From Nitriliruptoraceae bacterium (GTDB lineage Bacteria; Actinomycetota; Nitriliruptoria; Nitriliruptorales; Nitriliruptoraceae), in the NCBI GenBank assembly GCA_007120465.1, contig SKNO01000166.1, positions 1 through 35,262 on the forward strand: DNA of 35,262 bases, written 5' to 3'. Below the pieces are notes generated by a model that was not told where the DNA came from, searched no databases, and saw only the letters and a program-made list of their open reading frames with translations. The stretch's first letter is position 1; each line of letters starts with the position of its first letter. This document shows positions 1 through 35,262 of the stretch, in pieces. The translations under genes were made by a program, and so were the position numbers.

Positions 1-108
1 CTGCTGCTCGCCCGTCCGTTCCGGTTCCCCCGGGGCGAGATGTTCGCGACGGAGTCCGAACGGGCACGTCACCGACCCGACGTCAGCTTCGAGGGAGGTA
101 CGCCATGA
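1..108 (+). CDS. C-terminal end of a probable LemA-family protein (partial)
   Basis: An open frame runs from the first base to a TGA at 106-108 and encodes 35 residues ending in RHRPDVSFEGGTP. LemA proteins commonly end in a short segment with several aromatic residues followed by a P-x-V-x-F tail, which this resembles (FRFP...PDVSF). LemA genes also often precede DUF2207 membrane proteins. The stop overlaps the next start as ATGA, so the two genes are translationally coupled. Only the tail is visible, so the family call rests on the context and the short tail; the body of the protein lies outside the window. Confidence 0.5.
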   Translation: MLLARPFRFPRGEMFATESERARHRPDVSFEGGTP

Positions 109-1970
109 GGACCGGTCGGAAGGTCGCCGGCTCCGTCGTGGGCGTGGCCGTCATGGCCGCCGCCACGATCGGTGTCGGCGTCGTCGACGGGATGATCGCC
201 CGGGACCACGCCTTCACGATCGACCGGTTCGACCAGCACGTGAGGATCCACGCCGACGGCACCACCGAGGTCCGCGAGGACCTCGACGTCACCTTCACGC
301 GCGAGCGCCGCGGGATCTTCCGCGACCTCGACGTGCAGACCGGTTTCCCGAGCACCGGCGGCTTCGGAGACTTCGAGGTGGACCGGGGCGAGCGCAGCGA
401 CCCCTGGAACTTCGCGCTGGAAGCCGGGCCGACCGGACCGCGCATCCGGATCGGCCGCGCCGACACCTACCTCGCCCCTCGCACCTACCGCTACCGGATC
501 GGCTACACCGCACCGTCCTGGTACTACCGCCTCGCCGACCAGCCCGAGCGCGTCGAGGTGCGGATCGACAGCCCCGGCTTCGACTGGCCGACCACGATCG
601 AGGGCGCCAGCCTCACCGTCGAGGTGCCCGGCCCCGTGCACGACGCCGCCTGCGTCGAGGGTCCCCGCGGCACCACCCGCCCCTGCACCACCGCGCCGGT
701 GATCGACGGATCGCAGGTCCGCTTCGCCGTCGGCCCGTTCAGCGACCGCGAGGCAGCGACGGTCGCGCTGTGGCTCGACGCCGACGCCTTCGCGGCGAAC
801 GTGACGCTGCCGACCCACGATCCGGTTCCGCTCGACTCCGCGCGGGGGCTCGGGCCGGCCGGGTCGTTCGGGGCACCGTGGCCGCTCGACCGCCCGCAGG
901 CGGCGCTCCTGCTGCTGCTGGTGCTCGCGGTGCCGATCCTGGTGTGGGAGTGGCTCTCGACGATCGCGGTGTACCGCGACCGGGTGACCGACCCGGCGCT
1001 GCACGACCGTCAGCACCCGACCGCGCTGCCGGCCCCACCCTTCGGCTTCCGGCCGCCCGAGGTCGCCGGTCTGCGGCTCGCCCGCGACGACGACCAACTG
1101 TTCCTCGCGACCCTCGTGGACCTCGACCAGCGCGACCTGGTGCTCACCCGCAACGAGACGATCGAGGGCGGCTGGCTCACCCGCGACAAGGAGGAGCTGA
1201 CCGTCACCGTCGGCCCCGGCACCGAACACGCCCACCCGACCGACGCCGAGGTGGTGCACACCCTGCTGCCCGGCGGCGCCGCGACCGTGTTCGACGGCAC
1301 CTACGACGAGACGGTCGCCAAGCGGGTCAACCGCACGAAGAAGCTGCTGCAGGCGCGGCGCGACTCGGTGTTCGACGCCCACGGTTTCGCGCACGACGAG
1401 GGCGGGCCGCTGGCGCAGGGTTGGTTCCGCGCCGTGATGTTCGCGCTGTACCTCGGCTTCGCCGCCAGCGCGGTGTGGCTGGTGTCGGCCGCGACGCCGC
1501 TCTCGCCCGTGGCTGCCGGCGTGGTGGCCTTCCTCGTGCTCCTGGGGTGGGGCGCGATCGCCGCACGCTGGCGGCACCACCGCCTGCCCCTCAACTCCGA
1601 GGGGCGCGACGCCACCGCCCAGGCCCGCGCCTTCGAGGAGTTCCTGCGGACCGTGGAGCGCGAGCAGCTGGAGTGGGCCGCCGGGCAGCCGGGCATCGAC
1701 CACCACCATCCTGCGATCAGCCTGCTGCCGTACGCGATCGCGCTGGGGCTCGCCGACTCCTGGTACGCGCGGTTCGGCAGCGTGATGCAGGAGCTGGCGG
1801 TCGCGGCCGGCGCCGGCGCGGCCGCCGGGTCCGCCGCCTGGTGGACGTCCCAGAGCAGCTTCCGCCACGTCAGCAGCGCCCAGAGCGGTACGTCCACCGC
1901 ACCGTCGTCGTCGGGTGGCGGAGGCGGCGGGGGCAGCGGCGGAGGTGGCGGAGGCGGCGGGTCCTGGTGA
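105..1970 (+). CDS. DUF2207 family membrane protein with Gly-rich tail
   Basis: This 621-residue protein has an N-terminal hydrophobic segment (about 8-28) that could be a signal anchor. The extracytoplasmic domain that follows has the DUF2207 pattern: 'IHADGTTEVREDLDVTF' followed by 'RRGIFRDLD'. Strongly hydrophobic segments lie near 265-287 and 445-490. The protein ends in a poly-Gly stretch closing with GGSW, a tail seen in many members of this family. The ATG overlaps the stop of the upstream LemA-like gene, and GGGAGG lies just before it (about 91-98). The biochemical function of the family is unknown; pairing with LemA suggests a shared envelope role. The large antisense and shifted frames here are GC-rich shadows. 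Confidence 0.85.
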   Translation: MRTGRKVAGSVVGVAVMAAATIGVGVVDGMIARDHAFTIDRFDQHVRIHADGTTEVREDLDVTFTRERRGIFRDLDVQTGFPSTGGFGDFEVDRGERSDPWNFALEAGPTGPRIRIGRADTYLAPRTYRYRIGYTAPSWYYRLADQPERVEVRIDSPGFDWPTTIEGASLTVEVPGPVHDAACVEGPRGTTRPCTTAPVIDGSQVRFAVGPFSDREAATVALWLDADAFAANVTLPTHDPVPLDSARGLGPAGSFGAPWPLDRPQAALLLLLVLAVPILVWEWLSTIAVYRDRVTDPALHDRQHPTALPAPPFGFRPPEVAGLRLARDDDQLFLATLVDLDQRDLVLTRNETIEGGWLTRDKEELTVTVGPGTEHAHPTDAEVVHTLLPGGAATVFDGTYDETVAKRVNRTKKLLQARRDSVFDAHGFAHDEGGPLAQGWFRAVMFALYLGFAASAVWLVSAATPLSPVAAGVVAFLVLLGWGAIAARWRHHRLPLNSEGRDATAQARAFEEFLRTVEREQLEWAAGQPGIDHHHPAISLLPYAIALGLADSWYARFGSVMQELAVAAGAGAAAGSAAWWTSQSSFRHVSSAQSGTSTAPSSSGGGGGGGSGGGGGGGGSW

Positions 1971-2079
1971 GGGCGGCCATCCCGGCTGGTCCACGGTGAG
2001 CGTGGTGTCGGAAGGTCCGGTCCACCGTGGATGTCGCCGCGGGCGGACGAGCCCCGTGGGGACGCCTCGTCGGGGCGGA

Positions 2080-2670
2080 TCACTCCACCGCGGGCGCCCC
2101 GTCGGAGGGTGGCAGCAGGTTGAGGTGGTAGCGCGACGGGGTGGGACCACGCTGGCCCTGGTACTTCGAACCGCTGGCGCCGTCCCCATAGGGTCGCTCG
2201 GCCGGGCGGTCGAGGGCGAAGAAGGCGAACTGCGCCACCTTCATCCCGGGGTAGAGCAGGATCGGCAGGGTCGCGACGTTGGACAGCTCGAGGGTGACGT
2301 CGCCATCGAAGCCCGCGTCGATGAACCCGGCGGTCGAGTGGATCACCAGTCCCAGGCGGGCGAGCGAGCTCTTGCCCTCGAGCCGGGCCACCACATCGTT
2401 CGGCAGGGTGATGCGCTCGAGCGTCGACCCGAGCACGAACTCGCCCGGATGCAGCACGAAGGGGTCGTCACCCGCCTCGACCGGTTCGGTGAGATCCGGC
2501 TGCGGCTCGCGCACGTCGATGTAGGGGTACCGGTGGTTCGCGAACACCCGGAAGGTGCCGCCGAGCCGCACGTCGACGCTGGAGGGCTGGATCGCGTCAT
2601 CGCCCAACGGGTCGATCCCGATGCGCCCCGAAGCGATCGCTTCGCGGATGCTGCCGTCGGACAGGATCAT
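2080..2670 (-). CDS. dcd: dCTP deaminase, probably bifunctional (dCTP deaminase/dUTPase)
   Basis: The enzyme deaminates dCTP and, in the bifunctional subclass, also hydrolyses dUTP, giving dUMP for thymidylate synthesis in the cytosol. From the ATG that opens [12 protein letters not shown] the protein is 196 residues, close to mycobacterial Dcd (190). The core segment is visible as [20 protein letters not shown] followed by a TLELSN strand. The TAGFID form at this place, rather than the TAHRID of the E. coli monofunctional enzyme, matches the bifunctional actinobacterial/archaeal type. The C-terminal [12 protein letters not shown] arm also matches. An in-frame codon 18 bases upstream extends the ORF but lacks family support. 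The gene lies divergent to the adjacent tRNA-Gly. Confidence 0.93.
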
Positions 2671-2791
2671 CGGTGCCTCCGGCGGCACGGCGTGCCGGTG
2701 GGACGGGCCCGCGGCGACGCCCCGGACGGCGCGCGCGGGATGGTGGCGCGTTGCGGGGGTACCCGGCGAGCGAGTACCGTTCCGCCTCCCT

Positions 2792-2865
2792 GCGGGTGTA
2801 GTTCAATGGTAGAACACGAGCTTCCCAAGCTCGGAATGGGGGTTCGATTCCCCTCACCCGCTCCA
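2792..2865 (+). tRNA. tRNA-Gly (anticodon CCC)
   Basis: A cloverleaf is readable by eye. The acceptor arms are GCGGGTG and CACCCGC. The D arm is GTTCAATGGTAGAAC. The anticodon stem is CGAGC/GCTCG around the loop TTCCCAA, giving anticodon CCC (codon GGG). The T arm contains GGTTCGATTCC. The discriminator T is followed by an encoded CCA at 2863-2865. At 74 nt with CCA, length and structure are normal. I saw no duplicated 3' tRNA fragment downstream in the window that would indicate an integrated element. Confidence 0.95.
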
Positions 2866-3367
2866 CAGGGGTCGGCGGGGAGGTCGGCATCCCGGTGGCG
2901 AAGCGAGCGTGTGGCCGGGGGTCCGACTCGGCACCGGGATCCAACCGCCGGCAGGACGTGTTGCGACGGCCGGCATCGACGGAGCACGAGAGCAGCAGCA
3001 GGAACGTGCCACCTCGGGGCCGCACGCCGTGACGGGGCCACATCGTCGTTCGGTCGGGAGCTCACCGGTGACCTCGTCCCCGACGGCGCCCGCCCGATGC
3101 TGCACACCGACGTCGACGTGTCACCTGTCGTTCTGGCAGACGACCGTCACCGACGCGAACCTTCATCATGACCACCGCGTGGCGTTCCAGCGCCGCGACC
3201 GGCACACCGAGCCGTAGTCGACGGCAGCGGCAGCACGGCCACGGCCGACCTCACCGGCTCCTCCCACAACGCGACAGCAGGAGGCGGTGACCCGACCCGT
3301 CGCCCGGCCCCGGGGCCACCCGGGCGCCGGAAGCCGGGCCCACAGCGAGAACCCGGAGGTTCGCTCA
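2866..3367. other. About 500-bp gap with no recognisable gene
   Basis: The stretch between tRNA-Gly and the broken channel gene has several open frames in all directions, but their translations are Arg/Pro/Ala-rich and show no domain or start context. The only clear signal is a GGAGG ribosome-binding site at 3355-3359, eight bases before the ATG at 3368 of the channel gene. Together with the lesions in that gene, this looks like sequence under weak selection. Confidence 0.5.
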
Positions 3368-4164
3368 TGACACGACCACGGTTCCGGCGGCGCGTCTACG
3401 AACTGTTCGCACCTCGGCTGGGAGGACGCGCTGGGCGGCTGGTCGACTGGTTCATCCTGCTCTTGATCGCGGTGAACGTGAGCGCGGTGATGCTGGAGAC
3501 GGTCGACCCCATCTTCGCGCGGTTCGCCGTCGCGTTCCACTGACTCGAGGTCTCGTCGGTGGCCATCTTCTCCGTCGAGTACGCCGCACGCCTCTGGTCG
3601 GCGGTCGAGGAGGACGGCTACGAGAGGCCGGTCACCGATCGGTTGCGGTATGCGCTGCGGTTCCTGATCCTGATCGACCTGCTCGCGATCCTCCCGTTCT
3701 ACCTGGCAGCGCTCGGGGTCGGTCTGGACCTGAGGTTCCTCCGAGCTCTCCGGCTGGTGCGACTGTTCAGGCTCATCAAGCTCGCGAGGTACTCGGACGC
3801 GCTGGACAAGTTCCTCGAGGTCCTCAGGGAACGCAAGGAGAAGCTGGCCGTCGCGGTCGCGGCCAACCTGATGCTCCTGATCGTCGCGAGTTCCGCCATG
3901 TACATGGTCGAGCATCGTGCGCAACCCGACGTGTTCCCCTCCATCCCGGAGACGATGTGGTGGGGCGTGATCACGTTGACGACCGTCGGCTACGGAGATG
4001 TCGTACCCATCACGCCGCTCGGCCAACTGGTCGGTGCGATGGTGGCCGTGCTGGGATTCGGCATGTTCGCGCTCCCAGCCGCCCTGATCGCCACGGGCTT
4101 CGCGGCCGCCACGGGTGTTGACGACGCATCCGGAGACGGGGACGAGGCCAACCCCGGGTCCTGA
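3368..4164 (+). pseudogene. Voltage-gated-type potassium channel, frameshifted and with an in-frame stop
   Basis: Homology to the ion-transport channel family runs through two frames. From ATG 3368, after GGAGG at 3355-3359, the sequence begins MTRPRFRRRVYELFAPRL. It must then switch frame near 3418-3422 to continue as GRAGRLVDWFILLLIAVNVS, the first membrane segment. That frame meets TGA at 3541-3543 and resumes as LEVSSVAIFSVEYAARLW. Downstream is intact: an Arg-rich S4-like helix (FLRALRLVRLFRLIKLARY), the selectivity filter TVGYGD near 3985-4002, and a last pore helix to the TGA at 4162-4164. Intact homologues carry an aromatic residue where the TGA lies, so a Trp TGG-to-TGA change is likely. 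A GTG at 3559 could restart translation but would drop the first helix. Sequencing error at two sites is the main alternative. Confidence 0.75.
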
Positions 4165-4283
4165 GACCCTGCCTGACCCGGCGGGGCGCCAGTGCCTGGG
4201 ACGCGTCGGCGGTCGGTCCGGTATCGACGGAAGCGCGCTACCTCGACGGCCGACGGCCTCCGAGCCGCTCGACCGCCAGCGGA

Positions 4284-4457
4284 TCAGCGCCGGAACAGCC
4301 GCGACAGGAGCGAGTCGCCGCGTGCGGCGGCCCGGTCGGCGTCCGTGCAGGTGCAGCGCGCGTCGCGGGGCACGCCGGCCAGCACCTGCTCGGCGTGCTG
4401 CCCGCAACCGGCCCACGTGGCCTTGTCACACACCCGGCACCTCACCCGGCGGCACAT
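4284..4457 (-). CDS. Small Cys-rich conserved protein, possible metal binder
   Basis: This 57-residue protein begins MCRRVRCRVCDKATWAGCGQ and continues to a second cysteine pair (RCTCTD). The pattern C-x4-C-x2-C...TWAGCGQH...GVP...RCTC recurs in small actinobacterial proteins of unknown function, and the Cys/His spacing suggests Zn or Fe-S binding. The ATG at 4455-4457 has GGAG six bases upstream, which fixes this start over a longer upstream extension. The gene stands alone, reading towards the channel pseudogene. No function can be assigned. Confidence 0.7.
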   Translation of the reverse strand: MCRRVRCRVCDKATWAGCGQHAEQVLAGVPRDARCTCTDADRAAARGDSLLSRLFRR

Positions 4458-4690
4458 GACCGACTCCGTCCTCTCCCGGTCCTGACACCCGTCTCCACGA
4501 GAAGCGCACCCGAACGCGGGTGCGACCCGACACGGTAGCCGAGGGATCCGTGCACCGCGGCTCGGCGGAGCCGGTGGGCCCACCTCGATCCCTCGTCACT
4601 CGCTCCCGCGACGCGGTACGGACGGCTGCCATCGTTCACCATCGTCGGATGGTCGTAGCCACCCGTGCCCAGCCTCCGCCACGGGAGGGC

Positions 4691-5548
4691 TCAGGGCCGT
4701 CGCGCCCGGTGCCAGAGGGTGAACCGCAGGATCGGGAGGTAGCCGTGCGCCTCGGCGATCGGGCGGCTGGAGTCGGCGAAGATCGCGGCTGACGGGAGCT
4801 CTCCGGCGGCCTCGAGCCGTCGCCGCACCATCGCGGTCCAGCACCCCCGGCCCCGGAACGCGGGCAGCGTGGCGCCGATCACCAGCGTGGCGAGGCCCCC
4901 GTGGACCTGGAGCCAGCCCGCGGTCACGGGGGCGCCGTCGACGTACCCGACGAACAGGCGGTGGCCGGGCATCGCCAGCACCCGGTCGTCGAGCCAGGCG
5001 CCGGGCGCAAAGGGCTGCAGGTCCCCGAAGGGGAACCCATCGACCATCACCTGCTCCAGGTCGGCGAGGGTGCCGACATCGACCACCTCGCGGATCTCCA
5101 CCTCGTCGGAGGCGGGCGGGAGCGGCAGACCGGGCGCCCGGACCAGGAGCGGCGGGTGGCCCTCCAACTCCCAACCGCGCGCCCGGAGGTCCGGGGTGGG
5201 CCAGGCGCTCCACAGGAACACGTGCTCGTCGTCGGAACCCGTCGCGGCGAAGAATCGCTCCACCTCGGCGACCGTCGCATCCCACTCGTCGGCCGCCGGC
5301 GGACGGGTGAGCACCGCCGCGTTGAACAGAGCGTTCGGCCGGCCCAGGTCGCCCGCCAGGACCCCGTCCCCCTCGAGCACGCGACCCTGCAGCACGTGGG
5401 CCAGGTCGAGGCTCGTCTCGGCGAGGCCGAAGACGTACTGCCGGAGCAGCGAGTCCTCGAGCGGGAGGTCCGGTTCCCAGCCGGTGGTCCGGTACTCGGG
5501 CCCGGGATCGGCCGCGTCGCTGGCCGTGGTGTGCGCGTCCCTGCCCAC
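4691..5548 (-). CDS. GNAT-family N-acetyltransferase
   Basis: The protein is 285 residues from a GTG start with AGGGAGA five bases upstream. The C-terminal third holds the GNAT fold signature. A strand 'LATLVIGATLPAFRGRGCW' contains the acetyl-CoA pyrophosphate-binding R-G-R-G-C motif (about residues 232-236), followed by a helix and the late strand 'AIFADSSRPIAEAHGYLPI'. The N-terminal half ('DEWDATVAEVERFFAATGSD') is typical of longer GNATs that carry a degenerate first domain. The substrate cannot be told from sequence. The gene is monocistronic, 78 bp downstream of the DUF2277 gene on the same strand. Confidence 0.82.
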   Translation of the reverse strand: MGRDAHTTASDAADPGPEYRTTGWEPDLPLEDSLLRQYVFGLAETSLDLAHVLQGRVLEGDGVLAGDLGRPNALFNAAVLTRPPAADEWDATVAEVERFFAATGSDDEHVFLWSAWPTPDLRARGWELEGHPPLLVRAPGLPLPPASDEVEIREVVDVGTLADLEQVMVDGFPFGDLQPFAPGAWLDDRVLAMPGHRLFVGYVDGAPVTAGWLQVHGGLATLVIGATLPAFRGRGCWTAMVRRRLEAAGELPSAAIFADSSRPIAEAHGYLPILRFTLWHRARRP

Positions 5549-5626
5549 GTTGCTCTCCCTTGCACGTCGGCGACGGCGAGCGGCCCTCGCTGGGGTCGTC
5601 GCGCGCGACCCGGACCTGACCCGGAC

Positions 5627-5878
5627 CTACGGACGTTCGGCGCGGCGCCGCTGCAACGGCACGACCGGCGTGGACGCACCCGTCACCACCAGGTCGTCGA
5701 GCAGCCGACGCGTGGCTCCCGCCACCTCGTCGACGGCCCGGTCGAAGGCGGCCCGGTTCGCGGCCGACGGTTGGCGGTAGCCGCTGACCTTGCGGACGAA
5801 CTGCAGGGCCGCGTCGCGGACCTCGTCGTCGGTCGCGGGCGGCTCGGCGCCGCGGAGCTGCTGGATGTTCCGGCACAT
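5627..5878 (-). CDS. DUF2277 family protein
   Basis: This 83-residue protein begins [20 protein letters not shown] and continues through [19 protein letters not shown]. It matches the well-conserved DUF2277 pattern (MCRNI...PPAT..E...AALQ.VRK.SG...PS..N..AF). The invariant Cys2-Arg3-Asn4 is present. The C-terminus is shortened and Arg-rich. The family is frequent in actinobacteria and has no established function; the conserved N-terminal Cys suggests metal or cofactor contact, but this is inference. The gene is divergent from the BNR-repeat gene at 6075. Confidence 0.9.
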
Positions 5879-6074
5879 GCCCGCAGGCTACGCCGGGGCA
5901 CGCCCCGACGGCGGCGATCTGCGCCTCCGACCGTGGCTCGTCGTCCCCGCTATCGGACCGATGAGTTCCGGGCGGCACGGGCGTCTACCCCTGCGAGCCG
6001 CCCGATGCCATGGACGCGCGCACGCGTCCGTGAGACGATCGAGCGGTACGGCGATAGCGGAGGAGCGCGGAGCG

Positions 6075-7190
6075 ATGAGCGGAGTACGGGTACTGGTCGG
6101 CACGCGCAAGGGCGCGTTCCTGTTGAGCGCGGACGGGCATCGGGAGGACTGGGACGTGCAGGGCCCGCTGTTCGGCGGGTGGGAGATCTACCACGTCAAC
6201 GGATCGCCGGCGGATCCCGACCGGCTGTACGCGTCGCAGTCCGACGGGTGGTTCGGCCAGGTGCTGCAGCGCTCGGACGACGGTGGCGCGACCTGGGAGA
6301 CGGTCGGCAACGAGTTCACCTACGTCGGTGACGCGGGGAGCCACCAGCACTACGACGGCAGCGCGGTGCCGTGGAAGTTCAACCGGGTGTGGCACCTCGC
6401 CCCTGCCGCCGACGACCCCGACACGGTGTACGCGGGGGTCGAGGACGCCGCGCTGTTCCGCAGCACCGACGGTGGCCAGTCGTGGCAGGAACTCGCCGGA
6501 CTCCGGGACCACGGCTCTGTGCCGGGCTGGATGCCCGGCGCCGGGGGCCTGTGCCTGCACACGATCCTCGCCCGCCCCGACGACCCCGCCCGCATGCTGG
6601 TCGCGATCTCGGCCGCCGGGGTGTTCGCCTCGGACGACGGCGGCGACTCCTGGGAGCCGGCGAACAAGGGCCTGCACTCGGGGTTCATGCCCGAACCCGA
6701 GGCGGAGGTCGGGCACTGCGTGCACAAGCTCGCGATGCATCCGTCGCAGCCGGACGTGGTGTTCATGCAGAAGCACTGGGACGTGATGCGCAGCGATGAC
6801 GGTGGCCGGTCCTGGCGCGAGATCAGCGGGAACCTGCCGACCGACTTCGGGTTCGCCATCGGGGTCCACGCCCACGAACCCGAGACCGTGTACGTCGTGC
6901 CCATCACCAGCGACGAGCAGCACTACCCGCCCGACGGGGCGCTGCGCGTCTACCGCAGCCGCACCGGCGGTGACGAGTGGGAGCCGCTCACCGACGGGCT
7001 GCCCCAGGAACACTGCTACGTCAACGTCCTCCGCGACGCCATGGCGATCGACGAGATGGATCCGTGCGGGGTGTACGTGGGGACGACGGGCGGGCAGGTG
7101 TACGTGTCGCCCGACGGCGGCGACCACTGGAGCCCGATCGTGCGCGACCTCCCGGCGGTGCTGTCGGTCGAGGTCCAGACGCTGCCATGA
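6075..7190 (+). CDS. BNR/Asp-box repeat (sialidase-like beta-propeller) protein
   Basis: The 371-residue protein begins [17 protein letters not shown] and has no evident signal peptide, so it is probably cytoplasmic. Six Asp-box-like repeats are readable: [40 protein letters not shown] and SPDGGDHW. They are spaced as expected for blades of a six-bladed propeller. Databases often label such proteins exo-alpha-sialidase, but the catalytic Arg triad and Tyr of sialidases cannot be recognised here, so enzymatic activity should not be assumed. The start is an ATG with an AGGAG-containing stretch at 6060-6065. The stop overlaps the ATG of the MoaD-like gene as ATGA, implying coupled production of the two proteins. 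Confidence 0.85.
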
Positions 7191-7522
7191 GCGCGGCACT
7201 CCACGGACCGGAGGACGGGGTCGCGGCGGTCCGCGTCGCCATGCCGCAGCAGTTGCGCACCCTCGCACGGATCAGCGGCGAGGTGGTCGTCGAGGTGGCC
7301 GCACCGGTGACGTTGCGGACCACCCTCGACGCTCTCGAGGCAGCCCACCCGACGTTGACGGGCACGATCCGGGACCGTCACACCGGACAGCGCCGCGCGA
7401 TGGTGCGCCTCTACGCCGATGGTGAGGACCTGTCGAACGTGCCGCCCGACACGCCGCTGCCGGAGCCGGTGGTCGCGGGACGCGAGCCGCTGCGGCTCGT
7501 CGGGGCGATCGCCGGGGGTTGA
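7187..7522 (+). CDS. MoaD/ThiS-like beta-grasp protein with C-terminal Gly-Gly
   Basis: This 111-residue protein has a MoaD/ThiS layout. A first strand is '[23 protein letters not shown]'. A helix follows ('[20 protein letters not shown]'). The later strands include '[23 protein letters not shown]' and end at ...RLVGAIAGG. In this superfamily a C-terminal GG is the site of adenylation and thiocarboxylation (sulfur carriers) or of isopeptide conjugation. The ATG overlaps the stop of the BNR-repeat gene. No E1-like MoeB/ThiF, MoaE or JAB protease gene lies nearby, so the partner enzyme must be encoded elsewhere. Its role as a sulfur carrier or modifier is inference. Confidence 0.8.
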
Positions 7523-7596
7523 CCGCGGCGTCGCGGTGGCCCCGCGAGGGCGGCGGCGAGGGTCGCACCGAGGCGCAGACCGGGCTTCGCGCCGGG

Positions 7597-7642
7597 GTTC
7601 GTGTGGGTTCCGGTGCATCTATGCACCGGAACCCACACGAAC
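7597..7642. repeat. Perfect 21-bp-stem hairpin repeat, copy 1
   Basis: The left arm (7597-7617, beginning GTTCGTGTGGGTTCCGG) and right arm (7622-7642) are exact reverse complements around the tetraloop TCTA. The element sits 74 bases after the stop of the MoaD-like gene and faces the convergent accessory ccm gene. There is no T-tract after the stem, so a classical intrinsic terminator is not shown, although T-less terminators are reported in actinobacteria. The bases after the right arm (CGCCGCGTG) are shared with the second copy at 17147-17192. Confidence 0.9.
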
Positions 7643-7706
7643 CGCCGCGTGCTCACGGAACCGACCACCGAGCTCGGCGGCAGCCCTGTCGGGCCGGACC
7701 CACGTC

Positions 7707-8996
7707 CTACCGGCCCGCGGCAGCCAGCCGTCGCTCGAGCTCCGACCTCCGGGCGGCGCGGAGTGGCTCGTACACCTCGCGGCTGATCAGCCCCCGCTCG
7801 AACCCGAGGTCGAGCAGCGCGAGCTCCTCCACCAGCGCCGCGGCATCGACGGGTACCGGCGCGCCGTCGGCCCTGGGCGCGACCGGCGTGGACGGCGCCG
7901 GGCGTGCCGTCGACGGAGCCTCCCGGACCGCTGGTTGCGCCGCACCCCTCGCTGCCCCACGCGACCGCTGGCGTCGCCCGAACCACACCGCCCCACCCGC
8001 ACCCACCAGCAGCGCGGCGATCGCTGCCGCGACGGGTTGCCACAGGGGGGTCGACGCGACCATGAGTCCGCTCAGCCCGATCTCCAGGACCTCCCCCGTG
8101 GCGAGATCCGCCGCCGTGTACACGTCGTAGGTGTTGCCCTGGGAGTCGATCTGTCCCGCGTGCTCCACCTGCCCGCCGCGCACCGACACCCCCGTCGGAA
8201 CCATCATCGTGAAGGCCTCGACCGGCAAGCGCACCGGCAGGTCCAGCCGGTCCAGCGACGTCACCGACGCGCGTACGGTGCCGACCGTCGATCCGGGGGT
8301 CAGCGGCGTGGTGTGCACGTACTCGGTCCCGCGCATGGTCGCGCAGCACTCGGTGAACCGACCGAGGAACCGCAACCCGGTCGCACCTGGCGGCAGCGGC
8401 ACCGAGATGACCGCCCGCTCCCCGGCAGCGTCGGGCTCGACCCCCAGGTAGGTGCGCTCGCCGCGGTTCTCGACGTGCAGGTCGTGCTGGAGGGTCACCC
8501 CGTCGGCGCGGTCGACCCACAGCACCCAACTGGCGATCGTCACGTCCTCCGGGGAGGTGGTGCTGTCGTACACCTCGAGGTCGACGGCCACCACCTCGTC
8601 GGCACGGACCTCCAGAGCCCCGCTGCGGTAGGGCGCGCCGGCGTGGTCGACACGGACCTCGTACCCCGTCCCCGGCGCGACCTCCGGGAAGGCGAAGGTG
8701 CCGCCGGCGTCCGTGGTGACCGTCGCGACCGGCTCCTCCTCGCCCTGCTCGGCGCGGAGCAGCACCACCGCCTGGTGCGCGATCGGCGTCCCGTCCCCAC
8801 CGTGGGTCGCGGTCCCCTCGATGCCGCCGAGGCCATCATCCGCCGCGACGGGGGCTGCCCGCACCGACGACGCGGTCGCCAGCGCCACCACGACCGACCC
8901 CAGCACCACCGCCGCGGCCACCATCAGCAGCATCACCGCCGACGTCGCCCCGTCCGAGGGGGCCGCCAGGCACCGACCGGGACCCCTGCGCTCCAT
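7707..8996 (-). CDS. Membrane protein with carboxypeptidase-regulatory-like domain, ccm-operon accessory
   Basis: The protein has 429 residues. Residues about 20-47 form a signal anchor (VMLLMVAAAVVLGSVVVALA). The next part resembles a carboxypeptidase-regulatory/Cna-B-like beta sandwich ('GIEGTATHGGDGTPIAHQAVVLL...TDAGGTFAFPEVAPGTGYEV'). A second beta-rich extracytoplasmic domain follows, then a transmembrane helix at about 317-339. The cytoplasmic tail is Ala/Pro-rich and ends in a SHOCT-like helix pair (LLDLGFERGLISREVYEPLR). It starts four bases after the zinc-ribbon gene and is the last gene of the ccm operon. Its role in cytochrome c assembly is inferred from position only. Confidence 0.7.
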   Translation of the reverse strand: MERRGPGRCLAAPSDGATSAVMLLMVAAAVVLGSVVVALATASSVRAAPVAADDGLGGIEGTATHGGDGTPIAHQAVVLLRAEQGEEEPVATVTTDAGGTFAFPEVAPGTGYEVRVDHAGAPYRSGALEVRADEVVAVDLEVYDSTTSPEDVTIASWVLWVDRADGVTLQHDLHVENRGERTYLGVEPDAAGERAVISVPLPPGATGLRFLGRFTECCATMRGTEYVHTTPLTPGSTVGTVRASVTSLDRLDLPVRLPVEAFTMMVPTGVSVRGGQVEHAGQIDSQGNTYDVYTAADLATGEVLEIGLSGLMVASTPLWQPVAAAIAALLVGAGGAVWFGRRQRSRGAARGAAQPAVREAPSTARPAPSTPVAPRADGAPVPVDAAALVEELALLDLGFERGLISREVYEPLRAARRSELERRLAAAGR

Positions 8997-9000
8997 CGCG

Positions 9001-9288
9001 TCACCTCCCCGGACCGGCAGGCGACAGCTCCGCGCCGCAGGCGGTGCAGGTCTCGTCGGTGGGTGCCCGCGGGGCGGAGCACGCCGGGCACAGCCGTGCG
9101 GCCATCGCCTCCCGGCGGCGGGCGATCAGCACCTCGAGGTCGTCCCCGTCCGCCACCTCATCGGACGGTGCGACGTCCCCATCGGGGCCGACGTCGGCGT
9201 CGTCCCGGGACGTCCGATCCACCAGCGGCCGCACGATCATCACGACGACCACGAGGGCGAGCGCGAAGGCGGCCAGCACGATCAGCAT
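9001..9288 (-). CDS. Membrane-anchored zinc-ribbon protein, CcmI-like
   Basis: This 95-residue protein has an N-terminal membrane helix (MLIVLAAFALALVVVVMIVR) followed by PLVDR, an acidic linker, a short helix (DLEVLIARRREAMAA) and a C-terminal zinc ribbon with CPAC and CTAC pairs. The helix-plus-linker arrangement resembles the N-terminus of CcmI, the apocytochrome chaperone subunit, but the large periplasmic TPR part is missing. The ATG overlaps the stop of ccmF (ATGA), and the next gene begins four bases after its stop. The function is not established; a structural or heme-handling role beside CcmF is inference. Confidence 0.72.
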   Translation of the reverse strand: MLIVLAAFALALVVVVMIVRPLVDRTSRDDADVGPDGDVAPSDEVADGDDLEVLIARRREAMAARLCPACSAPRAPTDETCTACGAELSPAGPGR

Positions 9289-11312
9289 CAGCGCACCTCC
9301 CCCTCGCCCGCCCCGACGACCACCCTGTCGTCCTCCGGAGGCGCGTCGTGCTCCGCCGTCCGGCGCGACGGAACGTCGACGGGACGCAGGGCGAACACGC
9401 CTCCGAGCAGGATGAGGGCACCGCCGAGCCACAGCCACAGCATCCCGGGGTGGAGCAGGACCTGGAACCCGGCGGTCCCCGCCTCGACGTCGACGTCCCC
9501 GAGGATCACGTACACGTCCCCGCGGACCAGCGAGCGCACCCCCACCTGGGTCCGCGGCTGGTCCTGGTTGACGCCGAGGTAGCGTTCGGTCGTGAGCGAG
9601 CCGAGCGACCGGCCCCCGGCGGCGGCCACATCCAGCGTCGCGGTGATCGCCATCCGCGTCGGACCCACCTCGGGTTCCAGCGCGGCGAAGGTCAGGTCGT
9701 AGGACCCGACGGTGACCTCCTCGTCGACGCTGAGACTGACCCGCTCGTCGCTGCGGTAGGTCACGTCGAGCGCGATCCCGACGATCAGCAGGACCACCCC
9801 GAGGTGGGCGACCGCGCCCCCGTACCGGCGGGGGGTGCGCGCGAACAGCCGCCCGACGGCGCCGAGGTGGTCGCGGAGGCGACGGTGCGGGTGCGCGTGC
9901 ACGCCGCGGTGGAACTCCCCCGCGATGGCCGCGAGCGCGAAGGCGGACAGCGACAGCACCACGATCGTCGCCGGGCTGCGGCCACCGTCGACCACCGCCG
10001 CGATCGCGCCGGCGAGCAGCCCGACCGCGACCGGCACGTCGAGCCGGCGCCGGACCCCCCTGGCGGTCGCCCGGCGCCACGCGACGGCGGGCCCCAGCCC
10101 CAGCAGCACCAGCAGTGCCACGGCGACGGGCAGCGTGACGCGGTCGAAGAAGGGGGCGCCGACGGTGGCCTCCCGGCCCTGCACCACCGAGGTCACCACC
10201 GGGAAGAGCGTGCCCCACAGGATCGCCAGGCCGTAGGCGACCAACAGGCCGCCTGCGAGCGCCAGCAGCATCTCGCGCGACCAGGGGGCCAGCGGCGCTC
10301 CCGGACCTCGCAGGCGCGGCAGCCGCCAGGTGATCAGCACCGTCGGGACGATCACCGCGGCACCGATCGCCACCAGCAGGTACATCGCCGCGGGCGACTC
10401 CGCGAAGGCGTGCACGGACGACGCCACCCCGGAGCGGACCAGGAAGGTCCCGAACAGCGTGAGCGCGAAGGTGGCCGTCACCAGCGCGAGGTTCGCGACC
10501 CGCAGCGATCCGCGCCGTTCCTGCACCGCCGCGGTGTGCAGGAAGGCGGTGGCGGTCAGCCACGGCAGCAGGCTGACGTTCTCCACCGGGTCCCAGGCCC
10601 AGTACCCACCCCACCCGAGCTCGGTGTAGGCCCACCGGGCGCCGAGCACGATCCCGACCCACAGCAGCGCCCACGACAGCAGCATCCAGACGCGGGCGAC
10701 CCGCAGCCACGGGCCGTCGAGGTTGCCGGTCACCAGCGCCGCGACCGCGAAGGCGAAGGGGACCGTGAACCCGACGTAGCCGAGGAAGGTCGCCGGCGGG
10801 TGGTACAGCATCCCCCAGTTGTGCAGCATCGGGTTCAGGCCGGCGCCCTCCTGGGGCACGAAGGGCAGGCGGGCGAAGGGGTTGCTCGTGAAGGCGGTCA
10901 GGGCGACGAACACCACGAGGACCAGCGCCAGCACCAGCGTCACGATCGGCATCAGGTCGCGGTGCCGGTCACGGAAGCACCACCCGACCAGGCTGCCGGC
11001 GCCCGCCAACAGCCACGCCCAGAGCAGCAGCGAGCCCGCCTGACCGGCCCAGAACGCCGCGACCGTGTACGCCGTCGGCAGGAAGCTGTCGGAGTACTCG
11101 GCGACGTAGCGGACGGAGAAGTCGCGGGTGAGGAACAGGACCACCAGCACCGCCGACGCGACGGTCAGTGACACGAACGACGCCCGCAGCCCCGCCTCGG
11201 CGCTGCGGACCAGCGCCGGACGCCGCCAGCGGTGGCCCACGAACGACGCACCCACCGACCACGTCGCGGCGGCCAGCGCCAGCAGGACGGCGAAGGTGCC
11301 GAGCTCCGGCAT
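9288..11312 (-). CDS. ccmF: Heme lyase CcmF/NrfE family
   Basis: CcmF is the polytopic membrane subunit that attaches heme to apocytochrome c on the outer face of the membrane. The roughly 674-residue protein contains the WWD-type heme-handling motif WGGYWAWDPVENVSLLPW at about residues 235-251, the flanking His segment (LHNWGMLYHPP), and at least a dozen hydrophobic helices. The large C-terminal extracytoplasmic domain runs to the last helix near 'MLWLWLGGALILLGGVFAL'. An ATG at 11310-11312 overlaps the ccmD stop as TGATG; a GTG three bases earlier is the alternative start. The neighbour is nrfA, whose active-site heme is CXXCK, so this protein could also act as NrfE. Confidence 0.93.
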   Translation of the reverse strand: MPELGTFAVLLALAAATWSVGASFVGHRWRRPALVRSAEAGLRASFVSLTVASAVLVVLFLTRDFSVRYVAEYSDSFLPTAYTVAAFWAGQAGSLLLWAWLLAGAGSLVGWCFRDRHRDLMPIVTLVLALVLVVFVALTAFTSNPFARLPFVPQEGAGLNPMLHNWGMLYHPPATFLGYVGFTVPFAFAVAALVTGNLDGPWLRVARVWMLLSWALLWVGIVLGARWAYTELGWGGYWAWDPVENVSLLPWLTATAFLHTAAVQERRGSLRVANLALVTATFALTLFGTFLVRSGVASSVHAFAESPAAMYLLVAIGAAVIVPTVLITWRLPRLRGPGAPLAPWSREMLLALAGGLLVAYGLAILWGTLFPVVTSVVQGREATVGAPFFDRVTLPVAVALLVLLGLGPAVAWRRATARGVRRRLDVPVAVGLLAGAIAAVVDGGRSPATIVVLSLSAFALAAIAGEFHRGVHAHPHRRLRDHLGAVGRLFARTPRRYGGAVAHLGVVLLIVGIALDVTYRSDERVSLSVDEEVTVGSYDLTFAALEPEVGPTRMAITATLDVAAAGGRSLGSLTTERYLGVNQDQPRTQVGVRSLVRGDVYVILGDVDVEAGTAGFQVLLHPGMLWLWLGGALILLGGVFALRPVDVPSRRTAEHDAPPEDDRVVVGAGEGEVR

Positions 11313-11428
11313 CACCGGGCCTCCTTGCGGCGCAGCCGCCGCCGTGCGACGAGCAGGACGGCGAGGTAGCTGCCGTACAGCAGCCCGGCACCGACGTAGG
11401 CGGAGATCACGTAGGTCCAGCCGCTCAT
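11312..11428 (-). CDS. ccmD: CcmD-like small membrane protein
   Basis: This 38-residue protein (MSGWTYVISAYVGAGLLYGS, then a short Arg-rich tail RRRLRRKEAR) has one membrane helix. Small size, the aromatic-Val-x-x-Ala-Tyr segment and the cytoplasmic basic tail match CcmD, which helps release heme-loaded CcmE from the CcmABC complex. Its ATG overlaps the ccmC stop by four bases and its stop overlaps the ccmF start. A longer upstream reading exists but runs into ccmC and adds an unlikely Gly/Arg-rich segment. Confidence 0.85.
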   Translation of the reverse strand: MSGWTYVISAYVGAGLLYGSYLAVLLVARRRLRRKEAR

Positions 11429-12159
11429 GAGGTCATCGCCTCCCGGGCCTCCAGGGCGTCCCGCCGGGCGGCGAGATCGACCCGCAGCCACAGCAACAGC
11501 AGCCACAGCAGCGTGAACGCGACGATCCCGACGAGCAGCACCGCGAGCATCTCACCCGGCAGCTGCGGTCCGTCGGGGTTGGCGACGACCGGTCCCGGGT
11601 GCAGCGACCGCCACAGGCGCACCGACACGTACACCAGCGGCACGTTGAGGAAGGCGACCACGCCGAGCACCGCGGCGTAGCGCGCCCGACGGTCCGGCTC
11701 GACCACGTAGCTGCGCAGGGCGAGGTAGGTGACGTACATCAGCCAGAGCACGAAGTAGCTGGTCAAGCGGGGTTCCCAGCTCCAGAACACCCCCCACATC
11801 GGGCGGGCCCACAGCATCCCCGTCAGGATCACGACGGTGGTGAAGACCACCCCGACCTCGGCCGACGAGGCGGCCACCCGGTCCCACCGACGCGACCGCG
11901 TCATCAGCACGCCGATGCTCGCCACGAACACCACCAGGAAGGCGAGCATCCCCACCCACGCCGACGGCACGTGGAGGTAGAAGATGCGCTGGACGGGACC
12001 CTGGAGCCGGTCCTGCGGCGCGTGGACGAGGGCGCCGTAGAGCAGCAGCGTCAGCGTGACGGCGGTCGTGACCGCCAGCCAGCGCAGCCCGGTGCGACGG
12101 GCGGTGCGGGGCGCCGCGTCCGGGTCCTTCCGCGGAGGAGCGGTCGGGGTGTGGGTCAT
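11425..12159 (-). CDS. ccmC: Heme exporter/transfer protein CcmC
   Basis: CcmC presents heme to CcmE at the membrane surface. The 244-residue protein has six hydrophobic helices. The WWD-like segment GVFWSWEPRLTS lies at about 123-134, where many CcmC proteins have a W-W-x-W-D-x-R-L-T form; here the Asp position reads Glu. The two axial-ligand His candidates are H63 (YLHVPSAW) and H187 (SLHPGP). It begins five bases after ccmB and overlaps ccmD. The N-terminal 20 residues are Pro/Arg-rich and cytoplasmic. Confidence 0.93.
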   Translation of the reverse strand: MTHTPTAPPRKDPDAAPRTARRTGLRWLAVTTAVTLTLLLYGALVHAPQDRLQGPVQRIFYLHVPSAWVGMLAFLVVFVASIGVLMTRSRRWDRVAASSAEVGVVFTTVVILTGMLWARPMWGVFWSWEPRLTSYFVLWLMYVTYLALRSYVVEPDRRARYAAVLGVVAFLNVPLVYVSVRLWRSLHPGPVVANPDGPQLPGEMLAVLLVGIVAFTLLWLLLLWLRVDLAARRDALEAREAMTS

Positions 12160-12164
12160 CGGGA

Positions 12165-12842
12165 TCACTCCTCGACGAGGTGGCGGTAGGTCGCCAGGCC
12201 GAGCAGCAGGAACAGGGCCGCACCCGCCACCAGCACCAACAGCCACGAGGTGGCCGCGACCGGCGTGCCTCCCGCGAGCGCGACCTCGGTCGCCTTCACG
12301 GCGGCGATCATCACCGGGATCGCGAAGGGGACAACCAGCACCGGCAGGATCACCTCGCGGGTGCGGGTGTGCACCGCCATCGTGGAGAACAGCGTCGCCA
12401 GCGCGACGAGCGCGAGCGTGGCGAGAGCGACGGTCAGGGCGAGCAGCCCGATGCCCCGCCCCGGCTCGAGCTGCAGCAGGACGACCGCGATCGGCAGGAT
12501 CAGCACCTGCACGGCGACGACGAAGGCGAGGTTCGACAACACCTTGCCGAGGAAGATGCTCTCCCGTGGGACCGGGCTGGTCACCAGCCCGTCGATGCAG
12601 GCGTCCTCGTACTCCATGGCGACGGCGCGCCCGACCCCGAGCAGGATCGAGAACAGGAACGCCATCCACAGCACCCCCGCCGCGACGGCATCACGGTGGA
12701 CGCCTGTGGTCGGCAGGGAGAAGCTCGTCACCACGACGATCAGCAGGGCGAACAGGCCGATCGCCGTGAGCACGTCGCGGGTCCGCAGCTCGATGCGCAG
12801 ATCCTTCGCGGCGATGCGGGTGGCGGCCCGCCAGGTGCTCAT
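12165..12842 (-). CDS. ccmB: Heme exporter permease CcmB
   Basis: The 225-residue integral membrane protein begins MSTWRAATRIAAKDLRIELR, the usual CcmB opening with a cytoplasmic helix before six hydrophobic segments. 'ACIDGLVTSPVPRESIFLGK' matches the conserved loop of the family. It pairs with the ATPase CcmA, whose gene overlaps it by four bases (ATGA). Together they form the ABC-type part of CcmABCD, which releases holo-CcmE. Confidence 0.93.
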   Translation of the reverse strand: MSTWRAATRIAAKDLRIELRTRDVLTAIGLFALLIVVVTSFSLPTTGVHRDAVAAGVLWMAFLFSILLGVGRAVAMEYEDACIDGLVTSPVPRESIFLGKVLSNLAFVVAVQVLILPIAVVLLQLEPGRGIGLLALTVALATLALVALATLFSTMAVHTRTREVILPVLVVPFAIPVMIAAVKATEVALAGGTPVAATSWLLVLVAGAALFLLLGLATYRHLVEE

Positions 12843-13606
12843 CGCGCCACCTCCTGCCGGTCGTCGGCGGACACCCGGGCGGGCAGGCGCCGGGGGGGCC
12901 GACCGCGCTGCGCGTCGCGCACCAGCGCCGCCACCACCTCGATGTCCTCCGCCGGTTCGTCGGCCACCAGGTGGCCCTCGGCCAGCACCACGACCCGCTC
13001 GGCGAGTACCGCCTGGCCCGCCTCGTGCGCCGTCAGCACGATCGTGTGGCCCCGCCGGTGCAGCGCGGCGAGGTGGGCGGTGAGGCGCTCCGCGGACGCG
13101 AGGTCGAGCCCCGTGTAGGGCTCATCGAGCAGGACGATCGCCGGGTCGTGGAGCAGTGCCCGGGCGAGCGCTGCCCGCTGCCGGTTGCCCCGGGAGAGCA
13201 GCCGTGCCGGTCGGTCGAGCGCCTGCGTGACCTCGAACCTCGCCGCCACCTCCGTCACCACCTCCGTGGGCAGACCGTGCAGCGAGGCGTGGAAGGCGAG
13301 GTTCTCCCGCACGGTCAGGTCCCCGTAGAGCAGGCTGTCGTGGCCGACGTACCCGAGCAGGGCACGCAGCCCGGGTCCGGCCCGTCGCCGGTCGATCCCC
13401 GCGATGCGGACCATGCCCGTCGTCGGCGCCGCCAGGCCGGCGATCACCCGCAGGAGGGTGGTCTTCCCCGCCCCGTTGCCCCCCATCACCGCCACGGACG
13501 TGCCCGCCGGGATCGTCAGATCGATGCCCGCCAGGGCCCGGACCGGACCGAAGCTGCGCGCCACCCCGACGAGCTCGACGTCGGGGCCGCGGCCGGGGCG
13601 GCTCAC
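12839..13606 (-). CDS. ccmA: Heme export ATP-binding protein CcmA
   Basis: The 255-residue ABC ATPase has a Walker A (GGNGAGKTT) at about 42-50. The signature region is SRGNRQRAALARAL, with LSRGN in place of the usual LSGGQ, as is common in CcmA. Walker B is AIVLLDEPYTGLD, and a switch His follows (TIVLTAHE). The start is a GTG at 13604-13606 that overlaps the ccmE stop (GTGA). A much longer upstream extension in the same frame runs antiparallel to nothing useful and is ccmE in another frame. Confidence 0.92.
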   Translation of the reverse strand: MSRPGRGPDVELVGVARSFGPVRALAGIDLTIPAGTSVAVMGGNGAGKTTLLRVIAGLAAPTTGMVRIAGIDRRRAGPGLRALLGYVGHDSLLYGDLTVRENLAFHASLHGLPTEVVTEVAARFEVTQALDRPARLLSRGNRQRAALARALLHDPAIVLLDEPYTGLDLASAERLTAHLAALHRRGHTIVLTAHEAGQAVLAERVVVLAEGHLVADEPAEDIEVVAALVRDAQRGRPPRRLPARVSADDRQEVAR

Positions 13607-14088
13607 GGTTCCTCCCACTCCGCCTCGAAGCGCGAGGCGCACCGGGTGAGGACGGTGTCCGCCGCGAACGACCCGTCGGCGGCGAACCGGCCCTCGGCCA
13701 CCGCCTCCGCACCGTCGGCGAGGGAGTCGGGGGGCCAGCCGCCGAAGCGCACGGGGATCGTCGTGGTCCCGTCGGTCACCGCGAAGCGCAGCTCGCCGGT
13801 CTCCGCGTCCCGGTGGATGCTGCCGTCGGCGACGTGGCCGGCCAGCCGGAACACCTGGTCGGGCGCGGCGTCGACCGCCTCGGTCGGCGTGAGGTAGTAC
13901 ACGACCGACCCACGGAACGCGTCGACGGCCACCCAGCCGATCGCGGCCAGCACGACCAGGCCGAGCAGGATCAGGGGGGCGCGGGGCGTCCGGCGTTCGA
14001 GGGGGAGCCGACCGGTCCGTCCACGGTCCGGTGCGCCGGCCCCACCGTCGGGGCCCAGGACGGCGTCCCGCTGGCGGTCCGCGTTCAT
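13603..14088 (-). CDS. ccmE: Heme chaperone CcmE, Cys-type variant
   Basis: CcmE binds heme covalently and carries it from CcmABCD to CcmF. The 161-residue protein has a cytoplasmic Arg/Pro-rich N-terminus and one membrane anchor at about 38-57. The OB-fold follows: SVVYYLTPTEA, then FRLAGHVADGSI, FAVTDGTTTIPV and AVAEGRF. Where the usual form reads HDExY, this one reads C150-A-S-R-F154. The heme-attaching His is therefore replaced by Cys, as in the CXXXY class, and the Tyr is replaced by Phe. An ATG at 14086-14088 with GGAG six bases upstream is preferred over a GTG twelve bases earlier. It is the first gene of the operon. Confidence 0.9.
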   Translation of the reverse strand: MNADRQRDAVLGPDGGAGAPDRGRTGRLPLERRTPRAPLILLGLVVLAAIGWVAVDAFRGSVVYYLTPTEAVDAAPDQVFRLAGHVADGSIHRDAETGELRFAVTDGTTTIPVRFGGWPPDSLADGAEAVAEGRFAADGSFAADTVLTRCASRFEAEWEEP

Positions 14089-14278
14089 CGCCGACTCCAC
14101 GGGTCCGCATGGTCCGGGTTCGTCCCCATGGTGCGCCCGAGGGGGTGCGCGGGTTAGGGCCAGGGGACGTGCCGTGGACGGGTACTTCGGCCGTGTCGGG
14201 CTCCGTGCCCGGCGGTGACCGTGGTGGTACGAGGCCCGTCCTCGCCTGCCGTCCCCATCCTGCTACAGGTCGCCGGCC

Positions 14279-14857
14279 GTGGATCCCACCCCCTCCCCGA
14301 CGCTCCCGGACACACCGGAGGACCGTTCACGGACCGTCGGGGTGATCGTGGCTGCGGCGGTCATCGTCGTCACCGTCCTGCTGGGGGCGATCCTCGTCGC
14401 CGCCCAACGGCCGGGCGATGGGCTCCCGCCGGACCCGATCGGGGCACCGGCGCCCGGCTTCGAGCTGCCGACCCTCGATGGCGGCGCCCTCGCGCTCGAG
14501 GAGCTGCGGGGGCAGCCGGTCGTGCTGACCTTCTGGGCATCGTGGTGCACCACCTGCAAGGACGACGTGCCGACGCTGCAGCGCGTGGTCGCGGACTGGG
14601 GCCCACGGGGGGTCCAGGTGGTGGGGGTCGTGATCGAGGACAGCCTGCGCGCCGCGACCCTGGCCGCCGAGGAGGCCCGTCTGCGCTACCCCAGCGTGTA
14701 CGACGGCGCGGACGAGGTCCGGACCGCCTACGGGGTCCGTGGCACCCCGGAGACGTTCCTGCTGGACGGCGACGGACGCGTCGCGGCGCGATGGATCGGG
14801 CCGCTGCCGGCCCATGAGCTCGAGCTCAAGCTGGCGGCGCTGGATCCGGTGCCCTGA
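14279..14857 (+). CDS. TlpA/ResA/CcmG-type membrane-anchored thioredoxin
   Basis: The 192-residue protein starts at GTG and has a membrane anchor at about 19-42. A thioredoxin fold of the AhpC-TSA/Redoxin type follows, opening 'IGAPAPGFELPTLDGGALALEELRGQPVVLTFWASWC'. The active site is WCTTCK (Cys90, Cys93), and the cis-Pro segment is RGTPETFLL. Proteins of this class keep apocytochrome CXXCH cysteines reduced before heme attachment. It is divergent from ccmE and upstream of nrfHA, and no ccmH is found, so it is the likely thiol-handling factor of this module. Confidence 0.9.
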   Translation: MDPTPSPTLPDTPEDRSRTVGVIVAAAVIVVTVLLGAILVAAQRPGDGLPPDPIGAPAPGFELPTLDGGALALEELRGQPVVLTFWASWCTTCKDDVPTLQRVVADWGPRGVQVVGVVIEDSLRAATLAAEEARLRYPSVYDGADEVRTAYGVRGTPETFLLDGDGRVAARWIGPLPAHELELKLAALDPVP

Positions 14858-15080
14858 CCCGGTCGCGGCTAGCGCCGAAGGAGGGATCCGCGAGGGGCGA
14901 AGGACCCTGGCGGGCCGGGGACCGCGCCGTAGCTTCGGAGGTGTGGATGGTTGACGAGCCGTTCCTCCCTGTGCCCGGACCGGTGCGGCGCACCGGAGCC
15001 GGCGACGACGGGAGGCACGGCCGCCCCACCGATCGTGGTGACGTCCGCCGCAGACGCCTCCACGTAAGGAGTGACCGACG

Positions 15081-15593
15081 ATGCGTGGTCGGCTCCGGCT
15101 GCCTCGGTCGCCCCGGGGGCGCCTGACGCTGTTCACGTTGGGGGGTGTCGTCCTCGGCATCGTCCTGACCGCGACCGCCATCACCGTGATCGAGTCGACG
15201 GACTCCCCGGAGTTCTGCTCCGGGTGCCACATCATGGACTCCGCGTTCGGTTCCTTCTCGACCTCGAACCACGCCACGCTGGACTGCAACGACTGCCACG
15301 CCCCGTCCGAGAGCTTCTTCGTCAAGATGACCTTCAAGGCCCGGGCGGGCATGGGGCACATGTACATGAACACCATCGGGCGCGGCGACATCCCCGACGT
15401 GCTCCACGCCACCTCGGAGTCCTCCGAGGTGGTCGTCAGCAACTGCATCCGGTGCCACGCACCGAGCCTGGCGGAGGTGAGCCACGACGCCAAGGAACGG
15501 TGTGCCGACTGTCACCGGTCGGTCCCCCACGGCCGCGGCATGTTCCGACCCGATGACTGGCACGAACCCCTGAACATCGATGCGGCGCGGTGA
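15081..15593 (+). CDS. nrfH: NrfH-type tetraheme cytochrome c (NapC/NirT family)
   Basis: NrfH takes electrons from menaquinol and passes them to NrfA. The 170-residue protein has an N-terminal membrane anchor (about 15-37) and four CXXCH motifs: CSGCH (46-50), CNDCH (69-73), CIRCH (122-126) and CADCH (141-145). The Met after the first motif (CHIMD) matches the unusual distal-side arrangement of NrfH heme 1. A TAAGGAG ribosome-binding site lies about ten bases upstream of the ATG. The next gene, nrfA, begins 32 bases after the stop. Confidence 0.93.
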   Translation: MRGRLRLPRSPRGRLTLFTLGGVVLGIVLTATAITVIESTDSPEFCSGCHIMDSAFGSFSTSNHATLDCNDCHAPSESFFVKMTFKARAGMGHMYMNTIGRGDIPDVLHATSESSEVVVSNCIRCHAPSLAEVSHDAKERCADCHRSVPHGRGMFRPDDWHEPLNIDAAR

Positions 15594-15625
15594 CGCCGTC
15601 CATGCCCTGCAGGAGGTGAGCGAGC

Positions 15626-17065
15626 GTGATCCGGAGCCGTGGCAGCGTGATCACGACCGGCCTGCTCGTCGTCGTCGGCGTGCTGTTCGTCGCCGCCGCC
15701 TGCACGTCGGAGCCGATCGCGGTGGACGTACCTCGGGACACGGGGCTCCCCGCGGACACCTTCCTGACGAGCGCGTTCGCCGAGGAGTTCCCGATCCACT
15801 TCGAGAGCTACCTCGGCAACATGGAGCGCGGTGGGGAGTACGCCTCCAAGCTGACCGTCGACGTCGAACCCAACCTGCCGATGCTGTGGTCGAACCTGGC
15901 CTTCTCGGTGTCGTACAACATGCCGCGGGGACACACCTTCGCGCTCGCGGACGTGCTGGCGACCCCGCGGATCGGGGACGCGTCGATCGGGTCGTGCATG
16001 ACCTGCAAGTCGACGGCCGTCCCGGCGCTGCTGGCCGAGTTCGGTGACGACTACTGGTCCGCGAGCTTCCTCGGGGAGATCGCTCCACGCACCCGCGAGC
16101 TGATCGAGGGCGGGGAGATGGACGAGCTCGGTGAGTACGGCCACGCCGGCGTGGGGTGCGCCGACTGCCACGACCCGCAGACGATGGAGCTGCGGATCAC
16201 CCGCCCGTCGCTGACCAACGCGCTCGAGCGCCAGGGCGTCGACCTCCTCGAGGCCAGCCGGAACGACATGCGCTCGTACGTGTGTGCGCAGTGCCACGTC
16301 GAGTACTACTTCTACCCAGAGACGCGCAAGGTGACCTTCCCGTGGGACCGAGGGCTGCGTGCCGAGGACATGTGGGAGTACAAGGAGGAGGTCGCCCGGG
16401 AGCGTGGGTTCGAGGCGGACTGGATCCACGGCATCTCCGGTGCGCCGATGCTCAAGGCGCAGCACCCGGAGTACGAGCTGTGGAGCTACGGCGCGCACGG
16501 CACCGCGGGCGTGTCGTGCGCCGACTGCCACATGCCCTACCAACGGATCGACGGCCGCAAGGTCACCACCCACGTGTGGGGGTCGCCGCTGGAGACCGTC
16601 GAGCAGTCGTGCCGCACCTGCCACGCCGACCAGTCCGCGACCGACCTGACCGAGCGGGTCCGCGGCATCCAGGAGCGCCACCTGAGCGCGATGCACGAGG
16701 TGCAGGACCTGTCGGTCGATGCGCACTACTACATCAACCGGATGATCACCGCCGGCGCCGACCCGGCCGTGATCGACGAGGCTCGTGAGCTCGTCCGCAA
16801 GGGCCAGTGGTTCTGGGACATCATCGCGGCGGAGAACTCCGACGGGTTCCACAACCCGCACGGCGCGATGGACGCGATGCGGATGTCCTCGGACGCGTCC
16901 AACGCCGCGATCCGGATCGCCACGGCGGAGCTCGTCCGCCTGGGCGTCGACCTCGACGAGCTGCGCGACCAGATCGACCGCACCAAGCAGGAGGTCTACG
17001 ACGAGCCCGACCCGCTGCGCAAGCACGAGCTCGTCACCAACGACTTCTTCCCCTTCCAGGGCTGA
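15626..17065 (+). CDS. nrfA: Ammonia-forming cytochrome c nitrite reductase NrfA
   Basis: NrfA reduces nitrite to ammonium with six electrons outside the cytoplasmic membrane. The 479-residue protein has a signal/anchor segment ending near VAAAC. It carries five heme sites: CMTCK (124-128, the Lys-ligated catalytic heme), CADCH (178-182), CAQCH (220-224), CADCH (298-302) and CRTCH (329-333). Catalytic candidates are R101 (MPRGHTF), Y227/Y228 (CHVEYYF) and H280 in KAQHPE. The Lys-x-Gln-His arrangement is that of the calcium-containing enzymes. The GTG start has AGGAGGT at 15611-15617. An uncleaved or lipid-modified N-terminus is possible but the lipobox is weak. Confidence 0.95.
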   Translation: MIRSRGSVITTGLLVVVGVLFVAAACTSEPIAVDVPRDTGLPADTFLTSAFAEEFPIHFESYLGNMERGGEYASKLTVDVEPNLPMLWSNLAFSVSYNMPRGHTFALADVLATPRIGDASIGSCMTCKSTAVPALLAEFGDDYWSASFLGEIAPRTRELIEGGEMDELGEYGHAGVGCADCHDPQTMELRITRPSLTNALERQGVDLLEASRNDMRSYVCAQCHVEYYFYPETRKVTFPWDRGLRAEDMWEYKEEVARERGFEADWIHGISGAPMLKAQHPEYELWSYGAHGTAGVSCADCHMPYQRIDGRKVTTHVWGSPLETVEQSCRTCHADQSATDLTERVRGIQERHLSAMHEVQDLSVDAHYYINRMITAGADPAVIDEARELVRKGQWFWDIIAAENSDGFHNPHGAMDAMRMSSDASNAAIRIATAELVRLGVDLDELRDQIDRTKQEVYDEPDPLRKHELVTNDFFPFQG

Positions 17066-17146
17066 GCCAGGTCCGCGCGGCTCCCCGCACGGCGCGGGGG
17101 TACGCGCCGGGGTGTCGGCCGCGCACCGGGGCGCCCGCTCGCCCCC

Positions 17147-17192
17147 GTTCGTGTGGGTTCCGCTGCATCTATGCAGCGGAACCCACACGAAC
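17147..17192. repeat. 21-bp-stem hairpin repeat, copy 2
   Basis: This is the same element as 7597-7642, with the same TCTA loop and the same downstream CGCCGCGTG. The only arm difference is one base pair: CGGTGCA/TGCACCG in copy 1 reads CGCTGCA/TGCAGCG here. Both strands changed, so pairing is kept. It lies 81 bases after the nrfA stop, a similar distance to copy 1 from its upstream gene. Confidence 0.9.
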
Positions 17193-17218
17193 CGCCGCGT
17201 GCCCCGGCTCACGCCGTC

Positions 17219-17246
17219 GTATGCAGCTCGTATGCGGATTGCATAC
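17219..17246. promoter_or_regulatory. Candidate operator: three GTATGC half-sites, 11 bp apart
   Basis: GTATGC occurs at 17219-17224 and 17230-17235, and its inverse GCATAC at 17241-17246. The starts are each 11 bases apart, about one helical turn. The last two form an inverted repeat around GGATT. The cluster lies immediately upstream of a promoter-like pair and is the only such group seen in this non-coding region. The cognate regulator is unknown; such half-sites suit a dimeric repressor or activator. Confidence 0.55.
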
Positions 17247-17249
17247 AGG

Positions 17250-17279
17250 TTGGACACGACGCGCGTCCACCCGTAGGCT
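17250..17279 (+). promoter_or_regulatory. Candidate promoter of the deacetylase-transaminase operon
   Basis: TTGGAC at 17250-17255 and TAGGCT at 17274-17279, with an 18-base spacer, resemble a housekeeping sigma-70-type promoter of high-GC bacteria. It points towards the M20 gene and directly abuts the GTATGC operator cluster, which would place a bound regulator over or just upstream of the -35 box. Confidence 0.4.
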
Positions 17280-17635
17280 GCGGCCACGACACACCGACGC
17301 ACGACACACGGACGAGGGTGCGACCTCGCCGCTCGGACGCGCGTCTCGTGCCGGCCGGGCCGGCGTGGGCACCGACGCGTCCGCGCCGCGGGACCCGGAC
17401 CCCTGCGACGCGGTTCGCGAGCGCCGGGGACGAGCACCCTCCGGGCTGGGAGGCGGACCGATGCCGACCGTTGACACACCGCGCACCGCGCCGATCACGC
17501 ACCCCCGTGCGCCGGCCCGCCCGCGCACCGCGCCGATCACGCGCTCCCGCACCTTCGCGGACCCTGGCCCGACCACGCACCCGCGTCCGAGCCGCCGGTG
17601 ACACCGGGCCTCCCCGTGGTGCGGGAGCAACGCCG

Positions 17636-18838
17636 ATGACGGCCGGGTGGGAGCCGACGATCGACGCCGCGGTGGCGTTGCGTCGGGCGCTGCACCGACG
17701 GCCGGAGCTCACGTGGCAGGAGACCGCCACCGCCGCGACGATCCGGGCCGAACTCGACCGTGCCGGCATCCCCTGGCGCGCCTGCGCCGGGACGGGGACG
17801 GTCGCCACTCTCGCACCCGATGCGCCCGGCCGGCACGTGGCGCTGCGTGCCGACATCGACGCGATGCCCGTCACCGAGACCACCGGTGCCCCGTGGACCT
17901 CGGAGCACGACGGCGTGATGCACGCCTGCGGCCACGACGGTCACACGGCGACGCTGCTCGCGGCGGCGTCGTGGTTCACGGCCCACGAGGACACCCTGCC
18001 GGGACCGGTGTCCCTGCTGTTCCAGCCCGCCGAGGAGGGCGGCCACGGCGCCCGCCGCATGATCGAGGACGGCGCCCTCGAGGGCGTGGACGTGATCTTC
18101 GGCTGGCACAACTGGCCGGCGATCCCCTTCGGCCAGGCGATCTGCCCCGACGGTCCGGTGATGTCGGCCAACGGCACCTTCCGCATCGAACTCACGGGCG
18201 AGGGCGGGCACGCCAGCCAACCCGAGGCCACCCGCGACCCGGTGCTGGCCGCCGCCGCGATCACGATGGCGCTGCAGCAGGTCGTCAGCCGGCGGCTATC
18301 GCCGCAGCAGGCCGCCGTGGTCAGCGTGAGCTGGATCGACGCGCCGAGCGCGGACACGGTCACGCCCGAGACCGCCGCGCTCGGCGGCAGCATCCGCATC
18401 GCCGACACCGCCGCCCGCGAGCACGTGTTCGACCTCATCGAGCAGGTCGCGCGCGACACCGCCGTGGCCTACGGCGTCACCGCGGAGGTCGAGCGCCGCC
18501 CGCGCTACGGCGCCACCGTGAACCACCCCGCGCCAGCGGCCGAGCTCCGCACCGTGCTGGCCGACGAGCTCGGCCCGGCGTGGCACGCCGCGTCCGTGTT
18601 CGCGCCGGTGATGGCCTCCGAGGACTTCAGCTACTACCTCGACGTCGTCCCGGGCGCCTTCGCGCTCGTCGGCGCGGACGACGGACACGGCCACCACGAG
18701 CCCTGCCACAGCCCCCGCTTCGACTTCAACGACCGGCTGATCCCCGTCGTCGCGCGCGTGTTCGCCCGGCTGGCCGGCGCCCCGCTCCCCGATCCCGCAC
18801 GGTCCGCTGAGCACGGGCCGTCCCACCCCACGACCTAG
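17636..18838 (+). CDS. M20-family amidohydrolase (N-acyl amino acid / N-acetyl-diaminobutyrate deacetylase-like)
   Basis: The 400-residue M20D metallopeptidase-type protein removes acyl groups from amino acids. Metal and catalytic residues are visible: HACGHDGH at 96-103, PAEEGG (Glu133/134), GWHNW (His158) and SEDFSYY near 358-364. A GGGAG lies nine bases before the ATG, so a longer open frame through the hairpin repeat is rejected. Followed by a diaminobutyrate-type transaminase and an aldehyde dehydrogenase, it fits the deacetylase step (DoeB-like) of ectoine breakdown, which yields 2,4-diaminobutyrate. Hippurate or indole-acetyl amino acid substrates are alternatives. Confidence 0.85.
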   Translation: MTAGWEPTIDAAVALRRALHRRPELTWQETATAATIRAELDRAGIPWRACAGTGTVATLAPDAPGRHVALRADIDAMPVTETTGAPWTSEHDGVMHACGHDGHTATLLAAASWFTAHEDTLPGPVSLLFQPAEEGGHGARRMIEDGALEGVDVIFGWHNWPAIPFGQAICPDGPVMSANGTFRIELTGEGGHASQPEATRDPVLAAAAITMALQQVVSRRLSPQQAAVVSVSWIDAPSADTVTPETAALGGSIRIADTAAREHVFDLIEQVARDTAVAYGVTAEVERRPRYGATVNHPAPAAELRTVLADELGPAWHAASVFAPVMASEDFSYYLDVVPGAFALVGADDGHGHHEPCHSPRFDFNDRLIPVVARVFARLAGAPLPDPARSAEHGPSHPTT

Positions 18839-18851
18839 CAGGAGGACAGCG

Positions 18852-20114
18852 ATGGACACCTCGATCTTCGAGCACCGCGAGTCCGAGATCCGCGGCTACT
18901 GCCGTGCCTACCCGACGGTGTTCACGGCGGCCTCGAACGCCCGGCAGACCGACGAGCAGGGCCGCTCGTACCTGGACTTCTTCGCCGGCGCCGGCGTGCT
19001 CAACTTCGGCCACAACAACGAGCGGATGAAGCGTGCCGTGATCAGGTTCCTCGAGGACGACGGCGTGGTGCACAGCCTCGACATGTACACCGACGTCAAA
19101 CGCGCCTTCATCGAACGCTTCGTCGAGGTGGTGCTCGAACCGCGGGGGATGGACCACCGCCTGCAGTTCATGGGGCCGACCGGCACCAACGCGGTCGAGG
19201 CCGCGCTCAAGCTCGCCCGCCGGGTCACGGGCCGCCACGAGATCGTGGCGTTCGGGCGCGGGTTCCACGGCATGACCCTGGGGGCGCTGGCCCTGACCGC
19301 CAACGACTACTTCCGGCAGGCCGGCGGGGTGCCGCTCGCGCACGTCACCCGCCTGCCGTTCGAGACCGAACCCGGCGGGGGGCTCAAGGCTCTCGAGGAG
19401 TACCGCAGCCGCATCGAGGACCCGTCCAGCGGCCTGAACCCGCCGGCCGCGTTCGTCGTCGAGGTGATCCAGGCCGAGGGGGGCGTGAACGTCGCCACGG
19501 CCGAGTGGCTGCACGCCGTCCAGGACCTGGCCCACGACCTCGGCGCGCTGTTCGTGATCGACGACATCCAGGCCGGGTGCGGCCGGACCGGGTCGTACTT
19601 CAGCTTCGACGGTATGGGGTTGGACCCCGACATCGTCACCCTGGCCAAGGGGGTCGGTGGGTTCGGCACACCGATGGCGATGAACCTCAACAAGCCCGAG
19701 CACGACGCCCGCTGGTCCCCCGGGGAGCACACCGGCACCTTCCGGGGGCAGGGCATCTCCTTCGTCGCCGGCCGTGAGGCCCTGGAGTACTTCACCGACG
19801 ACGATCTCATGGACGCGGTCACGGCGAAGGGTCAGCGGATGCGTGACCGCCTGCAGACCCTCGCTGACGCCCACGGCGACAAGGGGTGGGAGGTCCGCGG
19901 CCGCGGGATGATGCAGGGCCTTGACGTCGTGGACGGCGGCTTCGCGAAGGCCGTCCAGACCGCCGCCTTCGAGGCCGGCCTGCTGATCGGCCCGTGCGGC
20001 AGCGGCGGGCGGGTGCTCAAGCTCATCCCGCCACTGACGATCCCCGACGACGACCTCGACGACGGGCTCGACCTGCTCGCCGGGGCGATCGACACCGCGC
20101 TGGGCGCGGCCTGA
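18852..20114 (+). CDS. Class III aminotransferase, diaminobutyrate--2-oxoglutarate type (DoeD/EctB-like)
   Basis: The 420-residue PLP enzyme begins IFEHRESEIRGYCRAYPTVF, the recognisable EctB/DoeD opening. It continues with FFAGAGVLNFGHN, GPTGTNAVEAALKLAR, and the PLP-binding Asp in VIDDIQAGCGRTG (Asp237). The Schiff-base lysine is K266 in TLAKGVGG. EctB makes diaminobutyrate in ectoine synthesis and DoeD removes its amino group in breakdown. No ectA or ectC is present, and the flanking deacetylase and dehydrogenase argue for catabolism. It starts 13 bases after the M20 stop with AGGAGGA upstream. Confidence 0.88.
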   Translation: MDTSIFEHRESEIRGYCRAYPTVFTAASNARQTDEQGRSYLDFFAGAGVLNFGHNNERMKRAVIRFLEDDGVVHSLDMYTDVKRAFIERFVEVVLEPRGMDHRLQFMGPTGTNAVEAALKLARRVTGRHEIVAFGRGFHGMTLGALALTANDYFRQAGGVPLAHVTRLPFETEPGGGLKALEEYRSRIEDPSSGLNPPAAFVVEVIQAEGGVNVATAEWLHAVQDLAHDLGALFVIDDIQAGCGRTGSYFSFDGMGLDPDIVTLAKGVGGFGTPMAMNLNKPEHDARWSPGEHTGTFRGQGISFVAGREALEYFTDDDLMDAVTAKGQRMRDRLQTLADAHGDKGWEVRGRGMMQGLDVVDGGFAKAVQTAAFEAGLLIGPCGSGGRVLKLIPPLTIPDDDLDDGLDLLAGAIDTALGAA

Positions 20115-20129
20115 GACGGAGGTGCGGCC

Positions 20130-21518
20130 ATGACCGCGACGCAGGACGTGCTGACCGCGATCGACCCCACCACGGGCGAGGTGGTGTCGGAGGTGCCCGC
20201 CGCCGATACCGCCACCCGGGACGCGATCATCGGCCGGGCGGCGGCCGCCTTCGACGGGTGGCGTCGCACCAGCGTCGACGACCGCGCCGAGGTGCTGCGA
20301 TCCGTCGCCGCGACGATGCGCGACGACGTCGAGCGGCTGGCGATGTTGATGACCGTGGAGATGGGCAAGCCCATCACCGAGGCCCGTGGCGAGGTCGCCA
20401 AGGCCGCGTGGGCGGCGGAGCACTACGCCGAGCACGCTGCCGCCTACCTCGCACCGGAGGTGATCGTCTCCGACGCCACCTCCAGCTACGTGCAGTACCT
20501 GCCGCTCGGCGCGACGCTCGGCATCCTGCCGTGGAACGCGCCGTTCTGGCTGGCGTTCCGCTACTGCGCGCCGGCGCTGATGGCGGGCAACACGTGCGTG
20601 ATCAAGCACGACCCGCACGTGCCGGGCTGCGCCGAGGCGATCGGGGAGCTGTTCACGCAGGTCGGCGCCCCCGAGGGGGTCTGCCAGAACCTGCCGATCG
20701 CGACCCCCGACGTCGAGGCCGCGATCCGCGACCCTCGCATCCAGGCGGTGTCGTTCACCGGCTCGGACCGGGCCGGGGCCGCCGTGGCGTCGATCGCCGC
20801 CTCGGAGATCAAGCCGGCCGTCCTGGAGCTCGGCGGGTCCGACCCGGCGATCGTGCTGGCCGATGCGGCCCTCGACGAGGCGGCGGACGCCATCGCCCTG
20901 ATGCGGATCATCAACGCCGGCCAGTCGTGCATCGCCGCCAAGCGCATCCTCGTCGAGGAGGCGGTGTACGAGCCGATGGTGGAACTCCTGCACGAACGGT
21001 TCGCGGCGCTCACGGTCGGTGATCCGCGCAAGGAGGAGACGCAGGTCGGGCCGATCGCCCGGGCGGACCTGCGCGACAACCTGCACCGGCAGGTGCGTTC
21101 GACCGTCGACGCGGGGGCGACCTGCCGGCTCGGCGGTGAACTGCCCGCCGGCGACGGGTTCTTCTACCCGGTCACGCTGCTGACCGACGTCACCCCGGAC
21201 ATGGCCGTCAGCTGCGAGGAGACCTTCGGTCCCGTCGCGGTCGTCTCACCGGTGTCCTCGGCCGACGAGGCCGTCCGGGTCGCCAACGACACCGTGTACG
21301 GGCTGGCCGCAAGCGTGTTCACCGACCCGGACCGTGGCGAGGCGATGGCCCGGGAGATCCAGGCCGGACAGGTCGCGGTCAACGGCGTGGTCAAGACCGA
21401 CCCGCGCCTGCCGAGCGGCGGCGTGAAGCGGTCCGGGTACGGCCGCGAGCTCGGCCCGCACGGCATCCGCGAGTTCGTCAACGTCCAGCAGGTCTGGGTG
21501 GGCCCGAAGGCCGAGTGA
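20130..21518 (+). CDS. NAD(P)-dependent aldehyde dehydrogenase (succinate/aspartate-semialdehyde type)
   Basis: The 462-residue ALDH has the PWNAPFW motif (Asn136), the general base Glu233 in VLELGGSDP and the catalytic Cys267 in NAGQSCIAAKR. The segment IKHDPHVPGCAEAI resembles the YneI/Sad branch of succinate-semialdehyde dehydrogenases. After a diaminobutyrate transaminase, the expected substrate is aspartate-semialdehyde (giving aspartate), the job of DoeC. The gene starts 15 bases after the transaminase with an ACGGAGG ribosome-binding site. Confidence 0.88.
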   Translation: MTATQDVLTAIDPTTGEVVSEVPAADTATRDAIIGRAAAAFDGWRRTSVDDRAEVLRSVAATMRDDVERLAMLMTVEMGKPITEARGEVAKAAWAAEHYAEHAAAYLAPEVIVSDATSSYVQYLPLGATLGILPWNAPFWLAFRYCAPALMAGNTCVIKHDPHVPGCAEAIGELFTQVGAPEGVCQNLPIATPDVEAAIRDPRIQAVSFTGSDRAGAAVASIAASEIKPAVLELGGSDPAIVLADAALDEAADAIALMRIINAGQSCIAAKRILVEEAVYEPMVELLHERFAALTVGDPRKEETQVGPIARADLRDNLHRQVRSTVDAGATCRLGGELPAGDGFFYPVTLLTDVTPDMAVSCEETFGPVAVVSPVSSADEAVRVANDTVYGLAASVFTDPDRGEAMAREIQAGQVAVNGVVKTDPRLPSGGVKRSGYGRELGPHGIREFVNVQQVWVGPKAE

Positions 21519-21633
21519 CGCCCACCTTCCCGGGCACACGCCACCGGTGGATTTCCGCTCCCCGTCGGGCGTCGCCCGGCTAGCATCCGCGCGCATCGCG
21601 GGGCTCCGGGACCGGCGGATGAGGAGGCGGCCG

Positions 21634-22485
21634 GTGAGGATCACGCTCGCGCAGGTGGACGCCGCCCTCGGGGACATCGACGCCAACGTCGAACGGGCCG
21701 CCGACGCGATCACACGTGCCGGTGCGGATGGCACCGACCTGGTGGTGTTCCCCGAGCTCCACCTGAGCGGCTACGCGCTCGGACGGGTCGCCGATGAGGA
21801 CGACCTGGCGATGGCGATCGATGACCCGCGGCTGCTGCGCCTGGCCGAGCTGGCCAGCCCGGCGGCGGTGCTGCTGGGGTTCCCCGAGTCCACCCCGTCG
21901 TGGATGCACACCTACAACAGCGCCGCCTGCTTCGCGGCCGGGGAGCTGGTGCACGTCCACCGCAAGCTGTACCTGCCCACCTACGACATCTTCGAGGAGC
22001 GCAAGCACTTCAGCCCGGGCAACAGCATGCGGGCCTTCGACCTCGACGACGTGCGTGCCGCGACCCTGGTCTGCAACGACGCCTGGCAGCCGATGCTGCC
22101 GTTCCTCGCGGTGCAGGACGGCGCCCGACTGCTCCTCCAGCCGGCGTGCAGCGCGCAGAGCCGGTTCCCGGAGCGCTACGACAGCCCGACCTACTGGCAC
22201 GACCTGTCGACGTTCTACGGCCGCATGTACCAGTCCTTCGTCGTGTTCGTGAACCGGGTCGGCCGTGAGGGCGACCTCCACTTCTTCGGTCGCTCCCACA
22301 TCGTCGATCCCTGGGGGCACACCGTGGCCGAGGCCAAGGCTGACGAGGCGGACCTGCTCACCGTCGAGATCGACCTCGACGAGGTGCGGCGGCGCCGGCG
22401 GGAGATCCCCCTACTGCGCGAAGCACGGCTCGCGCTGCTCCGCCGGGAGATCGAACGGCTCGCCGACAACGGCGGCGACCTGTAG
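21634..22485 (+). CDS. Nitrilase-superfamily carbon-nitrogen hydrolase
   Basis: The 283-residue protein begins MRITLAQVDAALGDIDANVE. The Glu-Lys-Cys triad is visible: Glu41 in FPELHLSGYALG, Lys111 in RKLYLPTY and Cys147 in TLVCNDAW. The Cys context (C-N-D) is less common than C-Y-D or C-E-D. GTG 21634 is preferred because AGGAGG at 21622-21627 sits six bases upstream; an ATG at 21619 would overlap that site. It follows the aldehyde dehydrogenase by 115 bases and ends before a strong terminator, so it is probably the last gene of the operon. The amide substrate is unknown. Confidence 0.87.
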   Translation: MRITLAQVDAALGDIDANVERAADAITRAGADGTDLVVFPELHLSGYALGRVADEDDLAMAIDDPRLLRLAELASPAAVLLGFPESTPSWMHTYNSAACFAAGELVHVHRKLYLPTYDIFEERKHFSPGNSMRAFDLDDVRAATLVCNDAWQPMLPFLAVQDGARLLLQPACSAQSRFPERYDSPTYWHDLSTFYGRMYQSFVVFVNRVGREGDLHFFGRSHIVDPWGHTVAEAKADEADLLTVEIDLDEVRRRRREIPLLREARLALLRREIERLADNGGDL

Positions 22486-22532
22486 CACCCACGGTACGTG
22501 GGAGGCGCGACGCGGCTCGGAGCACGGCACGC

Positions 22533-22570
22533 CGCGGGGCTCCTCCCGGCGGACCGGGAGGAGCCCCGCG
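22533..22570. terminator. Bidirectional intrinsic-type terminator hairpin
   Basis: CGCGGGGCTCCTCCCGG (22533-22549) pairs perfectly with 22554-22570 around the loop CGGA, a 17-bp GC-rich stem. It sits 47 bases after the nitrilase stop and 26 bases beyond the stop of the convergent substrate-binding protein gene, so it can serve both transcripts. There is no T-tract on either side. Confidence 0.85.
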
Positions 22571-22596
22571 CTGCCCCGCCGTCAGGCGGCCGAGGG

Positions 22597-23607
22597 CTAC
22601 GGGATGAAGCCGAAGTCCCGCAGGAACTCGCGGGCGACGTCACGCGGCTCGGCGCCGAACTCGTCGACGTCGGCGTTCATCTCCTGCAGCCGATCGGTGT
22701 CCATCGCCGCGGAGATCTGCCCGAACAGGTCGGCCAGCGCGGGCCACTCGTCCATGACCTCCTCGCGGATGTTCAACGAGGGCTGGTAGACCGGGAAGAA
22801 CTCCTGATCGTCCTCGAGCACCACGAGGTTGCGGGCGGCGATCCGCCCATCGGTGGCGAAGACCGCGGCGAAGCGGCAGTCGTCGGGACGGTCCACGACC
22901 TGCGTGTACATGATGCCGGGGTCCATCTCGCTGGTCTGGCCCGCCGGGATCTCGAAGCCGTAGTGCGCCTCGAGCCCTGGCAGGCCGTCCTCGCGGACCA
23001 TGAACTCGTCGGTGCCGCAGACGGTCACGTCCTCCGGCCGCTCGGCGAGCACGTCCGCGAGCTCCGAGACCCGATCGATGCCGAGGTCGGCGTAGCTGTC
23101 CTCGGACATCGCGAGTGCGTAGGTGTTGTTCGGCTCGGCCGGCTCCAGCCAGACGATGCCGTTCTCGTCGAGGTCGCGCTCGGCGACCGCCTCGTACTGT
23201 GGCCCCGCACCGGGTACCGGTTCGACCTCACCGAGGTGGGTGATCCACCCGGTCCCGGTGTACTCCCAGTACATGTCGATCTCGCCGGCGAGGAGCGAGA
23301 CCCGGTTCTCCCCGGTGCCGCCGAGCCCGACCTGGTCGGTGACCGTCGCGCCCGCGGCCTCGAGGGCCTCGAGGGCGATGTACCCGAGGATCAGCTGCTC
23401 CGTGAACTCCTTGGAGCCCACGGTGAACTCCGCACCCGAGAGGTCGAACTCCGCGGCGATCCCCTCGGCCGGCGCGGCCTCCTCATCGGTCGGGTCCACC
23501 ACATCGTTGCAGGCCGCCAGCAGCAGGGCGAGTCCGGCGACCAGACCCACCACGCGGACCGGCCGCCAGCGGCGCGAGGCGCCGTGTCGTGTCGTCGGTG
23601 TTCGCAT
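22597..23607 (-). CDS. Quaternary-amine ABC transporter substrate-binding lipoprotein (OpuCC/OsmF type)
   Basis: The 336-residue protein has a signal peptide ending in a clear lipobox (LALLLAAC) and then an acidic linker. The OpuAC-type fold follows, starting FTVGSKEFTEQLILGYIALE, with GLGGTGENRVSLLAGEIDMYWEYTGTGW and QVVDRPDDCRFAAVFATDG. SKEFTEQ and MYWEYTGT are hallmarks of glycine betaine/choline/carnitine binding proteins. It is the last gene of the minus-strand importer operon (permease, ATPase, permease, binding protein). The presence of betaine-type demethylation genes nearby suggests uptake as a nutrient. Confidence 0.92.
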   Translation of the reverse strand: MRTPTTRHGASRRWRPVRVVGLVAGLALLLAACNDVVDPTDEEAAPAEGIAAEFDLSGAEFTVGSKEFTEQLILGYIALEALEAAGATVTDQVGLGGTGENRVSLLAGEIDMYWEYTGTGWITHLGEVEPVPGAGPQYEAVAERDLDENGIVWLEPAEPNNTYALAMSEDSYADLGIDRVSELADVLAERPEDVTVCGTDEFMVREDGLPGLEAHYGFEIPAGQTSEMDPGIMYTQVVDRPDDCRFAAVFATDGRIAARNLVVLEDDQEFFPVYQPSLNIREEVMDEWPALADLFGQISAAMDTDRLQEMNADVDEFGAEPRDVAREFLRDFGFIP

Positions 23608-23659
23608 CGTCGTTCCTCTCCGATCGTGTCTCCCTCGCCGCGGACGCGACGGGGGACGG

Positions 23660-24490
23660 CTACAGACCCTTCGGCCGCAGGACGTCCTCCACCACCCCTG
23701 CGAACCAGTCGATCAACAGCGCCAGGACCGCGGTGAGCACCGCCCCCGTCAGGAGGACGCTGGCGCGCTGGAGCGAGATCCCGGTGGCGATGATCGCCCC
23801 CAACCCACCGGCGCCGATCACCCAGGCGAGGGTGGCCGTGCCGAACACCAGGATCAACGTGATCCGGATGCCGGCGAGGATCACGGGGACCGCCAGCGGC
23901 AGCTCGATGCGCCGCAGGACCTCACCGCGGGTCAGTCCCATCCCCCGCCCGGCCTCGATGATGGCCGGATCGACCTGCTGGATCCCCACCATCGTGTTGC
24001 GCAGCACCGGCAGGATCCCGTAGATGATCAGCGCGACCACCGCGGTGCGGAAGGGCGTCCAGAACGGCACCCGCACCCACCACAGGAACAGCAGCGCGAG
24101 GACCCCCAGCGACGGGATCGCCTGCCCACCGTTGGCGACGGCCAGGACCGGACCGGTGAACCGTCGCGCCCACGGGCGGGTCAGCATGATCCCCAGCGGG
24201 ACGGCGATCAGCAGGATCCCGATCGTGGCGGCCACCGACAGCAGGATGTGCTCGGTCAGCCGCTGCTGGATGTTCGGCCAGTTGACCACCCGCTGCTCGA
24301 TCACGTCGAGCTCACGGCTGGAGATCCACAGCCAGAGCCCGATCAGCGCGCCGATGAGCACGGCGGGGATCAGCGTGTAGCGCGCGAGCGAACTGCGCTG
24401 CCCCGTCTCGGCGCGCAACTCCTCCTCGAGGCTGCGGTCCTCGGGGGGGCGCTGCGCGACCTCGGGGGCGCTGGCGGGCTGCTCGCTCAT
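23660..24490 (-). CDS. Quaternary-amine ABC transporter permease (OpuCB/OpuCD type)
   Basis: The 276-residue permease has a cytoplasmic N-terminus (about 1-30, Glu/Arg-rich) and six hydrophobic segments. The EAA loop is 'GIQQVDPAIIEAGRGMGLTRGEVLRRIELPLAVPVI'. The ATG follows directly after the TAG of the ATPase gene without spacing. The gene ends 52 bases before the binding-protein start. Confidence 0.92.
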   Translation of the reverse strand: MSEQPASAPEVAQRPPEDRSLEEELRAETGQRSSLARYTLIPAVLIGALIGLWLWISSRELDVIEQRVVNWPNIQQRLTEHILLSVAATIGILLIAVPLGIMLTRPWARRFTGPVLAVANGGQAIPSLGVLALLFLWWVRVPFWTPFRTAVVALIIYGILPVLRNTMVGIQQVDPAIIEAGRGMGLTRGEVLRRIELPLAVPVILAGIRITLILVFGTATLAWVIGAGGLGAIIATGISLQRASVLLTGAVLTAVLALLIDWFAGVVEDVLRPKGL

Positions 24491-25696
24491 CTACCCGACC
24501 TCTTCCTCGGTCCGCTCGCCGGCGGGCGCGTCGCCGTTCTGGCTGCTGCGCATCTCATGGATCGCCTTCGCGAGCGCATCGACGTCGACCACGCCACACA
24601 GCGCACCCTGGTCGTCGACGACCGGCGCACAGAACACCCGCGAGCCCAGCATCTGGTCGAGCGCCTCGTAGAGCGTCGCGTCCCGGCTGACCGCCTCGGT
24701 GACCGGTTCGGTCCGCAGACCTCCACCGGAGCTCGGTGCCGGCCAGGCGAGCGACCCTGCCGCCTTGGCGTCGCTCGGCAGTGACTGCGAGGTCACCCAC
24801 CCGGCCGGTCGACGCTCCTGGTCGAGGAGCAGCAGCCATGACCGGGGGCTCTCCGTCAGGCGGCGCCGCAGCGAGGCGGGGTCGGTCGCGGTGGACGCCG
24901 TCGGCCAGTCGGCGAGCTCGATGTCGCCGACACGGCTGAGGTGCAGGCGCTTGACCGCTGCTCCCGTCCCGATGAAGTCGCGCACGAAGTCGTCGGCGGG
25001 GGCGGTCAGCAGCGCCTCGGGGATGTCGAACTGGGCGATCTGGTGCTCGTCGTTGAAGATCGCGATCCGGTCACCCATCTTGACCGCCTCGTCGATGTCG
25101 TGGGTGACGAACACGATCGTCTTGCGGATCTCCTCCTGGAGGCGCAGGAACTCGTTCTGGAGCCGGTCCCGGGTGATCGGGTCGATGGCGCCGAACGGCT
25201 CGTCCATCAGCAGGACCGGCGGGTCGGCCCCCATCGCCCGGGCGACCCCCGCACGCTGGCGCTGCCCGCCGGACAGGGCCTTCGGATACCGATCGCGGTA
25301 GGTCGCCGGTTCGAGCCCGACGAGGTCGAGCAGTTCGTCGACCCTTTCGTTGATGCGTCGCCGGTCCCACCCGAGCAACCGGGGCACGGTCGCGATGTTG
25401 TCGGCGATCGTCTGGTGCGGGAACAGCCCGACCTGCTGGATCACGTAGCCGATGCGCCGCCGGAGCTGGTTGGGGTTGACGTCCGTGACGTCCTCACCCT
25501 CGAGGAAGATGCGGCCGGAGGTCGGCTCGATCAACCGGTTCAGCATCTTGAGGGTCGTGGTCTTCCCGCAGCCCGACGGTCCGACCAGCACCACGAACTC
25601 GCCCTCGGGGATCGACATGTTCACCCCGTCGACGGCCGGCTCCGCCTGACCCGGGTACCGCTTGGTCAGGTCCTCCAGTCGGATCATCGCTTCCAT
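24491..25696 (-). CDS. Quaternary-amine ABC transporter ATP-binding protein with CBS region (OpuCA/ProV type)
   Basis: The 401-residue ATPase has Walker A GPSGCGKTT, the Q-loop VIQQVGLFPH, the signature LSGGQRQRAGVARAM, Walker B VLLMDEPFGAIDP and the switch His in FVTHDIDEA. The C-terminal part contains a clear CBS domain (EAVSRDATLYEALDQML...VVDDQGALCGVVDVDAL), preceded by a more degenerate repeat (SWLLLLDQERRPAGWVTSQSL). In OpuA, such domains sense ionic strength or cyclic-di-AMP. An ATG at 25694-25696 with GGGAG upstream is chosen. The very long antisense-looking extension of this frame beyond 25696 is a shadow. Confidence 0.92.
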   Translation of the reverse strand: MEAMIRLEDLTKRYPGQAEPAVDGVNMSIPEGEFVVLVGPSGCGKTTTLKMLNRLIEPTSGRIFLEGEDVTDVNPNQLRRRIGYVIQQVGLFPHQTIADNIATVPRLLGWDRRRINERVDELLDLVGLEPATYRDRYPKALSGGQRQRAGVARAMGADPPVLLMDEPFGAIDPITRDRLQNEFLRLQEEIRKTIVFVTHDIDEAVKMGDRIAIFNDEHQIAQFDIPEALLTAPADDFVRDFIGTGAAVKRLHLSRVGDIELADWPTASTATDPASLRRRLTESPRSWLLLLDQERRPAGWVTSQSLPSDAKAAGSLAWPAPSSGGGLRTEPVTEAVSRDATLYEALDQMLGSRVFCAPVVDDQGALCGVVDVDALAKAIHEMRSSQNGDAPAGERTEEEVG

Positions 25697-25707
25697 GGCG
25701 TCTCCCA

Positions 25708-26370
25708 CTAGTCGTGGCGGATACCGGCAGGGACCGTGAACCGCGCGATGGCGAGGTAGAACAGATCCAGCACCAGTGCGACCAGGACGATCGCGACGGT
25801 GCCGCCCACGGCCAGAGGGACCGCCCCCGCGCCCCCGATGCGGGCGAGACCGGCCAGGATCGAGTTGCCGAGACCAGGTCCGCCGACCAGCGCCGCGATC
25901 GCGGCGATCGACACGATCAGCAGCGTGGCGATCCGGATCCCGGCGATCACGACCGGCCAGGCCAGCGGCATCTCGATCCGCAACAGCTGGCGCCACCGGC
26001 TCATGCCCATGCCACGGGCGGACTCGACGATGTCCGCCTCGACCCCCCGGAGCCCCACGATCGTGTTCCGTACGATCGGCATCAGCGCGTAGGCACTGAG
26101 GGCGACCCACGCGGGCCGGAACCCCAGGCCGCCCACCAGGGGGAGGGGGATGAGCAGGGCGAACAGCGCGAAGGAGGGGATCGTCAGGATCCCACTGGTG
26201 ATGGCCAGCACGATCGAGGCTGCCCGCTCGTGCTGGTAGGTCAGCACGGCCAGTACGACCCCGATCACGGTCGCGACCGCGATCGAGGCGAGCACCAGCT
26301 GGATGTGCTCGATGCTCTCCTCGAGGAAGCGCGGCCACTGCCGCGAGAGGATCTCCAGGAACGTCGGCAT
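25708..26370 (-). CDS. Quaternary-amine ABC transporter permease, first gene of the importer operon
   Basis: The 220-residue permease begins MPTFLEILSRQWPRFLEESI, with hydrophobic segments and the EAA loop 'GVEADIVESARGMGMSRWRQLLRIEMPLAWPVV'. Size and pattern match OpuCB/OpuCD. It is 11 bases before the ATPase. The intergenic region upstream (26371-26581), shared with the divergent PucR gene, holds a candidate operator at 26473-26488. Confidence 0.92.
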   Translation of the reverse strand: MPTFLEILSRQWPRFLEESIEHIQLVLASIAVATVIGVVLAVLTYQHERAASIVLAITSGILTIPSFALFALLIPLPLVGGLGFRPAWVALSAYALMPIVRNTIVGLRGVEADIVESARGMGMSRWRQLLRIEMPLAWPVVIAGIRIATLLIVSIAAIAALVGGPGLGNSILAGLARIGGAGAVPLAVGGTVAIVLVALVLDLFYLAIARFTVPAGIRHD

Positions 26371-26472
26371 GACCGCTCGCACTCTCCCATGGACCGGTCG
26401 GCGAGCCGCGACCGGGCCACGGCTCCCTGTCGTGACCACCACACCAGGCCCGATGCCATGACGCAACCACCC

Positions 26473-26488
26473 TTCCCCATCGGGCAAC
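26473..26488. promoter_or_regulatory. Candidate operator site 1, TTCCCCATCGGGCAAC
   Basis: The complement reads GTTGCCCGATGGGGAA, nearly the same as the site at 32959-32974 and close to that at 32090-32105. The shared inverted repeat is TTGCC-N5-GG[GAC]AA. It lies between the divergent importer operon and the PucR gene. A 10-bp palindrome, ACACCGGTGT (26487-26496), overlaps its end. Confidence 0.5.
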
Positions 26489-26581
26489 ACCGGTGTGCTC
26501 GACGGGACAGGGGATCGCGCCTGCTCCGGACCCCACCCGGGGCCCTCGGCGGCACCGACGCACGCAGTAGGCTCCGGACCG

Positions 26582-28291
26582 ATGAGCGCACCCGTCGACG
26601 GCGATGGTGGAGGGGCCGCGTCCTCCGGGGGCGGTGGCCGGCTCCCCCTGACCGTCCGCGACGTCCTGACGATGCCGGCCTTCGCCAGGGCCCGGCTGTC
26701 GGCCGGCGCGGACGGGCTCGACAACCCGGTCGAGTGGGCGCACATCGTGGACATGCCCGACGCCGCCTTCGACTGGGGCCGTCGGCACGTCCTGCTGCTC
26801 ACGGCCGGGTACGGCCTGGGTGACGAGGGCGACCAGCACCACCTCGTCGAGCGGCTCGTCGCACGCGGGTTCGCGGGGATCGTGCTGTCCCTCGGCTACG
26901 CCGTCGAGGAGACCCCGCGCGGGCTCCGGGAGGCGGCGGACGCGCACGACCTCCCGGTCATCGAGACCCCACCCGAGGTGCTGTTCATCACGCTGACCGA
27001 GGCGATCTTCGCGCAGCTCGTGAACCGCCAGGCCGACCTGTTGCGCCGCTCGGCCGACGTGCGGGGGGCGCTGACCGACCTGGTGCTTCGCGGTGGCGGG
27101 CTCGCCGACACCGCCGAGACCCTCGCGGCGCTCCTGGAGCGCTCGGTGACGATCGAGGACCGCGACCTGCGGGTGCTCGCCACGGCGAGCGCCGGTCCCG
27201 TTGACGAGGCACGCCGGCGCAGCATCGAGCGCGGCCGGACCACCCCGGAGATCGCCCGTCACCTCGCTGACTCCGGGCTGTACCGGGACCTGGTCGAGGG
27301 GATGGGACCGGTCCGCGTGGGACCGATCCCCGAGCTCGGCATGACGATGGAGCGGATCGTCGCCCCGATCATCGTCGATCGCGACCTCCAGGGCTACATC
27401 TGGATCATCGCCGGTGATGCGCCGCTCACCGACCTCGACGAGCTGGCGCTGGGGCATGGCGCGACGGTCGCCGCCCTCGTGCTGCTCAAGGAACGGGCGG
27501 TGCGCGAGGCCGCGGACAGCCTGCGGGGCGACCTCCTGCAGCGGCTGCTGTCCGCGCACACATCCTCCGCGGACCTCTCCGACCTGGCACACCGGGTCGG
27601 CTTCGATCTCGATCGTCCCCACCAGGTCCTGCTCGTCCGGGCTCCCGCCGGTGCGCAGCTGCACGACCCGGGCGTGATCACCGACCGGATCGCCGCCTGG
27701 CGGTCCGGTGCCGGCGTGGCGATGCTCGCGGCGGCCCGCCAGGAGGGCATCGTCGCGATCGTCGAGAGCGCAGCGGACGAGGACGGCGAGGCCACCGCCG
27801 AGCGACTGGTCAGCGACCTCGCGACGACCGCAGCGCTGCTCGTCGGCGTCGGCACCCTCGCGCACCCCGCCCGCGATCCGCGCGGGCTGCGGCGCAGCTA
27901 CCTCGAGGCCCGGGAGTCCGCCGACATCGGAGTCGCACTGGGCGACCCGTCGGGGGTGCGGCCGTTCCGGACCCTCGGGCTGCTGCACTGGCTCAACCAC
28001 CTGCCCGAGGAGGTGCGGTCGGGCAACCCGTGGCGCGCGCGTGTCGTCGCGCTCGCGGCGGGCGACGACGCGTCGCCGGACCTGCTCACCACCCTCGAGG
28101 CCTACCTGGAGCACGGCGGCTCGGTGTCCGCCGCGGCACGGGCACTGCACGTGCACCGCAACACGCTGCTGCACCGCCTCGACCGGCTGACGGCCCGGCT
28201 CGGCCACGATCTGCGCGACCCCGCGGTCCGGCTGGAACTGCATGTCGCCCTGCGCGACCACCGCCTGCACACGGGGCGGGAGCTGCGCTGA
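26582..28291 (+). CDS. PucR-family transcriptional regulator
   Basis: The 569-residue regulator opens after a flexible Gly/Ser-rich tail with the PucR N-terminal domain (LTVRDVLTMPAFARARLSAG...VEWAHIVDMPD). A central GGDEF-like region follows. The protein ends in a PucR-type helix-turn-helix: LLTTLEAYLEHGGSVSAAARALHVHRNTLLHRLDRL. TAGGCT at 26568-26573 lies only eight bases before the ATG, which could mean a leaderless transcript. It is flanked by the importer (divergent) and the corrinoid/MttB genes (same direction), so control of quaternary-amine use is likely but inferred. Confidence 0.9.
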   Translation: MSAPVDGDGGGAASSGGGGRLPLTVRDVLTMPAFARARLSAGADGLDNPVEWAHIVDMPDAAFDWGRRHVLLLTAGYGLGDEGDQHHLVERLVARGFAGIVLSLGYAVEETPRGLREAADAHDLPVIETPPEVLFITLTEAIFAQLVNRQADLLRRSADVRGALTDLVLRGGGLADTAETLAALLERSVTIEDRDLRVLATASAGPVDEARRRSIERGRTTPEIARHLADSGLYRDLVEGMGPVRVGPIPELGMTMERIVAPIIVDRDLQGYIWIIAGDAPLTDLDELALGHGATVAALVLLKERAVREAADSLRGDLLQRLLSAHTSSADLSDLAHRVGFDLDRPHQVLLVRAPAGAQLHDPGVITDRIAAWRSGAGVAMLAAARQEGIVAIVESAADEDGEATAERLVSDLATTAALLVGVGTLAHPARDPRGLRRSYLEARESADIGVALGDPSGVRPFRTLGLLHWLNHLPEEVRSGNPWRARVVALAAGDDASPDLLTTLEAYLEHGGSVSAAARALHVHRNTLLHRLDRLTARLGHDLRDPAVRLELHVALRDHRLHTGRELR

Positions 28292-28344
28292 GCGGCCACG
28301 CCCGGGAGCCGCCCCGGACGGCCCACGACCGGATCCCCACGGTT

Positions 28345-28363
28345 GTTGTGCAGTCTGCACAAC
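28345..28363. promoter_or_regulatory. 19-bp perfect palindrome, candidate operator of the methyltransferase operon
   Basis: GTTGTGCAGTCTGCACAAC is a perfect 9-bp inverted repeat around a central T. It lies 54 bases after the PucR stop and about 85 bases upstream of the corrinoid gene. The flanking region also has a smaller palindrome, GGGGCGG-T-CCGCCCC (28380-28394), and TAGCCT at 28418-28423 as a possible -10 box. The adjacent PucR regulator is the natural candidate to bind here. Confidence 0.6.
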
Positions 28364-28447
28364 GGATGGCGGTGCTTGCGGGGCGGTCCGCCCCTTCCAT
28401 GGTGCACCCTGTCTCTCTAGCCTGCGTGGCGAGCGACGTGGGACCCC

Positions 28448-29155
28448 ATGATGACCACCGCCGATGACGAACTCGACCTCACCACCCTGGACGACGCCGA
28501 GCTGTACGAGCTCATGGGCGAGGACCTCTACGACGGCCTGCGCGAGGACGTGATCGAGGGCGTGACCGAGGCCCTCGCCCGCGGGCACGCCGCCTACGAC
28601 GTGCTCACCGACGGGCTCGTCGCCGGCATGGAGCAGGTCGGGATCGACTTCCGGGACGGGGTGCTGTTCGTGCCGGAGGTGCTGCTGGCCGCCAGCGCCA
28701 TGAAGGGCGGGATGGAGCTGCTCCGACCACGGCTCGCCGAGACCGACGCCCCACGTGCCGGCACCCTGGTGATCGGCACGGTGAAGGGCGACATCCACGA
28801 CATCGGCAAGAACCTGGTCGGGATGATGATGGAGGGCGCCGGCCTCGAGGTGATCGACCTCGGCATCAACCGATCCGCCGACGACTTCGTCGCGGCCGTG
28901 CAGGAGCACCGGCCCGAACTGCTCGGCATGAGCGCCCTGCTCACCACGACGATGCCCTACATGCGCGAGGTGATCGAGGCGCTCGCGGAGGCCGGCCTCC
29001 GCGACGACCTCCACGTGCTCGTCGGCGGTGCGCCGGTCAACGAGGAGTTCGCCGAAGCGATCGGGGCGGACGCCTACTGCCGCGACGCGGCGGTCGCCGC
29101 ACAGACCGCCAGGCAGCTGCTCGGCGCACGCACGGCGGTCCCCGCCGGTGGCTAG
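28448..29155 (+). CDS. Corrinoid (B12-binding) protein of a methyltransferase system
   Basis: The 235-residue protein has the two-domain layout of MtbC/MttC/MtgC. A helical cap comes first (EDLYDGLREDVIEGVTEALARGHAAYDVLTDGLVAGMEQVG...FFVPEVL-like). The Rossmann B12 domain follows, with GDIHDIGKNLVGMMMEGAGL; its His117 is the lower cobalt ligand of the DxHxxG motif. A later GGAP (VLVGGAPVN) completes the fold. It accepts a methyl group from the MttB-family partner encoded next, which starts inside its last codons. Two ATGs (28448, 28451) are possible. Confidence 0.93.
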   Translation: MMTTADDELDLTTLDDAELYELMGEDLYDGLREDVIEGVTEALARGHAAYDVLTDGLVAGMEQVGIDFRDGVLFVPEVLLAASAMKGGMELLRPRLAETDAPRAGTLVIGTVKGDIHDIGKNLVGMMMEGAGLEVIDLGINRSADDFVAAVQEHRPELLGMSALLTTTMPYMREVIEALAEAGLRDDLHVLVGGAPVNEEFAEAIGADAYCRDAAVAAQTARQLLGARTAVPAGG

Positions 29156-30692
29156 GGCCGCCGCGCGCTCGCGGCGCCGCCGAGGTCCCCGCACGACGCC
29201 CGACACGCGCGCCATCGTCGCCCCCCCGGGCGCCCTCGGAGGGCGCTACGCGCCGCTCACCGAGGGAGAGATCGAGCGGATCCACGATGCGGCGCTCACG
29301 GTGCTGGAGCGCACGGGCGTCGAGGTGCAGGCCTCCGAGGCGCGCGAGGTGTTCGCCGACGCCGGCGCCGAGGTCGACACGGCCACCGACCGGGTCCGGC
29401 TCCCGCGCGGGCTGGTGGAGGAGACGATCGCCGCCGCGCCGACGGAGGTGCACCTGGCGGGACGGGACCCGCGTCACGACCTGGTGCTGGGTGGCACCCG
29501 CGTGTACATGGGTACCGGTGGCGCGGCCGTCAAGGTGCTGGACCTCGACACCGGCGCTGCGCGGGAGTCCACCCTCGCCGACGTGGCCCGCTTCGGCCGG
29601 CTCGCCGACGCGCTGGACAACACGCACTTCTACCTGCGGGCCTGCGTCGCCCGCGACCTGCCGAACGAGCTCCTGGACGTCAACACCTTCTACGCGTCCC
29701 TCGCGAACACGACCAAGCACGTGACCGGGAACTGCTTCACGGTGGAGTCCCTCGAGGAGGTGCTGGAACTCGCCACCACGATCGCCGGAGGTGAGCAGGC
29801 GCTCAGGGAGCGGCCGCTCGTCTCGCTGGTGACCTCCTGGACGGTCAGCCCCCTGCGGTTCGCCCCCGAGACCACCGAGGTGCTGACCGCGGCGGTCCGG
29901 CTGGGCGTGCCGGTGTTCCTGTCCTCCGCCCCGCAGGCGGGCGCGACCAGCCCGGCCGCTCTGGCGGGGACGCTCGTGCAGCTCCACGCCGAGGAGCTGT
30001 CGGGGTTGACCTACACCCAGCTGCTGCGACCCGGGGCCCCGACCGTGCTCGGGTACGTGCCGAGTGTGTCCGACCTGCGCACCGGCAACTTCGTGGGCGG
30101 ATCGCCCGAGTTCGCCCTGATGAACGCGGCCGTCGCCCAGCTCGGCCGGCGGTGCGGGGTGCCCGTCTACAACTCGTCGGGGCTGTCCGACGCGAAGGTC
30201 CCCGACGTCCAGGCCGGCTACGAGAAGGCCCTGACCGGTCTCGCCGCCGCGCTCGCCGGGTCGAACTACATCCACCACTCCGTGGGGTTCCTCGAGTCCC
30301 TGCTCACCGTCGCCTACGAGGCGTACGTGATCGACGACGACCTCAACGGCTCGATCATGCGGATGGTCCGGGGGATCGAGGTCACCGACGACACCCTGTC
30401 CCTCGACGTGATCGACGAGGTGTGTGGCCCCGACGGCGAGGGGCACTACCTCGGCACGGCCCAGAGCCTCGCGCTGATGAACACCGAGTTCTACTACCCC
30501 CACACCGCCGACCGTCGCACCCGGGAGGACTGGGAGGCCGACGGCGCACCGGACCTGCGCGAGCGGGCCCGGCTCCGGGCGCGCGAGCTGCTCGACACCC
30601 ACCGGGTGCAACCCTTCCCGGACGGCGTCGACGACCGCCTGCGCGACCGTTTCGACCTCCAACTGCCGCCGGAGCTCGCCGCCGCGCGCTAG
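29148..30692 (+). CDS. Trimethylamine/glycine betaine methyltransferase, MttB family, without pyrrolysine
   Basis: The 514-residue protein starts at GTG inside the end of the corrinoid gene (8-base overlap). After a basic 18-residue lead it follows the MttB family: 'LTEGEIERIHDAALTVLERTGVEV', 'LVLGGTRVYMGTGGAAVKVLDLDTG', 'LPNELLDVNTFYASLANTTKHVTG' and 'GSNYIHHSVGFLESLLTVAYEAYVIDDDL'. There is no in-frame amber codon inside the gene, so it belongs to the non-pyrrolysine branch. The studied member of that branch (MtgB) moves a methyl group from glycine betaine to its corrinoid protein. Other substrates (proline betaine, carnitine, choline) are possible. No methyl-acceptor methyltransferase lies in the window. 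Confidence 0.9.
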   Translation: MARAAARSRRRRGPRTTPDTRAIVAPPGALGGRYAPLTEGEIERIHDAALTVLERTGVEVQASEAREVFADAGAEVDTATDRVRLPRGLVEETIAAAPTEVHLAGRDPRHDLVLGGTRVYMGTGGAAVKVLDLDTGAARESTLADVARFGRLADALDNTHFYLRACVARDLPNELLDVNTFYASLANTTKHVTGNCFTVESLEEVLELATTIAGGEQALRERPLVSLVTSWTVSPLRFAPETTEVLTAAVRLGVPVFLSSAPQAGATSPAALAGTLVQLHAEELSGLTYTQLLRPGAPTVLGYVPSVSDLRTGNFVGGSPEFALMNAAVAQLGRRCGVPVYNSSGLSDAKVPDVQAGYEKALTGLAAALAGSNYIHHSVGFLESLLTVAYEAYVIDDDLNGSIMRMVRGIEVTDDTLSLDVIDEVCGPDGEGHYLGTAQSLALMNTEFYYPHTADRRTREDWEADGAPDLRERARLRARELLDTHRVQPFPDGVDDRLRDRFDLQLPPELAAAR

Positions 30693-30736
30693 CGCTCACG
30701 TCCCGGCCGCGATCCCGCATCGGCTCGGGTCCCGCA

Positions 30737-32074
30737 TCAGCTCCAGGGGAACGGCGAGTTGCTGGTGGGGTGCAACGCCCCGTCGGCGAACCGGTCGAAG
30801 CGGAAGGGCGCGAGCAGGGACTGCGGCTCACCGAGTAGCTCACGGGCCACGAGCTCCCCGACCCCGAGCATCTTGTAGCCGTGGTTGGAGTCGGCGATCA
30901 CGTACACGTTGTCGTGGAAGGTGTCGAACACGGGGAAGCTGTCGGGGGTGAAGGCGCCGATGCCGCCGGACGCCTCCCGCCGGTACAGGGCGCGCTGGCC
31001 CTCGAAGCGCTTGTGGCAGGCCGCCAGCGCCGAGGTCCACAACCGCACGAACCCCTCGCCGACGGTGAAGTCGGGGCTCGCCGGACCGTAGGGGTCGACG
31101 GCCACCTCGGCGGCGGGACGCTCCACCGGGATCGGCATCGCCCCGCCCTGCACGCCGTCGAAGGCGAGGTCGGGCTTGTAGTAGATGCCCCACAGCTCGT
31201 CGGTGATCAGCGTGCCGTCCTCGTCGTCGTGGAGCGGGACGTCGCTGTCGACGTGCACGACGGGCGGCAACGAGCCATCCGCGAGGGTCAGCATGCCGGG
31301 GTCCACGCCGAGGGTGCCCTCCTGCAGACCCCAGTAGGTCCACATCGGCACGTCACGTCGGACCGCTCCGTCCGACCCATGCACCTCGATCCCTTCGGGC
31401 AGGTCGAGGAGCGTCCACAGGTCCCGGATCCAGGGACCGACCGCGATCACGACCCGGTCACAGCCGATGCGTCCCTGGTCGGTCTCCACGGCGATCACCG
31501 CACCGGTCGTGTCCCGCTCGAAGCCGGTGACGCGCACCCCGTCCGCCACGTTCGCACCGGCGGCCCGGGCCTTGGCGGCCAGCCCGCGCATCGACCGCAC
31601 GTTGTTGGCGTAGCCGCCCCGACGTTCGTGGAGGACCACCGTTGCACCGGTGGCCTGCCAGTCGTCGAACAGGCCCTGCAGGTAGGTCCGGCAGGCGGCC
31701 TCACCCTCGACCAGGGTCGAGTCGTACCCGATCGCCTCCTGCTCCTCGGCGATCCGGACCACGTCCTCGCGCATGACCTCGGGCGCGACCTGGAGGTAGC
31801 CCACGGGGTGGTAGGCGAAGGCCTGCGGGTCCGACTCCCACACGGCGACCGAGTGGGCCATGAGTTCGCGCATCGCCGGCTGCGCGTAGTTGTTGCGGAC
31901 CACGCCACAGGCGATCCCCGACGCCCCTGCGGCGACGCCGGTCTTGTCGATCACGAGGATGTCGCCGTCGCGTCCCCGCTGCTGCTGGAAGCGCGCCAGG
32001 TGCCACGCCGTCGACAGGCCGTGCACCCCCGCGCCCACGATCACCGTGCTGGCGGTGTCGGGCAGTCTGGACAT
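30737..32074 (-). CDS. FAD-dependent oxidoreductase of the DAO/sarcosine-oxidase-beta family
   Basis: The 445-residue flavoprotein has the dinucleotide-binding motif TVIVGAGVHGLSTAW near residues 10-24. It also has the family segments SGIACGVVRNNYAQPAM, WTSALAACHKRFEGQR and a C-terminal DSNHGYKMLGVGELVA. The DAO family oxidises C-N bonds of secondary or tertiary amines. Placed beside MttB and sox genes, dimethylglycine or a similar N-methyl amine is a plausible substrate, but no active-site residue fixes this. It is divergent from the IclR gene and convergent with mttB. GGAG lies shortly before the ATG. Confidence 0.85.
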   Translation of the reverse strand: MSRLPDTASTVIVGAGVHGLSTAWHLARFQQQRGRDGDILVIDKTGVAAGASGIACGVVRNNYAQPAMRELMAHSVAVWESDPQAFAYHPVGYLQVAPEVMREDVVRIAEEQEAIGYDSTLVEGEAACRTYLQGLFDDWQATGATVVLHERRGGYANNVRSMRGLAAKARAAGANVADGVRVTGFERDTTGAVIAVETDQGRIGCDRVVIAVGPWIRDLWTLLDLPEGIEVHGSDGAVRRDVPMWTYWGLQEGTLGVDPGMLTLADGSLPPVVHVDSDVPLHDDEDGTLITDELWGIYYKPDLAFDGVQGGAMPIPVERPAAEVAVDPYGPASPDFTVGEGFVRLWTSALAACHKRFEGQRALYRREASGGIGAFTPDSFPVFDTFHDNVYVIADSNHGYKMLGVGELVARELLGEPQSLLAPFRFDRFADGALHPTSNSPFPWS

Positions 32075-32089
32075 GGTCTCCGCTCCGTG

Positions 32090-32105
32090 TTTCCCTTACG
32101 GCAAC
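32090..32105. promoter_or_regulatory. Candidate operator site 2, TTTCCCTTACGGCAAC
   Basis: It lies in the 59-bp region between the divergent FAD oxidoreductase and IclR genes, 16 bases from the start of the former. Its complement GTTGCCGTAAGGGAAA aligns with the sites at 26473-26488 and 32959-32974. The position is typical for autoregulation by the adjacent IclR protein. Confidence 0.55.
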
Positions 32106-32133
32106 TGCATCCCCATATCTGGAGGACCGTAGC

Positions 32134-32886
32134 ATGAGTGCGTCGCACCAACCAGGGCCGCGTCAGGTCGCCGCCGTGACCAAGGCGATCGACCTGCTCG
32201 AGACCCTGGCCGAGGCGGGGGACGAGCTCGGGACCAACGAGCTCGCCCGGCGGACGGGCATCAACCCTTCGAGCGTGTCGCGGCTGCTCGCCACCCTCGC
32301 CGCGGGGGGCCTGGTGCAGCACGTGTCGGCCACCGGCCGCTACCAGCTCGGTCCGCGGATCCTGCACCTCGCGAGCGCGACGCTGAGCCAGTTCGACCTG
32401 CGCGACGTCGCCCACCCCCACCTGCGCAGCCTGGCGGAGCTGACCGGCGAGACCACCACGCTGTCGGTCCCCGGCGACACCGAGGCGATCACCCTCGACT
32501 TCGTGCAGGGCCCCTCGTCGGTCCAGAGCGTCGCCCGGGTCGGCCGCCCGAGCGTCGCCCACGCCACCGCCGTCGGCAAGGTGTTCCACGCCTGGGGCGG
32601 GCGCCTGCCCGACGGTGAGCTGCCGCGGTACACCGAGCGGACCGTGACCGACCGCGCCACCCTCGAAGCCGAGGCCGTGACCGCCCGCCGCCGGGGCTTC
32701 GCCGTCGCGTTCGAGGAGCGCGAACCCGATCTCAACGGGATCGCCGCGCCGATCCTCGGCCGCCACGGGGAGCTCACGGCGATCCTCGGTGTGCAGGGCC
32801 CGTCCTCGCGGTTCACCCGCCGACCGATGCGCGCGGCCCTCGACCCGCTCCGCGAGCGCGCGGCGGAGATCTCCCGCCTGCGGTGA
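32134..32886 (+). CDS. IclR-family transcriptional regulator
   Basis: The 250-residue protein has a winged helix at about 10-70 (VTKAIDLLETLAE...LGTNELARRTGINPSSVSRLLATLAAGGLVQ) and the IclR effector domain after it (DVAHPHLRSLAELTGETTTLSV...HATAVGKVFHAWGG...GFAVAFEEREPDLNGIAAPI). The GGAGGA ribosome-binding site is seven bases before the ATG. IclR proteins bind small acids and control nearby catabolic genes. It sits between the FAD oxidoreductase (divergent) and soxBDA (downstream, 66 bases), both of which carry the candidate operator. Confidence 0.92.
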   Translation: MSASHQPGPRQVAAVTKAIDLLETLAEAGDELGTNELARRTGINPSSVSRLLATLAAGGLVQHVSATGRYQLGPRILHLASATLSQFDLRDVAHPHLRSLAELTGETTTLSVPGDTEAITLDFVQGPSSVQSVARVGRPSVAHATAVGKVFHAWGGRLPDGELPRYTERTVTDRATLEAEAVTARRRGFAVAFEEREPDLNGIAAPILGRHGELTAILGVQGPSSRFTRRPMRAALDPLRERAAEISRLR

Positions 32887-32907
32887 CCGCCCTCCCGTCC
32901 CGACCTC

Positions 32908-32937
32908 TGTACAGCGACGGTGGGACCGGACTATGCT
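32908..32937 (+). promoter_or_regulatory. Candidate promoter of the sox operon
   Basis: TGTACA (32908-32913) and TATGCT (32932-32937) are separated by 18 bases. The predicted start of transcription near 32944 would place operator site 3 just downstream of it, where a bound protein would block elongation or clearance. Confidence 0.35.
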
Positions 32938-32952
32938 GCAGCGAGATGGGGA

Positions 32953-34257
32953 ATGACATTGCCCGATAGGCAACACACCAGGCGACGGGGCACGCGGCGG
33001 CGGTTGCCGGGCGGCCGCTACTCGGCCGCGCAGCTGCTCCGCCACGGATCGACGGGGCGCCCGTGGGAGCGAGCGTGGCGCGAGCACGACCTCGCCCCCA
33101 GCTACGACGTGGTGATCATCGGTGGTGGTGTCCACGGGCTCGCCACGGCCTACGAGCTCGCGGCACGGCACGGCATCACGCGGGTGGCGGTCGTCGACCG
33201 TGGCTACCTCGGTGGTGGTGGCTCGGGACGCAACACCGCGATCGTCCGGGCCAACTACCTCACCCCGGAGGGGGTGCGGTTCTACGACCGGTCGCTGGCG
33301 CTCTACCGCCAGCTCGCCCGGGAGCTGAACCTCAACGTGATGTTCTCGCGGCGCGGCCACCTCACCCTGGCCCACTCCGACAGCGCGCTCCGCACGATGC
33401 GGTGGCGGGCCGAGGTCAACAAGCTCGAGGGCGTGGACTCGGAGGTGCTCGACGCCGACGAGGTGGCCCGGCTCGTCCCGGGGCTCGACGTCAGCGAGCG
33501 ACCGCGGTTCCCGGTCCTCGGTGCGCTGTACCACCCGCCCGGCGGCGTCGTCCGCCACGACGCCGTGGTGTGGGGGTACGCCCGCGCCGCCGACGGCCAC
33601 GGGGTGCACCTGCACCAGGGCACCGAGGTGACCGGCATCGACGTCCGCGACGGGCGCGTCCGCGGGGTCGAGACCACCCGGGGACGCATCGCCACCGAAC
33701 GGGTCGTCAACTGCACGGCCGGGTGGGCGTCGCTGGTCGCGGGGATGGCCGGTGTGGAGCTGCCGATCGTGACCCACCCCCTCCAGGCCGCGGTGACCGA
33801 ACCGCTCCGGCCGTTCCTCCACCCGGTCGTGGTGTCGGGCACGCTGCACGTCTACCTCAGTCAGACCGACCGGGGTGAGCTGGTCTTCGGGGCCGCCACC
33901 GATCCCTTCGCGTCCTACTCGATGCGGGGTTCGCTCGGGTTCGCCGAGGGGCTCGCCTCCCACGTGCTGGAGCTGCTGCCCGCGCTGGCGCACGTCCGGC
34001 TGCTCCGGCAGTGGGCGGGGCTGTGCGACGTCACACCGGACTTCTCCCCGATCATGGGCACGAGCCCGGTCGAGGGGTTCTTCTGCAACGTCGGGTGGGG
34101 CACCTACGGCTTCAAGGCGGCACCGGCCGCCGGCGAGGCGATGGCGACGTGCGTGGCGACGGGCACACCGCCCCCGCTGATCGCCTCCTTCGGGCTGGAT
34201 CGGTTCGCGGACGGCCGGCTGGTGGGGGAGCGCGGCGCGGCTGCGGTCGGTCACTGA
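32953..34257 (+). CDS. soxB: Sarcosine oxidase beta subunit
   Basis: SoxB holds the FAD and shared FMN site of heterotetrameric sarcosine oxidase, which turns sarcosine, tetrahydrofolate and oxygen into glycine and methylene-tetrahydrofolate. The protein is about 434 residues. RYSAAQLLRHG...PWERAWR is the family N-terminus. The FAD motif is VVIIGGGVHGLATAYELA. The RHDAVVWGYARAA segment contains His202, the counterpart of the covalent FMN His. NVGWGTYGFKAAPAAGE lies at the C-terminus. ATG 32953 is taken; TTG 33004 would give a start closer to usual SoxB length and place operator site 3 entirely in the leader. Confidence 0.92.
   Translation: MTLPDRQHTRRRGTRRRLPGGRYSAAQLLRHGSTGRPWERAWREHDLAPSYDVVIIGGGVHGLATAYELAARHGITRVAVVDRGYLGGGGSGRNTAIVRANYLTPEGVRFYDRSLALYRQLARELNLNVMFSRRGHLTLAHSDSALRTMRWRAEVNKLEGVDSEVLDADEVARLVPGLDVSERPRFPVLGALYHPPGGVVRHDAVVWGYARAADGHGVHLHQGTEVTGIDVRDGRVRGVETTRGRIATERVVNCTAGWASLVAGMAGVELPIVTHPLQAAVTEPLRPFLHPVVVSGTLHVYLSQTDRGELVFGAATDPFASYSMRGSLGFAEGLASHVLELLPALAHVRLLRQWAGLCDVTPDFSPIMGTSPVEGFFCNVGWGTYGFKAAPAAGEAMATCVATGTPPPLIASFGLDRFADGRLVGERGAAAVGH
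32959..32974. promoter_or_regulatory. Candidate operator site 3, TTGCCCGATAGGCAAC
   Basis: This is the most symmetrical of the three sites (TTGCC-CGATA-GGCAA). It overlaps the first codons of soxB if ATG 32953 is used and lies about 15 bases after the predicted transcription start. The two related sites are at 26473-26488 and 32090-32105. Confidence 0.55.
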
Positions 34258-34263
34258 CCGGCG

Positions 34264-34386
34264 ATGAGCGACGAGGAGCGGACGGTGCGCAAGGCGAGGC
34301 ACGACGAGACGACGGTCCTGCGAGGCCGCGACGGGGCCACGATCCCGCGGCGGCACGACGCGGGATCGGGCGGGGGAACGCCGTGA
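34264..34386 (+). CDS. Small ORF between soxB and soxD, 40 residues
   Basis: This frame begins MSDEERTVRKARHDETTVLR and ends ...GSGGGTP. It starts six bases after soxB and its TGA overlaps the soxD GTG as GTGA, so it fills the gap and could couple soxD translation to soxB. The composition is charged, with no hydrophobic segment or known domain. No clear ribosome-binding site precedes the ATG. It may be a true small gene or only a coupling leader; usual sox operons have soxD directly after soxB. Confidence 0.4.
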   Translation: MSDEERTVRKARHDETTVLRGRDGATIPRRHDAGSGGGTP

Positions 34387-34712
34387 TCCGCCTCCCCTGC
34401 CCCTGGTGCGGAGCGCGCAACGTCGACGAGTTCGCCTGGCACGGCGAGGTGGCCGTGCGCCCGGACCCGGCGAGCGCGACGCGTGAGCGGTGGCGCGCCT
34501 ACCTCTACCTGCGCGACAACCCGTTCGGGTGGGTCCGCGAGACCTGGTACCACCGGATGGGGTGCGAGCGCTGGCTCGTGGTCGAGCGCCACACGGGCAC
34601 GGGCGAGGTCCGCACGTGCGTCGACGGTGGGGAGCGGGCCCGCCCGCGCCGCACGGACCGAGCGGACGACGGACCGGCGACGCCGGCCGGACCCCGGGAG
34701 GTCCCGACATGA
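34383..34712 (+). CDS. soxD: Sarcosine oxidase delta subunit
   Basis: The 109-residue protein begins MIRLPCPWCGARNVDEFAW and continues with YLYLRDNPFGWVRETWYHRMGCERW, the characteristic SoxD pattern. The Cys pair CPWC, a His and the later Cys in GCERW form the structural zinc site. The C-terminus beyond about residue 80 is a variable Arg/Asp/Pro-rich tail. It starts at GTG overlapping the small ORF, and its TGA overlaps the soxA ATG. Confidence 0.92.
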   Translation: MIRLPCPWCGARNVDEFAWHGEVAVRPDPASATRERWRAYLYLRDNPFGWVRETWYHRMGCERWLVVERHTGTGEVRTCVDGGERARPRRTDRADDGPATPAGPREVPT

Positions 34713-35262
34713 CCGGGGCGATGCCGCAGCGGCTGCCGCCGCAACCCGGAGAGGTGCTGGACCGGTCGCGGACCCTGACCCTGCAGTGGCAGGGCCACCG
34801 GTACGCGGCCCACCCGGGCGACACGATCGCCTCGGCCCTGGCCGCGGGCGGCGTCCGGGTGTTCACCCGCAGCTTCAAGTACCACCGACGGCGCGGCCTG
34901 CTGACCGTCGACCGGCACGACCCGGGTGCCACCGTCCAGGTCGGCGACGAGCCCAACGTCCGCGGCGCGCACCGGCTGGCCGAGGACGGCATGGACGTGC
35001 GGCCGCAGGGCGGTGCGTGGCCGTCGCTGCGGCACGACGTCAAGGCGCTCAACGGCCGGCTGTCGCGGTTCCTGCCGGCAGGCTTCTACTACAAGACCTT
35101 CATGTCCCCGGGCTGGCTGTGGCCCTGGTACGAACGGGTCCTCCAGCGCTTCGCCGCCGGCGGGCCGGTCCCGCCGACGGCGCCGCAGGACGCCGACCGC
35201 TCGACCTGGGACGGCGGGCACCGGCTGCCCGGCCCTGCACGTGCGCGGTTCGCCCACCCCGA
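34709..35262 (+). CDS. soxA: Sarcosine oxidase alpha subunit, N-terminal part (cut by window end)
   Basis: At least 184 residues are visible. The start is the family opening RLPPQPGEVLDRSRTLTLQW, then the ferredoxin-like N-terminal fold HPGDTIASALAAGGVRVFTRSFKYHR-type segment, PNVRGAH and FYYKTFM. SoxA carries the NAD site and the folate domain further on. GGGAGG lies seven bases before the ATG. soxG would be expected just beyond the window. Confidence 0.9.
   Translation, partial: MTGAMPQRLPPQPGEVLDRSRTLTLQWQGHRYAAHPGDTIASALAAGGVRVFTRSFKYHRRRGLLTVDRHDPGATVQVGDEPNVRGAHRLAEDGMDVRPQGGAWPSLRHDVKALNGRLSRFLPAGFYYKTFMSPGWLWPWYERVLQRFAAGGPVPPTAPQDADRSTWDGGHRLPGPARARFAHP

Follow-up and report, generated by a model that had tools for sequence, protein, structure and literature searches.

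A gene for an Asp-box beta-propeller and a gene for a small ubiquitin-like protein (Ubl) ending in Gly-Gly almost certainly form one functional unit, because they occur together, sometimes fused, across at least 14 bacterial phyla. As to what the unit does, we favour, at an even chance, a reading by analogy in which the Ubl would act as a sulfur carrier and the propeller as its dedicated acceptor enzyme, with charging by an E1-rhodanese, docking of the Ubl tail and transfer of sulfur. The pair was found in a 35,262-nucleotide contig of a Nitriliruptoraceae bacterium (Actinomycetota), the whole stretch of DNA analysed and referred to here as the window, with the following features:

Positions 6075 to 7190, forward strand: propeller gene, encoding a 371 aa seven-bladed Asp-box (BNR) beta-propeller, the proposed sulfur-acceptor enzyme.
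Positions 7187 to 7522, forward strand: Ubl gene, encoding a 111 aa ubiquitin-like beta-grasp protein that ends VGAIAGG, the proposed sulfur carrier.
Positions 7187 to 7190, forward strand: ATGA overlap, formed by the start codon of the Ubl (ATG, 7187-7189) and the stop codon of the propeller (TGA, 7188-7190).

An earlier sequence-only reading of this DNA had reported both the ATGA overlap and an exact Gly-Gly end, and both are present: the Ubl closes with LVGAIAGG, directly followed by TGA. Its observation that no molybdopterin or thiamine gene is near also holds among the subset of window ORFs scanned with Pfam, where the genes around the pair have unrelated housekeeping or respiratory functions. 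A DUF2277 protein is encoded divergently from the pair (5627-5878, reverse strand), and the cytochrome c maturation genes CcmF and CcmB lie at positions 9288-17065, close to a gene for a nitrite reductase-like cytochrome c552.

Across 396 genomes of the phylum, all 25 near Ubl homologues with a complete Ubl adjoin a propeller gene and end in VGA[IM]AGG, and one more, cut by a contig end, also adjoins a propeller. A scan of named genomes yielded at least 570 propeller relatives, of which the best 80 were kept, so that this sample is biased to close relatives (mean propeller identity 77%); by the tree, these best 80 loci nonetheless span 14 phyla. Locus genes are simple ORF calls, many of the genomes are draft bins, and Pseudomonadota were sampled through plasmid records and chromids only. 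Usable downstream sequence is missing in three of the 80 loci (L075 and L109 at contig ends, L104 with a cut Ubl); L081 is the only remaining one lacking a Ubl, all others having it directly downstream, an arrangement we call type A. The exact 4-base overlap occurs in 72 of the 76 complete type-A pairs from these best 80 loci. Gly-Gly, kept in 76/76, is the best-conserved part of the protein; the Ubl stops exactly there in 70 pairs and continues for 1 to 14 further residues in six. Phyla are intermingled on the tree of these loci, which may reflect transfer, and draft bins can be contaminated. Judged by these comparisons, the gene linkage is ancient.

Other gene arrangements accompany this one. 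For the 75 propellers of the phylum that could be assessed, the Ubl is encoded downstream in 34, upstream in 16, fused to the propeller in 12 and absent in 13. Gene order is reversed in two deep branches; upstream Ubls, ending ALSGG or ALTGG, are found in P. aeruginosa, Roseateles (Mitsuaria), Burkholderia and Cupriavidus. The fusions, in 12 actinobacterial genomes, encode in a single frame a Ubl, [SIT]GG, a linker of 2 to 24 residues and the propeller, with Gly-Gly at the junction in 12/12. They come from four families and occupy several tree positions, and the well-supported branches require three or more changes. Short-range synteny that keeps unrelated genes side by side could alone explain adjacency within one genus or family, but such hitchhiking is exceedingly improbable over 14 phyla with an exact 4-base overlap, two deep reversals and fusions in several parts of the tree, and with propeller and Ubl distance matrices correlated at r 0.50, where permutations reach at most 0.31. 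The coupling of the two genes suggested by the sequence-only reading is thus borne out far beyond close relatives.

Gly-Gly itself is conserved, and its exact terminality is not universal. In the clade of the fusions, Ubls that are not fused often run one to four residues past Gly-Gly, most Ubls that precede a propeller extend past it, and the extension where the proteins are not fused ranges overall from 1 to 29 residues. The earlier expectation of an invariant Gly-Gly end therefore stands in part: the motif is present in every pair seen except one, but it is not always last, and by that reading's own wording 6/76 type-A Ubls, most upstream Ubls and all fusions are exceptions to terminality. 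Its view of Gly-Gly as a functional end is supported. The sole pair seen without the motif is in Nonomuraea gerenzanensis (L042:5081-5395), where the Ubl directly after the propeller ends LPALA.

By sequence the window Ubl matches known families only weakly, with 13.8 bits against Pfam ThiS (cut-off 22.5) and 20.4 bits against its best family match, SAMP1 NF041918 (cut-off 60); the P. aeruginosa counterpart scores 27.4 bits against ThiS, over the cut-off. An AlphaFold2 model (mean pLDDT 85) shows a Ubl of beta-grasp fold whose tail is disordered, and its top PDB folds are SAMP1 (3po0) and CysO (3dwg), with MoaD-type structures also among the top, so that the earlier MoaD/ThiS-like assignment, taken as a Ubl of the MoaD/ThiS/SAMP kind, finds better support in fold than in sequence. 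We call the Ubl sulfur-carrier-like because its fold, its Gly-Gly and the E1 in its genome agree with that label while its score falls below the Pfam cut-off. No match to the Ubl was found in viral contigs, nor to the propeller in phage records.

Known bacterial sulfur carriers serve few acceptors, namely molybdopterin synthase, thiazole synthase, CysM and a few natural-product enzymes. In known systems the carrier gene adjoins the acceptor gene, as in moaD-moaE and cysO-cysM (PMC1779556). The pair resembles MoaD-MoaE and the fused MoaX in having a Ubl gene beside that of an enzyme, Ubl-GG-enzyme fusions, Gly-Gly at the junction and a MoeZ-type E1 in the genome. It differs in that the partner is a seven-bladed Asp-box propeller rather than MoaE, in lying outside molybdopterin genes (neither an adjacent or fused MoaE nor another such gene was found at the pair among the window genes scanned) and in a Ubl below the ThiS cut-off. 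With the CysO-CysM-Mec system it shares the fold match to 3dwg, and CysO-type proteins are the Ubl's distant relatives in the homologue search, but neither CysM nor a JAB gene lies beside the pair, and the CysO operon of the genome is a separate one. SAMP1, a small archaeal modifier, is the best structural match and a weak family match; the Ubl, by contrast, is bacterial, under the NCBIfam cut-off and tied to one partner gene. Bacterial Ubl-conjugation operons have linked E1, E2-like or JAB genes, of which none was found within 5 kb of the pair among the recurring gene families of the 80 loci. Iyer et al. 2006 make no mention of sialidase, BNR or propeller, and a search conducted mostly outside subscription journals found no paper describing the pair.

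The E1-like or JAB partner that the sequence-only reading proposed to look for is not near the pair in the window; both are encoded elsewhere in the genome, where the only full-length E1 found is a ThiF + rhodanese protein. Other pair-carrying genomes searched encode an E1 in 49/51 cases and a JAB protease in 26/26. This makes Ubl activation and trimming possible and is weak evidence, because these genomes commonly encode both enzymes for other purposes. Several actinobacterial genomes have one in-frame TGA in a MoeZ/MoeB-type E1 gene (L168; E1 matches G081, G032, G070, G046, G092); in L168 it may encode selenocysteine, because it sits at the expected active-site cysteine (ELAPT*GEAGVLG). The window genome also encodes a MoaD-MoaE fusion with Gly-Gly at its junction (PVAGG-AADRP, L162:928-1644) and a CysO ending GGAVS, three residues past Gly-Gly, beside a JAB protease and cysteine synthase (CysM) (L161:2829-3251). 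With this CysO operon and MoaD-MoaE fusion already in the genome, we rejected the window Ubl as a CysO or MoaD paralogue of the standard pathways. The fusion and the extended CysO suggest that Ubls in this genome are trimmed by proteolysis.

A rival reading is a role as protein modifier, in which the Ubl would be joined to lysine residues, either on other proteins or on the propeller itself (K12 being a candidate), as with SAMP1 or Urm1, and the propeller would serve as target or reader, assist a ligase or help to remove conjugates. Both E1 and JAB are encoded in the genome, the best fold match is a known modifier whose family NF041918 is also the best, sub-cut-off, sequence match, and the propeller's fold relatives sortilin and YCF48 are in the PDB as peptide complexes. 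Yet the pair has no linked E1, E2-like or JAB gene among the families that recur within 5 kb in the 80 loci, where the recurring neighbours are of other kinds; one dedicated partner over 14 phyla better fits a carrier and its enzyme than a general modifier, and K12 lies in a turn beside other invariant residues, a more active-site-like setting. A modifier role seems unlikely.

The propeller has six Asp-boxes, as sialidases do, and no signal peptide recognisable by eye. Its usual database name is exo-alpha-sialidase, but a sialidase or glycosidase reading was rejected on the missing FRIP-type arginine motif (no [FYW]RIP occurs) and by a match to the sialidase domain model BNR_3 of 15 bits, under the cut-off of 27; on sequence grounds, the name "sialidase" should not be used for it. 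Its closest solved relative, PDB 3b7f (Ralstonia eutropha Reut_B4987, "glycosyl hydrolase, BNR repeat"), belongs to the same propeller family (phmmer E 3e-70), with most of the invariant residues described below aligned. The propeller model (mean pLDDT 79) matches it at Z 44.2 and 36% identity, the next fold rows lying at Z 27. The function of 3b7f is entered as "Not known" (PMC2716378). Sortilin and YCF48, Asp-box peptide-binding propellers solved with bound peptides, share the fold at low identity to the propeller. To our knowledge neither has a Ubl partner, and we know of no sulfur-transfer member of the propeller fold.

Across 147 propellers from all gene arrangements, T10, W106, W152, H162, H217, Q232, H234 and R320 are kept in every protein and K12 in 146, giving a set of nine polar or aromatic residues if K12, with its one loss, is counted; there is no invariant cysteine. 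Because of the predicted strands and the standard propeller topology, most of the set would be placed where inner strands begin or in B-C turns, on one face around the mouth of the axial tunnel, a placement that depends on strand prediction and includes a region of low model confidence. Of the roles that the sequence-only reading had proposed for the propeller (target, scaffold or downstream enzyme of the Ubl), all are supported as open options.

The propellers that stand alone bear on a further explanation. The 13 Ubl-less propellers of the phylum comprise eight from Streptomyces, where no Ubl adjoins in 8/8 genomes or on one Streptomyces plasmid, and five (5/5) from one other actinobacterial family. 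Three Rhodobacterales plasmids (L036, L037, L038) likewise carry a propeller gene with no adjacent Ubl, and that of Rhodobacter sp. CZR27 adjoins egtB and egtD, ergothioneine genes of a sulfur-metabolite pathway. Each of the eight Streptomyces genomes encodes two CysO-like Ubls, at least one of which adjoins CysM in 7/8, and a dedicated orphan partner was not identified among them. The propeller site may be independent of a linked Ubl, because propellers with no adjoining Ubl keep the same invariant residues, or the Ubl may be encoded elsewhere. Such proteins favour a structural partnership, in which the Ubl would regulate a propeller enzyme or be its non-catalytic subunit, with Gly-Gly serving docking rather than activation. 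Also consistent with it are the retention of Gly-Gly even before a linker and propeller or before 1-29 further residues, the closely overlapping Nonomuraea pair that lacks it, and the ability of Asp-box propellers to bind peptide ends (sortilin and YCF48). Against it, Gly-Gly is what E1 enzymes read and is the best-kept feature of the Ubl, at which 70/76 type-A proteins end exactly. We consider a purely structural partnership unlikely.

In the sulfur-carrier reading, the cell's MoeZ-type E1-rhodanese would activate the C-terminal glycine of the Ubl and convert it to a thiocarboxylate, and the flexible VGAxAGG tail would then enter the mouth of the propeller's tunnel. There T10, K12, W106, W152, H162, H217, Q232, H234 and R320 could hand the sulfur on to a small molecule, or keep the tail in place meanwhile; we infer both the sulfur transfer itself and the propeller's part as acceptor. 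Where the Ubl is fused or extended, a JAB-type protease would be expected to cut after Gly-Gly first. M. tuberculosis MoaX, a MoaD-MoaE fusion, is cleaved between Gly82 and Ser83 and requires both this cleavage and both glycines for activity (PMC4326299), and a Deinococcus JAMM protease cleaves that organism's MoaD-MoaE fusion (PMC8832034). By analogy with MoaX, residues past Gly-Gly may mark precursors that need trimming. Possible, if on the doubtful side, is the bolder proposal that the pair is a separate kind of minimal bacterial Ubl system: the propeller, instead of an E2/E3 or a known sulfur acceptor, would take the activated tail in its tunnel and use it to produce a sulfur-containing protective metabolite or a specific target modification.

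The gene neighbourhood hints at such a protective role. Within 5 kb, 10 of the 80 loci encode an ECF sigma factor with a DUF6596/TPR extension (ECF42 type), 13 a YCII protein and 11 a DoxX-like protein; AHSA1/SRPBCC, VOC and HxlR proteins are further neighbours. At the actinobacterial background of 0.24 DUF6596 genes per Mb, about 0.18 would be expected in the 753 kb concerned against the 10 observed, and 10 are unlikely even at the rate of the richest genome (P about 3e-8). The P. aeruginosa pair has the same ECF42/YCII-type set beside it. Work in Pseudomonas putida has connected ECF42 factors with oxidative-stress and antibiotic phenotypes (PMC8999054, PMC6180224). In some lineages the unit may be part of an ECF42/YCII stress or detoxification gene set.

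A pair kept over at least 14 phyla, present in P. aeruginosa and many soil bacteria, with MoaX-like fusions and a solved propeller relative, points to a part of sulfur or Ubl biology that has been missed. Its explanation would assign a function to many proteins that at present bear the label "exo-alpha-sialidase".
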